A stretch of 64,000 nucleotides of DNA from an uncultured Methylophaga sp. GTDB lineage: Bacteria; Pseudomonadota; Gammaproteobacteria; Nitrosococcales; Methylophagaceae. The stretch is taken from contig CAJXKF010000003.1 of the NCBI GenBank assembly GCA_913055695.1, forward strand, positions 62,001-126,000, written 5' to 3'. Under the pieces are notes generated by a model, which did no database searches, was not told the origin of the DNA, and was given only the letters and a program-made list of their open reading frames with translations. Made by a program: the position numbers and the translations under genes. The stretch's first letter is position 1, and every line of letters begins with the position of its first letter. Of the stretch, positions 1 to 64,000 are shown in pieces.

Positions 1-1025
1 CGCAGACCGGCGAAGTGCTATCGGTTATCGGTGACCGCAATACCCGCTACAAAGGCTTTAACCGCGCACTCGACCTACAACGGCCTATCGGCTCACTGGT
101 CAAACCGGCGGTCTATCTGGCTGCCCTGGAGCAGGGTTATACCCTCAGTACCCGGCTGGATGATTCGCCATATTCCCTGTCACAGCCCAACGGCCAGACC
201 TGGAAGCCGCAAAACTTTGATAAACAGTCTCACAGCGAAGTCACGCTGATAGAAGGCTTGACGCATTCCTATAATATTTCCACCGCAAGACTGGGTATGG
301 AAGTCGGTCTTGATAATGTCATCGACACCATGGTCAGACTCGGTGTCAGACGCGACCTGGATCCCTATCCATCTCTGTTGCTGGGCGCACAGGGCCTGTC
401 TCCGCTGGAAGTCGCGACGATGTATCAGACTATCGCTGCCAATGGGTTCCAGATGCCTGCCAGATCGATCCGCACTGTCACCGACAGCGAAGGCAATGCC
501 TTGTCCAGTTATCCTTTCCAGCTCAAACAGACCGTTGAGGCAGAAGATATTTATCTGTTGCAGACCGCCATGCAGGAAGTGACCCGCAGCGGTACCGCCG
601 CCAGCATTTACCGCACGCTGCCGGCCAGCATCAACGTCGCCGGCAAGACCGGTACATCCGATGATCAGCGCGACAGCTGGTTTGCCGGTTTCAGCAATAA
701 CCGCCTCGCTGTAGTCTGGCTGGGTCAGGACGATAATTCACCACTTCCGTTTACCGGCTCGGGTGGCGCGCTGCGTGCCTGGACCCGGTTTATGGCCAGC
801 CAGCCGCTGGAAAGCTTCCATGCGCCGACACCGGAAACCATTGAATGGTTGTGGGTGAACGAGGACAATGGCTATCTGTCCGCTGCCCAATGTGAAGATG
901 CCCGGCAGTTGCCGTTTATTCGCGGCACAGCGCCACAACAGAAGGCGGCATGTTATCTCAAACCGGGCCAGCAGGACGATCCCGTCAGCCGCTCGATAGA
1001 CTGGATCAAGGACTGGTTTCGTTAA
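1..1025 (+). CDS. mrcB: Penicillin-binding protein 1b, C-terminal part (5' truncated by window edge)
   Basis: This is the transpeptidase domain of a bifunctional class A penicillin-binding protein, which polymerises and cross-links peptidoglycan in the periplasm. The reading frame is open from base 3 to the TAA at 1023-1025. All three penicilloyl-transferase motifs are visible: SLVK with the acylated serine at about nt 93, SYN at 267-275 and KTGTS at 645-659. The context RPIGSLVKP resembles PBP1b more than PBP1a. The membrane anchor, UB2H and glycosyltransferase domains lie outside the window. The next gene begins 9 bp later and looks like the PBP1b activator LpoP, which supports the PBP1b assignment. 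GTG at 15 is an internal codon, not a start. Confidence 0.93.
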   Translation, partial: QTGEVLSVIGDRNTRYKGFNRALDLQRPIGSLVKPAVYLAALEQGYTLSTRLDDSPYSLSQPNGQTWKPQNFDKQSHSEVTLIEGLTHSYNISTARLGMEVGLDNVIDTMVRLGVRRDLDPYPSLLLGAQGLSPLEVATMYQTIAANGFQMPARSIRTVTDSEGNALSSYPFQLKQTVEAEDIYLLQTAMQEVTRSGTAASIYRTLPASINVAGKTGTSDDQRDSWFAGFSNNRLAVVWLGQDDNSPLPFTGSGGALRAWTRFMASQPLESFHAPTPETIEWLWVNEDNGYLSAAQCEDARQLPFIRGTAPQQKAACYLKPGQQDDPVSRSIDWIKDWFR

Positions 1026-1034
1026 GGAATGATA

Positions 1035-1604
1035 ATGCGATTATTCAATTTACGTCTTCTACTGCCCGGCCTTCTGGCTGCACTGCTGTCAGCCTGTAGC
1101 ATTGCGCCCTCGCAAGCACCCAGAGCACCGGTAGAAGATAGGGGCACTGAGGCCGAAGCCAGGCCTTCACCCAGACAGACAGCACCGCAAGCCCCGTCAG
1201 AACCGGCTGTTGCGACGCCGCTGCCTGATTCGGGTCCGGCAGCAACACCGGGCCCGTCCCCGGCTCCAGCACCACAGCCACAACAAAGTCCCGCGGTGGT
1301 AGCCCTGCTCAGTGATGCCGAGCAGTCACGTAATGCAGGTGATTACCGCGCCGCGCAAGGCAGTCTGCAACGGGCCCAGCGTATCGCTCCCAGAGACGCC
1401 GAAGTCTATTACTCGCTGGCGGTAACGCATATGGAACTGGAGGATTTTGATCTTGCAGAGCAGGTAGCGCTGAAAGGCGTCTCCGTCGCGCAGAATAATG
1501 CTTATCAGCTGCGACGTCTGTGGCAGCTGATTGCCAAAATTCGATTACGCGCCGGCGACCCTGAAGGCTCGCGCCAGGCAGAACAGAAAGCTGCCGGTTA
1601 CTGA
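1035..1604 (+). CDS. lpoP: TPR outer-membrane lipoprotein, probable PBP1b activator LpoP
   Basis: The protein has a lipoprotein signal peptide ending in LLSAC, so the mature form starts at a lipidated cysteine near residue 21. A Pro/Ala/Gln-rich linker follows to about residue 85, then a C-terminal domain with tetratricopeptide-like helices (DAEQSRNAGDYRAAQ, YYSLAVTHMELEDFDLAEQ). This architecture, directly downstream of mrcB, is that of Pseudomonas LpoP, a lipoprotein that activates PBP1b from the outer membrane. The long disordered linker would let the TPR domain cross the periplasm. Two in-frame ATGs exist; the one at 1035 is preferred because AAGGA (1024-1028) then has normal spacing, while it abuts the ATG at 1029. 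The functional link is inferred from synteny and architecture. Confidence 0.75.
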   Translation: MRLFNLRLLLPGLLAALLSACSIAPSQAPRAPVEDRGTEAEARPSPRQTAPQAPSEPAVATPLPDSGPAATPGPSPAPAPQPQQSPAVVALLSDAEQSRNAGDYRAAQGSLQRAQRIAPRDAEVYYSLAVTHMELEDFDLAEQVALKGVSVAQNNAYQLRRLWQLIAKIRLRAGDPEGSRQAEQKAAGY

Positions 1605-1622
1605 ATCATTTGCTATTCACAT

Positions 1623-1651
1623 AAAAAAGGCCGGTTTCCCGGCCTTTTTTT
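1623..1651. terminator. Bidirectional rho-independent terminator after lpoP
   Basis: A GGCCGG/CCGGCC stem with a TTTC loop is flanked by A6 on the left and T7 on the right. It can end the rightward mrcB-lpoP transcript and the leftward heat-shock/dapB transcript, which converge here. Confidence 0.88.
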
Positions 1652-1669
1652 GATCCTGCTTACAGGCAA

Positions 1670-2479
<810 letters not shown>

Positions 2480-2576
2480 TTAGTTTCCCTTATCCAATTT
2501 ATTCATTGTCTGCCTGCCAGGCTTTTGAATGGCAAGTATCTCCATCCTGAAGCTTCACCGCAAGCGGACAACGGCT

Positions 2577-3692
2577 TCACTCAAAAAAGCGTTTCACCGC
2601 ATCCAGCCAGGAAGAATGTTTCGGGCTGTGTTTTTCACCGCCACCCTGAATATCCTTCTCGAACTCTTCCAGCAATTCTTTCTGCTTTTTCGACAGTTTC
2701 ACCGGTGTTTCAATCACCACACGGCACAGTAAGTCACCGGTTGGACCGCCCCGCACCGAGGTGACGCCCTTGCCACGCAGCCGGAACTGCTGACCGGTCT
2801 GAGTCCCTTCCGGAATCTTGAGACTGGCCTTACCCTCCAGCGTCGGGACTTCGACTTCACCGCCCAATGCGGCAGTGACAAAGCTCAGCGGGACATCGCA
2901 GAACAGGTTGGTACCATCACGGGTGAATACATCATGTCGCTGTACCGCAACTTCAACAAACAGATCGCCAGCCGGCGCACCGTGCAGACCGGGTTCGCCT
3001 TCGCCCTGCAGACGAATACGGTCACCGGTATCGACGCCGGCGGGCACTTTGACTGACAGGGTTTTGTGTTCCTGAACCAGGCCTTCACCATGGCAATCCG
3101 GGCATGGGTCTTTAATCATCTTACCGGTACCGCGACAGTGCGGACAGGCCTGTTGCATGGTGAAAAAGCCCTGCTGGATCCGGACCTGACCGTGACCACC
3201 ACAGGTGGTACAGGTCACCGGTTCGGTGCCCTTTTTGGCGCCGCTGCCATCACAGGTTTCACACTCGACATTGACCGGAATACGGATTTTAGCCGTTGTG
3301 CCGGCTACCGCCTCCTCCAGTGACAGCTCAAGACGGTAACGCAGATCGGCCCCGCGGAAAGCCTGTTGACGGCCGCCGCCGGCACCAAAAATATCATTGA
3401 AGACATCACCAAAAATATCGCTGAAGCCACCGGCGCCACCACGGCCGAAGCCGCCGCCCATCGACTGATCGACGCCTTCATGACCAAACTGGTCGTAGGC
3501 TGCACGCTTCTGGCTGTCGGATAAAATTTCGTAGGCTTCCTTTGCCTCTTTAAACTTGGTTTCGGCTTCGGCATCGTCCGGATTGCGATCCGGATGGTAT
3601 TTCATCGCCATGCGACGATAGGCTTTTTTGATTTCGGCCTCGGTCGCCGTTCGCGAGATACCCAAAATCTCGTAATAGTCTCTTCTGGCCAT
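2577..3692 (-). CDS. dnaJ: Chaperone protein DnaJ (Hsp40)
   Basis: DnaJ delivers unfolded clients to DnaK and stimulates its ATPase. The J domain has the essential HPD at residues 33-35. It is followed by a Gly/Phe-rich stretch and four zinc-finger repeats ([32 protein letters not shown]) that bind two zinc ions, then the C-terminal substrate-binding domains. The product has 371 residues, typical for a type I Hsp40. The reading frame extends upstream to a TTG at 3710, but ATG at 3692 gives the canonical [11 protein letters not shown] start and is preceded by AAGAAG. The gene lies 138 bp after dnaK, with hairpins in the gap that may reduce its expression relative to dnaK. Confidence 0.97.
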
Positions 3693-3717
3693 TCTTCTTG
3701 TTTTCCCCAAAACAACA

Positions 3718-3749
3718 AAACAGGCGCCGGTCTGACCAGACGCCTGTTT
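3718..3749 (-). terminator. Hairpin between dnaK and dnaJ (possible attenuator)
   Basis: The arms AAACAGGCG (3718-3726) and CGCCTGTTT (3741-3749) pair perfectly, and a short inner TCTG/CAGA pair tightens the loop. Read on the minus strand the stem is followed by TTTTGTTGTTTT, so it resembles a leaky intrinsic terminator. A second inverted repeat, GATGAGG (3774-3780) with CCTCATC (3805-3811), lies between this hairpin and the dnaK stop. The site could set the dnaK:dnaJ ratio. Confidence 0.6.
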
Positions 3750-3830
3750 GCTTTGTTAGTCCCGTCCGGCAGGGATGAGGTTTACACGGCTAGACATCGC
3801 ATTGCCTCATCACCGGCCGGGGTTACAGGA

Positions 3831-5744
3831 TTACTTCTTCTTGTCGTCGTCGACTTCCTCAAACTCGGCATCGACCACATCGTCACCGGACTGGGCGTCA
3901 TCTGCAGCACCTTCACCAGCTTCTGCATTCTCAGCATAAGCGCGTTCCGCCAGTTTGGCAGAGGCTTCGCTCAACGCATTGGTCTTGGCTTCGATATCGT
4001 CTTTGTCTTCGCCCTTGATCGCTTCCTGCAGCGCTTCAACGGCAGACTCGATGTTCGCCTTCTCATCGGCTTCGACCTTGTCACCCAGATCTTTCAGCGA
4101 TTTATTGGTCGCATGAATCAGCGCATCAGCCTGGTTACGTGCGGTGACCAGCTCGTGGAATTTTTTATCTTCCTCGGCGTGGGCTTCCGCATCTTTCACC
4201 ATTTGTTCGACTTCTTCATCACTCAAACCGCTGGAAGCCTTGATGACGATCGACTGTTCCTTACCGGTCGCCTTGTCTTTAGCGGACACGTGCAGAATAC
4301 CGTTGGCGTCGATATTAAAAGTGACTTCAATCTGCGGTACACCGCGAGGTGCCGGCGGGATATCAGCCAGGTCAAAACGACCCAGAGACTTGTTCGCTGA
4401 CGCCATTTCACGCTCACCCTGCAGCACGTGAATGGTCACGGCAGGCTGATTGTCTTCAGCAGTTGAGAACACCTGATTGGCCTTGGTCGGAATGGTGGTG
4501 TTTTTCTCAACCAATTTGGTCATGACACCGCCCATGGTTTCAATACCCAGGCTCAGCGGGGTCACGTCCAGAAGCAGCACGTCTTTGACATCACCAGCCA
4601 GAACCGCAGCCTGGATAGAAGCACCCAGTGCGACCGCTTCATCCGGATTCACGTCTTTACGCGGCTCTTTGCCGAACATCTCTTTCACCGCTTCCTGCAC
4701 TTTCGGCATACGGGTCTGACCACCGACCAGAATCACGTCATCGATTTGCGAAGTCGACAGACCGGCATCTTTCAGTGCCATTTTGCAGGGTTCCATGCTG
4801 CGGGTAATCAGGTCTTCAACCAGTGATTCCAGCTTGGCACGGGTCAGGCGGATTTCCATGTGTTTCGGACCGCTGGCGTCGGCTGTGATGTAGGGCAGAT
4901 TGATATCAGTCTGCTGGCTTGAAGACAGCTCGATCTTGGCCTTTTCCGCCGCGTCTTTCAGACGTTGCAGAGCCAGTGGGTCTTTAGCAAGGTCAACGCC
5001 CTGATCTTTCTTGAACTCATCAACCAGGTAATCGATGATGCGCTGGTCAAAGTCTTCACCACCGAGGAAGGTATCACCGTTGGTGGCCAGTACTTCAAAC
5101 TGGTGCTCGCCTTCGATATCAGCAATTTCGATAATGGAAACGTCGAATGTACCGCCACCCAGGTCATAAACAACGACGGTGGAATCACCGCGTTTTTTGT
5201 CCATGCCGTAAGCGAGTGCCGCGGCAGTCGGTTCGTTGATGATACGCTTGACTTCCAGACCGGCAATCTTACCGGCGTCTTTGGTCGCCTGCCGCTGAGA
5301 GTCATTGAAGTAAGCCGGAACGGTCACGACCGCTTCGGTGACTTCTTCACCGAGGAATTCTTCCGCGGTTTTCTTCATTTTCATCAGCACGCGGGCAGAG
5401 ATTTCGGGCGGCGCCATTTTCTTGTCATTGACAGACACCCAGGCGTCGCCGTTATCGGCTTCGATGATCTTGTAAGGGACCATATCGATATCACGCTGAA
5501 CGACTTTCTCTTTGAACTTACGGCCGATCAGACGTTTGATACCGTACAGGGTGTTTTTAGGATTGGTCACGGCCTGACGTTTGGCAGATTGACCAACCAG
5601 TACTTCGTTGTCTTTAGTAAAAGCAACGATAGACGGTGTGGTGCGATCGCCTTCACTGTTCTCAATCACACGTGCTTTGCCGTCTTCCATTACTGCGACA
5701 CAGGAATTGGTCGTTCCCAGGTCGATACCAATAATTTTACCCAT
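3831..5744 (-). CDS. dnaK: Molecular chaperone DnaK (Hsp70)
   Basis: DnaK binds and releases hydrophobic peptide segments under ATP control, with DnaJ and GrpE as cochaperones. The nucleotide-binding domain starts with the phosphate-1 loop [11 protein letters not shown] and includes [12 protein letters not shown]. The linker region [13 protein letters not shown] leads into the substrate-binding domain. The helical lid ends in an acidic tail with EEVDDDKKK, as in bacterial Hsp70s. The 637-residue length is standard. GGAG lies about 9 bp before the ATG. A near-consensus sigma-32 promoter is at 5800-5827, between grpE and dnaK, so dnaK can be induced independently of grpE. Confidence 0.99.
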
Positions 5745-5799
5745 AGTTAAACTCCATCATTCTTAAACTGTTCTTGGCTTTATCAGCCTATGTTCGTTT

Positions 5800-5827
5800 A
5801 TTTGGGGGACTTTTCAGCGATTTCAAG
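5800..5827 (-). promoter_or_regulatory. Sigma-32 heat-shock promoter of dnaK, inside an inverted repeat
   Basis: On the minus strand a -35 CTTGAAA (5827-5821) is separated by exactly 13 nt from a -10 CCCCAAAT (5807-5800). This nearly matches the E. coli RpoH consensus CTTGAAA-N(11-16)-CCCCATnT. The promoter lies within the inverted repeat GGGGACTT/AAGTCCCC (5805-5812 and 5825-5832), which directly follows the grpE stop codon. The same bases may therefore form an RNA hairpin at the end of the grpE message. Confidence 0.82.
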
Positions 5828-5839
5828 TCCCCGACCGAT

Positions 5840-6391
5840 TTATTGCGAAACCACCACCATCGCCGGGCGAATCACGCGGCCGTTAAAGGCATAACCTTTC
5901 TGCATGACGCTGATGACCTGGTTGGATTCGACACCGTCTGCCGGTTGCATTGAGACTGCCTGATGCAGGTCCGGATTAAAGGCTTCACCTTCGGGATTGA
6001 TTTGTTCCAGACCCAGTTTGCCGATATTGCTGAGCAGCATTTTCAGGGTCATATCCATACCTTCACGCACCGTTTCCAGCGTGGCTTCATCTTTTTGCGC
6101 TGCACTCAAGCCCAGTTCCAGGCTGTCGCAGATTGGCAGCAGTTCAGCGACGAATTTGTCCAGTGCATGCTTGTGGGCGTTTTCCAGATCACGGGCATGG
6201 CGACGACGCATGTTTTCCAGATCAGCGCGGGCCATTAACAGCTCGTTCCAGTGCTCATCGGCTTTATTACGTGCATCTTCAAGCAGCTTGGCCGTGTCCT
6301 GTTCCGCTTCCGGCTGGGCCTGCTGCTCCGAATCGTTGGCAGTTTCCTGTTCCTGATTGTCTTCAGGCTTTTCGATATCTTCGTTGCTCAT
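5840..6391 (-). CDS. grpE: Nucleotide exchange factor GrpE
   Basis: GrpE is the nucleotide exchange factor of DnaK and also a thermosensor. The first 40 residues are acidic and Gln/Glu-rich (low complexity), followed by a long helix and the conserved C-terminal beta domain containing LHQAVSMQPADG and GYAFNGRVIRPAMVVV. Length (183 residues) fits the family. A strong sigma-32 promoter lies 37 bp upstream, and the gene leads the grpE-dnaK-dnaJ group. Confidence 0.97.
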   Translation of the reverse strand: MSNEDIEKPEDNQEQETANDSEQQAQPEAEQDTAKLLEDARNKADEHWNELLMARADLENMRRRHARDLENAHKHALDKFVAELLPICDSLELGLSAAQKDEATLETVREGMDMTLKMLLSNIGKLGLEQINPEGEAFNPDLHQAVSMQPADGVESNQVISVMQKGYAFNGRVIRPAMVVVSQ

Positions 6392-6427
6392 GAGTCATCA
6401 TTCCGGTTTGCTTGTAACAGACCCCCA

Positions 6428-6455
6428 ACTTGGGGACGAAAAATTCAATTTCAAG
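6428..6455 (-). promoter_or_regulatory. Sigma-32 heat-shock promoter of grpE
   Basis: On the minus strand CTTGAAA (6455-6449), a 13-nt spacer and CCCCAAGT (6435-6428) closely fit the RpoH consensus and have the same spacing as the dnaK promoter. The -10 element lies in the perfect palindrome CCCCAACTTGGGG (6423-6435). It is correctly oriented and close to grpE. Confidence 0.85.
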
Positions 6456-6495
6456 CGGATTTGAATGAAAAATTCAGATAAGGAAGGTTTTTTGT

Positions 6496-6627
6496 CCGCA
6501 GATTACGCGGATTAGCGCAGATTGTATTTGGTGAGCAGGATAGGCGGGGGTGTATGGCCAGAAGCTTTTTGCTTCCATCTACGAAGAAATGTGTTTTTAA
6601 TCTGTGGCTATCGGCGAAATCTGCGGA
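6496..6627. mobile_element. MITE-like or REP-like element with about 29-bp imperfect terminal inverted repeats
   Basis: The 29 bases at 6496-6524 are repeated in inverted orientation at 6599-6627. The outer ten (TCCGCAGATT) match exactly and roughly three quarters of the remainder match. The 74-bp interior has no credible ORF but contains the small hairpin GAAGC-TTTTT-GCTTC. It fills the gap between the dnaQ stop and the grpE heat-shock promoter. The CGCAGATT words resemble a common dispersed intergenic repeat of bacteria (from memory). No clear target-site duplication is visible. Confidence 0.55.
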
Positions 6628-6629
6628 TA

Positions 6630-7367
6630 TCAGTCCTGTGCAAGCCAGACGCAGTTGCCACCACTGGATTCATTGACCTTTTCCAGCATGGCCTGATGTG
6701 CGGCCAGTTCTTCATCCGTGGCTTTGAGCACCGTCAAGGGTTGACGGGTTTTGATCTGACCCAGCTCGCGGTCTTTTCTGGTATCGCTGACAGTTTCAAC
6801 CACTTCTTCAGCCGTTAATGTCAGGCTCACCTGACCACCGGTCATCGCCAGGTAGACATCGGCCAGGATCTCGGCGTCAAGCAGCGCGCCGTGGAGTTCA
6901 CGGTTGGAGTTGTCTACGTCATAGCGTTTGCAGAGTGCATCCAGATTGTTCTTCTGCCCGGGATGCTTGTCACGCGCCATTTTGAGGGTGTCGAGCACAG
7001 TGGCAATGGTATTGACCCGACGTGACTCGCCTCCCAGTTTAGCCAGTTCGTGGTCAATAAAGCCGACATCGAAAGGGGCATTGTGAATAATCAATTCAGC
7101 GCCATCGATAAAGCGCAGAAAATCCTCGGCAATATCGGCAAACAGCGGTTTATCGGCCAGAAACTCGTTGGTGATGCCGTGCACTTCAATGGCACCCGCA
7201 TCGATGTCACGCTGGGGATTAATGTACTGATGGAATGTCTGGCCGGTCAGACGACGGCCCACCATTTCAACACAGCCAATCTCGATAATACGGTGGTCGT
7301 CAGCGGTGCTGATACCGGTCGTTTCAGTATCGAGAATAACCTGTCTTTTCTGTAGTGTTTCTGTCAC
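6630..7367 (-). CDS. dnaQ: DNA polymerase III epsilon subunit (3'-5' proofreading exonuclease)
   Basis: DnaQ is the editing exonuclease of the replicative polymerase core. Motif ExoI DTETTG (Asp13, Glu15) binds the two catalytic metals. ExoII includes HNAPFDVGFIDHEL, and the terminal HGALLDAEILADVYL forms ExoIII. After the nuclease domain, GGQVSLTL sits where E. coli has its clamp-binding QTSMAF. The C-terminal tail (about residues 190-245) would bind the alpha subunit. It lies 11 bp after rnhA and co-directional; in E. coli the two are adjacent but divergent. Confidence 0.96.
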   Translation of the reverse strand: MTETLQKRQVILDTETTGISTADDHRIIEIGCVEMVGRRLTGQTFHQYINPQRDIDAGAIEVHGITNEFLADKPLFADIAEDFLRFIDGAELIIHNAPFDVGFIDHELAKLGGESRRVNTIATVLDTLKMARDKHPGQKNNLDALCKRYDVDNSNRELHGALLDAEILADVYLAMTGGQVSLTLTAEEVVETVSDTRKDRELGQIKTRQPLTVLKATDEELAAHQAMLEKVNESSGGNCVWLAQD

Positions 7368-7378
7368 GTTAACCTCGT

Positions 7379-7816
7379 TCAGACTGCCAGTGTTTCTCTG
7401 GCGGCAACCGCCAGTTGATCGGCACGTTCATTTTCCGGATGACCGTTGTGCCCGCGCACCCACTCCCATTTCACCTCATGAGGCGCAATCGCTTTATCCA
7501 GCCGCTGCCAGAGTTCGGCATTTTTGACCGGCTTTTTTGCTGCGGTTTTCCAGTTTTTGGCTTTCCAGCCCGGCAACCATTCGGTCATCCCCTTCATCAC
7601 ATACTGCGAGTCGGTAGTGATGGTAACACGGCAGGGCCGCTTCAGCGCTTCAAGCGCAGCGATCACGGCCATCATTTCCATACGGTTATTGGTCGTCTGT
7701 TTTTCACTGCCTGAAAGTTCTTTTTCTGTGCCTTTGGCACGTAATATTGCGCCCCAGCCGCCGGGACCGGGATTGCCGCTGCAGGCACCGTCAGTGAAAA
7801 TTTCAACGTGGTCCAT
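7379..7816 (-). CDS. rnhA: Ribonuclease HI
   Basis: RNase HI cleaves the RNA strand of RNA:DNA hybrids. The acidic metal ligands are all visible: Asp9 in [16 protein letters not shown], Glu in NNRMEMMAV, Asp in ITTDSQYV and Asp in NERADQLA. The 145-residue length is typical. Its start overlaps the end of the methyltransferase gene upstream by 14 bp, which implies translational coupling, and dnaQ follows after 11 bp. Confidence 0.97.
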
Positions 7817-8534
7817 GATTGTGTTCTCGGGTAAGCGGTTTGTTGACCAGCCCCGGTGTCGGGAATAGCCGTCTTTTGCGCCAGTTTTCCCTGACCGGTG
7901 TCAGTGGAATGGTGCGTTTGGCCGCTACCATAACAGAAACCCCGCCCAGCCAGGGCCATAATCGTCGTCCCCAGCGCTCCATGAACAGACTGCCCTGCAT
8001 CCAGCGCGGATGCCTGAATGGCGGTCTGTAGAGTGTCTTATGCTGCTCGGTCACTTCGAAGTTAAGCAAAGCCAGCCAGTCACGGATACGGGTCTGGCTG
8101 AAAAAGTGGCCGTCCCAGGGCGGGCTGTCCTGCCAGGAAAACAGACGACGCAGTCCCCACAGACTGAAAGGATTAAAACAGCAGAGGATGATTTTGCCAT
8201 CAGCCGCCAGCACGCGCTCGGCCTCTCTTAATACCTGATGGGGATCGCGGGATCGCTCGAGAACATGCAGCAATAACAGCTTGTCTATACTATGAGATTT
8301 GAACGGCAGGGACTCCGCCTCAGCCTGCACATCACCATCAGCTGCGACCAGACATTGACTGCCGGGACGGTTACTAAACGGCAGACAGGACGCATTACCG
8401 CCCAGTTGTATAGAAAAATAGCCGGGCATCGGCTCATCCAGCTGACTGACCATCTCACGTTCCAGATTAAGCAGCTGTTGCCCCAGCGGGCTCTGCCACC
8501 AGCGTTCGATGTCCTTGCTGTCAGAGTGATTCAT
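7803..8534 (-). CDS. YafS-like class I SAM-dependent methyltransferase
   Basis: This 243-residue protein has a type-11 methyltransferase core. [20 protein letters not shown] corresponds to the post-motif II region, and [20 protein letters not shown] matches the usual AERVL.pGG segment. The classical glycine-rich motif I is weak. Its place between gloB and rnhA is the same as E. coli yafS, a methyltransferase of unknown substrate. The start is only 25 bp from the gloB ATG on the opposite strand, so the two promoters must overlap or lie inside coding sequence. The substrate is unknown. Confidence 0.82.
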
Positions 8535-8559
8535 GTTATTGTTCCAGCCGGGAGGTTTT

Positions 8560-9330
8560 ATGCTTACAGTTCATGCCGTCAACGCATTCAAAGATAATTA
8601 TATCTGGCTGATACAGGCAGAAAACAGTCGCAAAGTGCTGATTGTCGATCCGGGTCATGCCGAACCGGTATTTGAGGCTCTGAAACAGATGACCCTCACA
8701 CCGGCAGCAATTCTGATAACTCACCACCATGCCGATCATATCGGTGGCGTCGAAGCTCTGCTGGATCATTATCAAGTGCCTGTATTCGGCCCCGCCACTA
8801 AACAAATTCCGGCCGTCACACATCCGCTGAAACAGACACATGCCCTGCAAGTTGATCCGGACTTTCCCCTGTTTCAGGTCATGGAGACGCCCGGACACAC
8901 CCCTGAGCATATCTGTTATCTGCTGGAAAACAAGCTGTTCTGCGGTGATACCTTGTTTGCCGGTGGTTGCGGCAAGCTGCTGGGTGGCTCGGCTGAGCAG
9001 TTATTTCTTTCGCTGCAGCAATTAAAACAACTACCTGCTGAAACTGAAGTCTACTGTGCCCACGAATATACCGAGGCTAATCTGCGTTTTGCCAGCGTAG
9101 TGGAACCCGACAACCGGACATTACAGGAAAGACGGCAGCAGGTCAGGGAAATGCGTGAGGCGGGGCAGCCGACCGTGCCATCACTGATGGCTGACGAACT
9201 GGCCACAAACCCCTTTCTCCGCACGCATCTGCATCACATCAAAACAGCAGCCGAGATGTATAGCGGCATGACACTGAACAGCGATAAGGCTGTATTTGCC
9301 ACGCTGCGAAACTGGAAAGACAACTTTTAG
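8560..9330 (+). CDS. gloB: Hydroxyacylglutathione hydrolase (glyoxalase II)
   Basis: GloB hydrolyses S-lactoylglutathione to lactate and glutathione, the second step of methylglyoxal detoxification. The metallo-beta-lactamase motif THHHADH gives His55, His57, Asp59 and His60 of the binuclear metal site. Further ligands are in ETPGHTPEHI and FCGDTLFAGGCG. The C-terminal part has CAHEYTEANLRFA, typical of glyoxalase II. The frame opens upstream at a TTG (8533), but ATG 8560 is preceded by GGGAGG at ideal spacing and gives a normal 256-residue protein. Its stop overlaps the convergent lipoprotein gene by 4 bp. Confidence 0.96.
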   Translation: MLTVHAVNAFKDNYIWLIQAENSRKVLIVDPGHAEPVFEALKQMTLTPAAILITHHHADHIGGVEALLDHYQVPVFGPATKQIPAVTHPLKQTHALQVDPDFPLFQVMETPGHTPEHICYLLENKLFCGDTLFAGGCGKLLGGSAEQLFLSLQQLKQLPAETEVYCAHEYTEANLRFASVVEPDNRTLQERRQQVREMREAGQPTVPSLMADELATNPFLRTHLHHIKTAAEMYSGMTLNSDKAVFATLRNWKDNF

Positions 9331-9764
9331 TCCCAGTCATCCTCTCTGCCACGGCCATGACCTTTACCCGGGTGCTCGCCATGGTCATCATAGCCACGCC
9401 CTCTACCGCGGTGCTTATGGTCACGGTCACCATGGTCGCGACTGTGTCTCAGTCTGGAAGGCACATGGTCATAATCTATACGCCGCCAGTCATCATCGAT
9501 ATAGCGGCTATATAGCCAGTAGCCGTCATGAAAGCGGTAATAGTGATCATCCAGATAGTAAAGATCGTCATATCCCAGCACTACATAGGCTCCCAGCCCG
9601 GAGTCATACACCAGATCATGATGTCCGTGCTTGGCCCGATAACCATGTGCCGGGGCATGAGGCGGTGGCCCCTGCTCATAACCATAATGATGAGGCTGGT
9701 GTGACACACATGCGCTTAACAACAGCGCTGACAAAGCCGCTAACAGAATAAACAGTCTTCTCAT
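9327..9764 (-). CDS. Histidine/aspartate-rich lipoprotein of unknown function
   Basis: The protein begins with a clear lipoprotein signal peptide ending LLLSAC (cysteine about residue 19). The mature part is unusually rich in His, Tyr, Asp, Gly and Arg. The centre has Tyr/Asp repeats (YDDLYYLDDHYYRFHDGYW). The last 45 residues are nearly all His, Asp, Arg and Gly. Such composition could bind metals or nucleic acid, but no family is recognised. The gene overlaps gloB tail to tail by 4 bp and lies 30 bp downstream of the mscS gene, probably co-transcribed with it. Expression is likely because lipobox and frame are intact. Confidence 0.7.
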   Translation of the reverse strand: MRRLFILLAALSALLLSACVSHQPHHYGYEQGPPPHAPAHGYRAKHGHHDLVYDSGLGAYVVLGYDDLYYLDDHYYRFHDGYWLYSRYIDDDWRRIDYDHVPSRLRHSRDHGDRDHKHRGRGRGYDDHGEHPGKGHGRGREDDWD

Positions 9765-9793
9765 AACCGCCTCCTTAGATCAGGATGGTCTGT

Positions 9794-10597
9794 TCAGTTT
9801 TCCAGCTTCTCCAAGTGTACATCCATTTGCGGGTAAGGGATTGAGATGCCGTTCTCATCAAAGGCGAGTTTTATCTGTTCAATCAGTTCCGAGCGGACCG
9901 GCCAGTAATCATCGGCATTGACCCAGGGGCGGACATCAAAATTGACACTGCTGTCGGCCAGTTCCGCGACACGAATCACCGGTTCAGGATCAGCGTGCAC
10001 CTTGGGATGGCCTTTGACAATGTCGTTAAGCAGGTTCTTGGCTTTCAGCAGATCATCACCGTAACCGATGCCGAAACTCATATCGATACGGCGGGTGTCG
10101 CGGGCCGAGTAATTGGTGATAGTGTCAGCATAGATCTGACCATTTGGCACAATCACTTCGCGGTTATCACCGGTTCTCATGATGGTATTGAAAATCGTGA
10201 TCTGCTCGATGATACCGCTGGTTCCTGCCGCTTCGACAAAATCGCCGACTTTAAACGGACGGAACATCACCAGCATCACACCGGCAGCAAAATTCTGTAA
10301 TGAATCTTTCAGAGCCAGACCGATAGCCAGACCGGCGGCACCGAGGACAGCGATCATTGATGTGGTATCAACGCCCAGCTGATCCAGCGCGGCAATCAGC
10401 ACAAACAGCATCAGCACGGCATTGGCAATCACGCTGAGGAAATTGATCAGCATCACGTCCATATTGCTGCGCACCATCAGCTTGCGTGACAACTTGACCA
10501 GCCATTTGACGACAATACGACCGACAAAGACGATCAGCGCCGCGTATAAAATATTCATCAACCAGAATCCAACAAGACTGTCTGCAGCAGTTTCCAT
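9794..10597 (-). CDS. mscS: Small-conductance mechanosensitive channel, MscS family (first copy)
   Basis: MscS channels open under membrane tension and release solutes on hypo-osmotic shock. The protein (267 residues) has two N-terminal membrane helices and the pore-lining TM3 rich in Gly/Ala (MIAVLGAAGLAIGLALKDS). FRPFKVGDFVE follows at the start of the cytoplasmic beta domain, and IPYPQMDVHL ends the vestibule. Length and motifs are those of E. coli MscS. pyrD lies 1 bp upstream, suggesting co-transcription. A second MscS-family gene sits 1.9 kb away. Confidence 0.93.
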   Translation of the reverse strand: METAADSLVGFWLMNILYAALIVFVGRIVVKWLVKLSRKLMVRSNMDVMLINFLSVIANAVLMLFVLIAALDQLGVDTTSMIAVLGAAGLAIGLALKDSLQNFAAGVMLVMFRPFKVGDFVEAAGTSGIIEQITIFNTIMRTGDNREVIVPNGQIYADTITNYSARDTRRIDMSFGIGYGDDLLKAKNLLNDIVKGHPKVHADPEPVIRVAELADSSVNFDVRPWVNADDYWPVRSELIEQIKLAFDENGISIPYPQMDVHLEKLEN

Positions 10598-10598
10598 T

Positions 10599-11621
10599 TC
10601 AACTCCTCTTTGCGATTGTTTCGACCACTTCCCGTACCAGTATCGGGCCGCGGTATATCAAGCCACTGTATATCTGAATCAGGTCTGCTCCGGCTGCCAG
10701 TTTCGCCAGTGCGTCTTCACCGGACATGATTCCACCTGCGGCAATGATCGGCAAGTGCGGGGGGAGCGCGGCGCGGAACTGACGGACAATGTCAGTGGAT
10801 TTTTCAAATACCGGTGCGCCGCTGAGGCCGCCAGCTTCATCAGCATTGCTGAGACCTTCCACCTCATCTCGTGACATCGTGGTGTTGGTGGCAATAACGG
10901 CATCGATACCGTGCGAAGCAAAGGCGTCGGCCAGTTGCCGGACTTCTTCCACTGTCAGATCGGGGGCAACTTTGACCGCCATCGGCACATAACGGTTATG
11001 CTCCTCAGCCAGGGCCTGTTGGGCCTGCTTCAAAGCAGACAAGAGTGCATCCAGCGACTCACCGAATTGCAGGCTGCGAAGGCCCGGGGTGTTGGGAGAA
11101 GAAATATTGATCGTCACATAATCGGCGTAGGGATAGACCTTGTTAAGACCAATCAGATAGTCGTCGACTGCGTTTTCGACCGGCGTGTCAAAATTTTTGC
11201 CGATGTTGATGCCAATCAGGCTTTTGGTGTTGGCCGCTTTAACCTGCTCCAGCAGATGGTCGACGCCGAGGTTATTGAAGCCCATGCGGTTGATAATGCC
11301 TTCGGCTTCGGGAATACGGAATAGTCTCGGTTTGGGATTACCCGGCTGCTGCCGCGGTGTGACAGTGCCGATTTCGACAAAGCCAAAACCGAGAGCCGAC
11401 ATCGCTTCAATATAATCGCCGTTTTTATCGAGCCCCGCTGCAAGACCCACCGCATTGGGAAACTCCAGCCCCATCACTTTAACCTTGCGCGAGGCCATTT
11501 TGCGGGTCAAAAGCCACGACACACCGGTCATTTCCATCAGATTCAACCCTGTCATGCCCAGGTGATGGGATTTCTCGGCATCGAATCGGAACATCAGATT
11601 TCGCATCAGTCGGTACAGCAT
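10599..11621 (-). CDS. pyrD: Dihydroorotate dehydrogenase (quinone), class 2
   Basis: PyrD oxidises dihydroorotate to orotate in pyrimidine synthesis and passes electrons through FMN to membrane quinones. The N-terminal helical segment of class 2 enzymes is present, followed by GLAAGLDKNGDYIEA. NISSPNTPGLRSLQ contains the class 2 catalytic serine loop, and IIAAGGIMSGEDALAKLAAG is the phosphate-binding region. Length is 340 residues. It abuts the DUF2797 gene upstream (0 bp) and mscS downstream (1 bp), so these three are almost certainly one transcript. Confidence 0.97.
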   Translation of the reverse strand: MLYRLMRNLMFRFDAEKSHHLGMTGLNLMEMTGVSWLLTRKMASRKVKVMGLEFPNAVGLAAGLDKNGDYIEAMSALGFGFVEIGTVTPRQQPGNPKPRLFRIPEAEGIINRMGFNNLGVDHLLEQVKAANTKSLIGINIGKNFDTPVENAVDDYLIGLNKVYPYADYVTINISSPNTPGLRSLQFGESLDALLSALKQAQQALAEEHNRYVPMAVKVAPDLTVEEVRQLADAFASHGIDAVIATNTTMSRDEVEGLSNADEAGGLSGAPVFEKSTDIVRQFRAALPPHLPIIAAGGIMSGEDALAKLAAGADLIQIYSGLIYRGPILVREVVETIAKRS

Positions 11622-12452
11622 TTAAACCACCATCTCCACTTCATAGCCGCTGAATTTGCGCATATTGATCACACCTTTATCGAAGATCAGGTACTGGCCC
11701 TTGATGCCATGTAAGACGCCGCTGAGTTCCGGCGTTTTGTCGAAATTGAATGACGACACCTTAGCCGGGTATTGCTCAACCGGATAGATAATCTGCTGTA
11801 CCTGCTCGCCCGGCAGAGTGACGATACTGTTGTCATCAAACTGCTGTTGCAAGGCCTGAATTTCTGACTCGCATTCAGTGAAAAGACGATCACGCTCGGC
11901 GGCCAGATCAAGGGCTTCGGCATCACCTTTGAGCATTTTGCGCCAGTCGGTACGGTCGGAAACATGATTTTTGAACATCACCTCTACCAGCCCGGACTGA
12001 TAACGGCTTCTCACTCTGAATATGGGTAAAGCCTGGGTCGCACCCTGGTCGACCCAGCGGGTCGGCACCTGATTGATGCGGGTAATGCCCACTTTAAGAC
12101 CGGAACTGTTGGCAAGGTAAACAATATGATCCTGCATACAGACGGCCTGTCCCCAGTCCGGCTCACGGCAGGTACCCTGTTCAAAATGACACAGCTCGGG
12201 CTTGAGAAAACACATATCGCATTGCGCCAGACGTTGTGAGCAGGGGAAACAGAACCCGCCGCTGAAGCTTTTTTTGGTCAGCCGCTGACAGTTAAGGCAA
12301 TGTATTTCGCCCTGGTATCTGAGCGTAACCGTCTGGCCGACCAGCTCATTCATTGGCATTTCCTGTTCACCGAGGCGCATCGCATAGCGCGCCTGGTTAT
12401 CGGCCGGCAAGGTGACGGCCATCTTGGTCAGCTGTCCGCTGAGTCTGCTCAC
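11622..12452 (-). CDS. DUF2797 family protein with Cys clusters
   Basis: The 276-residue protein has an N-terminal zinc-finger-like region with paired cysteines (CLNCQR, CFPCSQR, CDMCFL and further single Cys). A segment VYLANSSGLKVGITR follows, which resembles the start of a GIY-YIG-type fold. A helical part with many acidic residues leads to a C-terminal beta region (GIKGQYLIFDKGVINMRKFSG). This matches my recollection of the DUF2797 family, whose function is unknown. The stop abuts the pyrD start, so it shares that operon. The GIY-YIG resemblance is a visual impression only. Confidence 0.75.
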   Translation of the reverse strand: MSRLSGQLTKMAVTLPADNQARYAMRLGEQEMPMNELVGQTVTLRYQGEIHCLNCQRLTKKSFSGGFCFPCSQRLAQCDMCFLKPELCHFEQGTCREPDWGQAVCMQDHIVYLANSSGLKVGITRINQVPTRWVDQGATQALPIFRVRSRYQSGLVEVMFKNHVSDRTDWRKMLKGDAEALDLAAERDRLFTECESEIQALQQQFDDNSIVTLPGEQVQQIIYPVEQYPAKVSSFNFDKTPELSGVLHGIKGQYLIFDKGVINMRKFSGYEVEMVV

Positions 12453-12516
12453 GGTTTACCTCTGCTTTTTGATAAGGGGCTTATCTTAGCGCAGATGACC
12501 GGCAACCAACAGTCAA

Positions 12517-13365
12517 CTAGGGCCTGTCCTGCTGCTCGGTGTCGGTAATCACCCTGATAGGAAAAGGCTCGGTCACCGAACCGGTATAGAGAGAGCGATG
12601 CGGAAACGGAATTTCAATGCCCTCAGCATCAAAGGCTTCCTTGATTTCTTCGTGAATGCTGTTTTTCAGGTCAATGAATTTCTCCCGTTTCACCCACACC
12701 GAAAACTGCATATCCAGCGATGACTCACCGAAACCCAGAAACACAAAAATCGGTTTGGGTTCATCAAGACATAAGGGATTAGCCTGGGCCACCCGCTCCA
12801 GTACTTTGCGGACCTTTTTGATGTCTTCCTTGTAAGCCACACCGATAGCCAGATCGATACGGCGAATCGGAAAGCGGGTCAGCGTTGTGACCTCGGATTT
12901 AATCAGGGTTTCATTGGGAATACGGACAAACAGGTTGTCGAAAGTACGCAGCTTGACCGAGAGCAAATCTATCGATAGCACCTCGCCGGTAGTAGCGCCG
13001 ACCCGGATCAAATCACCGACTGAAAACGGTCGCTCCGCCACCAGAAACAGGCCACTGATGATGTTGGAAGCAGAAGTCTGGGAAGCAAAACCAATCGCCA
13101 CGGACAAGATACCGGCAGCCCCGATGAGCACGCCCAGATTGAAGCCGATAGCGTTCAGTCCCATCACAACAAATACCAGCAGCACCAGGTAAGCGGCAAT
13201 TCGCCCCATCAGCAACTGTTGATGCTTGTCAAAACGATGTTTGCTCCACTGTTTAACGCCGCGACTGGCCATACGCGCCAGTATCAGACCGACAATAAAA
13301 TAAATCACGGCCTCGGCAATGGAGCCAATCAGACCGGCATCAATTTTGGATAACCACTCATTCAC
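12517..13365 (-). CDS. MscS-family mechanosensitive ion channel (second copy)
   Basis: This 282-residue membrane protein has an N-terminal helix, a second helix (YLVLLVFVVMGLNAIGF) and a TM3-like segment IGAAGILSVAIGFASQTSASN. ERPFSVGDLIRVG then marks entry to the cytoplasmic beta domain. TM3 is less regular in Gly/Ala than in the first copy, and the protein resembles the YbdG/YnaI-like side of the family, so its conductance may differ. The C-terminus extends past the vestibule end IPFPHRSLY by about 20 residues. It is 17 bp downstream of the DUF432-like gene and 64 bp upstream of the DUF2797 gene. Confidence 0.9.
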   Translation of the reverse strand: MNEWLSKIDAGLIGSIAEAVIYFIVGLILARMASRGVKQWSKHRFDKHQQLLMGRIAAYLVLLVFVVMGLNAIGFNLGVLIGAAGILSVAIGFASQTSASNIISGLFLVAERPFSVGDLIRVGATTGEVLSIDLLSVKLRTFDNLFVRIPNETLIKSEVTTLTRFPIRRIDLAIGVAYKEDIKKVRKVLERVAQANPLCLDEPKPIFVFLGFGESSLDMQFSVWVKREKFIDLKNSIHEEIKEAFDAEGIEIPFPHRSLYTGSVTEPFPIRVITDTEQQDRP

Positions 13366-13382
13366 GTTGTTTCAGTCTCCGT

Positions 13383-14180
13383 TTAGCCGAACAGGGCGGA
13401 TATCGCCTTGGTGATTTTGCTTCGGCCAATATCTTCGCGGGCGTTGCAGACCAGCGTCAATTCAGACTCATTTAAACCGCCACTGACCACTTCATCAACG
13501 CTCAGAATCGCATCTTCATTGTCCCGCCGCACCAGAGTGATTCTGGGTGTCCAGAACTGACCGCGGGCATCGGCATAAAGGCTGAGATTGGGCGCCGGCA
13601 CACTGATTTTATCCAGTGTCAGCATCTGATTTGACTGGTTCTGAATTCTGACCTCGATCGCCGCCCTCGCTTTATTATTGGAGATCGGCTTGACGTCGAG
13701 CTGCTCACTGACGAGCGACGCGTAACTGATAACCCCTTCACGGGTATTGGGCCCGAACCAGGAGTCAGAAACCCGCACTGTCGGAATATCCAGCAGGGTC
13801 TGTTCGCCTTCCCCGGTCTGCAGTTTCACCCATAATGGCAGGCAGACAAACAGCGTCACTTCCTGAAACGGCAACAGACTCACCGAGACTTCCGGCCGGC
13901 ATACCACCGGCCGATCAGCCAGCGCCGGCTGCAGGGTCAGACTTGCGGGCAGTTCAGCAAAAACAAAGCGCTGTTCATTTTCCGGTAATGCCGACGGCTG
14001 CTCAGCCACGGTCTCCAGCACCGGCTGAAACTGATTGATATCCTGCTGCCATTCATAAGCCAGCCACCATTGATTGGGCAAGGACTGCAACTGCAGCCAC
14101 AGATCGGCGCAGCGCAGTGTGCGCCGCTCTCCCTGGGTAATGGCAAAATTACCCCACCATTTTGTAGAAAGTTCAGACAT
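13383..14180 (-). CDS. Conserved hypothetical protein, DUF432-like
   Basis: A soluble protein of about 265 residues, without signal peptide or membrane helices. It is mostly predicted beta strand and contains LPFQEVTLFVCLPLWV, DSWFGPNTREGVISY and a C-terminal region ending AREDIGRSKITKAISALFG. Its size, motifs and position next to an MscS channel fit DUF432, a family of unknown function; the assignment is from memory. Start choice is uncertain: ATG 14180 has no good ribosome site, and a TTG at 14195 would add five residues. The 17-bp gap to the channel gene suggests a common operon and perhaps a channel-associated role (inference). Confidence 0.6.
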   Translation of the reverse strand: MSELSTKWWGNFAITQGERRTLRCADLWLQLQSLPNQWWLAYEWQQDINQFQPVLETVAEQPSALPENEQRFVFAELPASLTLQPALADRPVVCRPEVSVSLLPFQEVTLFVCLPLWVKLQTGEGEQTLLDIPTVRVSDSWFGPNTREGVISYASLVSEQLDVKPISNNKARAAIEVRIQNQSNQMLTLDKISVPAPNLSLYADARGQFWTPRITLVRRDNEDAILSVDEVVSGGLNESELTLVCNAREDIGRSKITKAISALFG

Positions 14181-14211
14181 ATAGACGAATGACAAATTTG
14201 TTTACAAGGGA

Positions 14212-14240
14212 AAGACAGATACGAAATCCTTCCTTATAAT
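14212..14240 (+). promoter_or_regulatory. Sigma-70 promoter of mltD
   Basis: A perfect -10 TATAAT (14235-14240) lies 17 nt after AAGACA (14212-14217), which keeps four of six -35 bases. The -10 ends only 10 nt before the mltD ATG, so the predicted transcript would start about 4 nt before the start codon. Confidence 0.55.
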
Positions 14241-14250
14241 AGCCGGAATT

Positions 14251-15846
14251 ATGCAAAAACAAGCCTTTTTCAAAATCGCCCTGGCAGCAGCAACGCTGTT
14301 ACTGGTGGCCTCCTGTAGCAGCACACCTGACAAGGTCGCTGAGACATCGGCGTCGCCGTCGATTCATTCCGCCAAGATTAAAAAGCACCGCCATACGCCC
14401 TGGCAGGAAGCCTACGACGAAACAGCCGATACCGATTCTGACAACACCCTCTCCTCCTCCGACTTACAAGATCCCGATCCGAACCTGCCTGTTACCGATG
14501 TCTGGCAACGTGTCCGTAGCGGCTTTCAGCTTTCCGACTACCGGGACCTGCACCCGGAAACTGAGCGCCACCTGCGCTGGTTCATTGACCACCCTCAGTA
14601 TGTCGGCCGTGTCGTTGAGCGGGCCCGTCCTTATCTCTACCACATAGTAGAAGAAGTTAAAAAGCGTAACATGCCGATGGAAGCGGCTTTGTTACCGGTA
14701 GTCGAAAGCGGTTTCAAACCCTATGCCTACTCCCGCAGTCACGCCGCCGGTCTGTGGCAGTTTATCCCCGGCACCGGCAAGCTTTACGGACTGGAACAGA
14801 ACTGGTGGTATGACGGCCGCCGCGATGTGATCCTGTCAACCAATGCGGCGCTGGATTACCTGCAAAAACTGTATAACGACTTCGGTGACTGGCAGCTGGC
14901 GTTTGCCGCCTATAATTGCGGCGAAGGCACTGTTGGCCGCGCCATTAAACGCAACCAGGAACTGGGCAAACCCACTGATTTCTGGTCACTGGATCTGCCC
15001 AGTGAGACCTCGGCCTATGTGCCCAAACTGATGGCGGTCAGCCACATGGTCAAATTCCCTGCACGCTATGACATCAGCCTCAGCCCCATCGATAACAAAC
15101 CTTACATCGGCATCGTCGATGTCGGCTCGCAAATCGATCTGACGGTGGCTGCTGAAATGGCTGGCATCAGTGAAGATGAACTCAATCATCTCAATCCGGC
15201 TTTCAATCGCTGGGCAACAGCACCCGATGGTCCGCATAAACTGGTGCTGCCGCTCAGTAAAATCGACGGTTTCAAGCTGGCGCTGGCCAAAATGCCGGCT
15301 AACAAGCGCGTTAAATGGGCTCGTCATCAAATTCAGCGTGGCGAATCACTGAGCGTTATTGCCCGTCGATACAGCACGACGGTATCGGTCATTAAACAAG
15401 CCAATCAATTGAGCAGCAATCAGATCCGCGCCGGTGGCCATCTGCTGATTCCGGTCGCCGCAGCTCAGTTAAGCAGCACCACACTGGCTCATGCAGGTCA
15501 GTCCGATGCCGACAGCGCTAAACAGCAGAAACAGCTTTATACCGTCAGAAGCGGTGACACCTGGTGGGATATTGCGCGCAAACATGAGCTTGATGTAGCA
15601 ACCCTTGCCAGCTGGAACAAGCGAACCGCGCATGACATTCTCAAACCCGGCCAGCAACTGGTGATCTGGTCTCAGGCCGCCAAGCGTAAATCAGTCAACT
15701 ACACCATTCAGAACGGTGATTCACTGTGGGCCATCTCCCGCAAGTTCAATGTCAGTGTAGCCGATGTCCGTGAATGGAACGGTCTCAGTGACCGCTCTAT
15801 GCTACAACCGGGTCAGAACCTGAGACTGTATCTCGACGAAACCTGA
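14251..15846 (+). CDS. mltD: Membrane-bound lytic murein transglycosylase D
   Basis: MltD cleaves the MurNAc-GlcNAc bond of peptidoglycan, forming 1,6-anhydro-muropeptides. The lipobox LVASC places the lipidated cysteine at residue 22. The SLT domain has catalytic Glu152 in LLPVVESGFKP, followed by SHAAGLWQFIPGTG and AFAAYNCGEGTV. Three LysM glycan-binding repeats follow at about residues 359-402, 429-473 and 483-528. The length of 531 residues exceeds E. coli MltD (about 450), in part through the extra LysM. There is almost no leader between the predicted promoter and the ATG. trmL follows after 6 bp and is probably co-transcribed. Confidence 0.96.
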   Translation: MQKQAFFKIALAAATLLLVASCSSTPDKVAETSASPSIHSAKIKKHRHTPWQEAYDETADTDSDNTLSSSDLQDPDPNLPVTDVWQRVRSGFQLSDYRDLHPETERHLRWFIDHPQYVGRVVERARPYLYHIVEEVKKRNMPMEAALLPVVESGFKPYAYSRSHAAGLWQFIPGTGKLYGLEQNWWYDGRRDVILSTNAALDYLQKLYNDFGDWQLAFAAYNCGEGTVGRAIKRNQELGKPTDFWSLDLPSETSAYVPKLMAVSHMVKFPARYDISLSPIDNKPYIGIVDVGSQIDLTVAAEMAGISEDELNHLNPAFNRWATAPDGPHKLVLPLSKIDGFKLALAKMPANKRVKWARHQIQRGESLSVIARRYSTTVSVIKQANQLSSNQIRAGGHLLIPVAAAQLSSTTLAHAGQSDADSAKQQKQLYTVRSGDTWWDIARKHELDVATLASWNKRTAHDILKPGQQLVIWSQAAKRKSVNYTIQNGDSLWAISRKFNVSVADVREWNGLSDRSMLQPGQNLRLYLDET

Positions 15847-15852
15847 TCGCGC

Positions 15853-16332
15853 GTGCTGCACATTGCCCTGTTTGAGCCGGAAATACCGCCTAACACCGGT
15901 AATATTATCCGCCTCTGCGCCAATACCGGCGCCAGACTGCATCTGATCGAGCCTTTAGGTTTTGCGCTCGATGACAAGCGGCTGCGCCGCGCCGGTCTCG
16001 ATTATCATGAGTTTGCCGATCTGCTGATTCACCCGGATTATGAGGCTTTTCAACACTGGCAGGGCGCTCGGCGCGTGTTTGCCTGTACCACCAAGGCTCG
16101 CCAGCATCATCATGAAGTGCAATATCAGGATGAAGATGTTCTGCTGTTCGGCCCCGAATCACGGGGTCTGCCTGATTCGGTACTCAGCAGCCTGGCCGAT
16201 GAATGCAAAATCCGGATACCGATGCTGCCTGACAGCCGCAGCCTGAATCTGTCCAATGCCACCGGCATTATTCTGTATCAGGCCTGGCAGCAATTGGGCT
16301 TTGCCGGTGCCAAATCCCTAAAAACTACCTAA
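15853..16332 (+). CDS. trmL: tRNA (cytidine/uridine-2'-O)-methyltransferase TrmL
   Basis: TrmL is a SPOUT-family enzyme that 2'-O-methylates the wobble base of tRNA-Leu. The N-terminal LFEPEIPPNTGNIIRLCANT and the following DDKRLRRAGLDYHEF are nearly identical to the E. coli protein. The knotted C-terminal half has LFGPESRGLP and SLNLSNATGIILYQAWQQ. The start is GTG at 15853, which gives the family N-terminus. A possible substrate tRNA-Leu(UAA) gene is at 44106 in this window. The gap to mltD is 6 bp. Confidence 0.95.
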   Translation: MLHIALFEPEIPPNTGNIIRLCANTGARLHLIEPLGFALDDKRLRRAGLDYHEFADLLIHPDYEAFQHWQGARRVFACTTKARQHHHEVQYQDEDVLLFGPESRGLPDSVLSSLADECKIRIPMLPDSRSLNLSNATGIILYQAWQQLGFAGAKSLKTT

Positions 16333-16371
16333 ACGCCTGAAATCCCGTTCAAAATAACCTGACCTGGTTCA

Positions 16372-16400
16372 TTGTCCGATCGCCCCTGCTGGCTTATGAT
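16372..16400 (+). promoter_or_regulatory. Sigma-70 promoter of the 16442 gene, followed by a hairpin
   Basis: TTGTCC (16372-16377), a 17-nt spacer and TATGAT (16395-16400) form a good sigma-70 site. Directly after it, AAGGCTG-ATT-CAGCCTT with a T-run (16401-16419) could be the 5' hairpin of this mRNA or the trmL terminator. Confidence 0.55.
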
Positions 16401-16441
16401 AAGGCTGATTCAGCCTTTTGATATGGACACCACGAGCCGCA

Positions 16442-18010
16442 ATGAGCTTTCCACTGCCAGCTAACATGCCTTCTCTCAGTCTGAGCATTCCGACCGAGCG
16501 GCATGCTGCCGGCAATGTTGAGCTCAATGAAGAACTGCTGCATCACTGGATCCGTCGACTGCCGGCAGACAAGCCGCTGGAATTTTGTACACGCTACCTC
16601 GATGCCCTGAAACGCTTCAACGCCAATGAAGTCAATCATGTTCAACGGATCAAACTGCTGGATATGTACCGCGTTCCGCTCAATAAGCTGGTTATGAACC
16701 TGTCCATACCCAAACTTCAGCAGCAGGTGACAAACCCTGACAAGCGTCTGAAGCTTATCGACGATATCAGTGAGGCCATCAATCAACTCGCGCGCGGCTA
16801 CAAAATTATCGTGGTCGAAGCGAATGAAGCCAGCAATAATCTCAAACTGAAACCGCTGGTACACATGGCGATCTACCGGGCTATCGAAGCCATGAGTCTG
16901 CTGGCCCTGCACAACTATAATTTTTACCGGACACTGCCGCAGCGCCTGTTCCAGGAGATGCATCAATTGCTGATGCTGACGATGACAGCCGGCATGGCCG
17001 ACAAGCCGGCCTTTGTGAACAGTCAGTACCAAGCCGACTTTTCTGTTCAGCAGCGCTATGTGCAGATCATGCTGACCAGCATCTGTAACCCCTACGGGCT
17101 GGCCTGTGGTGAGGTGCTCCGCTGTTATCAACTGATGCTGCAATTAGCCCCGGCCGCCTCGCTGGAACTGTTACCAGACAATGCCAGGCCTGAAGCCGGT
17201 CAGTTTTATATCAACTGTCTCAGTGATCGCACACCGACACCGTCGGTGCTGCCGCCGCTGGATGATAACTACCGGCCCACCACCTTGATGCTGGATACCA
17301 AACCGATTCTGACCCGGGTCGATAAACTGTTCGATCAGGCAGCGGCGCAAGGCGAGTTTCATCCTGCGGCCGAGAATATCCGGCTACTGCGTCAGCTGGC
17401 GCCTTATCTCAATACCTCCTATCAGCGTAAACAGCCGCGAGTGCCGGTGGAGGGGAATATACAGGCCTATGTGGCGGTGGGCCTCGACGCCATACATCAA
17501 AACGTCTCCAGCCCGATATCCCTTCCTGTAGCAGATGACCCCTGGCTTGACAGAAGCTGGGAAATTCTCAATAAAAACAGCTATGGCTATCTGCTGCAAA
17601 AGCGCAAAATCCGACTCGCCCATGATCTCAAAATCGGTGACTTTGTCGGTATTCTTGAACAGACTGATGGTCAGCCAAAACCCAGCCTCAAACTGGCCTC
17701 GGTTCGCTGGTTACGGACCGATGACTTCGAACAGAGCAAAATGGGCGTCAAATTTATCCATGGCGATGCCATTCCGGTGTTTTTTTCCGTCGCTGACAGC
17801 GAAACACGTCAACCGGCTTTTTTAATCCGGGAAAATACTTTGCAGCAGCAGCCTGCCATGCTGATTACCCGTCATGGTGTTCATGCAGCAAGTGGAGCGC
17901 TCGTTATCAAAACCGGCAAGAAACGTTTTAATTTTACGGTCCGGCCTGACAGGTTGTTAACTCAAAATGACAGTTTTGAATGTTTCACATTCAAAGACAT
18001 CTTGAACTGA
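16442..18010 (+). CDS. Large conserved hypothetical protein, possibly with a C-terminal PilZ-like domain
   Basis: A soluble 522-residue protein with no signal peptide or membrane segment. The N-terminal two thirds look alpha-helical, with many Leu/Gln-rich amphipathic stretches. From about residue 330 the character changes to beta: RKQPRVPVEG holds an RxxxR like the c-di-GMP-binding start of PilZ domains, and WEILNKNSYGYLLQ sits where the second PilZ motif (D/NxSxxG) would be, but the spacing is not canonical. It directly precedes, and is only 80 bp from, a huge GGDEF-EAL protein, which makes c-di-GMP binding plausible but unproven. ATG 16442 is chosen over an in-frame TTG at 16418. Similar proteins occur in other gammaproteobacteria (recollection). 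Confidence 0.7.
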   Translation: MSFPLPANMPSLSLSIPTERHAAGNVELNEELLHHWIRRLPADKPLEFCTRYLDALKRFNANEVNHVQRIKLLDMYRVPLNKLVMNLSIPKLQQQVTNPDKRLKLIDDISEAINQLARGYKIIVVEANEASNNLKLKPLVHMAIYRAIEAMSLLALHNYNFYRTLPQRLFQEMHQLLMLTMTAGMADKPAFVNSQYQADFSVQQRYVQIMLTSICNPYGLACGEVLRCYQLMLQLAPAASLELLPDNARPEAGQFYINCLSDRTPTPSVLPPLDDNYRPTTLMLDTKPILTRVDKLFDQAAAQGEFHPAAENIRLLRQLAPYLNTSYQRKQPRVPVEGNIQAYVAVGLDAIHQNVSSPISLPVADDPWLDRSWEILNKNSYGYLLQKRKIRLAHDLKIGDFVGILEQTDGQPKPSLKLASVRWLRTDDFEQSKMGVKFIHGDAIPVFFSVADSETRQPAFLIRENTLQQQPAMLITRHGVHAASGALVIKTGKKRFNFTVRPDRLLTQNDSFECFTFKDILN

Positions 18011-18090
18011 CAGAATACATAGTGCGAAACCATATTTTCTTTATGGTTTTTCATCGTGGCCTGTTATTATCTGACTCTTTAACCAAGCCT

Positions 18091-21000
18091 ATGCCTATTT
18101 CGCTGTTTCGCTTCGTATTCTTGTGCCTTCTGACTGCTCTGTCCCCCGGGTTAGCGGCATTTGAGGCGGCTGAGGCACGCGCCCCAGAAGCAGTTACTTT
18201 ACAGTTGAAGTGGGATTACCAGTTTCAGTTTGCCGGCTATATTGCGGCTAAGGAAAAGGGTTTTTACCAGGCAGAAGGTCTGGATGTCACGCTCAAGCCT
18301 CGTCGGCCCGGTATCAATGTGATCGAGCAGGTGACTCAGGGACAAGCCGAATATGGCGTGGGTGGCATGGGGATACTCAGCCACTATGCCCAAGGCGCTC
18401 CAATCAAGGCCCTCGCAGCCATTTTTCAGCATGATGCGCTTATCTTCATGAGTCTCGCCAACTCCGGTATCGTCAGCCCCTACGAGTTTGCCGGTAAAAA
18501 AATCATGTTTGATGAGACGACAGGCAATGACACCGTGCTCCGCGCCCTGCTGGATGATGCCGGCATTGATTTCAGTGATATCATTGCCGTTGAGCAGGAT
18601 ATGGACGTCCAGAGCCTGACTTCAGGCCGGGTGGATGTACTGTCCGGCTACATCACCGATCAGCCTTTTCAGTTCCAGCAGCAAAACACCGCCATAAACC
18701 TCATCAACCCGCCTAACTATGGCTTCGATTTTTACGGTGATCTGCTGTTTACCAACCGCACTGAGATCAACCAGCATCCGGGCCGTGTCAAACGCATGCT
18801 GCGTGCCTCGCTGAAAGGCTGGGAATACGCATTGCAGTATCCGGATGAGATCATTCAAATCATCCGCGACAAATACAATCCAGGGCTGAGTCTGGAACAG
18901 CTGCATTATGAAGCCCGGGAAACCCGCAAACTGATTGCACCGGACGCAATACCACTGGGCATGCTGGAAGTCGACCGTCTGCAGCGAATTGCTGATATCT
19001 ATGAACAACTGGGCATGGCTGCCGAGCTCAATCAGAGCAAGCTGCAGCAATTTATTTACAGGCCTTCCCTGACCGCTATTCTCAGTCCGGCCGAACAGAT
19101 TTGGCTGGAGCAGCATCCACGGATCCGGGTCGGTGTCGATCGCGATTTCGCCCCTTACGAGTGGATTGATGAAGACGGCAATTATGTCGGCCTCGCCGCA
19201 GAATATCTGAAACTGCTGGAAACCGAACTCGGCGTCAGTTTTGAAATTATCGCCGATAAACCCTGGCATGAAATTATTGCCATGGCCAAAAACGGCGAAC
19301 TGGATATGCTCTCCTGTCTGAATATGAATGAGGAGCGGGATGAGTACCTCGAATTCACCATGCCCTACGTCAGTAACCCGATTGTCATCGTCAATGCCAA
19401 CCGCCATGGCTACATCGGCTCGCTGGATAATCTCAAAGGCAAAACCATCGCAGTCGAAAAAGGCTACTTCACCCATGAATTACTGCAGAACGAATACCCT
19501 GATATAACCCTGCTCACTGCCGGCAACACCCGCGAAGCGCTGGAAATGGTCTCTACCGGCGAGGCTGATGCCTATATCGGCGACGCCGCCTATGCCAATT
19601 TTGCGATTAAAGAGCATGATCTGCTCAACCTGCAGTTTGCCGGGCAGACCACTTTTGATACCGCCTACCGCATCGGCGTCGTCGAAAACAGACCGGAATT
19701 GTTCAGCATCATCAACAAGGCGCTGAACAACCTGAGCAAGGCACAGCGCCAGGAAATCGAAAACAAGTGGATGGGCCTGCACCTGACCAGCGGCATCAGT
19801 ACCAAAACGGTTCGCCAGCTCATCCTGCTCCTGTTGTTAGTGCTGTTGCCGGTGGCCTACTGGGTGTTTCGTCTGCGTCAATCCAAAACCGCACTGGAGA
19901 GGAGTGAAGGCCAGCTGCGCGCGATTATCGATGCGTCTCCTATCCCGCATGCCATACTCGATGCAGACAGCAACATCACTTACCTTAACCGGGCATTCAC
20001 TGATACCTATGGCTATAGCCTCGATGATATTCCCAATTTAGCCGCATGGTGGCCACAGGCCTATCCCAACCCCGGCTATCGTGAACAGGTCAAGCAGCGC
20101 TGGCAGCACTATCTGGACCGGCAGCATACCGGAGAGTCACATACTGATGCCATTGAGGCTGACATTTTCTGTAAAGACCGCAAGTTCCGGCACGTATTGG
20201 CCAGCGCCACTGACGTCAAACACGGTAATGGCTGGTCACAGGTGATCATTCTCTACGATATTTCCGATCGCAAGAAAGCGGAAGAGCGGCTCAAAATGTC
20301 TGGTCGTGTGTTTAATCAGGCCCATGAAGGTATTCTGATTACTGATGCAGAGGGTCATATTGTCGACGTGAATCCGGCTTTCTCTGAGATCACCGGCTAC
20401 ACCCGTGAGGAAGTCATCGGTAAAGACCCGTCGATTCTGCGTTCAGACAGACATAGCCGCCTGTTCTATCAGGAAATGTGGAACAGCCTGCATGAAAACG
20501 GGCTGTGGCAGGGCGAGATCTGGAACCGCAAAAAAAGTGGCGAGCTGTACGCCGAGCTGTTGACTATCTCAGCGCTGGTCGATGAGCATGGCGACACCGT
20601 CAACTATCTGGGCCTGTCCTCTGATATTACCCAGAGCAAGGAACAGCAGCAGGCGCTGGAAATGATGGCGCATTACGACATGCTGACCCAGTTGCCCAAC
20701 CGCAGTCTGTTTGCCGATCGTTTCAAACAGGCGATAGCCCACAGTAACCGGCATCACAGTCTGCTTGCCGTGGTGTTTCTTGATCTGGACGGCTTTAAAC
20801 CGGTCAACGACCGTTACGGTCATGACACCGGTGACCAGCTTCTTATCGAGGTCGCCCAGCGGATCAAGGCCAGTATCCGCCAGGATGATACGGCATCGAG
20901 ACTGGGGGGAGACGAGTTCGTTCTGCTGCTTAATGACATCAGCTCGATTGAACACTGCGAACGGCTGATAAAACGTATCCGTCACGCGATTGAACTGCCC

Positions 21001-22356
21001 TATGTACTTGATGGTGACACACTCTCGCTCAGTGCCAGTTTGGGCATAACCCTGTACCCGCTGGATCAGGCAGATGCCGATACACTGCTGCGTCATGCCG
21101 ATCAGGCCATGTATCAGGCCAAACTCGCAGGCCGCGGCCGCCATCACTTTTTTGATGCCATGCATGATCAGCAGATCAGTCAGCAGCAAAATCAGTTCCG
21201 CGCCATCCAGGAAGCCTTGCGGGCTGATCAACTGGTGCTGTGTTACCAGCCCAAGGTCAATATGCGTAGCGGCGACGTCATTGGCCTGGAAGCCCTGATT
21301 CGCTGGCAGCATCCTGAGCATGGTCTGATATCACCGAGTCGTTTTCTGTCCGTGATTCAGGGTACTGAACTCGAAATTCACGTTGGTAACTGGGTGCTGG
21401 AACACACCGTGAGACAGATTGAGTCCTGGCTCAATAAGGGCATCAGGCAGGAAATCAGCGTTAATATCTCCTCGCACCATCTGCAATGGGAAGGCTTTTT
21501 TGATCAACTGGACAGAATCCTGGGTCGTCATCCGCGGGTGCCATCCAAGCTTTTGCAACTGGAGATCCTCGAAAGCAGCGTATTGAGTGATATCAATCAT
21601 ATCTCCAGCATTATTAATACCTGCCGGAGTTCACTGGGTATTCGTATTGCCCTTGATGATTTCGGCACCGGCTATTCGTCATTGACTCATTTGCGCCATC
21701 TGCCGGTCGACGTGGTGAAAATTGATCAGAGCTTTGTTCAGGATTTGATTGACGATCCTAATGATTTCACGATTATCGACGGCGTTATCGGCCTGACTGA
21801 AGCCTTCCATCATCAGGTCATTGCCGAAGGGGTGGAAACCATCGAACACGGATTGATGCTGATGAGCATGGGCTGCGATATGGCACAGGGTTATATTATC
21901 GCCAAGCCGATGTCCGCTGATGACTGTGAGCAATGGCTGGCCCATTATCAACCCAATCCTGTCTGGCTGGCTCAGGCTGCCAAAAGCCTCAATGCCGAAC
22001 AGACTATCGCTCAGATGATGCAACTGCAGGCCCGTCACTGGCTGGGTGGCATTTTGCATAATCTGCAAACCAGTCCCGACCAGATCCGCCACTGGCCGCT
22101 GATGAATCATAAGAAAAGCCACTTCATGCACTGGGTGGAACAGGCCAAAAAACAGGATTTATTCAATAAAGCATGGCTGGAAAACATCCGTGCCGCCTTT
22201 ATTGAGCTTTACCATGAAGCCAACAGCCTGCGGTATCAGTATCAGGAAGGCCAACGTGATGCAGCGGCCGCCGGGATTGAGGGTCTGCTGGCGCGCTACC
22301 GGAGTATTGAATCCCTGCTAGCGGAATATCTGGCTGAGGGAGATGCCCGGAGCTAA
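18091..22356 (+). CDS. Giant membrane c-di-GMP protein: NMT1/THI5-like, SBP_bac_3, TM, PAS, PAS, GGDEF, EAL, CZB-like
   Basis: A 1421-residue sensor. After a signal peptide come two periplasmic binding-protein-like domains. The first (about residues 35-330, TLQLKWDYQFQFAGYIAAKE) resembles NMT1/THI5 pyrimidine- or nitrate/taurine-type receptors. The second (340-565, RIRVGVDRDFAPYEWIDEDG) resembles amino-acid receptors. One membrane helix lies near residues 576-594, then two PAS domains. The GGDEF motif is intact at 939-943 with an RxxD inhibitory site (RQDD) five residues before it. EAL is intact at 1067-1069 with DDFGTGYSSL further on. The last 120 residues contain KSHFMHW and LYHEANSL, like a zinc-binding CZB domain. 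Both synthesis and hydrolysis of c-di-GMP are therefore possible. ATG 18091 is chosen because a signal peptide follows; the frame opens at 17980. Confidence 0.9.
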   Translation: MPISLFRFVFLCLLTALSPGLAAFEAAEARAPEAVTLQLKWDYQFQFAGYIAAKEKGFYQAEGLDVTLKPRRPGINVIEQVTQGQAEYGVGGMGILSHYAQGAPIKALAAIFQHDALIFMSLANSGIVSPYEFAGKKIMFDETTGNDTVLRALLDDAGIDFSDIIAVEQDMDVQSLTSGRVDVLSGYITDQPFQFQQQNTAINLINPPNYGFDFYGDLLFTNRTEINQHPGRVKRMLRASLKGWEYALQYPDEIIQIIRDKYNPGLSLEQLHYEARETRKLIAPDAIPLGMLEVDRLQRIADIYEQLGMAAELNQSKLQQFIYRPSLTAILSPAEQIWLEQHPRIRVGVDRDFAPYEWIDEDGNYVGLAAEYLKLLETELGVSFEIIADKPWHEIIAMAKNGELDMLSCLNMNEERDEYLEFTMPYVSNPIVIVNANRHGYIGSLDNLKGKTIAVEKGYFTHELLQNEYPDITLLTAGNTREALEMVSTGEADAYIGDAAYANFAIKEHDLLNLQFAGQTTFDTAYRIGVVENRPELFSIINKALNNLSKAQRQEIENKWMGLHLTSGISTKTVRQLILLLLLVLLPVAYWVFRLRQSKTALERSEGQLRAIIDASPIPHAILDADSNITYLNRAFTDTYGYSLDDIPNLAAWWPQAYPNPGYREQVKQRWQHYLDRQHTGESHTDAIEADIFCKDRKFRHVLASATDVKHGNGWSQVIILYDISDRKKAEERLKMSGRVFNQAHEGILITDAEGHIVDVNPAFSEITGYTREEVIGKDPSILRSDRHSRLFYQEMWNSLHENGLWQGEIWNRKKSGELYAELLTISALVDEHGDTVNYLGLSSDITQSKEQQQALEMMAHYDMLTQLPNRSLFADRFKQAIAHSNRHHSLLAVVFLDLDGFKPVNDRYGHDTGDQLLIEVAQRIKASIRQDDTASRLGGDEFVLLLNDISSIEHCERLIKRIRHAIELPYVLDGDTLSLSASLGITLYPLDQADADTLLRHADQAMYQAKLAGRGRHHFFDAMHDQQISQQQNQFRAIQEALRADQLVLCYQPKVNMRSGDVIGLEALIRWQHPEHGLISPSRFLSVIQGTELEIHVGNWVLEHTVRQIESWLNKGIRQEISVNISSHHLQWEGFFDQLDRILGRHPRVPSKLLQLEILESSVLSDINHISSIINTCRSSLGIRIALDDFGTGYSSLTHLRHLPVDVVKIDQSFVQDLIDDPNDFTIIDGVIGLTEAFHHQVIAEGVETIEHGLMLMSMGCDMAQGYIIAKPMSADDCEQWLAHYQPNPVWLAQAAKSLNAEQTIAQMMQLQARHWLGGILHNLQTSPDQIRHWPLMNHKKSHFMHWVEQAKKQDLFNKAWLENIRAAFIELYHEANSLRYQYQEGQRDAAAAGIEGLLARYRSIESLLAEYLAEGDARS

Positions 22357-22422
22357 AACCAGCCCCGGTGATATTCTGAGAGCGCTTCCTGACACGCTAG
22401 GCATGACCCCAAATCAGAAACA

Positions 22423-22448
22423 AAAACGCCGGCAAAAGCCGGCGTTTT
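22423..22448. terminator. Bidirectional terminator between the GGDEF-EAL gene and amtB
   Basis: AAAACGCCGGC and GCCGGCGTTTT pair perfectly across an AAAA loop. A-runs and T-runs on both sides let it stop the two convergent transcripts. Confidence 0.88.
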
Positions 22449-22467
22449 AATACGCTCGCGACCTCAA

Positions 22468-23721
22468 TTATTTTTCAGGCGTGAACTCGGGATAGGCAGT
22501 CATGCCACATTCGTGAATGTCCATACCCTCCATTTCCTCTTCTTCGCTGGCACGCAGTTTGATGATTTTGTTAATCACCAGCAGCACGATGAAAGAGGCT
22601 CCGAACATCCAGGCAAAAGTCGCCAGGGTACCAATCAGCTGACCTGTGAAGGTGGCTGCCGGGTTGGTAAACAGCACTGCAAAAATGCCCCAGATACCGG
22701 CCGTTCCATGCACCGAAATCGCACCTACCGGATCATCGATTTTGAGTTTATCCAAACCGACCACGGACAGGACCACAACCAGACCACCCACCAGACCGAT
22801 CAGTGAGGCCACACCGGCGCTGGGCATTAAAGGTTCAGCGGTAATCGCAACCAGCCCGGCCAGAGCACCGTTAATGGTCATGGTCAGATCGGTTTTGCCG
22901 AACATAAAGCGTGACAGCAGCGCGGCAGCAACCATGCCGGCCGCGGCAGCCGCATTGGTATTGACGAAGATTTTGGCCACCGCATTGGCTTCATCGACAT
23001 TGGCTATTTTCAGTTCTGAACCACCGTTAAAGCCGAACCAGCCCATCCACAGAATGAACATACCCAGCGTTGCCAGTGGCAGGTTCGCACCGGGAATGGC
23101 ATTCACTTCACCATTTTTGCCGTACTTACCTTTACGCGGGCCAATAATCAGCACTGCAGCCAGCGCGGCGGCGGCACCTGCCATATGCACCACCACAGAT
23201 CCTGCAAAGTCCTGGAAGCCGAGTTGGTCCAGGAAACCACCACCCCATTTCCAGTAACCTTCTACCGGGTAGATAAAGCCAACCATAAAGATGGCGAAAA
23301 TCAAAAACGGCCATAAACGCATTCTTTCAGCAACCGCACCGGAAACAATCGACATCGTCGCCGCAGCAAACACCGCCTGGAAGATAAAGTCAGCCATGCT
23401 GGAATAGTAAGGTGCACCCTCACCACCGGCAGTCACCGCTTCCACGCTGTTATCAGCACCCAGTAAAAAATCAATCCCAGGAATGACCGAACTGATCGGA
23501 TCCCCCGGGTACATCACGTTGTAACCGACAAGCAGATAAACAATACAGGCAACGCCATATAACAGCGCATTTTTATTCAGAATTTCGACTGTATTTTTAC
23601 TCCTGACCAGACCCGATTCCAGCATCGCAAAACCGGCCGCCATCCACATAACCAGGGCGGTACACATCAGGAAATAAAAAGTATCCAGTGCATAACTTAC
23701 TTCAATGACCATGGTATCCAT
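22468..23721 (-). CDS. amtB: Ammonium transporter AmtB
   Basis: AmtB conducts ammonium/ammonia across the inner membrane and is blocked by deuridylylated PII. The 417-residue protein has about eleven membrane helices. Family landmarks are AGFAMLESGLVRSKN near residue 32, DFAGSVVVHMAGAAAALAAV and ISVHGTAGIWGIFAVLF with a conserved pore-associated histidine. ATG 23721 is chosen because GGGAG lies 6 nt upstream; a GTG one codon earlier is too close to it. glnK is 11 bp upstream, the classic glnK-amtB operon, with a sigma-54-type promoter before glnK. Confidence 0.97.
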   Translation of the reverse strand: MDTMVIEVSYALDTFYFLMCTALVMWMAAGFAMLESGLVRSKNTVEILNKNALLYGVACIVYLLVGYNVMYPGDPISSVIPGIDFLLGADNSVEAVTAGGEGAPYYSSMADFIFQAVFAAATMSIVSGAVAERMRLWPFLIFAIFMVGFIYPVEGYWKWGGGFLDQLGFQDFAGSVVVHMAGAAAALAAVLIIGPRKGKYGKNGEVNAIPGANLPLATLGMFILWMGWFGFNGGSELKIANVDEANAVAKIFVNTNAAAAAGMVAAALLSRFMFGKTDLTMTINGALAGLVAITAEPLMPSAGVASLIGLVGGLVVVLSVVGLDKLKIDDPVGAISVHGTAGIWGIFAVLFTNPAATFTGQLIGTLATFAWMFGASFIVLLVINKIIKLRASEEEEMEGMDIHECGMTAYPEFTPEK

Positions 23722-23732
23722 CACGTTCTCCC

Positions 23733-24071
23733 TTAAATCGCTTCAACACCGGTTTCACCGGTCCGGATTCGAATCACCGAATCCAGACTGGCCACAAAAA
23801 TCTTGCCGTCACCGACCTGGCCGGTGCGGGCCTGAGTCGCAATGATTTCAGTCACCTCGTCCACCTGGCTGTCGTCGACGGCAAGCTCGAGTTGAATTTT
23901 GGGCTGGAACGCGATGTTGTATTCCGCACCCCGATACAGCGCGGGGTGGCCTTTTTGTCGGCCGAATCCCCTGACTTCCCCCACGGTCATCCCATTGACG
24001 CCGGCTTCCTGCAAGGCCGAACGCACTACTTCCAGGGCATGGGGGCGAATAATGGCTGTCACTATTTTCAT
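23733..24071 (-). CDS. glnK: Nitrogen regulatory protein PII (GlnK type)
   Basis: PII proteins sense 2-oxoglutarate and ATP/ADP and are uridylylated on the T-loop. The T-loop reads GRQKGHPALYRGAEYNIAF and includes the uridylylated tyrosine of RGAEY near residue 51. The C-terminal signature DGKIFVASLDSVIRIRTGE is present. Length (112 residues) is exact. Placement directly before amtB marks it as GlnK rather than GlnB. Transcription probably depends on RpoN/NtrC (see 24121-24137). Confidence 0.95.
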   Translation of the reverse strand: MKIVTAIIRPHALEVVRSALQEAGVNGMTVGEVRGFGRQKGHPALYRGAEYNIAFQPKIQLELAVDDSQVDEVTEIIATQARTGQVGDGKIFVASLDSVIRIRTGETGVEAI

Positions 24072-24120
24072 TATTGGCTCCTGTTGCTAAATAGGAAAAT
24101 TAATTTACCCCGAAGAATCA

Positions 24121-24137
24121 ATGAAATAGTTGTGCCA
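24121..24137 (-). promoter_or_regulatory. Putative sigma-54 promoter of glnK-amtB
   Basis: On the minus strand TGGCAC (24137-24132) is a perfect -24 element. With correct spacing, TTTCA (24126-24122) sits at the -12 position, where consensus is TTGCA, so one base of the essential GC is changed. Predicted transcription starts about 40 nt before glnK. No convincing NtrC palindrome was found upstream. Confidence 0.5.
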
Positions 24138-24257
24138 GCTGTTTTTAATCTTTATTTATCAATAACTTGAATAAATGTGAACGAGATAACAATATCGAAA
24201 CATGAACCGAATCAGTGCATTAGACGATCCAGGCGCGCCAATATGGCGCAGGCGGGT

Positions 24258-24833
24258 TTATTTAAGAATGTCAGCAACACGCTGTCTGAGCAGCGGCAAA
24301 ACCTCATACTCAAACCATGGGTTTTGTCTTAACCAACGTTGATTGCGTGGGCTGGGGTGGGGTAGTGGCAGGTAAGCCGGCCAGTATGACTGCCAGTGTT
24401 TAACCGTATCGGTGACAGAGCCCTTAAAATCAGGCAGATGATAAGCCATGGCATAACGGCCAATTACCAGCGTCAGCTCAAGCTGTTCCAACTCAGCCAG
24501 CAGCTTCGCATGCCAGGTTTGTGCGCATTCCGGTCGCGGCGGCAGATCACCGCTTTTGCCTGTTCCGGGAAAACAAAAACCCATTGGCAGAATCGCGATC
24601 CGGCTTGAATCATAAAATGCTTTCTCATCAAGCCCCATCCAGTGGCGTAGTCTGTCACCACTGACATCGGCAAAGGGAATGCCTTTTTGATGGGCTTGTC
24701 GACCAGGCGCCTGGCCGGCAATCAGAATGCGGGCCTGACTGCTGAACTGCAGTACTGGCCTCGGCTCATATGGCAGCTTCTCTCTACATAAAGTGCAGGC
24801 CAGCACATCGGAAAGTAATGAAGGCGATTGCAT
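24258..24833 (-). CDS. Uracil-DNA glycosylase superfamily protein
   Basis: The 191-residue protein has the superfamily motif A as GQAPGRQAHQKGIPFADVSG and the C-terminal motif LPHPSPRNQRWL. LACTLCR near the N-terminus holds two cysteines. This pattern belongs to the family 4/5-like branch (COG1573, the YcdM-like group), but only part of the iron-sulfur ligand set of family 4 is evident, so it may lack the cluster. It probably removes uracil or a related base from DNA, or acts on another nucleobase. It stands alone, upstream of glnK, on the minus strand. Confidence 0.82.
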   Translation of the reverse strand: MQSPSLLSDVLACTLCREKLPYEPRPVLQFSSQARILIAGQAPGRQAHQKGIPFADVSGDRLRHWMGLDEKAFYDSSRIAILPMGFCFPGTGKSGDLPPRPECAQTWHAKLLAELEQLELTLVIGRYAMAYHLPDFKGSVTDTVKHWQSYWPAYLPLPHPSPRNQRWLRQNPWFEYEVLPLLRQRVADILK

Positions 24834-24867
24834 TAAACCCCGTCAGCGAATCATCCCGCCTAGTCAC

Positions 24868-25158
24868 TTATTGATTGAGACATTGATACTGCTGTTCGAC
24901 TCCGCGGTAAAAACATTCATACCAGCCGGTGTAGCGCTCACAGACTTGTTTTTCCTCACTCAGCGCCTGCGCCGCGTCAAAGTCACGTGCTTGGCACATT
25001 TTTAGCGCCTGATGCTGCGCCTTTTGTTTATTGAGAGGCTGTGGTTCAGCGCTGGTATAAACCTGTTTTACGGTGATGACCGAATCAGACGCTGAGGTTT
25101 CTGCAGCTGTGGCAATCAGACTGAAAAGAATGAATAGAGAAGTTAAAAGCGCTTTCAT
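24868..25158 (-). CDS. Small secreted four-cysteine protein
   Basis: A 96-residue product with a signal peptide (MKALLTSLFILFSLIATAAE). The mature part has exactly four cysteines (MCQARD, VCERY, ECFYR, QCLNQ), consistent with two periplasmic disulfides. ATG 25158 has AGGA 7 nt upstream and starts the signal peptide; the frame opens five codons earlier. No family is recognised. It lies between a glycosylase gene and tRNA-Met with no obvious partner. Confidence 0.65.
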   Translation of the reverse strand: MKALLTSLFILFSLIATAAETSASDSVITVKQVYTSAEPQPLNKQKAQHQALKMCQARDFDAAQALSEEKQVCERYTGWYECFYRGVEQQYQCLNQ

Positions 25159-25272
25159 TGCGGTTTCCTGCAATTTTAATGAAACAAGAAAACGAAGATA
25201 GCTGGCAACGTTGCTAGTGACAAGCCAAAAAGCATTAAACTTCTAATAAAAGCGTTTGGGGTAAAAAAGAAG

Positions 25273-25349
25273 TGGTGGCTATGGGTGGATTCGAACCACC
25301 GACCCCATCATTATGAGTGATGTGCTCTAACCAACTGAGCTACATAGCC
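25273..25349 (-). tRNA. tRNA-Met(CAU), elongator
   Basis: A full 77-nt cloverleaf including encoded CCA. The acceptor arm GGCTATG pairs with CATAGCC. The anticodon loop is CTCATAA within the stem ATCA/TGAT, and the T arm contains GGTTCGAATCC. The sequence closely follows E. coli elongator tRNA-Met; it is not the initiator (no C1:A72-type start). Confidence 0.97.
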
Positions 25350-25409
25350 GTATGAGAAGCGCGCCATAATACGATAACGACCGGTAAATATCAAGGCTGA
25401 AAACCAATT

Positions 25410-26456
25410 TTATAACCAGTCGCTGAGCTGGATGCCAAAGCCGATACTATTACTGTGGGCATCATAATCGATGAGGCTTTCACCATAGCCGTTAAACCAC
25501 TGCACGTAGCCTCTTACACGGTCACTGAGCGGGAAGCTCCAGCCCAGTTGGATGGCCCCGTAGTTTTCGCCGAAATCGAGATTATTTCTGAGCATGACTT
25601 CGAAGTTATGCTGGTCCATTTTATACAAAGCGCCCAGCTCAAAGTTACCCATGTATTCACCGATATCGGGATTATCATCATCCTCATTGTCTTCATTGAT
25701 CCGCAGCCAGGGTTTGAATGAGACATAGAGATCATCGTATTCAAAAATAAAATCAGCATAAACCCGATTCCAGCTACGTGATAATTCGCCCGACTGACCA
25801 TTCGATTGGTGTGAAATGCCAGTGCGAATCACCGGGTTTTTTACACCGAACAGTTCAAAGTCGTTGCGGAATGAGAGCCAGGCTTCGGGCTCGTGGTTGG
25901 AGTCACGGAACGGGGCTGAGCCTTCCTTGTTGAACTGTTGCCAGAATGAGCGGTTGGTGTAGGCTACATAGAGGTCGGCGCGATTATTAAACAGTCCGTA
26001 GACAACCGGTGCCTTCAGACTGATCTGGAATTTGGTTTCCCAGGGCTGGAAATTAACATCGTCATCCGGGTCCGCGGCGCGGAAAGGGTCCTCATTGGGC
26101 GAGCTCATATTGTTACTGAGCATAATGTAGTTAGGTTTATGCGGCAGTAATACAAAGGGATTGCGTGCTTCTTTCTTTTCCAGAAACAGGCGCCGGGTAA
26201 TGGCGGACTCGTCTTCAGTTTCCACACCGTTTTCTGTGACTTCGATATCCACCGGCTCGGTCGCTGATGGGGCTGCTGCTTCGATATCCGTCTGGGTCTT
26301 TTCGCTCTCGCAGAACTGGCGCAATTCGCCAACGGTCACGCTATCATCGGCAGTCGCCATCTGCGTCATCAGACACTGATTGAGCTGCTCATCAGCCTGC
26401 AGCGTTGAGCTCCAGCTGAGCACCGCCACAAGCAAGACTGACATCACACATTTCAT
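25410..26456 (-). CDS. pldA: Outer-membrane phospholipase A1 (OMPLA)
   Basis: PldA is a 12-stranded outer-membrane barrel that hydrolyses misplaced phospholipids and becomes active as a calcium-dependent dimer. A signal peptide is followed by about 75 residues of acidic low-complexity sequence, longer than in E. coli. The barrel then starts near LLPHKPNYIML. The catalytic signature HQSNGQSGELSRSWNRVY has the His and Ser, with the Asn further on. The C-terminus ends GIQLSDWL, near the usual aromatic end. Length is 348 residues. It is a single gene upstream of tRNA-Met on the minus strand. Confidence 0.94.
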   Translation of the reverse strand: MKCVMSVLLVAVLSWSSTLQADEQLNQCLMTQMATADDSVTVGELRQFCESEKTQTDIEAAAPSATEPVDIEVTENGVETEDESAITRRLFLEKKEARNPFVLLPHKPNYIMLSNNMSSPNEDPFRAADPDDDVNFQPWETKFQISLKAPVVYGLFNNRADLYVAYTNRSFWQQFNKEGSAPFRDSNHEPEAWLSFRNDFELFGVKNPVIRTGISHQSNGQSGELSRSWNRVYADFIFEYDDLYVSFKPWLRINEDNEDDDNPDIGEYMGNFELGALYKMDQHNFEVMLRNNLDFGENYGAIQLGWSFPLSDRVRGYVQWFNGYGESLIDYDAHSNSIGFGIQLSDWL

Positions 26457-26507
26457 AGGCGTACCTGCCTGAGAGGAATTAAGTAGTTAATTGTTATAAC
26501 AAATTAA

Positions 26508-27599
26508 CTAGACATTGAAGCGGAAGTGCATCACATCACCATCCTGGATGATGTAATCCTTGCCTTCAAGACGCCATTTACCGGCATCCTTGGCGCCCTG
26601 TTCCCCATTATAGGCAACAAAGTCATCATAGCTGACGACTTCAGCGCGGATAAAGCCTTTCTGAAAATCAGTGTGAATGACGCCGGCTCCTTCCGGCGCC
26701 GTCGCTCCCAGTTTCACGGTCCAGGCTCGGACCTCTTTGACCCCGGCAGTAAAGTAGGTGTGCAGACCCAGCAGGCTGTAACCACCGCGGATCACGCGGT
26801 TCAGACCCGGCTCTTCCTGCCCCAGCTCTTCCAGAAAGTCGGCTTTCTCATCGTCTTCCAGATCAGCGATTTCAGCTTCGATAGCGGCGCAAATAGGGAC
26901 CACTATCGCATTTTCCTGCTCTGCCAGTTTCTGTACCGCTTCCAGCGCCTGGTTATTGTCAAAGCCATCTTCAGAGACATTGGCAATGTACATAGTCGGC
27001 TTGCTGGTCAGCAGTTGCAGATCCCGAACCATCAGCTTCTGGTCTTTATCCAGCCCCATTGCACGAACCGGCTGACCACTATCCAGGTGATCACGCATGC
27101 TGTTGAGTAGCTCCAGTCTTGCCTTGGCGACTTTATCGCCGCTTTTGGCATCGCGGGTCGCTTTGGTAATCGCTTTTTCGACGCTTTCCAGATCGGCCAG
27201 CGCCAGCTCGGTGTTGATGACTTCAATATCATCCAGCGGTGAGACTTTACCGGCCACATGGACCACATTGTCATCTTCAAAGCAGCGCACTACGTGGGCA
27301 ATGGCATCGGTTTCGCGGATATTGGCAAGGAATTTATTACCCAGACCTTCACCTTTGGAAGCGCCTTCCACCAGGCCGGCGATATCCACGAACTCCATCG
27401 TGGTGGGCATCACCCGCTCGGGACTGACAATGGCTGCCAGTTTATCCATGCGCGGATCCGGCACCGGCACGATTCCCACATTGGGCTCGATAGTGCAGAA
27501 AGGGTAGTTCTGGGCATCAATACCGGCTTCGGTCAAGGCATTAAACAAAGTGGATTTACCGACATTAGGCAAACCGACGATACCGCATTTGAATCCCAT
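26508..27599 (-). CDS. ychF: Redox-regulated ATPase YchF (Obg family)
   Basis: YchF binds ribosomes and prefers ATP over GTP despite belonging to the TRAFAC GTPase group. The P-loop [15 protein letters not shown], switch and G3 [19 protein letters not shown] are clear. The G4 position lacks NKxD, matching ATP preference. The C-terminal TGS-like domain ends [15 protein letters not shown]. Length 363 residues is standard. It follows pth by 8 bp, the usual pth-ychF pair. Confidence 0.97.
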
Positions 27600-27607
27600 A
27601 ACTAATC

Positions 27608-28180
27608 CTATTGAGAGTGTAGCCAGTTCATGGCCTTGTCGAGATTGCCCGACAGGACCTCCGGCAGAATTTTTAACATATTGTCGATGGCCGTCTCGAT
27701 AGCCTCACGATCGGTCGGCGAGGGTTTGCTCAGCACGTAATCCGAGACCAGCTTGCTGTGGCCTGGGTGACCGATGCCGAGACGGCAACGCAGAAATTCT
27801 TTGCCCCCGCTTTGCGCAATAATATCTCTGAGGCCGTTATGGCCACCATGACCACCGTTGCGTTTGAGGCGAACCGTGCCCGGTGCCAGATCCAGTTCAT
27901 CATGGATCACCAGAATATTTTGCAGGGGGATTTTGAAAAAATTGGCCAGCGGCGCGACCGACTGGCCGCTGCGATTCATAAAGGTCAGGGGCTTGAGCAG
28001 GAAAAGTTTATGCTCGCCCAAATCGCATTGAGCCAGCTCACCGTGATACTTTTTCTGCACCGTCAAAGTGGTGCCGAGATCACGCGCGAGCTGGTCCAAT
28101 AGCCAGAACCCGACATTATGCCGGGTTCCATCATATTGGGAGCCGGGGTTGCCCAGTCCGGCGATAATCCAGCTAGCCAT
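27608..28180 (-). CDS. pth: Peptidyl-tRNA hydrolase
   Basis: Pth releases peptides from peptidyl-tRNA that has dropped off the ribosome. [19 protein letters not shown] contains the catalytic histidine near residue 22. [29 protein letters not shown] and CRLGIGHPG complete the active site. Length is 190 residues. It lies between rplY (23 bp) and ychF (8 bp). Confidence 0.97.
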
Positions 28181-28203
28181 TCAGCTCCCCATAACGATAA
28201 AGA

Positions 28204-28911
28204 TTATTCTTCAGTCGCTTCTTCGTCGTCGCCGTTTTCTTCTTCATCGGCAGACGCTTCAGGCGCTTCAGCTTCGTCTTCGTCTTCTTCAACTTCCTGT
28301 ACGCGTGGCATATGAATGCTCGCTACAGCCTGGTCGTAAGCAGAACGCTCGCCTTCTTCCAGTTCTTCTTCCTGGTGATGCGTCAGTGCAGTCAGGCTCA
28401 CACCTTTAGGCACAGTCAGTTCGGACAGGTGAATACTCTCATCCATACCCAGCTTGGAAATATCTGCTTCAATGTACTCAGGCAGATCTTTCGGCAGACA
28501 GGCGACATCAACTTCGGTCATCATGTGTGAAACCTGACCACCTTCTTTCACGCCTGGAGCAACATCTTCACCGACAAAGTGAATCGGCACGGTCATGGTC
28601 ATTTCATGACCTGCGTGAACGCGCAGAAAGTCAGCGTGCAGGATTTTGTTGTCATTGGCAGGGTGACGCTGCAGATCTTTCAGAACCACCTGATCTTTTT
28701 TGCCATCAACAACCAGCGTCAGGATGTGTGCATAAAAAGCTTCTTCATCCAGGTGACGCAGAAACTGGTTGTGATCCAGCGTGATTGAAACAGGATCTTT
28801 TTCTGCACCGTAAACGACTGCCGGGAATTTGCCCGCATGACGAAGGCGGCGGCTCGCACCTTTCCCCTCATCAGTACGTGCTTCGGCATGTACTTCAAAC
28901 AAGTTTTCCAT
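28204..28911 (-). CDS. rplY: 50S ribosomal protein L25/general stress protein Ctc (long TL5 form)
   Basis: The N-terminal 95 residues are the 5S rRNA-binding L25 domain (MENLFEVHAEART, GKGASRRLRHAGKFPAVVYG). The C-terminal half is the TL5/Ctc domain, ending in a strongly acidic tail of Glu/Asp/Ala (about 30 residues). The product is 235 residues, much longer than the 94-residue E. coli L25. ATG 28911 has GGAG 7 nt upstream; an in-frame TTG at 28923 overlaps that site. It sits between prs and pth as in Pseudomonas. Confidence 0.96.
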   Translation of the reverse strand: MENLFEVHAEARTDEGKGASRRLRHAGKFPAVVYGAEKDPVSITLDHNQFLRHLDEEAFYAHILTLVVDGKKDQVVLKDLQRHPANDNKILHADFLRVHAGHEMTMTVPIHFVGEDVAPGVKEGGQVSHMMTEVDVACLPKDLPEYIEADISKLGMDESIHLSELTVPKGVSLTALTHHQEEELEEGERSAYDQAVASIHMPRVQEVEEDEDEAEAPEASADEEENGDDEEATEE

Positions 28912-29021
28912 TTTTTTCTCCAAAATGTATGAACATCAGTTCATCAAAAAACCGCCTCACGGCGGCAATTCGCCTCCCCCGCGACCAGGTTCGGCACGAA
29001 ATAAGCCGGGTATTATACCGG

Positions 29022-29957
29022 CTAATCCATATATAAGGAGCTGACTGACTCCTCGTTACTAATTCTGTACATCGCTTCGGCCAGCATTTCGGCGATGCTG
29101 AGCACGCGGATTTTGTCACAGGCTTCGGCATGGGGCTGTAACGGAATAGTGTCAGTGACCACCACTTCATCCAGTACCGAGCTGGAAATATTATCAATCG
29201 CCGGGCCGGACAGGACCGGATGGGTCGAGTAAGCCACGACTTTTTTAGCGCCATGCTCTTTCAATGCAGCAGCGGCAGCGCATAAGGTACCTGCGGTATC
29301 GACCATATCATCAATCAGCACGCAGACACGATTATTGACATCACCGATGATGTTCATCACCTTGGCTTCATTGGCACGCGGACGACGTTTATCGATAATC
29401 GCCAGTTCCACATCCAGATGTTTGGCCAAGGCACGGGCACGCACCACACCACCGACGTCAGGTGAGACCACCACCAGATCCTGGTATTTGTGTTTCCAGA
29501 TATCACCCAGCAACACAGGTGAAGCGTAGACGTTATCCACCGGGCAATCGAAAAAGCCCTGGATTTGATCGGCGTGTAAATCGACAGTTAACACACGGTC
29601 TGCGCCAACACCGGTCAGCATGTTTGCTACCACTTTGGCGGTTATCGCAACACGCGCTGAGCGCGGGCGCCGATCCTGACGGGAATAGCCGAAATAGGGA
29701 ACAACGAGGGTAATACGTTTGGCCGAGGCACGACGAATCGCGTCGGTCATCACCATCAGTTCCATCAGATTATCGTTGGTAGGCATGCAGGTCGGTTGCA
29801 CGATAAAGACGTCCTTGCCACGGACGTTATCGAGGATTTCAACCATGATTTCGCCGTCGCTGAATTTTTCAACGGTGGCTTTGCCGATGGAGATGCTGAG
29901 GAAATTCGCGATGTTCTGAGCCAGTCGACGGTTGGCATTGCCGGTGAACACCATCAT
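29022..29957 (-). CDS. prs: Ribose-phosphate pyrophosphokinase
   Basis: Prs makes PRPP from ribose 5-phosphate and ATP for nucleotide, histidine and NAD synthesis. Landmarks are [28 protein letters not shown], the PRPP-binding [10 protein letters not shown] and [12 protein letters not shown]. From ATG 29957 the protein has 311 residues, close to E. coli Prs (315). The frame is open to a GTG at 30008, which would add 17 residues not found in the family, and neither start has a clear ribosome site. tRNA-Gln lies 91 bp upstream. Confidence 0.94.
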
Positions 29958-30047
29958 GCGGGTGTCGGCAGTACGTTGCTGAAGCTGGAGAAGTCGGTTT
30001 TGTGTCACGGTAGTGGCGCCGAGTTTCTGTTAAAAAACAAAAGAAAA

Positions 30048-30122
30048 TGGCTGGGGTACCAGGATTCGAACCTGGGAATGCTGGGATCAAAACCCAGTGC
30101 CTTACCGCTTGGCGATACCCCA
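30048..30122 (-). tRNA. tRNA-Gln(UUG)
   Basis: A 75-nt tRNA with encoded CCA. TGGGGTA pairs with TACCCCA in the acceptor arm, the anticodon loop reads TTTTGAT (anticodon TTG), and the T loop is TTCGAAT. It is very similar to E. coli tRNA-Gln and lies between ispE and prs, a common gammaproteobacterial position. Confidence 0.97.
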
Positions 30123-30141
30123 ACTGTAAAAACTCATTCTA

Positions 30142-31002
30142 TCATCTTGCAGTCGCATTCGACTCATTTAATGTCGACGCTAATGCAGTGAGTGGCGACC
30201 GGTTACTGCCTTTGGCCACAAAACCCTGCCAGTTGGAGGGCAGGTTTTCCACTACTTGTTGCGCCTGCTGCTGATTATCAAAATCAGCAAATAGACAAGC
30301 GCCTGTTCCAGTCATCCTTGGCGACGCGTATTGTGCCAACCAATTCAGCGCATTTGCAACTGCCGGGTAGCGTTTTTTGACTACCTCTTCGCAGACATTT
30401 CTGCCTTCCCCTGAAAGGAAGCGCGATATTGTGATAGGTTCGCAGTCCCGTGTCAATTCCATTGCTGAAAATATTTCAGCGGTGGACACATGACAGTCCG
30501 GTTTCACTACGACGTACCAAGGTTCTGCCGGGCTTATCGGTGTCAGCTTCTCCCCTACGCCCTCTGCCCAGGCCGCAAAACCCGCGATAAAAATCGGCAC
30601 ATCTGCGCCCAGTTCGAGCCCCAGTTGCGCCAATTCAGATTCACTGACAGCAGCTTGCCAGAGATAGTTCAGCGCCACCAGAGTGGTTGCCGCATTCGAA
30701 CTGCCGCCGCCCAGACCGCCGCCCATCGGCAATTTTTTATCAATGTGAATGATTGCGCCTTTGTCACAGCCACTGTGGCTCTGCAGTAGCTTTGCGGCTC
30801 GCAGGATCAGATTATCCTCATCCGCAACGCCCGCTACAGGCTGTTTGAGTTTTAACTCGGGGTTGTCAGTCACCTCAAACTGCAGCTCGTCGCCATAATC
30901 CAGAAACTGAAAAGCGGTCTGCAGTTCGTGATAACCGTCAGCACGACGACCGGTGATATGCAGAAACAGATTCAGCTTGGCCGGCGCCGGCCAGCGGATC
31001 AC
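30142..31002 (-). CDS. ispE: 4-diphosphocytidyl-2-C-methyl-D-erythritol kinase
   Basis: IspE phosphorylates CDP-methylerythritol in the MEP isoprenoid pathway. The GHMP-kinase ATP loop is [15 protein letters not shown]. The N-terminal [20 protein letters not shown] and the C-terminal [12 protein letters not shown] are typical. Length is 286 residues. Its start overlaps the lolB stop by 4 bp (ATGA), so the two are translationally coupled. Confidence 0.96.
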
Positions 31003-31598
31003 TTGGGAATACTCCAGTCAGAGACGATAAGCCGAATGCTCATCTCGGGGTGTTTCATAAACACTTTTTCCGGCATTGAACCACCTTGAAAAGGCATGTA
31101 ACGCAAAAACTCAATCTGCCAGCCGGCCTGCTCCAGAGTGGACAAACGTCCCTGGTCATCCAGCTGTTTATTGTCTACCGGCAATTTCTCATAGGGCACA
31201 CCACGCACCCAGTCGCGCAGTGCACTGACCGGCAGCAACCAGCCCATCGCTTCGGCCAGCAATTGTTCCGGCGTCGGCGCTGACAGCTGTTCTCCGTCAT
31301 CCAGCGTCAAAGTGACAGTCTCGGCATTGCCATCCAAGGCCACCCCACCCTGAGAGAAGGGACCGGACAATTTGATATGAAACTGCTGGCCCTGTTCCTG
31401 CCATTGGATACCGGCATTCCAGCCTTCACGGCCCTGAATAATCGCAGTGCGGCCTTTAAATGCCCATGCGTCCAGCTTGGCCTGTTGGCTCTGGCGTTGC
31501 TGCCACAAGGTTTCAGGATCCTGCGCCGGCTTCGATTGCCAGAATGGCGCGCAAGCCGTCAACGTCATAATCAGGGTCAGGCTGAGCAGATGCCTCAT
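30999..31598 (-). CDS. lolB: Outer-membrane lipoprotein LolB
   Basis: LolB receives lipoproteins from periplasmic LolA and inserts them into the outer membrane. The signal peptide ends LTAC (cysteine near residue 16). [20 protein letters not shown] corresponds to the start of the half-barrel, and [15 protein letters not shown] is a family signature. Length 199 residues is normal. It overlaps both neighbours by 4 bp, forming a tight TPR-lolB-ispE operon. Confidence 0.94.
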
Positions 31599-33382
31599 AG
31601 GCCATACCTGCGCATGGTTTCCTGCAGCAAGGGATTATCGGCATCCTTCTCCAGACCTTTCTGCCAGAGCTGTCTGGCTTCCTGTTTCTTGCCGCGCTCC
31701 CACAGCACTTCGCCCAGATGGGCAATAAATTCGACATCCGGTTGCAAATTCATCGCTTCACGCAGGTATCTCTCCGCCTTTTCCAGTTCACCGAGCCGGT
31801 AATAAACCCAGCCGAGACTATCAAGGTAGAAAGGATCACCCGGTTTCAATTCCAGCGCGCGGGAAATCATTTGCAGTGCTTCCTGATGCCGGTCGGTACG
31901 GTCTGTGAGGGTGTAGCCCAGCGCATTGAGTGCCTGCGCATTGTTCGGATCTTTCTCCAGAATCCAGCGAAGGTCGGACTCAAGCACATCCAGCTTGTCC
32001 AGCCCTTCAGCAATCATTGCCCTGCTGTAGCGCAAGTCTTCACTTTGCGGGTAACGATTGATGGCTTCTGACAGTAAATCAAATGCGGCCTGGCTCTGTC
32101 CCTGCTCTCGCAACAGGCTGGCTTCAAACAGATAATACTGCAGCGCCTGTTGTGGCAGCTCTTCCCGCAACTGCGCCAGATGAATCCGTGCCTTGGCGAG
32201 ATCGCCCCGTTCAACCAGCAGGTTGATGTAGTTACTCTGGGCGACATCAAAACGGTTGCTCTGCACCGGTACCGAGGCAAACCAGACCAGCGCCGCATCG
32301 ATGTTGCCGTTCATCTCTTCGGCCAGGCCCATAAAATAGGAAGCTTGAAAACTTGGGTCTCCCAGTTTGAGTAATTCACTGAAATAAGATTTAGCCAGTT
32401 GCCCCTCTTTGTCTTCCAGGGCCAGCAGACCGAGTGCAAACAGGGCATCGCGGTTGTCCGGGTCCTCTGCCAGAATGGTTTCGAACACCTCGCGCGCTTG
32501 TTCAGTTTCGCCATTTTCACCCAGTAATTTGCCATAGGTAAAACGCAGGTCCTGGCTGGCATCATCCTGTTTTGCCGCCCTGGCAATCAGTTTCAGTGCG
32601 TCTTCAGAGCGTCCCATCCGCTGAAACGTATCCGCTTTGAGTACCAGGTAATCTTCATTGTCAGGGTCGGCTTCCAGCAAAGGTGCCAGTTTGTTCAGCG
32701 TTTCCTCATAGCGTTTGTAGAAAAACGCCATACGGGCATAGGCAAAACGTGCTGCCGGATCATTTTGCTGATAACTGTCGAGTTGTTTGAGCATGTTCAG
32801 GGCTTCATCCGGCTCAGCGACTTCAGCCAGATTTTCGGAAACACGGATTAAGTAGGCTTTCTTTTTGTCCGGCGCCAGAGACAATGCCTTGTTCACGGCA
32901 TTCACCGCACCCTGGTAGTTGTCTTGCAGCATCAGAAAGGGGGCCTGCATGATGTAAACATCTGCATCGTTAGGATCGACTTCAATCCAGCGTTCCAGCG
33001 CGTCATTGATTTGCTGCTGATCGCGAGACAAGGTGGCTACCTGTGCACTCCGGCTCGCCAGTGCCGGTGAGTCGACCATCTCCGCCGCCCGTTGATAGAG
33101 GTCGACAGCAATGCCCACCTGACCCCGTTGTCCGGCCACTTCCGCAGAGAGGATGTAATACATTAATTCCGGCGATAGCGGCATGTACTGTTTTGGCTGC
33201 CGGGTCTCTGATTCAGTCTCGGCTGCTGTTTCCAGCTGGTTTTCAGCAGGTGCATCATCGGGCGCTCCGGCCTGTTGTGCGGGCGTTGAGGCACAGGCCA
33301 GCAAAAACAAAGGCATGCCTATCAGACCGGCATGTTTGAGGCGCTTCCCGGCTCCCCGAAAGAAAGATTGCATCAAATCCAT
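31595..33382 (-). CDS. Large TPR-repeat outer-membrane lipoprotein
   Basis: A 595-residue lipoprotein (lipobox LFLLAC about 23 residues from the start) whose body is a chain of tetratricopeptide repeats. These include YYILSAEVAGQRGQVGIAVD, ALFALGLLALEDKEGQLAKS and the C-terminal ALNALGYTLTDRT, LDSLGWVYYRLGELEKAERY. It corresponds in position to the Pseudomonas TPR gene between lolB and hemA (PA4667 in memory). It probably organises envelope proteins, but its partner is unknown. The frame opens at 33454; ATG 33382 gives a plausible signal peptide. The stop overlaps lolB by 4 bp. hemA is divergent, 116 bp away. Confidence 0.85.
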   Translation of the reverse strand: MDLMQSFFRGAGKRLKHAGLIGMPLFLLACASTPAQQAGAPDDAPAENQLETAAETESETRQPKQYMPLSPELMYYILSAEVAGQRGQVGIAVDLYQRAAEMVDSPALASRSAQVATLSRDQQQINDALERWIEVDPNDADVYIMQAPFLMLQDNYQGAVNAVNKALSLAPDKKKAYLIRVSENLAEVAEPDEALNMLKQLDSYQQNDPAARFAYARMAFFYKRYEETLNKLAPLLEADPDNEDYLVLKADTFQRMGRSEDALKLIARAAKQDDASQDLRFTYGKLLGENGETEQAREVFETILAEDPDNRDALFALGLLALEDKEGQLAKSYFSELLKLGDPSFQASYFMGLAEEMNGNIDAALVWFASVPVQSNRFDVAQSNYINLLVERGDLAKARIHLAQLREELPQQALQYYLFEASLLREQGQSQAAFDLLSEAINRYPQSEDLRYSRAMIAEGLDKLDVLESDLRWILEKDPNNAQALNALGYTLTDRTDRHQEALQMISRALELKPGDPFYLDSLGWVYYRLGELEKAERYLREAMNLQPDVEFIAHLGEVLWERGKKQEARQLWQKGLEKDADNPLLQETMRRYGL

Positions 33383-33498
33383 ATTAGAACGACCTGCACG
33401 TTTGATTTTGATAGAATGGTGTATTGATTTGTCCAATAAATACGATTGCAACAACGGCTGTAGAGTTTACCAGCATTTAATTACGACTTTTTCTCAAT

Positions 33499-34758
33499 AT
33501 GCATCTTGTTACCTACGGCATCAACCACAACACAGCCCCCGTGCATGTACGCGAGCTGTTTGCTTTTGATGCGAGTGTATTACCCAGCGCATTGTCTGCC
33601 CTGCACCAGCAGGAATCTGTGCTGGAAGTCGTGATTTTGTCGACTTGTAATCGGACAGAAATTTACTGTTGTCTTGACGATGATTCAGACAATACGATCC
33701 TGGCTTGGTTGCATGACTTTCACCAGCTGGACAGCGAGACCATCACGCCTTATCTCTATCATTACCAGGGCTGTGATGCGATTCGTCATCTGTTGCGTGT
33801 CGCCTGCGGTCTCGACTCAATGGTACTGGGTGAGCCCCAGATCCTGGGTCAGCTCAAAGATGCCTACAGCCAGTCACTCAACGCCAGCACCCTGGGAAAA
33901 TCTCTGGGCAGATTATTCCAGCACGCTTTCGCCGTCGCCAAACAGGTACGAACCGATACCGCCATTGGTAACAGCCCGGTTTCAGTCGCCTTTGCTGCTG
34001 TCAGTCTGGCCAAGCAAATCTTCAGTGACCTGGCCGAATCCACGGCTTTGCTCATCGGCGCCGGCGATACCATTGAGCTCGCGGCCCGTCATCTGCATGA
34101 CAATGGCATTCAAAGACTGATTATTGCCAACCGCACCGTGGAAAGAGCCCATAATCTGGCAGTCCAGGTTGATGGTTATGCTATCAGTCTGAGTGAATTA
34201 CCGGCCCACCTGGCAGAAGCCGATATCGTGATTAGCTCTACCGCCAGCCAGTTACCCATCCTCGGTAAAGGTGCGGTAGAGCGAGCGCTGAAACAACGCA
34301 AGCGTAAACCCATTTTCATGGTCGATATCGCTGTTCCGCGTGATATCGAAGCTGAAGTCGGCCAACTGGAAGATATCTATCTTTACTGCGTCGATGATCT
34401 GAGAGACATCATTGAAGAAAACCTTCAATCACGCCGCGATGCCGCTCTGCAGGCTGAAGAAATCATCGACACTCAGGTCGATCATTTCCAGGCCTGGCTG
34501 CGCACCCAGGATGCAGTCCCAGTCATTCGCGCCATTCGTGACAGTGCAGAAGAGATAAGTAAGCATTCACTCGAAAAAGCGCTCAGGCAGCTTGAGCAGG
34601 GTCTGCCGGCCGATCAGGTGATGGCGGAGCTGGCCCGCAGCCTGACCAATCGTTTATTGCACGAACCCAGCCGGCAACTCCGCCTGTCCGGTTTTGATGA
34701 AGACGGCCAGCTGCTGGAATCAGCGCGACGTCTGTTTAATATCAAGGATAAAAAGTGA
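33499..34758 (+). CDS. hemA: Glutamyl-tRNA reductase
   Basis: HemA reduces glutamyl-tRNA to glutamate-1-semialdehyde, the first committed step of tetrapyrrole synthesis. The active-site cysteine is in [13 protein letters not shown] near residue 50. [15 protein letters not shown] and the Rossmann segment [16 protein letters not shown] follow, and the C-terminal dimerisation domain ends the protein. Length is 419 residues. Its stop overlaps the prfA GTG start by 4 bp. hemF and hemN, acting later in the same pathway, lie within 8.5 kb. Confidence 0.97.
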
Positions 34759-35843
34759 AAGAGTCGATCAAGCAGAAACTGGAATCCCTCGTCGATCGTC
34801 ATGAAGAAATCGCCGGCCTGCTGGCAGAACCGGATACCATGGCGGATCAGAACAAGTTTCGCAGTTTATCTCAGGAATACGCACAATTAGAGCCTGTTGT
34901 CAGCAATTTCAATGCATATCGCAGCACATTATCCGATATCGACGATGCCCGGGTTATGCTGGAAGAGGATGATGCTGACATGCGGGATATGGCCAGGGAT
35001 GAGCTTGCCCAGGCTGAAGACAGACTCGATGAACTGGAACTGACGCTGCAGAAGCTGCTGCTGCCTAAAGACCCCAACGATAAACGTAATATCTTCCTTG
35101 AAATCCGCGCCGGCACCGGCGGTGACGAAGCTGCGATATTTTCAGGTGACCTGTTCCGCATGTACAGCCGCTATGCCGAACTACGTCGCTGGCAGGTAGA
35201 AGTGATTAACGCTCAGGAAGGCGAACATGGTGGCTACAAGGAAATTATCTGCCGTATCGTCGGGGACGGGGCTTATTCCAGACTCAAATTCGAATCCGGT
35301 GCGCATCGGGTACAGCGGGTGCCGGAAACCGAATCTCAGGGTCGTATTCATACCTCTGCCTGTACTGTCGCGATCCTGCCAGAAGTCGACGAGATCGACG
35401 AAGTTGATATCAATCCGGCCGATATTCGTGTTGATACTTTCCGCGCCTCCGGTGCCGGTGGTCAGCATGTTAATAAAACCGACTCAGCGATTCGTATCAC
35501 GCATATACCGACCGGCATTGTGGTGGAATGTCAGGAAGAACGCTCACAACATAAAAACCGCGCCAAGGCAATGTCGGTACTGCAGTCCCGGATTATGGCG
35601 GAGCAGATTCAAAAACAGGAAGCCGAACAGGCCCAGACCCGGAAATCCCTGGTGGGCAGTGGCGATCGCAGTGAGCGCATTCGCACCTACAACTATCCGC
35701 AGGGACGAATCACCGACCATCGTATCAACCTCACGCTGTATAAACTGAATGAGATTGTGGAAGGCGATCTGGATCAGGTAATCGAACCTTTGATCAATGA
35801 ATATCAGGCTGATCAGCTGGCCCTGTTAGCAGAGGGCAAATAG
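34755..35843 (+). CDS. prfA: Peptide chain release factor 1
   Basis: RF1 ends translation at UAA and UAG. The catalytic GGQ is in [15 protein letters not shown]. The codon-reading tripeptide is PET in [16 protein letters not shown], a variant of the usual PxT of RF1. Length is 362 residues. The start is GTG at 34755, overlapping hemA by 4 bp. The GGQ methyltransferase gene prmC, which usually follows, is not here. Confidence 0.98.
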
Positions 35844-35936
35844 CGCTCTCATTCAAAATCAGCCATTGGCGCATCTTCATTAAGGCCTTTACTTATGTCT
35901 TGAAGCAGGCATAAAGTTAATCCTGAAGGTACTAGA

Positions 35937-36251
35937 ATGAAGACAGCGAAAAACAATATTACACTGATTATTGGCTATCTTGCGCTTCTAATCAGCTTCA
36001 ATATCGCCCTGGCTGAGGCGCCGTCTCCGCTCAAGGCTGAGTTTGCAGCTTACGCCATTGATTTTGTCGAGGCTGATTTCAACAGCCCCGATGACTATGG
36101 CGAAGATCTCGGACTGCTGCCTGATAACCACAGTCGATGTCAGGCAGGCTCGCTCGCCCCGCAGCTTCCGCTTGCCATCTACACGCTTTCACCACGCTAT
36201 TCTCCTGTCTCAATCAGAGGCCCTCCCGTTTCATCATTTGCCCCCGTTTAA
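35937..36251 (+). CDS. Small secreted hypothetical protein
   Basis: A 104-residue product with a hydrophobic signal segment (IIGYLALLISFNIALAEA) and predicted cleavage after ALA. The mature part is acidic at first (YAIDFVEADFNSPDDYG) and Pro/Ser-rich at the end, with one cysteine. GAAGG lies about 7 nt before the ATG. No family is recognised. It sits between prfA and a CBS-domain gene where prmC would be expected. Confidence 0.5.
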   Translation: MKTAKNNITLIIGYLALLISFNIALAEAPSPLKAEFAAYAIDFVEADFNSPDDYGEDLGLLPDNHSRCQAGSLAPQLPLAIYTLSPRYSPVSIRGPPVSSFAPV

Positions 36252-36317
36252 TGCCTTAACAGATTGCTGCCTGCCAGTATGTACCTGCAGGCGGCGGAGC
36301 AAGTTCAGGAGCTTATG

Positions 36318-36884
36318 ATGAAAAAACTCAGCTTATTACCACTTGATACGGTTGAACACCTGGTTCAGCCTGATGATTTCCATGAAGTCACTGTCGACTC
36401 ACCTGCAGTGACGATTTTCACCGATTTTAAACAGCATATGCCCAGAGTCATTGAGGCAGACACGCCTGCAGTACAGGCTGGCTATATGATGAGAAAAGCC
36501 CATGTCCGGCTGCAGTTAGTTGTCGACAACAGCAATGAGCTGATAGGTACGATCAGTCTGAAAGAACTCGATGGTCAGCATCTTCAAATCATGCAGAATC
36601 AGGGCTTCAGCCGCCAATCCATGCTGGTCCGGGATTTGATGATTCCGCGCAGAGAGCAAAAAGTGGTTGATTATCAGCAGCTGCTTGATGCCACTGTGGG
36701 TGATGTGCTTGACGCGCTACAACTCAACGGCAGTTTGCATTGCCTTGTAGTTGACCATCAAGCGCACCATATCCGCGGCATTATTGCCGCCTCGGATATC
36801 GCCAGGCGTTTACATATACCGGTAGAAATCGAAAAGCCGGCGACCTTTGTTGATATCTTCAAGGCAGTCAATGACATGATCTAG
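36318..36884 (+). CDS. CBS-domain protein
   Basis: A soluble 188-residue protein built on a pair of CBS motifs, which usually bind adenosine nucleotides. The first includes VIEADTPAVQAGYMMRKAHV and LIGTISLKELDG. The second includes TVGDVLDALQLNGSLHCLVV and IRGIIAASDIARRLHI. No catalytic domain is attached. The start at ATG 36318 has AGGAG at 6 nt; a preceding ATG at 36315 is too close to that site, and the frame opens at 36264. A terminator follows. The target is unknown. Confidence 0.82.
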   Translation: MKKLSLLPLDTVEHLVQPDDFHEVTVDSPAVTIFTDFKQHMPRVIEADTPAVQAGYMMRKAHVRLQLVVDNSNELIGTISLKELDGQHLQIMQNQGFSRQSMLVRDLMIPRREQKVVDYQQLLDATVGDVLDALQLNGSLHCLVVDHQAHHIRGIIAASDIARRLHIPVEIEKPATFVDIFKAVNDMI

Positions 36885-36899
36885 CCGGCTCATTCCATA

Positions 36900-36935
36900 T
36901 AACAGGGCCTGACAGCACAAGTCAGGCCCTGTTTG
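36900..36935. terminator. Terminator between the CBS gene and hemF
   Basis: A perfect 13-bp stem AACAGGGCCTGAC/GTCAGGCCCTGTT with loop AGCACAA, between convergent genes. The T-run is short, so termination may be moderate. Confidence 0.75.
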
Positions 36936-36942
36936 AATAAAC

Positions 36943-38417
<1,475 letters not shown>

Positions 38418-38537
38418 GAAATAACGTCAGTGCTGTATTGTAAATGACCTTGCCCGGCCATGCTGTCTGAGCCTGATTTATCCAAAATCCACTGCCGATC
38501 GCGCCCGCATTGATTTAATGCAGTCTATCTCCCTGCT

Positions 38538-38605
38538 GTTATTGCGAGCATAGCGACGCAATCGCAGCGGCAATCGATGAGGTCCGTGCGCACGAGCCTC
38601 ATGTT
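38538..38605. repeat. Intergenic REP-like palindromic repeat
   Basis: Between tsaC and purD, ATTGCG (38540-38545) pairs with CGCAAT (38556-38561), and ATGAGG (near 38578) pairs with CCTCAT (near 38598). The wording ATTGCGAGCATAGCGACGCAATC resembles a dispersed 'TTGCGAGC..AGCAATC' repeat seen in many proteobacteria (recollection). Confidence 0.45.
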
Positions 38606-38608
38606 TTG

Positions 38609-39898
38609 CTATGCCGACTGTTCCCGGGCTACCGCACGATAAGCAATATCGGTTCTGTAGTAAGCATCGTTCCAGCTGATTTCCTTCAGCGCGTCATAGG
38701 CAGCTGCCTGAGCCGCAGCGACGGATTCACCCAGCGCGGTCACGCAAAGCACACGACCACCGGCTGTCACCACGTCATCACCGTGACTCGCAGTGCCGGC
38801 GTGGAAGACCTTGCTGCCTTTGCTTTCTGCTTTATCGATACCGGAAATTACATCGCCTTTACGATACACATCCGGATAACCACCTGCTGCCATGACCACA
38901 CCAATCGCCGCTCGCGGATCCCAGTGGGCTTCGACCTGATTCAGGCGGCCATCGAGTGCTGCTTCACACAGCTCGACCAGATCCGACCGCAGACGCATCA
39001 GAATCGGCTGGGTTTCAGGATCACCAAAGCGGCAATTGAATTCGACGACTTTAGGTGCGCCTGTGTCATCAATCATCAGTCCGGCATAGAGAAAACCGAC
39101 ATAAGGCCGCCCATCTGCGGCCATGCCTTTGACAGTCGGCTCGATCACTTCATCCATAATGCGCTGATAGACGGCATCAGTGACCACCGGGGCCGGAGAA
39201 TAGGCGCCCATACCGCCAGTGTTGGGGCCTTTATCACCATTGTCACGGGCCTTGTGATCCTGCGAAGTCGCCAGCGGCAGAATATGTTCGCCGTCGACCA
39301 TAACGATAAAACTGGCTTCTTCACCGGTCATGAATTCTTCGATCACAACACGGTGGCCGGCATCACCGAACTTATTGCCTGACAGCATATCTTCAACAGC
39401 TTCAATCGCTTCAGCTTCAGTCTGGGCGACAATGACGCCCTTACCGGCAGCGAGACCGTCAGCTTTAACGACAATCGGAGCACCTTGTGCACGAATATAG
39501 TCTTTCGCCTCATCCACTTCGGTAAAGACTTTGTAGGCTGCGGTCGGGATTTGATGGCGGGCCAGAAAGTCTTTGGTGAAGCTTTTTGAAGCTTCCAGTT
39601 CAGCAGCGGCTTTGCTGGGGCCGAAACAGTTGAGACCGGCTTGTTGAAAGGCATCCACCACGCCCATCACTAGTGGTACTTCGGGACCGACCACGGTCAG
39701 ATCGATGGCATTGTCTCTAGCGTAAGACACCAGTCCTTCAATATCTTCGACCTTGATATCGACATTGCTGATACCGGGCTCGTTGGCAGTGCCGGGGTTA
39801 CCCGGGGCAACAAAGACCTGCGGTTGTTTTGGAGAGTGACTGAGTTTCCAGGCCAGCGCGTGTTCGCGCCCGCCACTGCCGATAACAAGAACTTTCAT
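38609..39898 (-). CDS. purD: Phosphoribosylamine-glycine ligase (GAR synthetase)
   Basis: PurD joins glycine to phosphoribosylamine in purine synthesis. The N-terminal MKVLVIGSGGREHALAWKL, the ATP-grasp part with VKADGLAAGKGVIVA and the C-terminal domain with RVLCVTALG are complete. The frame extends 38 codons upstream, but ATG 39898 gives the canonical start and 429 residues. It is not next to purH, its usual partner. Confidence 0.97.
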   Translation of the reverse strand: MKVLVIGSGGREHALAWKLSHSPKQPQVFVAPGNPGTANEPGISNVDIKVEDIEGLVSYARDNAIDLTVVGPEVPLVMGVVDAFQQAGLNCFGPSKAAAELEASKSFTKDFLARHQIPTAAYKVFTEVDEAKDYIRAQGAPIVVKADGLAAGKGVIVAQTEAEAIEAVEDMLSGNKFGDAGHRVVIEEFMTGEEASFIVMVDGEHILPLATSQDHKARDNGDKGPNTGGMGAYSPAPVVTDAVYQRIMDEVIEPTVKGMAADGRPYVGFLYAGLMIDDTGAPKVVEFNCRFGDPETQPILMRLRSDLVELCEAALDGRLNQVEAHWDPRAAIGVVMAAGGYPDVYRKGDVISGIDKAESKGSKVFHAGTASHGDDVVTAGGRVLCVTALGESVAAAQAAAYDALKEISWNDAYYRTDIAYRAVAREQSA

Positions 39899-40061
39899 AG
39901 ATTCGCCGAAAAAGTATGCTGAAAAGTCGATAATAATACCGTAGATAGGCTGATTTCTAAACAAAAGTGATCGTCTTTTGCTGCTGCCAGACGCAATTGC
40001 AAAGGGCATCACTTTTAATTATCTTGAAGCCGAGACAGCAGCGACAAAAAGGACCGGAAGC

Positions 40062-40733
40062 GTGGAAGATCTGAAAACCTCGGAAGCCTGGCGAGTGTTT
40101 CGCATCCAGGCGGAGTTGATAGACGGTATCGAAACGCTCAATGAACTGGGTCCGGCCGTGTCTATTTTCGGCAGCGCGCGGCTCACTGAAGATTCTCCCT
40201 ATTATGATGATGCGCGCAGCGTCGCTCGCAGTCTGTCTCAAGCCGGGATCTCGGTCATCACCGGCGGCGGCCCCGGTATAATGGGCGCAGCCAATGCAGG
40301 CGCGTTGCATCAGGGTGGTCGCTCTGTCGGCCTCAATATCGAACTCCCTCATGAGCAGCTCGCCAACCCGAGCCAGGACACCCGTCTCAGTTTCCGCTAT
40401 TTTTTTGTGCGCAAGCTGATGTTCGTCAAATACTCGATTGGTTACGTTGTATTCCCCGGTGGTTTTGGCACGCTGGACGAGTTCTTCGAAGCTCTGACCC
40501 TGATGCAGACCCAGAAAATACGCCACTTTCCGGTCATTCTGTATGGTTCCTCATTCTGGCAGGGCCTGCTTGACTGGCTGAAACAGCAGATGGTGGGGCT
40601 GGGTTGTATCGATCCGGATGATCTGTTCCTGTTTCGCGTCATCGATAAACCCGACGAGGTGCTGCCTGTGATTAAAGCGCATGTCGACAGCCTGTCAGAA
40701 CGTTCGGAAGGCGAACAACGCTCAACGATTTGA
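40062..40733 (+). CDS. LOG-family protein (TIGR00730-type nucleotide phosphoribohydrolase)
   Basis: The Rossmann-like protein has ITGGGPGIMGAANAGA and the catalytic/nucleotide motif FPGGFGTLDEFFEAL (PGGxGTxxE). LOG enzymes release ribose 5-phosphate from cytokinin nucleotides or AMP; bacterial homologues often hydrolyse AMP. The first conserved block is SEAWRVFRIQAELIDG. GTG 40062 is chosen because AAAAGGA lies about 8 nt upstream; the frame opens at a TTG at 39978. Length is 223 residues. The stop codon is inside an FNR-like box for hemN. Confidence 0.85.
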   Translation: MEDLKTSEAWRVFRIQAELIDGIETLNELGPAVSIFGSARLTEDSPYYDDARSVARSLSQAGISVITGGGPGIMGAANAGALHQGGRSVGLNIELPHEQLANPSQDTRLSFRYFFVRKLMFVKYSIGYVVFPGGFGTLDEFFEALTLMQTQKIRHFPVILYGSSFWQGLLDWLKQQMVGLGCIDPDDLFLFRVIDKPDEVLPVIKAHVDSLSERSEGEQRSTI

Positions 40734-40743
40734 TCCAGGTCAA
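40730..40743 (+). promoter_or_regulatory. FNR/ANR-type box upstream of hemN
   Basis: TTGATCCAGGTCAA matches nine of ten positions of the FNR consensus TTGAT-N4-ATCAA. A -10 TATACT at 40784-40789 predicts a start near 40796, placing the box centre about 60 bp upstream, the class I activator position. It overlaps the stop codon of the LOG gene. Confidence 0.6.
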
Positions 40744-40816
40744 GACAAGTCCAATCAGCCCGATTCGCTCAGTTTATCGAGGTTATACTCTGCTCAAAAT
40801 TTGAACAGGTCTGATT

Positions 40817-42196
40817 ATGAGCGACTCCCTACAATTCGACGTTGATCTGATTCAGCGCTATGACAATGCCGGCCCACGCTATACCTCATACCCGACTGCG
40901 GTTGAGTTCCACGAGGGCTTCAACACGACCAGCTATAAAAAGCATATCGAACACTCCAATCAGCGCGGCGGCCCTTTATCACTCTATTTCCACCTGCCAT
41001 TTTGCGACACCGTCTGTTTTTACTGCGCCTGCAATAAAGTCGTCACCAAAAACCGCGCCCATGCCGAACCCTATCTGCATAACCTCTACAAGGAAATGGC
41101 GATGCAGGCAGAGCTGTTTGACCAGCACCGCGTCGTCGAACAACTGCACTGGGGCGGCGGCACGCCGACCTTTATCAGCCACCAGCAGATGCGGGAACTG
41201 ATGCGCGTGACCCGGCAACTGTTCAAGCTGGCAGAAGATGATCAGGGCGAGTTTTCAATTGAAGTCGACCCGCGTGAGGCCAGTGCCGGGACAATCGCCT
41301 TATTGCGTGAAATCGGTTTTAACCGCCTCAGCCTGGGATTGCAGGACTTTGATCCTCAGGTGCAAAAAGCGGTGAACCGGATTCAGTCTGAAGCAGAGAC
41401 TTTTGCGGTGCTGGAAGCCGCACGCCGGGAAGGCTTTCGCGGTGTCAGCCTGGATCTGATTTACGGCCTGCCGCATCAGACTGTCACCAGCTTCAATGAA
41501 ACACTTGATAAAGTCATTGCTGCCGCTCCCGACAGGCTGTCGGTATTCAATTATGCTCACCTGCCGGAACGCTTTCGCACCCAGAGACAGATCCGCACTG
41601 AAGACCTGCCGACAGCACGCGCCAAACTCGATATTCTGCAAAGCACTATCGACAAACTGACCAGCGCCGGTTATGTCTATATCGGCATGGATCATTTCGC
41701 CAAGCCGGATGACGAACTGACTCTCGCGCAACAGAAAAAACAGCTTTATCGAAACTTTCAGGGCTACTCCACCCATGCCGAGTGTGACCTCATCGGATTC
41801 GGTGTTACCTCCATCAGCATGGTGGGGGATTCCTACAGCCAGAATGTCAGAACCCTGGTGGAATATGACAGCGCCATCCAGGCAGGTGAATTAGCTGTGT
41901 TTCGCGGTATCGAACTGGATCAGGATGACAAACTGCGCCGCGATATCATCTCTCAACTTATTTGCCACTTTTCTCTCGATATCGCTGACATTGAACGCCA
42001 CTACCCCATCGATTTCGCCGAATATTTCCATGCCGTGTTTCCGCAACTGGAACAGTTTGCCCGTGACGGGCTGTTGCAGTATAACTGGGAACATATTGAG
42101 GTGTTGCCCGCCGGCCGTCTGCTGATTCGTCACATTTGTATGGCTTTTGATAAATACAGCCAGGGATCGCAGCAGCGTTTTTCCAAAGTTATCTGA
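40817..42196 (+). CDS. hemN: Oxygen-independent coproporphyrinogen III oxidase
   Basis: HemN is a radical-SAM enzyme making protoporphyrinogen IX without oxygen. The iron-sulfur site is in FCDTVCFYCACNKV (CxxxCxxC with the extra Cys). YTSYPTAVEF and GGGTPTF are the N-terminal SAM motifs, and DHFAKPDDEL and STHAECDLIGFGVTSIS belong to the HemN C-terminal half. Length 459 residues distinguishes true HemN from shorter HemW. An FNR-like box upstream suggests low-oxygen induction, complementing hemF. Confidence 0.97.
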   Translation: MSDSLQFDVDLIQRYDNAGPRYTSYPTAVEFHEGFNTTSYKKHIEHSNQRGGPLSLYFHLPFCDTVCFYCACNKVVTKNRAHAEPYLHNLYKEMAMQAELFDQHRVVEQLHWGGGTPTFISHQQMRELMRVTRQLFKLAEDDQGEFSIEVDPREASAGTIALLREIGFNRLSLGLQDFDPQVQKAVNRIQSEAETFAVLEAARREGFRGVSLDLIYGLPHQTVTSFNETLDKVIAAAPDRLSVFNYAHLPERFRTQRQIRTEDLPTARAKLDILQSTIDKLTSAGYVYIGMDHFAKPDDELTLAQQKKQLYRNFQGYSTHAECDLIGFGVTSISMVGDSYSQNVRTLVEYDSAIQAGELAVFRGIELDQDDKLRRDIISQLICHFSLDIADIERHYPIDFAEYFHAVFPQLEQFARDGLLQYNWEHIEVLPAGRLLIRHICMAFDKYSQGSQQRFSKVI

Positions 42197-42260
42197 TTAC
42201 GGCAATTACGCTTAACGATCCCGCAACGCTTCAGCTACACTTAAGCACAGCAATCGCAGT

Positions 42261-42295
42261 TCCCTCTCCCTGAGGTAGAGGGCTTAGATGAGGGT
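42261..42295 (+). repeat. Degraded REP-like repeat
   Basis: CCCTCTCCCTGAGG...GAGGGCTTAGATGAGGG resembles the dispersed 'CCCTCTCCC..GGGAGAGGG.TAGGG TGAGGG' element of many bacteria (recollection). It fills the 137-bp hemN-ClC gap and could form a weak hairpin. Confidence 0.45.
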
Positions 42296-42333
42296 CTACC
42301 TCAAAGGCAAGCAACCGGGTTATTAAAGGCGAC

Positions 42334-44067
42334 ATGCTGGAGAAGATCAGACAATACTTCATATTCGGTGACTCGGCAGTCAAACTTTACGGGCTCGCGA
42401 TTCTCACCGGTATCCTCGCCAGCCTTATTATTATCGCCTTGCGCTTGTTTATTGACGGCGGTCAGATTCTGATTTTCCCCACCGGCAAGGTTGAAGACTT
42501 TGCCAACCTGTCCTGGCAATGGGTACTGGGTCTGCCGGTAGCCGGTGGTCTGTTGATTGGTCTGCTGCTCTATGGCCTCAAGCCGGAGCAACGCAACACC
42601 GGTGTGGTTCATGTCATCGAGCGGCTGTCTTCTCATCAAGGGCGTCTGCCCTGGCAGAATGCCCTCCGCCAGTTCTTCGGTGCCGGCATCGCCCTGATTA
42701 CCGGTCATTCAGTCGGCCGTGAAGGCCCCAGTGTGCACCTGGGTGCTGCGAGTGGCAGTCAGCTCGCGAGCATTCTGGAACTGCCGAATAACAGTGTCCG
42801 CATTCTGGTGGCTTGTGGCGCAGCCGCTGCCATTGCCGCTTCATTTAACACCCCTGTCGCCGGTGTTATTTTCGCGATGGAAGTCATCATGATGGAATAT
42901 CACATTGCCAGTTTTATTCCGGTCATTCTGTCGTCTGTTACCGGCGCTGTGCTGAGCCGCCTAACCTTCGGTGAGAGTGTGATTTTCGCCAATCTCACCG
43001 CTGATATGCAGTCGCTCTGGGAAATTCCCTATATCGTCCTGATGGGCGTTATTATCGGCGGTCTCGCTACCCTGTTCCTGCGCAGTCTCAGCTTCTTCTC
43101 CGGCTTGCTTCAGACACATCCCTTCTGGCTGCGAACAACCTACGCCGGCATTCTGGTGGGGCTGACAGGTTTGCTGGTGCCCGAAGTCATGGGCATGAGC
43201 TACAGCGCGATCAGCGGTATTTCCTCCAATGAAGCGGCCCTGTCTGGACTTGCACTGTTGATGGTTTTGAAGCTGGTCTTGTCCACTGCCTGTGTCGGTT
43301 TCGGCATTCCTGCCGGACTGATAGGTCCGACGCTGGTGGTGGGCGCCTGCGCCGGTGCGATATTGTGGATCGCCGGTAATGCTGTATTCCCTGGTCTGTC
43401 ATCAACCATGACCTTTTATGCCGTTATCGGCATGTGCGCCATGATGGGTGCCACGCTCAAAGCGCCGCTGGCGGCGCTGATGGCGATGCTGGAACTGACC
43501 GGCAATCCCAATATCATTCTGCCCGGCATGCTCGCTATCGTCTTCGCCAGTCTGATCAATCACGAATACTTCAAGCAGGACGCGCTGTTTATGAAGCTGC
43601 TGCGAACCCGCGGCGTCGACTATCGCAATGACCCCATCACTCAGACTTTGCGCCGGATCAGCGTCGCCAATGCCATGCAGCGTAACTTTATTATCATGTC
43701 GCAGCAGGTCAGCACCCAGGCTGCTGTGCATGCACTGGAATCCAATCCGGACTGGGTCTTAATCAAGAATGACAAGGATCCCATCGCCCTGATGCCGGCC
43801 GGCGATCTCGCCCGTGCCGTCAGTAGCGAAGAAGGTGAAGAGATTGATCTGATGCAGATCCCGGCAAACCGCCGCAATGTGCATAAAATCTCACTGCATG
43901 CCAGTCTGCGTGAAGCGGTGGAAGTGCTTAACAAGAATGATGTCGAAGCGCTCTTTGTCACCCGCATGACTGCGCCGATGATCGAGCGAACCTACGGCAT
44001 CCTGACCCGGGAAACCATCGAATCACACTATCAACTGCCCTATGCCGTGACCGCCAAACACCAATAG
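42334..44067 (+). CDS. ClC-family chloride channel/transporter with C-terminal CBS pair
   Basis: A 577-residue membrane protein with about ten to twelve helices. The gating glutamate is in GHSVGREGPSVHLGA. The first filter motif GSGIP is replaced by NTGVVHVIE, while GFGIPAGLIGPTL supplies the second. AMEVIMMEY has Val at the position of the proton-transfer glutamate of ClC antiporters, suggesting channel-type transport (inference). The last 150 residues form a CBS pair with LMPAGDLARAV and LREAVEVLNKNDVEALFV. ATG 42334 has AAAGG upstream. The substrate is presumably chloride. Confidence 0.88.
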   Translation: MLEKIRQYFIFGDSAVKLYGLAILTGILASLIIIALRLFIDGGQILIFPTGKVEDFANLSWQWVLGLPVAGGLLIGLLLYGLKPEQRNTGVVHVIERLSSHQGRLPWQNALRQFFGAGIALITGHSVGREGPSVHLGAASGSQLASILELPNNSVRILVACGAAAAIAASFNTPVAGVIFAMEVIMMEYHIASFIPVILSSVTGAVLSRLTFGESVIFANLTADMQSLWEIPYIVLMGVIIGGLATLFLRSLSFFSGLLQTHPFWLRTTYAGILVGLTGLLVPEVMGMSYSAISGISSNEAALSGLALLMVLKLVLSTACVGFGIPAGLIGPTLVVGACAGAILWIAGNAVFPGLSSTMTFYAVIGMCAMMGATLKAPLAALMAMLELTGNPNIILPGMLAIVFASLINHEYFKQDALFMKLLRTRGVDYRNDPITQTLRRISVANAMQRNFIIMSQQVSTQAAVHALESNPDWVLIKNDKDPIALMPAGDLARAVSSEEGEEIDLMQIPANRRNVHKISLHASLREAVEVLNKNDVEALFVTRMTAPMIERTYGILTRETIESHYQLPYAVTAKHQ

Positions 44068-44105
44068 TCCAATCGCGGTTAATGGGTTATAATGCGCGGC
44101 TTGTT

Positions 44106-44192
44106 GCCCAGGTGGTGAAATTGGTAGACACAAGGGACTTAAAATCCCTCGGCTTTGCGGCCGTGCCGGTTCGATTCCGGCCCTGGGCACCA
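44106..44192 (+). tRNA. tRNA-Leu(UAA)
   Basis: An 87-nt class II tRNA with long variable arm and encoded CCA. GCCCAGG pairs with CCTGGGC, the anticodon loop CTTAAAA gives anticodon TAA within GGGA/TCCC, and the T arm reads GGTTCGATTCC. It is 38 bp from the ClC stop and is followed by a terminator. Confidence 0.97.
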
Positions 44193-44207
44193 TCAAGAAT
44201 TTAAAAG

Positions 44208-44238
44208 CCTCAATACGGAAACGTGTTGAGGTTTTTTT
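44208..44238 (+). terminator. Terminator of tRNA-Leu
   Basis: CCTCAATACG/CGTGTTGAGG closes a GAAA tetraloop (one G-T wobble) and is followed by T7. Confidence 0.9.
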
Positions 44239-44307
44239 GTTGCCGAGCAATTATTAAAAATAATAAAGAGTATAAGTTAACTGCGAAATTAATCCCGCCA
44301 GGCCCGA

Positions 44308-45003
44308 TTATTTGGCCGCAACAACCTCTTCCAGCTTGAGCCCTGTCAATTCACGAATACTTCGCCATAGATAATAGAGGATGCCCATCGTCATCAACAT
44401 CGAGGGGATAGCAATAACAGGGTAGCTGTAAAGGGTCAGTTGTCCCAGCTCTTCATTAAAGGCCTGCGTGCCGGCCGGACTGGTGACAATGGCTTTTGCC
44501 AGGACGTAGTTCATGATTGCTGAAAAGGCAAAAGAGCCCGCCACAAAGTAAGTGGCTTTAAGCAGGCGAGCTTCAAACAGTTGACGACTGTTGGCTTGTT
44601 CCAGCTTGTCTTCAACCAGTTTGATATTCATCACCGCCGGGTTGAAAAGCAGAGTTCTCACCAGCGGATAAGGCGTAAATACCGACAGCAGCACGGCGAT
44701 GCCGATAAGACCGGGAACAGCCGCCTCTTTAATCGCCAGCCATTTGACATCGAGTGCCAACAGACCAATACCGCCTGTGAGTAAAATACTGATCAATCCC
44801 AGCAAGGCGATAAAATTAAATTTTCGATGTTTGATCAATTCAAACAGCCCCCAGCCGATAGGGAAAGCCAGCGCAATGATCAAACCGCCTGTAGCACCCA
44901 GATATTCCTCTGTGCTGAATTTCATCAGAATAATGGATGGCAGAATGATGCTGAGCAAGAGGTCCAGCATCGAATTGGATTTTTGCTTGGGTGATGTATT
45001 CAT
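44308..45003 (-). CDS. VC0807-family integral membrane protein
   Basis: A 231-residue inner-membrane protein with about six helices. Conserved blocks are LDLLLSIILPSIILMKFS, IIALAFPIGWGLFEL, LLTGGIGLLALDVKWLAIKE and SPAGTQAFNEELGQLTLYSY, which match what I recall of the VC0807 family. Function is unknown; some databases name relatives 'MFS-like' without proof. The frame opens at 45081, but ATG 45003 (MNTSPKQKSN) gives the family-like start. It is convergent with tRNA-Leu and divergent from the bd oxidase genes. Confidence 0.72.
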   Translation of the reverse strand: MNTSPKQKSNSMLDLLLSIILPSIILMKFSTEEYLGATGGLIIALAFPIGWGLFELIKHRKFNFIALLGLISILLTGGIGLLALDVKWLAIKEAAVPGLIGIAVLLSVFTPYPLVRTLLFNPAVMNIKLVEDKLEQANSRQLFEARLLKATYFVAGSFAFSAIMNYVLAKAIVTSPAGTQAFNEELGQLTLYSYPVIAIPSMLMTMGILYYLWRSIRELTGLKLEEVVAAK

Positions 45004-45342
45004 GTGTCTTTTTACGTTAACTTTTCTGTCTGAGGCCTTGCTCATCAAGACAACAGAGCAGCTGAGAAATTGCATAAGCATGCTTTATGAGCTTACTTTA
45101 GGACCTGCAATTTCTTAAATATCGTTAAACCCTACCGGTATGTATGAAAAAAGCAATCAGCATTCACATAATCTCATACTACTGCCTGGATAATTCGCTT
45201 TTGTTCACACAACTCCGGTCTCTGCCAGGCACAATAGAAAAATTCTTTCATTATTTATGTTTAATCCTGAATATTATTGACTCAACTATCAGTCACACAG
45301 TTGAATTGCTGATATCTGCAAATTAGATGAATGGGATTTGAA
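45004..45342. other. 339-bp divergent intergenic region upstream of the bd oxidase
   Basis: This AT-rich gap holds the promoters of the VC0807-family gene and of the bd oxidase operon. TTGCTGATATCTGCAA (45306-45321) is a near-palindrome (one central mismatch pair) just before the oxidase start and could be an operator or a translation-control hairpin. A 60-codon ORF at 45144-45326 has no ribosome site or family and is not accepted. No FNR box of good quality was found. Confidence 0.4.
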
Positions 45343-46728
45343 ATGACCGGACTGGAGCTCGACCCCGTACTACTCTCTCGATTGCAATTTGCTTTCACTA
45401 TCAGCTTCCACATCATTTTCCCGGCATTCACTATCGGTCTGGCCAGTTGGCTTGCGGTGGTGGAGGGTCTGTACCTGAAAACGGGCCGCAAGGTCTACCA
45501 GGACATCTACAAGATGTGGATAAAAATCTTTGCTGTCTGCTTTGGGATGGGGGTTGTCTCCGGCGTCGTGCTGTCTTATCAGTTCGGCACCAACTGGTCG
45601 GTTTTCTCGGACAAAGTCGGCAATGTGATTGGTCCCTTGCTGGGTTATGAGGTCTTGACTGCATTTTTTCTGGAAGCCTCATTCCTCGGCATTATGCTGT
45701 TTGGCTGGGGCCGGGTCAGCCAGAAAATGCATTTTGCCTCTACCGTCATTGTCGCTATCGGCACCATCATTTCAGCTTTCTGGATTTTGTCAGCCAATAG
45801 CTGGATGCAGACGCCGCAAGGTTTTGAAATCGGCGCTGACGGCATTCTCTATCCCACCAATTGGCTGGAAGTCATTTTCAACCCTTCTTTCCCCTATCGC
45901 TTTCTGCATATGCTGACTGCCGCCTATCTGACCACAGCTTTTGTTGTCAGCGGGGTGAGCGCCTTTTACTTGTGGCGGAAAGTTTATACCGAGCATGCCA
46001 GGGTCATGTTCGCCATGGCGATGCTGATTGCGGTCTTTGTAGCCCCTGTCCAGTTACTGATTGGCCACGCGCATGGCGAAAACACCATGCATCATCAGCC
46101 TGTCAAAGTCGCTGCCATGGAGGGTAACTGGGAACAGGGCGGTCACAAACCGCTTTACCTGTTCGGCATGCCTAACGAAGACACCGAAAGCACCGATTAT
46201 GGTATTACCATCCCCGGCGGCGCGAGCTGGATATTAACGGGGTCAACCGAGGGTGTCATTCCCGGGCTCCAGGATGTGCCGAAGGAAGAGCGGCCACCGG
46301 TGGCAATAGTTTTCTGGTCTTTCCGTGTTATGGTCGGTATGGGTATGGCAATGCTGTTGACCGGTTTTATTGCGGCAATACTTTTCTTCAGAAAGCGTTT
46401 GTTTCAGTCAAGAAAATTTCAACTCTGGTGCATGGCCATGACTCCCAGCGGTTTTATCGCTGTATTGGCTGGCTGGTTTGTGACTGAAATCGGCCGGCAA
46501 CCCTTCACTGTTTATGGCGTGTTGAAAACCAGTGACAGCATATCGCCGGTCATTGCCGAACAGGTCGCGTTGAGCCTGGGCATTTTTATTGTCTTTTACA
46601 CACTGATTTTTGGCGCCGGCAGCTATTACATTCTGAAATTGATTTCAAAAGGACCGGCAAAACAGGCTGAAGGTTACTACGAGCATGGTCATGAAACCAT
46701 TGCACCGCGCTTCGCTGGCGATCATTGA
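45343..46728 (+). CDS. cioA: Cytochrome bd ubiquinol oxidase subunit I, CioA type
   Basis: Subunit I carries hemes b558, b595 and d and the quinol site. FTISFHIIFPAFTIGL holds the N-terminal heme ligand histidine, GVVSGVVLSYQFGTNW the central region and TEIGRQPFTVYGVLKT the GRQP signature. The Q loop is short and the protein has 461 residues (E. coli CydA about 522), so it belongs to the cyanide-insensitive CioA branch. ATG 45343 aligns with the family start and has GGGA 6 nt upstream; ATG 45331 is possible. cioB and a DUF2474-like gene follow. It serves terminal oxidation of quinol. Confidence 0.93.
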   Translation: MTGLELDPVLLSRLQFAFTISFHIIFPAFTIGLASWLAVVEGLYLKTGRKVYQDIYKMWIKIFAVCFGMGVVSGVVLSYQFGTNWSVFSDKVGNVIGPLLGYEVLTAFFLEASFLGIMLFGWGRVSQKMHFASTVIVAIGTIISAFWILSANSWMQTPQGFEIGADGILYPTNWLEVIFNPSFPYRFLHMLTAAYLTTAFVVSGVSAFYLWRKVYTEHARVMFAMAMLIAVFVAPVQLLIGHAHGENTMHHQPVKVAAMEGNWEQGGHKPLYLFGMPNEDTESTDYGITIPGGASWILTGSTEGVIPGLQDVPKEERPPVAIVFWSFRVMVGMGMAMLLTGFIAAILFFRKRLFQSRKFQLWCMAMTPSGFIAVLAGWFVTEIGRQPFTVYGVLKTSDSISPVIAEQVALSLGIFIVFYTLIFGAGSYYILKLISKGPAKQAEGYYEHGHETIAPRFAGDH

Positions 46729-46742
46729 GGGAAGGCTGGATT

Positions 46743-47762
46743 ATGTTTGATTTTTCATCATGGCTGGATTTGCCCCTGATATGGGCCGGTATCATTGCTG
46801 CCGCCATATTCATCTATGTGCTGCTGGATGGCTTTGATCTCGGTTGTGGCATTCTTTTTCCTTTCGCGCCGTCCGACCAATCCCGCGATAGCATCATGAA
46901 CTCAATCGCGCCGTTCTGGGACGGCAATGAAACCTGGCTTGTTCTGGGTGGTGGGGGCTTGTTTGCCGCCTTCCCGCTTGCCTACGCAGTGTTGATGCCT
47001 GCGCTCTACCTGCCGGTGATTCTGATGCTGCTTGGACTGATTTTCAGAGGGGTGGCGTTTGAGTTCCGTTTTAAAACCGAAGGCCGGGATCGCAAGTTAT
47101 GGGACTTATCCTTCCACATTGGCTCTATGCTGGCGGCTTTTATGCAGGGCATCATTCTCGGCAATATTGTTCAGGGCATTGAAGTCGCTCAACGAAGTTT
47201 TGCCGGCGGTCCACTCGACTGGGCCAATGGTTTTGCGCTGGTTACCGGTATCGCACTGGTATTCGGCTATGCCCTGATTGGTGCCACCTGGCTGATCTGG
47301 AAAAGTGAAAACGACACGCAGATCTGGGCCCGCCGTGTTGCCAGTTACGTGACCGCCTATGTGTTACTGGGCATGGCGCTCGTCAGCATCTATATGCCAC
47401 TCAATGCAGAGCGCATTCAGACACTCTGGTTCAGCCTGCCTAATATTCTTTATCTGGCGCCCATTCCTGTGCTGACTTTTGTCGCATTTTTAGGCTTATG
47501 GCGGGATATTCACAGCCGCCGCGAGCTGAGCCCGTTTTTACTGACGATATTCATTTTCCTGCTCGGTTACGCCGGGGTAATAATCAGCATCTATCCCTGG
47601 ATAGTGCCTTTCAGCTTCACGGTATGGGAGGCCGCCGCAGTCTCGACTTCACAGTCTCTCCTGCTTGTTGGTACCGCGATTTTCCTGCCCATCATTCTGG
47701 CGTATACGGCATACAGCTATTACGTTTTCAGGGGAAAAACCAGTGATGAGATTCATTACTGA
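46743..47762 (+). CDS. cioB: Cytochrome bd ubiquinol oxidase subunit II, CioB type
   Basis: Subunit II stabilises the bd oxidase and shares the helix-bundle fold of subunit I. It has IYVLLDGFDLGCGILFPF, FWDGNETWLVLGGGGLFAAF and MLLGLIFRGVAFEFRFK, all family blocks, and about eight helices. Length is 339 residues. ATG 46743 follows GGGAAGG upstream. A third, very small membrane gene overlaps its last 17 bp. Confidence 0.95.
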   Translation: MFDFSSWLDLPLIWAGIIAAAIFIYVLLDGFDLGCGILFPFAPSDQSRDSIMNSIAPFWDGNETWLVLGGGGLFAAFPLAYAVLMPALYLPVILMLLGLIFRGVAFEFRFKTEGRDRKLWDLSFHIGSMLAAFMQGIILGNIVQGIEVAQRSFAGGPLDWANGFALVTGIALVFGYALIGATWLIWKSENDTQIWARRVASYVTAYVLLGMALVSIYMPLNAERIQTLWFSLPNILYLAPIPVLTFVAFLGLWRDIHSRRELSPFLLTIFIFLLGYAGVIISIYPWIVPFSFTVWEAAAVSTSQSLLLVGTAIFLPIILAYTAYSYYVFRGKTSDEIHY

Positions 47763-47886
47763 TTTTTTGGAAAAGCATTTCAGTGAGAAACCACGCCAAT
47801 GGATCTGGTTTGTGGGTTTATGGTGCTTCGGTTTGCTATCTGTGCTTTTGCTGGGCGCTTTACTGAGGTTAATGATGGCTCTGTAG
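47746..47886 (+). CDS. DUF2474-like small bd-oxidase subunit
   Basis: A 46-residue protein with one membrane helix (WFVGLWCFGLLSVLLLGALL) preceded by charged RFITDFLEKHFSEKPRQW. It resembles DUF2474 proteins encoded right after cioAB, the counterparts of CydX. It overlaps the end of cioB by 17 bp in another frame, so translation is likely coupled. Start ATG 47746 is the only one giving this compact protein. The function, stabilising the oxidase, is inferred from position and size. Confidence 0.7.
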   Translation: MRFITDFLEKHFSEKPRQWIWFVGLWCFGLLSVLLLGALLRLMMAL

Positions 47887-47887
47887 C

Positions 47888-47911
47888 TCATTATCCAGAT
47901 CTGGATAATGA
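47888..47911. repeat. Perfect 24-bp palindrome after the cio operon
   Basis: The 24 bases at 47888-47911, centred on AGATCT with arms TCATTATCC/GGATAATGA, read the same on both strands. A smaller one, TTATCG-CAA-CGATAA, follows at 47919-47933, and CAGCCTG/CAGGCTG (47940-47946, 47967-47973) could terminate chaB on the minus strand. Together they likely separate convergent transcripts. Confidence 0.6.
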
Positions 47912-47979
47912 ACATTATTTATCGCAACGATAATTTATTCAGCCTGATTCCGGCTGTTTAGGCAAGCAGGCTGTCAGCT

Positions 47980-48198
47980 TCACTTGGAGACCCACTGACC
48001 TTCTTCTTTCCTGTATTTCTCTTTTACCGCAGACCAAGCCACCTTATGTGCCACGGCTTCCCTTGAGTCATCACGGTCGTCCGGATCCTTGTATTGCTGC
48101 CAGGCATGATTAAATGCCTCTTTATAGATTTCCTGAGCCTGCTTCGGCAGATTGTCTTTCACCTGATCAGGTAATTCTGATAATGACTGATATGGCAT
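47980..48198 (-). CDS. chaB: ChaB family protein
   Basis: A 72-residue acidic soluble protein with MPYQSLSELPDQVKDNLPK, AQEIYKEAFNHAW and AVAHKVAWSAVKEKY, the ChaB pattern. E. coli ChaB was named a regulator of the Ca/Na-proton antiporter ChaA, but its role is poorly defined and no chaA is here. It lies 47 bp downstream of egtD, on the same strand. Confidence 0.88.
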   Translation of the reverse strand: MPYQSLSELPDQVKDNLPKQAQEIYKEAFNHAWQQYKDPDDRDDSREAVAHKVAWSAVKEKYRKEEGQWVSK

Positions 48199-48245
48199 AG
48201 ACGCTCCTGATTTGTTTTATGGCTGAACAATGCTGACTGGTCGTA

Positions 48246-49241
48246 TCAGGGTTTCCTTAGACTGACCTGCCAGAGCGAATCGATAAACCGCTCCCCGCTG
48301 TCACTGAAGTTATCAATCAGCTTGTAACCCGTTTGCTTGCAAAGAGAATCAATCTCCGTCGGTAAAAATTTGAAGGAATATTCCAGATGCAGGGGCTCGA
48401 AAGCATCAAAATGAAATGCCTGCTGCAAAGCCTCGATATAGACTTTTTGCTCTCTGAGCGCCAGCAGATAACTCTCCATCGCACCCAGAACCGGGTTGTA
48501 GACCGCATAATGCTGAAAAGCTGAAAGGTCAAAATCGCCGCCCAGCTCCCGGTTGATTCGGGCCAGCAGATTGAGATTGAGATCGCGTGTGTAATTGCTG
48601 GAATCGCTGTAGGCACTGACAAGCTCGTTGATGTCTTTCTTCAAATCAAAGCCAATCAGCAGATAATCATCCGCGTTCAGGCTGCTCCACAGCCGACGCA
48701 GAAAGGCTTTGCTTTCGACATGATCGAAGTTACCGATGTTGGAGCCCAGAAACAGCACCAGTTGGCGTTTCGATGAACGTTCCTTAACAAAACGCAGGCC
48801 ATCAAAATAATCACCCACCAGCCCGCGAACGGTGAGATTGGTTTTTTCTTTGATTGTTTCCGCGAGCATATCCATCGCTTTGTCGGAGATATCGATGGCA
48901 TAGAAATTCACCTTGACCCCGGCTGCCAGAAAGCTGTTGAGGATGAGCTCACTCTTATGACCATCGCCGGCGCCCAGTTCGATGATGTCGATTTCATCCT
49001 CACCCAGCAAGGCGGGTAACTGCCTGCTGTGCCTGTCGAGAATCTCGTATTCAGTTCGGGTGAGATAATAATCCTGATGCTGGCTGATGGCCCGGAACAG
49101 CTCACTGCCGGTATCATCATAGAAGTATTTGGCTGAAAGATATTTTGATTCTGAACTGAGCCCGGTCAGTACATCGGCGGCAAACTGCGCCACTTCCTGT
49201 TCATAGTCACTGGTCACTTGAGCTAATTGAGAAACATTCAT
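48246..49241 (-). CDS. egtD: L-histidine N-alpha-methyltransferase EgtD
   Basis: EgtD trimethylates histidine to hercynine, the first step of ergothioneine synthesis. The SAM-binding block is DIIELGAGDGHKSELIL. The early segment SSESKYLSAKYFYDDTGSEL and LGSNIGNFDHVESKAFLR are family signatures (DUF2260). Length is 331 residues. egtB is 14 bp upstream on the same strand, giving an egtB-egtD-chaB operon. Neither egtA, egtC nor egtE is near. Confidence 0.95.
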   Translation of the reverse strand: MNVSQLAQVTSDYEQEVAQFAADVLTGLSSESKYLSAKYFYDDTGSELFRAISQHQDYYLTRTEYEILDRHSRQLPALLGEDEIDIIELGAGDGHKSELILNSFLAAGVKVNFYAIDISDKAMDMLAETIKEKTNLTVRGLVGDYFDGLRFVKERSSKRQLVLFLGSNIGNFDHVESKAFLRRLWSSLNADDYLLIGFDLKKDINELVSAYSDSSNYTRDLNLNLLARINRELGGDFDLSAFQHYAVYNPVLGAMESYLLALREQKVYIEALQQAFHFDAFEPLHLEYSFKFLPTEIDSLCKQTGYKLIDNFSDSGERFIDSLWQVSLRKP

Positions 49242-49255
49242 AAGTCATCCTTTGC

Positions 49256-50527
49256 TTAACGATGTTTTGCCAGTTTGATGCCGGAGAACATCCAGCGCTG
49301 TTGCGGCAGGTAAAAATTTCGGTAGCTGGGCCGGTAATGACCGGCAGGCGTGGCGACACAACCACCACGTAATACGAACTGATTGCACATGAACTTGCCG
49401 TTATATTCCTCTAACATGCCGGAATAGGGCTGGTAGCCCGGATAGGCGGAATAATGGCTGGCAGTCCAGTACCAGACCTGATTGCTGGGCTGATCAGCAC
49501 GGTTGGGATGCAGCAAGCCGGATGTCGGCGAGAGGCTGGCCGGCCGCTTTTCAAGCCAAAGCTCCAGCTCTGCTTCCACAGGCAGCCGACAGCCTTTCCA
49601 GCGTGCAAACGCATCAGCCTCAAAATAGCTGATATGCACCACAGGCTCATGCTCACTGAGCGGCTTTACACCATGTAGAGTGTACTGGTGCCAGACGCCG
49701 TCTTTTTGAAACCAGTAAAGCGGGGCATGGATATTGTTTTCGCCTACCCAGTCCCAGCCCTGGCTCAGCCACAGTGTGGGTTCGTCATAACCACCCGCTT
49801 CAATAAATTCAATAAACTCGCCACAGGTCACGCTGTTATCCCTGATGGCGAAGCGGTACAGGTACTGCTTATGCCTTGGTGTTTCATTGTCGTAAGCGAA
49901 GTCATCCCCCTGATGACCGATCTCATACACCCCTTCCTGGAACTCGGTCCAGCTCTCGGTCACCGCGGGGGCCGACCAGTGTGCTTCGCTGTAGGCCGGC
50001 ATGGAAAGGTTGGTGCCCAGAATTCGCTTGATATCCATCAGCAGCAATTCCTGGTGTTGCTGCTCGTGATGTAAACCAAGCTCAAGCACATCAAGCCATT
50101 CCGTATTACTGGGATCTCCCTCGAACAAGACCAGCACTTGCTCGTCCACCGCCTGGCGATAGCTGAATATCTCAGCAACCGTCGGTCTGGATAACTGACC
50201 GCGTTCTCCCTGCAGCCAGTGCTCACCGGCAGATTTGTAATAAGAGTTAAACAAGCGGGAATAATCAGGATCAAAGCTGCGATAGCCGCTGAGCAAGGGC
50301 TTGAGAATAGCCTGCTCGAAAAACCAGGTGGTATGAGCCAGATGCCATTTCGGTGGACTGACCTCGGCATCGGGCTGGACCACATAGTCCTCTGTCTCCA
50401 GTGGGGCACAGAGACTGAGTGAGTGTTGGCGCACCTGCTGGTAAAGCTCGCGGAGATGAATTATCCGCGGAGCAGAGTTTGACGCCGTATCGGCACGCGT
50501 GTCGAAAGCCTGGTTTTGAATGTTCAT
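49256..50527 (-). CDS. egtB: Hercynine sulfoxide synthase EgtB
   Basis: EgtB is a non-heme iron enzyme joining a thiol to hercynine with O2. The N-terminal DinB-like domain supplies iron ligands in WHLAHTTWFFEQ and HHEQQHQELLLMD (HX3HXE). The C-terminal FGE-sulfatase domain has VTCGEFIEFIEAGGYD and FVLRGGCVATPAGHYR, plus CRLPVEAELELW. Length is 423 residues. Since no gamma-glutamyl-cysteine ligase or EgtC is near, it may use cysteine directly, as some EgtB types do (inference). Its start is 220 bp from tesA; that gap holds only a TCCG/CGGA hairpin and no ORF. Confidence 0.94.
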   Translation of the reverse strand: MNIQNQAFDTRADTASNSAPRIIHLRELYQQVRQHSLSLCAPLETEDYVVQPDAEVSPPKWHLAHTTWFFEQAILKPLLSGYRSFDPDYSRLFNSYYKSAGEHWLQGERGQLSRPTVAEIFSYRQAVDEQVLVLFEGDPSNTEWLDVLELGLHHEQQHQELLLMDIKRILGTNLSMPAYSEAHWSAPAVTESWTEFQEGVYEIGHQGDDFAYDNETPRHKQYLYRFAIRDNSVTCGEFIEFIEAGGYDEPTLWLSQGWDWVGENNIHAPLYWFQKDGVWHQYTLHGVKPLSEHEPVVHISYFEADAFARWKGCRLPVEAELELWLEKRPASLSPTSGLLHPNRADQPSNQVWYWTASHYSAYPGYQPYSGMLEEYNGKFMCNQFVLRGGCVATPAGHYRPSYRNFYLPQQRWMFSGIKLAKHR

Positions 50528-50747
50528 TCCCGCCCTTGATAGTTTGCAGCTATTAGAAAACGAAGTACGAACTTAATGAGTGACTGACCGTAGCATGATT
50601 AGCAGCGCTGAAGCGATAACTGGCTCACAGTGGGGGCTTTTCGTGTCCGGGCAAGCTCACCGGACCACAATACGGTCATAACTTGCTGACAGTGAAAACG
50701 GCCAGGGGTTCTTGCAGCGCTTAAATTGTCCGCCCCTGATTAATCAC

Positions 50748-51371
50748 TCAATCTGATTGATTGATAAGAGATTGCAGCTGCGGGTAGATATTCTGCAGCA
50801 CCAGCGGCTGCCCTTTCTGGTTGGGATGCAAACCGTCTGCCTGCATCAGCTTTTTATCCAGCGCGACCCCTTCCAGCATAAAGGGCACATAAGCCAGTTG
50901 GTATTCATCCGCGATATTTTTATACAGCTTGAAAAACATCTCGGTGTAACGCTTGCCGTAATTCTGTGGAATCTGATTCCCCACCAGCAGCACTTCGGCG
51001 TCAGACTGATGCGCTTTTTCAATCATCGTTTTCAGATTCTCGGTGGTTTGCTGCAAAGGGTAACCGCGCAGCGCATCATTAGCGCCCAGCTCCAGGATCA
51101 CCCAGCGCGGTTTGTGTTCTGCGAGCAATTTGTCGAAACGGGCCAGACCACCCTGGGTGGTCTCACCGCTGACACTGGCATTGACCACCCTGACCTCGGG
51201 GTGTGTTTCAGAAAGTTGATTCTCCAGTAAACTTACCCAGCCCGCCTCTGGTCGCATGTTGTGGGCTGCGCTCAGACTGTCGCCCATGATGAGCAAGGTC
51301 GAGGCCGAGGCCAGGCTGCTCAGCAACAGCCCGATAATCAGAAAAAACCCGATTTGTCTTTTTAACAACAT
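50748..51371 (-). CDS. tesA: Periplasmic acyl-CoA thioesterase I/arylesterase/lysophospholipase TesA
   Basis: A GDSL hydrolase with a signal peptide (FFLIIGLLLSSLASA). The nucleophile is in LIMGDSLSAAHNM, the oxyanion residues are in VNASVSGETTQGG and LELGANDALRG, and the Asp-His pair is in QADGLHPNQKG. Length is 207 residues, as for E. coli TesA. The gene is divergent from ybbA with 25 bp between the starts, the usual tesA/ybbA arrangement. Confidence 0.95.
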   Translation of the reverse strand: MLLKRQIGFFLIIGLLLSSLASASTLLIMGDSLSAAHNMRPEAGWVSLLENQLSETHPEVRVVNASVSGETTQGGLARFDKLLAEHKPRWVILELGANDALRGYPLQQTTENLKTMIEKAHQSDAEVLLVGNQIPQNYGKRYTEMFFKLYKNIADEYQLAYVPFMLEGVALDKKLMQADGLHPNQKGQPLVLQNIYPQLQSLINQSD

Positions 51372-51396
51372 AGAAACCTTATTAAAGTGAAACCAG

Positions 51397-52074
51397 ATGG
51401 CAGTTAAGACAGCAATAAAAGTAAAAAATTTAACTCATACTGTAACTGCCAATACCGGCGACCTGACCATACTGAAAAGTATTGATATGGAAATCAAGGA
51501 AGGCGAATCGGTTGCCATTGTCGGTGCCTCGGGCTCCGGCAAGTCGACGTTACTGGGCCTGCTGGCTGGTCTGGACATCAATACCGCTGGCGAAATATAC
51601 CTCTATGACCATGCCTTTTCCGAAATGGATGAAGAAGCACGTGCTTTGCTGCGTGGCCAGTACGTGGGTTTTATTTTCCAGTCGTTCCACCTGTTACCCA
51701 GTCTGCAGGCGATTGAAAACGTCATGCTCCCGGCCGAACTCAAAGGCGATAAAAACGCCCGCCAGAAAGCCGAGGCCCTGCTCGCCAGAGTCGGCTTATC
51801 AGAACGTCTCAGCCACTATCCCAGCCAACTCTCCGGCGGTGAACAGCAGCGGGTGGCGATTGCCCGGGCTTTTGCCTCCAGCCCTAAAATTCTGTTTGCC
51901 GACGAACCCACCGGTAACCTGGATGAAGGCAACGGCAAAATCATTATCGACCAGTTGTTTGAACTGAATCATTCGCAGGGGACCACGCTGGTCATGGTCA
52001 CACACGACAATGAACTGGCCAAAAAATGTGATCGGCAACTGGTGATGTCCGCCGGTCAGCTGGTGGAAAAATAG
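51397..52074 (+). CDS. ybbA: ABC transporter ATP-binding protein YbbA
   Basis: A 225-residue LolD/MacB-type ATPase. Walker A is [18 protein letters not shown], the signature is [16 protein letters not shown] and Walker B is [14 protein letters not shown] with the catalytic Glu. It abuts ybbB-type permease gene (2 bp) and powers it. The YbbA-YbbP pair belongs to the MacB-like type VII group, which does mechanical work in the envelope rather than classical transport; its substrate is unclear. Confidence 0.93.
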
Positions 52075-52076
52075 TT

Positions 52077-54536
52077 ATGGCCTTTGCTCTTCGTTTACTG
52101 CTCAGAGATCTGCGTAGCGGCGATATTCTGACCCTGATTATCGCCCTCATAATTTCAGTCAGTACCGTCACCGCCATCAGCTTATTTATCGACCGGCTGC
52201 AGCTGTCTTTTGCAAAAGAATCCGCCAGTCTAATGGCTGCCGACAGACTGATTCGAAGCGATGATCCTATCCCGCAGAGCTGGCATGATAAGGCCAGTGC
52301 GCTCGAGCTGGAACAGGCTGAAAATACCTCATTCAGGACCATGATATTTGCCGGCGGGGCATTACAACTGAGTCTGCTCAATGCCGTCACCGATCACTAT
52401 CCACTCCGCGGGCAGTTTCTGGTGGATGACACCCCTTTCGGCGGTGGGGAAGCCACCCGCAAACCACCTCAACAAGGTGAAATCTGGCTCTCTTCGCGCC
52501 TGGCCAGCCTGCTCGATGTGAAAATGGGTGATGAGGTGGAAGTCGGTGAGACCAGTCTCACCGTCTCGGCGTATCTGGTCAGAGATCCCGGCTCCAGCAG
52601 CTCCGCCTTTGCCGTGTCACCCCGCGCCGTGATGAATATGGCTGATCTTGACGCCACCGGCGTGATTATTCCCGGCAGCCGGGTGCGTTACAGTCTGTTG
52701 CTGGCCGGTAAGCAGGAAGCGCTCGAACAGTACGAAAACTGGATTAAACCGCAACTCAATGAAGGCCAAAGCTGGCGAACACCGATACAGAAAGGCGAGC
52801 GAATCGGTGACAGCATCGGCAAAGCGCAGTCCTTTTTGCTGCTCGCCGGCACGCTGGCGGTGATCCTGTCAGGGATCGCTATCGCGCTGGCTTCACAGCG
52901 CTTTGTGAAGCGGCATTTGATGCAGGTTGCCGTGTTAAAAACTTTGGGCGCAACTCCGGCAACACTGATTCAGACCTTCCTGATTCAATTCTTCATGTTA
53001 TTTGTGGTCGCTGTCGCTGTGGGGCTGGCCGTCGGCTGGCTGATACAGGGGCTGATTTCCTCGGTTTTAGCCGACCTGATGTCAACGGCCCTGCCAGAAC
53101 CGTCTCCGAGACGCTTATGGCTGGGCATTGCCACCGGTTTGGTCTCCATGCTGGCCTTCTGCCTGCCCTTGATGCAAAGGCTGATTAACATTTCACCGAT
53201 GACAGTGCTGCAACCGGCGATCAAGCTTGAGCACAACACCGTGATTATTTACAGCCTCGGCTTTATCGGCATGTTCGGGCTGATGTGTCTCTATACCCAG
53301 GGCTTTTTGCTGCCCCTCATTATGACGCTGGCGATTGCCGGCATTGCTGTGCTGGTCTCAGGCTTGGGGTTTACTGTATTCCGATTGGGGCGCTCACTGA
53401 CCTCGGGCGCCACCAGTGGCTGGCAGATAGGTCTGGCTTCGCTGTACCGGCGACTGATACCGAATCTGTTCCAGCTACTGGTATTCACGCTGATTATTAT
53501 GCTGGGTCTTATTCTGGTTGGTATCAAGACCAGTCTTATCTCGGACTGGCAGCGACAACTGCCGGCCGATGCCCCCAACCATTATCTGTTTAATGTGCAG
53601 GCAGATCAGGTCGCAGCCATTAATCAAATTACTGACACGCTGGAAGTGCCGCATTCTGAATGGTACCCGATGGTCCGTGGTCGGGTGATTTCAGTGAACG
53701 ACACCACGATTCAGTCGCTTTATCCTGAGGGCCGCGGCGAACCCGAGCTCTACGAGCGTGAATTGAATCTGACCTGGTCAGACACCATCGGCAAAGGCAA
53801 TAAACTGGTCGCCGGTGACTTTAATGCCGACGGCCTCTCCGTTGAGCAGAGCGCTGCCGAAGAGGCCCGTCTGGGCCTGGGGGATGAGCTGGAAATCAAT
53901 ATCGGCGGCAATGTCGTGACTTTGCCCATCACTTCGATTCGTGAGGTCGACTGGGGCTCGATGCAGCCCAACTTTTATCTGATCCTGCCCAAAAAGACGC
54001 TTGAAGATTACACTGCAAATTTTGTCAGCAGTGTGTTTGTCAGCGACAGTCATGCCCAGGCTTTTTACAAAGCCATGGCCCGTTTTCCTACCGTATCGAT
54101 GCTGAATGTCGGTGAGCTGTTAAAGCAGATTCAGACCATCATCAGCCAGTTATCTCAGGCAATTCAGCTGGTGCTGATCTGCATTCTGGCGGCAGGCGGT
54201 CTGGTATTGCTGGCGAGTGTGAGGGCAACGCTGGAAGAAAGACTGGAAGAAGGCGCCTTGTTACGCGTGCTGGGCGCCAGGAAAGCACTGGTGCAACAGT
54301 CCCTGTTTGTCGAATTTGGCGCTTTGGGCCTGTTTTCCGGCCTGATTGCCGCTGCCGGTGCCGAAGCCTGCCTCTATGCCTTGCAGGTATTTGTGTTCAA
54401 TGCCCAAGCCAGCTGGCATCCCTTGCTATGGACACTGGGCCCTTTAATCGGGGTGATGATTATCTGCGCAATTGGTCTGTCCGCCAGCAGAACGGTACTG
54501 AAAGTGCCACCGATGCATTTGCTGAGAGAGTTCTAA
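52077..54536 (+). CDS. ybbP: ABC transporter permease YbbP
   Basis: An 819-residue FtsX-like permease. Two FtsX membrane units of three to four helices are visible near residues 265-365 and 700-805. Large periplasmic regions lie between, as in MacB superfamily proteins. The N-terminal FALRLLLRDLRSGDILTLI and the C-terminal LEEGALLRVLGARKALVQQ are typical. Its ATPase YbbA is encoded 2 bp upstream. A terminator follows. Confidence 0.92.
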   Translation: MAFALRLLLRDLRSGDILTLIIALIISVSTVTAISLFIDRLQLSFAKESASLMAADRLIRSDDPIPQSWHDKASALELEQAENTSFRTMIFAGGALQLSLLNAVTDHYPLRGQFLVDDTPFGGGEATRKPPQQGEIWLSSRLASLLDVKMGDEVEVGETSLTVSAYLVRDPGSSSSAFAVSPRAVMNMADLDATGVIIPGSRVRYSLLLAGKQEALEQYENWIKPQLNEGQSWRTPIQKGERIGDSIGKAQSFLLLAGTLAVILSGIAIALASQRFVKRHLMQVAVLKTLGATPATLIQTFLIQFFMLFVVAVAVGLAVGWLIQGLISSVLADLMSTALPEPSPRRLWLGIATGLVSMLAFCLPLMQRLINISPMTVLQPAIKLEHNTVIIYSLGFIGMFGLMCLYTQGFLLPLIMTLAIAGIAVLVSGLGFTVFRLGRSLTSGATSGWQIGLASLYRRLIPNLFQLLVFTLIIMLGLILVGIKTSLISDWQRQLPADAPNHYLFNVQADQVAAINQITDTLEVPHSEWYPMVRGRVISVNDTTIQSLYPEGRGEPELYERELNLTWSDTIGKGNKLVAGDFNADGLSVEQSAAEEARLGLGDELEINIGGNVVTLPITSIREVDWGSMQPNFYLILPKKTLEDYTANFVSSVFVSDSHAQAFYKAMARFPTVSMLNVGELLKQIQTIISQLSQAIQLVLICILAAGGLVLLASVRATLEERLEEGALLRVLGARKALVQQSLFVEFGALGLFSGLIAAAGAEACLYALQVFVFNAQASWHPLLWTLGPLIGVMIICAIGLSASRTVLKVPPMHLLREF

Positions 54537-54550
54537 ATTCAGATAAAAAA

Positions 54551-54580
54551 AAGCCCCGGCAAACACAGCGGGGCTTTTGA
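54551..54580. terminator. Terminator after ybbP
   Basis: AAGCCCCG and CGGGGCTT pair perfectly across GCAAACACAG, with an A-run before and T4 after. It can also stop the leftward 54773 gene. Confidence 0.85.
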
Positions 54581-54602
54581 GCATTCAGAACGGTCTTTAT
54601 GT

Positions 54603-54773
54603 TTATGAATCTCTGTTTTTTATGCCCTGGTTGCCCGGCAGAGTATTTGAGTCCCTTGGTTCTGCCAGATTAGGGTCGTTTTTCTTGTCTTCGTGGGCAA
54701 TGAGCTTTTTAAACACATAGCCAATAACGATCAGCGCCGCAACAGCAATAATCGTGATGGTTGTCTTGTCCAT
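54603..54773 (-). CDS. Small single-span membrane protein (56 residues)
   Basis: Read on the minus strand, ATG 54773 opens a 56-codon frame to TAA 54603. The N-terminus MDKTTITIIAVAALIVIGYV is a membrane helix, followed by a charged tail (KKLIAHEDKKNDPN, PRDSNTLPGNQG). AAGGA lies about 9 nt upstream, and the gene runs into the ybbP terminator. No family is recognised. It is divergent from the DUF2238-like gene. Confidence 0.6.
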   Translation of the reverse strand: MDKTTITIIAVAALIVIGYVFKKLIAHEDKKNDPNLAEPRDSNTLPGNQGIKNRDS

Positions 54774-54926
54774 TCAAAAAATTCCTTCAATCATGTCAAT
54801 GTCAATCTGGCTGAGTGATTTCATCAGGCCGTGTTATCTTAGCAAAAATTGCCGCTAACTCCGCAGAAATTCTGTTAACGTCGGGAAAGAGGCAATCCAG
54901 GCTGAAAACTTTGCAAGGATTCTGAG

Positions 54927-55535
54927 ATGAAGCTGACAAGAACCCAGATCGCGATTCTGTTATTTACTGCTTTTTATACCGTGGCTTATGCGGCGTTTTA
55001 CATTCGTGCCCTCAATACCGAATTTATCGGCTATGTCGGCGTGATTGTGCTTATTTTCGCTCTGCTCTACAGCACGCTGGATAAAACCCGGATGCCGACC
55101 TATATCCTGGCGAGCCTCTCATTGTGGGGGCTGATGCATATGATGGGTGGCAGCTATCAAACTGAGGATGGCGTGCTTTACGCCTGGCGCATCTATCCTT
55201 TCTTTGATGGTGGCGGCGAGTTTTATATTCTCAAATTCGATCAGTTTGTTCACGGCTATCTCTATGCCGTGGTGGCTTTATTATTTCTGCATCTGCTTCG
55301 GCATTATTTCGGCAATCAGCACAGCCAGATGCTGGTCGGCTTTATTGCATTGTGCGCGGCCCTGGGCGTCAGCACGCTGAATGAAATTATCGAGTTCATC
55401 GCCGTCCTGACAGTGCCGGACAATGGCGTGGGGGGGTATTTCAACCTGGCACTGGATATGGTGTTTAACTTCGGCGGGGCCTTGCTGGGGATTTTAGGCT
55501 ATTACCTCTATCATTGTTGTCATCCCTCACAATAG
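54927..55535 (+). CDS. DUF2238-like (YjdF-type) membrane protein
   Basis: A 202-residue protein with about six membrane helices. Recognisable blocks are LASLSLWGLMHMMGGSYQ, LKFDQFVHGYLYAVVALLF, LNEIIEFIAVLTVPDNGVG and YFNLALDMVFNFGGALLG, which fit the DUF2238/YjdF pattern with conserved Asp-His and Glu-Glu pairs in the membrane. Function is unknown. Its start has AAGGAT upstream. Confidence 0.72.
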   Translation: MKLTRTQIAILLFTAFYTVAYAAFYIRALNTEFIGYVGVIVLIFALLYSTLDKTRMPTYILASLSLWGLMHMMGGSYQTEDGVLYAWRIYPFFDGGGEFYILKFDQFVHGYLYAVVALLFLHLLRHYFGNQHSQMLVGFIALCAALGVSTLNEIIEFIAVLTVPDNGVGGYFNLALDMVFNFGGALLGILGYYLYHCCHPSQ

Positions 55536-55634
55536 AACATTGATCCTGCTCGTTTTTATTGCAAAAAAATTCTCAGTCTGGCGTGCAATTGCTAAAATTG
55601 GCCCAATCAATAAGAAAAGCCAGAATAGCTGCAA

Positions 55635-57083
55635 ATGAACCAATCGGACCAGGACTTCCCTGCACAAGCCAACAAGCAGGCATTGGCTGAACTGCTTGAA
55701 ACCAAGCAGAAATATCAGGCTTTTATCGAAGGCACCAATGTGGGTACCTGGGAGTGGAATGTTCAGACCGGTGAAACCCGGTTTAATGAGCGCTGGGCGG
55801 CGATCATCGGTTATCGTCTTGAAGAATTAGAACCCACCAGCATTGAAACCTGGCTCAGGCTGGCACATCCGGCTGATCTGGACAAATCCAACAAAGCATT
55901 GCAGGCCTGCTTTTCCGGCGAGGCCGAGTTCTATGATGTTGAATGCCGTATGAGGCATAGGGACGGTCACTGGGTGTGGGTACTGGATCGCGGAAAAGTC
56001 TTCAGCTACAGCGATGACGGCCGGCCCCTGATGATGTACGGCACTCATCTGGATATCAGTGAACAGAAAAACCGCGAAGAGAAACTGCGCCGCAGTGAGC
56101 AGGCTTTCAGTAATAACTTCCATTATGCCGGCATTGGCATGGCGATTGTCGGTACAGACGGGCACTGGCTTCAGGTCAATCGCAAGCTCTGTGAAATACT
56201 GGGTTACACAGAACATGAAATGCTCAAACTGACCTTTCAGGACATTACTGTAGAGGATGATCTGGAAAAAGATCTGTCGCTGTTTGAGGAAGTCATTTCC
56301 GGCGAGCGCGATAACTATCAGATCGAAAAACGCTATCATCACAAGGATGGGCATATTGTCTATGCGTTGTTGTCGGTGGCGGTTGTCAGAAAAGACGATG
56401 GCTCGGCCGATAATTTTATCTCGCAGATCCTCGATATTTCCGATCTCAGGCTGGCCCAGGATCAAATCACGGATTTATTAAACGAGGCCAAACAACAGAA
56501 CCAGTTACTCAGGGATACCCAAGTCAAACTGGAAGCAGCCAATGCCAGCCTGCTGGAGCAAAGTGTCACCGATCCACTCACCAGACTGGGCAACCGGCGG
56601 GTGCTGAATACCGCACTCGATCGGGAACTGCACAGAATACGCCGCTCTGAAGCTGGCAAACTCTCAATCATCATTCTTGATGTGGATTTCTTCAAAAATT
56701 ACAACGATAGTTACGGCCACCCGGAAGGCGACCGGGCACTGAAAATGCTGGCCGAGATATTATCCAAAGAATGTCGCGCCTATGATGTGGTTACCCGCTT
56801 CGGGGGCGAGGAATTCGCGATCCTGCTGCCTGATACCGACAGGGAAACCGCGATGGAAGTCGCTGAGCGGATTCGCCTGACGGCGGCACAGGCCGACTGG
56901 CCCAACCAGGCATTGACCATCAGCCTCGGCGTTTGCAGCTGGCTCAATGGCATGCAGGCCGATGAGCTGCTCCGCTTTGCCGATAAAGCTCTGTATCAGG
57001 CCAAAAACAGAGGCAGAAACTGCTGTGTGAGCTGGTTGCCTGCGGATGAGCAAGCTGAGAAAGATATCGCCAGCGTGTCCTGA
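55635..57083 (+). CDS. PAS-PAS diguanylate cyclase
   Basis: A soluble 482-residue protein with two PAS domains (about residues 25-150 and 155-280) and a coiled-coil linker to about residue 315. A C-terminal GGDEF domain carries the motif GGEEF in VTRFGGEEFAILLPD. An RxxD inhibitory site (RAYD) lies five residues before it, so product inhibition is likely. DPLTRLGNRRVLNTALDREL starts the domain. No EAL is present, so it should only make c-di-GMP from GTP. The PAS ligand is unknown. No strong ribosome site precedes the ATG. Confidence 0.92.
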   Translation: MNQSDQDFPAQANKQALAELLETKQKYQAFIEGTNVGTWEWNVQTGETRFNERWAAIIGYRLEELEPTSIETWLRLAHPADLDKSNKALQACFSGEAEFYDVECRMRHRDGHWVWVLDRGKVFSYSDDGRPLMMYGTHLDISEQKNREEKLRRSEQAFSNNFHYAGIGMAIVGTDGHWLQVNRKLCEILGYTEHEMLKLTFQDITVEDDLEKDLSLFEEVISGERDNYQIEKRYHHKDGHIVYALLSVAVVRKDDGSADNFISQILDISDLRLAQDQITDLLNEAKQQNQLLRDTQVKLEAANASLLEQSVTDPLTRLGNRRVLNTALDRELHRIRRSEAGKLSIIILDVDFFKNYNDSYGHPEGDRALKMLAEILSKECRAYDVVTRFGGEEFAILLPDTDRETAMEVAERIRLTAAQADWPNQALTISLGVCSWLNGMQADELLRFADKALYQAKNRGRNCCVSWLPADEQAEKDIASVS

Positions 57084-57232
57084 GCCCTTTGTTTCACTAT
57101 TTCAATTAGCCTCAACGCTTGAAAAGCACAGCCAGATGATCAACGCTGGTGTCATTGATTTAAATCTGCCGATTTAATCTCTTCTTCATCTCAAGCCTTT
57201 ACAGTTTTCACACTTTTCCAGAGGACTGATCG

Positions 57233-59611
57233 ATGGGTGATTTTCAGGATAGCCAACTAGATAAAACCGCGTTGGAGCAGATTCATGCCTACTGGCGTGC
57301 CTGTAACTACCTCGCCGCGGGCATGATTTATCTGCAGGATAACCCCCTGCTTCGTGCCAAGCTCAAACCGACGCACATCAAAAACCGCCTGCTGGGTCAT
57401 TGGGGCGCGAGCCCGGGTTTGAGTTTCACCTATATCCATATGAACCGGCTGATCAACAAGCTTGATCTCAATACCATTTTCCTCGCCGGCCCCGGACATG
57501 GCGCGCCTGGTGTACTGGCACCGGTGTATCTGGAAGGCACTTATTCGGAAATCTATCCCAATAAAAGTGAAGATATCGAAGGCCTGCGTCAGTTCTTCAA
57601 ATCCTTTTCTTTTCCGGGTGGCATCGGCAGTCACTGCACGCCGGAAACGCCGGGCTCAATTCATGAGGGAGGTGAACTGGGCTACAGTTTATCTCATGCC
57701 TTTGGCGCGGCTTTCGATAATCCGGATCTGATTGTCACGGTGATGGTCGGTGACGGTGAGGCTGAAACAGGGCCGCTGGCGACCTCCTGGCATTCCAATA
57801 AGTTTTTGAACCCGAAACGAGATGGCGCCGTGTTGCCGGTGCTGCATCTCAATGGTTACAAGATTAATAACCCGACCCTGCTGTCACGGATTTCGCATGA
57901 AGAACTGGAAGACCTGTTCAAAGGCTACGGTTGGACACCGTATTTTGTTGAAGGCGATGAGCCGATGGAGATGCATGCCAAGATGGCATCAACCATGGAG
58001 CAATGCATCAAGGAGATAAAAGCTATTCAACAACAGGCGCAGAGTGATGACAAAGTCGAGCGCCCGCGCTGGCCGATGATTGTACTGCGTAGCCCCAAAG
58101 GCTGGACCGGCCCTGATAATGTCGATGGTCACCGGGTTGAAGGGTATTGGCGCGCGCATCAGGTGCCACTGGCTGGCGTCAGAGACAATGCCCAGCATCT
58201 GAAACAACTGGAAGACTGGCTGTTGAGCTATCGTCCGCATGAGCTGTTTGATGATGACGGGCGCCTGATTCCGGAACTGAGAGCACTCGCGCCCAGGGGA
58301 AGCAAACGCATGAGTGCCAACCCGCATGCCAACGGTGGACTGGTGCGCAAAGACCTGAAAATGCCGGACTTTCATGATTATGCGGTTGAGGTCAGCTTCC
58401 CCGGCACGAATGCCGTTGAGAACACCCGTCCTTTGGGCCGTTTTCTGCGGGATATCATGAAAAAGAATAGGCACAACTTCCGCCTGTTCGGGCCTGATGA
58501 AAACACTTCGAATAAACTCGATGATGTCTATGAAGCCAGCAAGAAGCTGTGGATGGCTGATCTGCTGCCGGAAGATGAAGACGGCGGTCAGTTATCCCGA
58601 GATGGTCGGGTGCTGGAGATGCTCTCCGAGCATACACTGGAAGGCTGGCTTGAGGGCTATCTGCTGACCGGCCGCCATGGCTTTTTATCCAGCTATGAGG
58701 CCTTTGTGCATGTGATTGATTCGATGTTCAATCAACACGCCAAGTGGCTCGATATCTGTAATCAGATTGACTGGCGGGCCCCCTTATCATCGCTCAACCT
58801 GCTGATCACCAGCACCGTCTGGCGTCAGGATCATAACGGCTTTACCCATCAGGATCCGGGCTTTCTGGATCTGGTCGTCAACAAGAGCCCCAGCGTCTGT
58901 CGCATTTACCTGCCACCGGATGCCAATTGCCTGTTATCGGTCGCCGATCATTGTCTGCGGGCTGATAATTACGTCAATGTGATCGTTGCCGATAAACAGA
59001 AACATCTGCAGTTTCTGACTATGGATGAGGCTGTCAAACACTGCACCAAGGGGCTGGGAATCTGGGACTGGGCCAGTTCCGATCAAGGGCAGGAACCAGA
59101 TGTGGTGATGGTCGGCTGCGGCGATATTCCCACCCAGGAAGCGCTGGCTGCTATTGCCCTGTTGCATGAGCATTTCCCTGATCTCAAAGTGCGCTTCATC
59201 AATGTCGTCGATCTGTTTAAATTACTGCCGGATACCGAGCATCCGCACGGGCTCAAAGACAAAGATTTCGACAGTCTGTTTACCCGCGACAAACCGGTGA
59301 TTTTCAACTTCCACGGCTATCCCTGGCTGGTGCACCGGCTGGCTTACCGGCGGACCAATCACATGAACATTCATGTGCGGGGCTATAAGGAGAAAGGTAA
59401 TATCAACACGCCGCTGGAACTGGCGATTCAGAATGAAATCGACCGCTTCAGCCTGGCAATGGATGTGATAGACCGTGTCGACCGGCTGCAGACCATCGGT
59501 GCCCATGCCAAACAGCAACTGAAAGATGCGCAGATTGAATGCCGTCTCTATGCCTATGAGTACGGCGTTGATAAACCCGAGTATGCGGACTGGGTCTGGC
59601 CCGGCCAGTAA
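57233..59611 (+). CDS. xfp: Xylulose-5-phosphate/fructose-6-phosphate phosphoketolase
   Basis: The TPP enzyme splits xylulose 5-P (and perhaps fructose 6-P) with phosphate into acetyl phosphate and glyceraldehyde 3-P or erythrose 4-P. The blocks [40 protein letters not shown] and the TPP-binding [19 protein letters not shown] are complete, as are [16 protein letters not shown] (VWRQDHNG...) and the C-terminal region. Length 792 residues is normal. AGAGGA precedes the ATG. ackA follows after 9 bp, so acetyl phosphate can be turned into acetate and ATP. A 149-bp gap upstream has no identified promoter. Confidence 0.96.
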
Positions 59612-59620
59612 AGCTTGTTA

Positions 59621-60826
59621 ATGAAACATATTCTGGTTATCAACTGCGGCAGTTCCTCGGTCAAATTCAAAATCATTGCCTTGCCGGCCGCAACCACCCT
59701 GCTGTCCGGCGTGGTCACTGGGATTGGCGAGACAACCGGCGTCCACCAGTTGACCTGTTGTATCAGCGAGAGGTCGGAAAACACTGAGGAAACAGCCGGA
59801 TTTTCTAATCACGCTGCCGCATTTGAAACTGTGCAGCGTGATCTGAACCAAAAGTTGCAACAAACCGATCTCAGGCTTGATGCCATCGGTCACCGGGTGG
59901 TTCATGGCGGCGCGGAATTCATTGAGCCGGTACAGTTGACGCCTAGTATTGTCGACAAAATAGCCGGGCTTGAACAGCTGGCGCCGCAACACCTGCCTGG
60001 TAATCTGCAGGGAATCCGTCTGTGCTTGGCGCTGTTCGCGGAGCTGCCTCAGGTCGCGGTATTCGACAGCGCCTTTCATCACACAATGCCTGAATATGCC
60101 TATCGTTATCCGGTGCCGGAACGCTGGTTCAGGGCGTTTGGCATTCGTCGGTATGGCTTTCACGGCAGTTCGCACCAGTATGTGGCCGGCAAAGCGGCTG
60201 AAATGCTGTCAAAACCACTGGAACAACTCAATCTCATCACCCTGCATCTCGGTAATGGCGACAGTGCCTGCGCTATCCGCCAGGGTAAAAGTATTGATAC
60301 CTCGATGGGCTTTACGCCGCTGGAAGGGCTGATGATGGGCAGCCGCAGTGGTGATCTGGATGCCTCGGTTCCGCTATATCTTCAGCAAAAGCATGGCATG
60401 ACCGCCGATGAGGTTGCTTCTCAGCTCAACTTTGAATCGGGTCTTCAGGCTATCTGCGGCTCGCATGATATGCGCGAGATAGTCGAGCGGGTTGAGCACA
60501 ATGATCCGGAAGCCAGGCTGGCGCTGGAGATGTTTGTTTACCATGTGCGCAAATACATCGGTGCCTATCTTGTCGCCTTGGGGCGGGTCGATGCCTTGGT
60601 GTTTACCGGCGGTATCGGTGAAAACGCCAGCCTGATCCGTGCACGTTGCTGTGAAGGTTTAAGCCAGTTCGGTGTGGCGCTGGATAAGCAGAAAAATGTC
60701 GATAGCAAGGATCAGTCAGCGGATATCTCCAGCACTGATAGTGCAATCCGGGTGCTGGTCATCGCCACTGATGAGGAATTGCAAATCGCGCGCGAAGCCA
60801 GTGCATTGCTGGGTTTTAACGACTAG
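59621..60826 (+). CDS. ackA: Acetate kinase
   Basis: AckA converts acetyl phosphate and ADP to acetate and ATP, reversibly. The N-terminal HILVINCGSSSVKFKI, GHRVVHGG, FHHTMPEYAYRYPVP, RRYGFHGSSHQYV and MGFTPLEGLMMGSRSGDLDA are all intact, as is FTGGIGENASLIR. Length is 401 residues. ATG 59621 gives the family start; a TTG two codons earlier is dismissed. It directly follows xfp and no pta is near, so xfp probably supplies its substrate. Confidence 0.97.
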   Translation: MKHILVINCGSSSVKFKIIALPAATTLLSGVVTGIGETTGVHQLTCCISERSENTEETAGFSNHAAAFETVQRDLNQKLQQTDLRLDAIGHRVVHGGAEFIEPVQLTPSIVDKIAGLEQLAPQHLPGNLQGIRLCLALFAELPQVAVFDSAFHHTMPEYAYRYPVPERWFRAFGIRRYGFHGSSHQYVAGKAAEMLSKPLEQLNLITLHLGNGDSACAIRQGKSIDTSMGFTPLEGLMMGSRSGDLDASVPLYLQQKHGMTADEVASQLNFESGLQAICGSHDMREIVERVEHNDPEARLALEMFVYHVRKYIGAYLVALGRVDALVFTGGIGENASLIRARCCEGLSQFGVALDKQKNVDSKDQSADISSTDSAIRVLVIATDEELQIAREASALLGFND

Positions 60827-60949
60827 CGCGAATTTCATTCTTATGGATTAATCAGAAAAATTCTGAGGGTGAACTCACTACTTTAACTATTGTTCAGCTC
60901 AATCAGATTTGTAGCATAGGCCACGTGTTTTTGAATCAACGGAGGTTTT

Positions 60950-61693
60950 ATGACTACCGCACTAAAAACGTTTTCCATTTTCGCTGCAGTCAGCCTGGCA
61001 TCAGCGACCACGACCATGGCCTATGCCAAAGATGACAAAGTCCTGGAATCCTACAAGGAAGGTCCCTGGGTTGAAGTCATTGAGAAAACCACGGTCACTG
61101 ACAAGCAGTTGGAACGTTACGCGGAGTTACAAAAGGAAGTTTCAAAGATTAACCAGAACTTCGCTAAGAAGATCGATGAAGCACCTAATAACGTGATGAA
61201 ACAGTCGCTGATTCGTCAGGCGACCATCAGTCGTTATGTTGTGGTGACTGAAAGTGGCTTCGATTATGACCTGTACGAAATGATTGATGTGGCGGTTAAA
61301 ACCGACCCGATCATGCGTGCACGTGTTAACAGTCTGGCGAATGTCGATGTTGGCGTCGATATGATCAAAGGCGTCACCTATACACCGATAACAGCACGTG
61401 AACCGGTGCAGGCTGAAAAAGTCGATGCAGACTTCAGCCAGCAAATGCTCAAAAGATATGCCGCAGTGCAGGACGACATCAAGATGATTCGTTCAGAGTA
61501 TTCAGAAAAGATTGCTCAAGCTGACACTCGGGCGGAAGAGCGTGACCTGCTGGTAGAAGCGCATCGTGAGATTGCCGATGCCATTGAAGCAGCCGGCCTG
61601 TATCGTGAAGAGTACGGCAATATTTCACTTGCCATGCAACAGGACCCTGAGCTTCGTAGCCAGGTCCAGAAAATGATTAAGCAAAGCTCTTAA
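60950..61693 (+). CDS. Secreted protein with duplicated DUF4168-like domain
   Basis: A 247-residue protein with a signal peptide ending MAYAKD and two homologous helical domains (about residues 48-130 and 155-245). Each begins LERYAELQKEV or LKRYAAVQDDI and ends in a Y..I..A...DP..R..V pattern (YEMIDVAVKTDPIMRARV, YGNISLAMQQDPELRSQV). Single DUF4168 domains are known; function is unknown. GGAGG lies 6 nt before the ATG. A strong terminator follows. It may be periplasmic. Confidence 0.78.
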   Translation: MTTALKTFSIFAAVSLASATTTMAYAKDDKVLESYKEGPWVEVIEKTTVTDKQLERYAELQKEVSKINQNFAKKIDEAPNNVMKQSLIRQATISRYVVVTESGFDYDLYEMIDVAVKTDPIMRARVNSLANVDVGVDMIKGVTYTPITAREPVQAEKVDADFSQQMLKRYAAVQDDIKMIRSEYSEKIAQADTRAEERDLLVEAHREIADAIEAAGLYREEYGNISLAMQQDPELRSQVQKMIKQSS

Positions 61694-61707
61694 TCAGTGA
61701 TGACCTT

Positions 61708-61742
61708 AAGCCCGGCTCGGCTTTGTCGAGCCGGGCTTTTTT
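61708..61742. terminator. Terminator after the DUF4168 gene
   Basis: AAGCCCGGCTCG pairs with CGAGCCGGGCTT across a short loop and is followed by T6. It lies between convergent genes. Confidence 0.9.
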
Positions 61743-61757
61743 ATGTCTGAATTATCT

Positions 61758-62273
61758 TTATTGCTGCAATTTCTGCATGCTGTCCTGTGCACCCATCGCC
61801 TCGGCCAGCATCAATGCGGTTTTACCATCTTGAGTCGCAGCATGTTTATCCGCGCCCTTCTCCAGCAACAAATCGATAATCTCTGTCTGATTAAACATCG
61901 CGGCAAACATCAGAGGGGTTTTACCATCAGGTGTGGTGGCATTCACATTGGCACCATATTCAATCAGCAAGGCGGCAATATCAGCATAGCCCTTGAAAGC
62001 CACACCGGCCAGAGGCGTTTGCTGCCGGTCATTTGCCAGCTCCGGATCAGCACCGTTTTCCAGCAGCAGTTTAGTCATTGCATAGTGGCCGTTATAACTC
62101 GCCAGCATCAGCAGACTGTCGCCGTTGCCATTTCTGAGATTTGCCGGCAGCCCCATTGCCAGTGGCTGCGCCAATTCGGCAGTCCGGCCTGACCGGACCA
62201 GTTCAAAAACTGTCTGCGCCAGCTCCAAAGTCTGTTCGTCCATTTCTGAAATATCCGCTGTGTTTTCGTTCAT
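61758..62273 (-). CDS. Ankyrin-repeat protein next to catalase
   Basis: A 171-residue protein with four ankyrin repeats (GDSLLMLASYNGHYAMTKLL, QTPLAGVAFKGYADIAALLI, KTPLMFAAMFNQTEIIDLLL, KTALMLAEAMG). No signal peptide is present, so it is cytoplasmic, unlike the periplasmic AnkB that accompanies KatB in Pseudomonas. It is divergent from the catalase gene, 373 bp apart. A role in catalase protection or assembly is inferred from this known ankyrin-catalase association. Confidence 0.85.
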   Translation of the reverse strand: MNENTADISEMDEQTLELAQTVFELVRSGRTAELAQPLAMGLPANLRNGNGDSLLMLASYNGHYAMTKLLLENGADPELANDRQQTPLAGVAFKGYADIAALLIEYGANVNATTPDGKTPLMFAAMFNQTEIIDLLLEKGADKHAATQDGKTALMLAEAMGAQDSMQKLQQ

Positions 62274-62646
62274 ATCGCCTCCTTTGCTATCCGTTCCTTT
62301 ATGACCTGCTCAGTTAACTTTTTACGTCAGACACTAGTTACGATAACAGCGGTTCATAAAAACAGGGGGTCGAATTAGTCAATTTTGGGGCTTAAGTCAG
62401 AAAAATCCTGATTCCATGACGGTAAATTTCCATAGAAGCCAATCACCAAACTGAAGTAGGGTGAATGGGTAACAAGCAACACCGTGATCCAATTCGATGG
62501 CTTTATGAGCACAGAGACAGGATCAGCTTGGTGTCAGCACATTGCCAGCATCGTGCACGCTCCTGTCTCGTAAAACTTGCTTATGCAGCTGCCAGCCCGG
62601 GCAGGAAAATCCTGTCTGACAACGGATTTTTGAGAGGAGACAATGA
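62274..62646. other. Catalase leader/divergent region with alternative inverted repeats
   Basis: This 373-bp gap has arm A (62514-62523, GAGACAGGAT), arm B (62561-62569, TCCTGTCTC), arm C (62602-62606, CAGGA) and arm D (62609-62617, ATCCTGTCT). A pairs with B or with D over 9 bp, and C pairs with D. GAGGAG near 62633 is the ribosome site of catalase. A 61-codon frame (62465-62650) spans all arms and overlaps the catalase ATG as ATGA. No clear OxyR motif was found by eye. Confidence 0.5.
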
Positions 62647-64000
62647 ATGAGCAAAGCCAATAAACCCACCACCAACGATGCCGGCATTCCTGTCAACAGT
62701 GACCAGCACTCCCTGACAGTTGGACCTGATGGGCCAATTTTATTGCATGATCACTATCTCATCGAACAGATGGCCCAGTTCAACCGTGAGCGGATTCCGG
62801 AGAGACAGCCTCATGCCAAGGGCGGCGGCGCTTTTGGTCACTTTGAAGTCACCAATGATGTCAGTGAGTACACCAAGGCAGCGGTATTTCAGCCCGGCAC
62901 CAAAACTGATGTATTGATCCGCTTCTCCACCGTTGCCGGTGAGCGTGGCAGCCCTGATACGTGGCGCGATCCCCGTGGTTTTGCCGTCAAGTTCTATACC
63001 TCTGAGGGGAACTATGATCTGGTCGGCAACAACACGCCGGTCTTTTTTATCCGGGATCCGCTTAAATTCCAGCACTTCATCCGCTCGCAGAAACGCCGCG
63101 CCGATACCAACCTGCGTGACCACGATATGCAGTGGGATTTCTGGACGCTCTCCCCGGAATCAGCGCATCAGGTGACCTGGCTGATGGGCGATCGTGGCAT
63201 TCCTAAAAGCTGGCGGCATATGAATGGTTACGGCAGCCATACCTATATGTGGGTCAATGCTGAAGGTGAAAAATTCTGGGTTAAATATCATTTCAAAACC
63301 GATCAGGGTATCGATTTTCTGACCCAGGAAGAGGCCGATAAACTGGCCGGTGAAGATGGGGATTATCATACCCGTGATCTGTATCAGGCGATTGAGAACG
63401 GAGAGAATCCGAGCTGGACGCTGAAAATGCAGATCATGCCGATGGCTGATGCCGAAAAGTACCGCTTCAATCCGTTCGACCTGACCAAGGTCTGGCCGCA
63501 TGACGATTATCCGCTGATTGAAGTGGGCAAACTGACCCTGACCCGCAACCCGACCGATTACCATACCGAAATCGAACAGGCTGCATTTGAGCCCAACAGC
63601 CTGGTACCAGGTATTGGTGCCAGTCCCGATAAAATGCTGCTGGGTCGATTGTTTGCTTATTCTGATGCCCACCGCGCCCGGCTCGGCGTCAATTACAAAC
63701 AGATTCCGGTGAACCGCCCCAAAGTCGAGGTCAACAGCTACAGCAAGGATGGCGCGATGCGCGTGCAGAATGTCTCGGATCCGGTTTATGCGCCCAACTC
63801 CAAGGGCGGTCCGCATGCAGACTCCGAGCATTATCCGGAAGACACGACCTGGCCCATTGACGGCCAGATGATGCGACAGGCTTATACCCTGCATCCTGAA
63901 GATGATGACTTCGGTCAGCCCCGGACTCTGCTTCGTGAGGTGATGGATGACGCCGCGCGTGAGCGTTTCGTCAATAATGTGGCCGGTCACCTGTCCGACG
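62647..64000 (+). CDS. katA: Small-subunit heme catalase (3' end outside window)
   Basis: Monofunctional catalase dismutating hydrogen peroxide. The 451 visible residues start at ATG 62647. The distal site is [17 protein letters not shown] (catalytic His), [14 protein letters not shown] holds the Asn, and [14 protein letters not shown] contains the proximal heme tyrosine. The frame is open to the window end and the protein so far fits a clade 3 small-subunit enzyme (about 480-500 residues in all). GAGGAG lies about 8 nt before the ATG. The gene may be co-translated with the upstream 61-codon frame. Confidence 0.95.

Follow-up and report, generated by a model that had tools for sequence, protein, structure and literature searches.

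A likely RmcA-like c-di-GMP regulator of Methylophaga with a CZB-derived tail that has lost its zinc site

RmcA (PA0575) of Pseudomonas aeruginosa is presented, in the parts of the literature cited here, as a membrane-bound sensor connecting nutrients to c-di-GMP (PMC9028604; PMC8846402), and its GGDEF-EAL pair is described there as a GTP-dependent phosphodiesterase (PMC9028604). CZB domains have been portrayed as sensors of zinc and bleach in which the zinc-binding cysteine is universal. In the sections of the CZB survey drawn on here, the 3His/1Cys motif is ubiquitous and its Cys universally conserved, CZB-regulated EAL proteins make up 3.4% of CZB sequences, and an EAL-CZB class is depicted (PMC8262984).

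The window analysed here is a stretch of 64,000 nucleotides from a genome of Methylophaga, a methanol-consuming bacterium. As the initial annotation had it, a single ORF of 1421 codons at 18091-22356 (+) encodes one chain of 1421 aa. The open frame extends 5' of the ATG at 18091 as far as 17980; by hydropathy, the start at 18091 begins a hydrophobic signal-like stretch, and the same holds in the orthologs. The features of the locus are as follows.

18091..22356, + strand: whole ORF, NMT1 - SBP_bac_3 - TM - PAS - PAS - GGDEF - EAL - CZB-derived tail (Pfam, orthologs)
18091..18159, + strand: probable signal sequence, about residues 1-23 (hydropathy and sequence inspection)
18220..18849, + strand: NMT1 (THI5/ThiY-like) periplasmic binding domain, residues 44-253 (Pfam E 7.9e-54)
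19123..19776, + strand: SBP_bac_3 binding domain, residues 345-562 (Pfam E 2.7e-26)
19816..19869, + strand: transmembrane segment, about residues 576-593 (hydropathy maximum at 577-595; the only TM segment)
19921..20256, + strand: first PAS, about residues 611-722, limits inferred (Pfam, two PAS stretches)
20326..20634, + strand: second PAS, residues 746-848 (Pfam PAS_9 8.4e-26, the best PAS match)
20668..21138, + strand: GGDEF domain, residues 860-1016 (Pfam E 1.5e-49)
within the GGDEF domain, + strand: GGDEF motif, residues 939-943, and I-site RxxD, residues 930-933 (motif reading)
21202..21909, + strand: EAL domain, residues 1038-1273 (Pfam E 6e-71)
21913..22353, + strand: CZB-derived helical tail, residues 1275-1421 (homology; predicted helical bundle)
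22030..22032, + strand: A1314 at the position of the DgcZ ligand His22 (alignment)
22117..22122, + strand: S1343 (DgcZ Cys52 position) followed by H1344, kept in orthologs (alignment)
22198..22215, + strand: F1370 and Y1374 (DgcZ His79 and His83 positions), with E1372 and H1375 kept in orthologs (E/D at 1372) (alignment)

The NMT1/THI5-like domain, the amino-acid-type receptor and the two PAS domains of the initial annotation were borne out by Pfam, and its intact GGDEF with I-site and intact EAL by motif reading of the window protein. The first PAS has a mean identity of 40% to its orthologs. All the elements of an RmcA-type sensor (SBP_bac_3 periplasmic domain, PAS, GGDEF and EAL) are present, and we consider it reasonably probable that the protein is a nutrient sensor like RmcA, a one-component c-di-GMP regulator of the inner membrane whose CZB-derived tail is free of zinc.

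On the periplasmic side, NMT1 (PF09084) scored 183.2 bits and passed its Pfam cut-off of 20.5, and NMT1_2 reached 21.4 bits, under its cut-off of 24.7. The best matches of the NMT1 domain among PDB sequences were 4nmy (thiamin-bound) and 3ix1 (pyrimidine-binding), and its six matches there represent a thiamin-bound protein, ThiY and THI5-type enzymes. A nutrient input into c-di-GMP, as first proposed, is supported as an inference by the intact GGDEF and EAL domains and by the RmcA-type and thiamin/pyrimidine-type relatives; its nitrate or sulfonate variant is the weaker guess, because NMT1_2 stayed below its cut-off and the PDB matches are all of thiamin, ThiY or THI5 type, and a pyrimidine or thiamin ligand would be favoured. 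The closest solved single-domain relative of the SBP_bac_3 domain is the RmcA PBP domain (7ejg, 37% identity), and R416 and D498, which we take to be its amino-acid anchor positions, are present in 13/13 full-length copies. With a periplasmic structure model of middling confidence (mean pLDDT 71.4, pTM 0.51), the two best Foldseek matches were BvgS and EvgS. Domains of the type found in BvgS, a sensor kinase, are able to signal without a known ligand; the putative ligands of both periplasmic domains named here are suggested by family resemblance.

The tandem NMT1-SBP_bac_3 input also occurs in 14 proteins, selected for matches spanning both domains, from nine other genomes (gammaproteobacteria by GTDB class). 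Their outputs are diverse and comprise GGDEF without EAL (8), histidine kinase (4) and SpoIIE phosphatase (2), with no EAL or CZB listed at E up to 1e-5. Further, our literature search found no paper pairing NMT1 with GGDEF, EAL and c-di-GMP.

The GGDEF and EAL catalytic motifs are intact in all 13 full-length copies, six of which have AEGVES in place of AEGVET, and the I-site RxxD is kept in 12/13, the window protein included. In the window protein, the DLDxFKxxND motif of the GGDEF domain is intact, and the EAL motifs EALIRW, SVNISS, LEILES, DDFGTGYSS, VKID, AEGVET and AQGY were found. Net c-di-GMP synthesis is therefore possible, and a net diguanylate cyclase in which nutrient binding raises c-di-GMP would also agree with the 8/14 tandem-input proteins that have GGDEF without EAL. 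However, we regard this as unlikely, as the EAL motifs are just as intact and the top-scoring named families are phosphodiesterases. The four best NCBIfam models all belong to that activity, led by DibA (NF045675; 573 bits against an equivalog cut-off of 980), although all four remained under their cut-offs and no equivalog cut-off was passed among the best 25 of 56 matches. The window protein is probably a net phosphodiesterase.

The C-terminal domain was initially annotated as CZB-like with zinc-type histidines; the relationship to CZB held by homology, but no ligand His or Cys is present. H22, C52, H79 and H83 of DgcZ correspond to A1314, S1343, F1370 and Y1374, the 3His/1Cys site is absent, and the histidines of the tail sit elsewhere than the ligand positions. 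Because these positions are substituted, canonical zinc sensing was rejected, and with it the zinc input into c-di-GMP of the initial annotation. Judged from sequence, the tail is a CZB that has diverged and lost its zinc site. Among the ortholog tails, H22, H79 and H83 each occur in 0/17 and C52 in 6/17. The tail counts given here leave out L093 (a near-duplicate of L092), L021, which stops short of the tail, and the G397 ortholog. A GGDEF-EAL tree built without L085 and L090 suggests that H22 was lost first, then H79 and H83, and then the cysteine at least twice. A CZB without any zinc ligands may already be in print elsewhere.

The tail is still under constraint. Its dN/dS between the window protein and L009 is 0.049, and the seven pairs compared gave 0.049, 0.028, 0.039, 0, 0.153, 0.029 and one value that was not computable (dS saturated). 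The mean identity of orthologs to the window protein is 48.3% in the tail, compared with 80.9% in GGDEF and 69.2% in EAL, and dN between the window protein and L009 is 0.096, 0.023 and 0.032, respectively. The tail therefore changes faster than the catalytic domains, and its constraint is weaker.

Residues beside the former ligand positions are strongly conserved: His at DgcZ position 53 (H1344), E/D at 81 (E1372) and His at 84 (H1375) are each found in 17/17 ortholog tails, and position 84 is variable in relatives. The three residues might form a new metal or ligand site in place of the canonical one, which we consider improbable. His 53 is also present in 5/5 Methylophaga paralogs and 4/4 beta-methylotroph tails, all without H22 but with C, H and H, and thereby predates the loss of H79 and H83, while three further tails without H22 (L083, L086 and L097) lack His 53 as well. 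Since the orthologs share a common ancestor, conservation alone is no proof of a new site. We hold it equally improbable that a zinc-sensing CZB was turned stepwise, under continued selection, into a different kind of sensor, with aromatic and small residues taking over the Cys/His site and the neighbouring H1344/E1372/H1375 trio coming to bind another metal or small ligand that controls EAL.

Common descent of the tail with EAL-CZB tails is shown by profile search and alignment. The domain search proposed with the initial annotation, in which a missing C-terminal CZB hit was to count against it, matched NMT1 and SBP_bac_3 but gave no match of the window tail to Pfam CZB (PF13682) at E up to 1. 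A paralog in the same genome scores 27.1 bits for this family against a cut-off of 29.4, 9/17 family members match it at E up to 1 (best 1.3e-5), and five of the six ortholog tails with Cys52 match it weakly, from E 3.5e-4 (L023) to 0.0275 (L011). A profile of the tail family matches 15 further genomes out of 369. Twelve of its 25 matches were read, three from the own genome and nine from others; each of these nine begins right behind the EAL signature and has both His as well as the Cys of CZB, and in the alignment with the window tail they hold H22 in 7/9 and C52, H79 and H83 in 9/9. In addition, W1317 lies three residues past the His22 position, where Trp is found in 16/16 ortholog rows; a Trp at this place is given, in the survey sections cited here, as a feature of the diguanylate cyclase CZB subgroup (PMC8262984).

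The tail model is helical (mean pLDDT 87.7) and aligns with the DgcZ CZB 3t9o_B over 115 residues (Z 11.9, rmsd 2.9), a Z that falls in the range given by the tool for unrelated helical bundles. A Foldseek search with this model gave no PDB match under E 0.001, the profile of the tail alignment found no CZB chain among PDB sequences (best E 0.078), and a plasmid collection searched with the tail gave no match. These PDB results would suit an unrelated helical extension that came to resemble CZB by convergence on a helical bundle, but the matches in 15 further genomes, the placement and ligands of the nine that were read and the Pfam matches in 9/17 family members make this very unlikely. It is scarcely credible that the tail is a functional CZB sensing zinc (or hypochlorous acid, as DgcZ does) and feeding this into c-di-GMP, as homology to tails with intact ligands and the weak Pfam matches of Cys52-keeping orthologs are set against the replacement of all four ligand positions, the redox-switch cysteine included, and the lack of a CZB match for the window tail itself at E up to 1.

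Neighbouring genes offer no support for a nutrient link in the loci examined. A nitrogen link via adjacent amtB-glnK was dropped, as these lie beside the gene only in L034 (tblastn, 18 loci, several of them short or with paralogs). The idea that the upstream 530-aa ORF encodes a c-di-GMP receptor, of PilZ type or another, was rejected: neither Pfam nor NCBIfam matches it, and in L035 and L037-L039 the interval from trmL to the gene yielded no relative of this ORF.

In the preferred reading, an RmcA-like nutrient sensor, two tandem Venus-flytrap domains would face outward, a thiamin- or pyrimidine-type NMT1 followed by an RmcA-like SBP_bac_3, and ligand binding would close one or both of them. 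The signal would pass via the single TM helix and the two PAS domains to the GGDEF-EAL pair, where GTP bound to GGDEF most likely acts as allosteric activator and c-di-GMP is most likely hydrolysed on balance. As a helical bundle on EAL, the tail would probably have a structural, dimerising or regulatory function instead of sensing zinc or bleach. In a clade in which the CZB tail lacks every His ligand, and in most of the members read the Cys too, yet stays constrained, the zinc site is uncoupled from whatever other roles the domain has, for instance in dimerisation or in controlling EAL directly. Intact, three-ligand and ligand-free tails in related EAL proteins provide a natural series for testing the role of the zinc site, and the tandem input, which occurs with outputs of several kinds, is readily accessible to ligand screens.

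Compared with known systems, the window protein shares with RmcA the periplasmic SBP_bac_3 flytrap, PAS and the GGDEF-EAL tandem; RmcA, as far as the cited sources describe it, has one periplasmic binding domain, for arginine, whereas the window protein adds NMT1 before it and a CZB-derived tail after EAL. A CZB-type domain next to EAL is shared with the EAL-CZB proteins depicted in the survey, from which, going by the survey, the window tail differs in lacking any ligand residue (PMC8262984). DgcZ (YdeH) of E. coli similarly couples a CZB-type bundle to a c-di-GMP enzyme, but its CZB is N-terminal, its zinc site is intact and it has no EAL, according to the survey (PMC8262984). BvgS and EvgS share the tandem pair of periplasmic flytrap domains, but theirs are two SBP_bac_3 domains whereas the first domain of the window protein is NMT1; EvgS is a sensor kinase (so named in the SBP-domain match), and in the alignment VFT2 of BvgS has Thr where the window SBP domain keeps Asp. 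The tandem receptors of other gammaproteobacteria have the same input, with GGDEF, histidine kinase or SpoIIE outputs. Protein L051 of Methylobacillus sp. MM3, with an open frame of 1314 codons, shares the order NMT1-SBP_bac_3-TM-PAS-GGDEF-EAL-CZB-type tail, as read from its tblastn match and motifs; it has no match to window residues 648-722 and is therefore read as having one PAS, not two. Its periplasmic half forms the sister lineage of the Methylophaga group (SH-aLRT 95), its GGDEF-EAL half groups instead with other beta-methylotroph proteins (91/85), and its tail, unlike that of the window protein, retains C52, H79 and H83.

The gene at 18091-22356 on the forward strand forms one open frame, 1421 codons long, in a Methylophaga genome of 2.6 Mb, and its hydrophobic leader begins at the ATG at 18091, as likewise observed in the orthologs. 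Its domain architecture is confirmed: from NMT1 to EAL, the domains named in the initial annotation have Pfam matches above cut-off.

Domains of the encoded protein (forward strand; Pfam, above cut-off)
Residues 44-253: NMT1
Residues 345-562: SBP_bac_3
Two stretches: PAS
Residues 860-1016: GGDEF
Residues 1038-1273: EAL

The description of GGDEF, with its I-site, and EAL as intact also holds: in a full-length alignment of 13 copies, this protein included, both motifs are intact in 13/13 and the I-site RxxD is kept in 12/13.

The tail behind EAL (residues 1275-1421) had been called CZB-like, with zinc-type histidines. We take His79 and His83 to be two of the four zinc-ligand positions of E. coli DgcZ. 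The other two, His22 and residue 52, are named in PMC8262984. The first tail alignment comprised DgcZ, 10 Methylophaga CZB domains, 9 EAL-CZB tails from other genomes, 5 Methylophaga paralogs and 16 orthologs; four Methylobacillus-family tails were added, from matches in 4/100 genomes of that family. His occupies positions 79 and 83 in all 20 DgcZ, CZB and EAL-CZB rows, and no row outside the ortholog set lacks C52, H79 or H83. H22 is kept in DgcZ, 9/10 CZB rows and 7/9 EAL-CZB rows, and is found in none of the five paralogs, four beta-methylotroph tails or 16 orthologs. The orthologs also have neither H79 nor H83 (0/16 each) and keep C52 in 6/16; a further ortholog tail read by eye (locus L036) has 0/4 ligands. 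In the protein studied here, the positions of H22, C52, H79 and H83 read A1314, S1343, F1370 and Y1374, so the proposed zinc-type histidines are not at the ligand positions. With all four substituted, the sequence does not support zinc sensing through the CZB site, nor the zinc input to c-di-GMP suggested earlier.

The CZB-like character of the C-terminus fared better, although the tail itself has no Pfam CZB match even at E 1. At E up to 1, nine of 17 tail-family members hit PF13682, the best with 1.3e-5, and the tail of a paralog in the same genome (C3:134154) reaches 27.1 bits where the cut-off is 29.4. The family profile matches 16/369 genomes of the class, own genome counted, and the nine matches read from other genomes all start directly behind the EAL signature. 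Together, these observations show the tail to be a descendant of CZB. AlphaFold predicts tail helices at 28-51, 70-80, 86-111 and 116-146 (tail numbering; mean pLDDT 87.7), and the model aligns with the DgcZ CZB, 3t9o_B, sixth in the VIA-align list (Z 11.9, rmsd 2.9, 115 aligned), scores that agree with CZB ancestry but, by the guidance of the tool itself, carry no decisive weight among helical bundles. Elsewhere in the genome, a 302-aa ORF, judged CheW-like from its sequence, carries a CZB (C2:3688-3873) that scores above the Pfam cut-off and has each of the four ligands, so the cell encodes an intact CZB. In a further paralog (C2:337786-339870), a different N-terminal part precedes GGDEF-EAL, and the CZB tail at its end lacks H22 while retaining C, H and H.

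The tail belongs to the more variable parts of the protein: there, the mean identity of 12 orthologs to this protein is 48.3%, compared with 80.9% in GGDEF, 69.2% in EAL and 40.0% in the first PAS. Seven pairs were tried for tail dN/dS (Nei-Gojobori), giving 0.049 for this protein and L009 (dS 1.97), 0.028 for L016/L018, 0.039 for L018/L020, 0 for L017/L019, 0.153 for L016/L020 (dS only 0.07) and 0.029 for L014/L016 (dS 2.53). In L011/L012 the ratio was not computable because dS was saturated, and the tail dN of 0.126 was the highest among the domains of the pair. On these identities and ratios, the tail evolves faster than the enzyme domains yet far from neutrally. All 17 ortholog tails carry His at the positions matching DgcZ 53 and 84 and an acidic residue, E or D, at 81, with position 84 being variable outside the orthologs; these residues could belong to a new site or to an interface, or could reflect nothing more than shared descent.

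On a tree of 28 GGDEF-EAL regions, tail excluded, C52 needs two changes and H22, H79 and H83 need one each, from which the order of loss would be H22, then H79 and H83, then C52. Loss of H22 may have occurred more than once, because a distant row, L086, also lacks it. Among tails without H22 but with C52, H79 and H83, nine from Methylophaga paralogs and beta-methylotrophs all have His after the Cys, a possible substitute fourth ligand; this His occurs in 0/17 H22-bearing rows, and L083, L086 and L097, also lacking H22, have Pro or Arg there.

On the periplasmic side, the best single-domain solved relative of SBP_bac_3 is 7ejg, the RmcA PBP domain (37% identity), which BvgS outscores only when two domains are summed. 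R416 and D498, the usual amino-acid ligand anchors of the family, are kept in 13/13 full-length copies. The nearest solved structures to NMT1 are 4nmy (thiamin-bound) and 3ix1 (pyrimidine-binding). The periplasmic part is matched at E up to 1e-40 in 42/369 genomes of the class, own genome counted. Fourteen other proteins from 9 genomes, selected for a match across both input domains, were all scanned; as the selection predicts, each has NMT1 then SBP_bac_3. Their outputs are GGDEF (8), histidine kinase (4) and SpoIIE (2), with neither EAL nor CZB listed at E up to 1e-5. The tandem is thus an input unit common to several outputs, and what is unusual here is its joining to EAL and a CZB-derived tail.

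The ortholog L016 is 83-100% identical to the orthologs L018 and L020 (40-residue windows) except across TM and the first PAS, about residues 550-710 in ortholog numbering, where identity is 50-77% and first-PAS dS is saturated; this pattern points to a mosaic exchange of the segment between close relatives. The Methylophaga sulfidovorans DSM 11578 copy (L039) has no match for residues 484-607, and that of L023 (genome G022) shifts frame near residues 551-563; both look broken, with assembly or sequencing error possible. Directly upstream of the gene lies a 530-aa ORF (16418-18010) with no Pfam or NCBIfam match; relatives precede the gene in L034 and L045, and a search of L035 and L037-L039 found none.

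Methylobacillus sp. MM3 encodes a similar protein whose tail still has C52, H79 and H83. The history of this protein is mixed, since the Methylophaga group is the sister of its periplasmic half while its GGDEF-EAL half clusters with other beta-methylotroph proteins. RmcA is described in PMC9028604 as responding to arginine via its flytrap domain and as a GTP-dependent phosphodiesterase, and a 2022 review names SBP_bac_3 as the only PBP-clan domain studied in c-di-GMP networks until then (PMC8846402). By analogy with RmcA, ligand-bound flytrap domains would signal through the single TM helix and the PAS domains to a GTP-gated EAL domain; net activity, ligand and signal direction are inferred. 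The protein joins its domains in a new combination and carries a known domain in ligand-free form, rather than representing a new kind of system.
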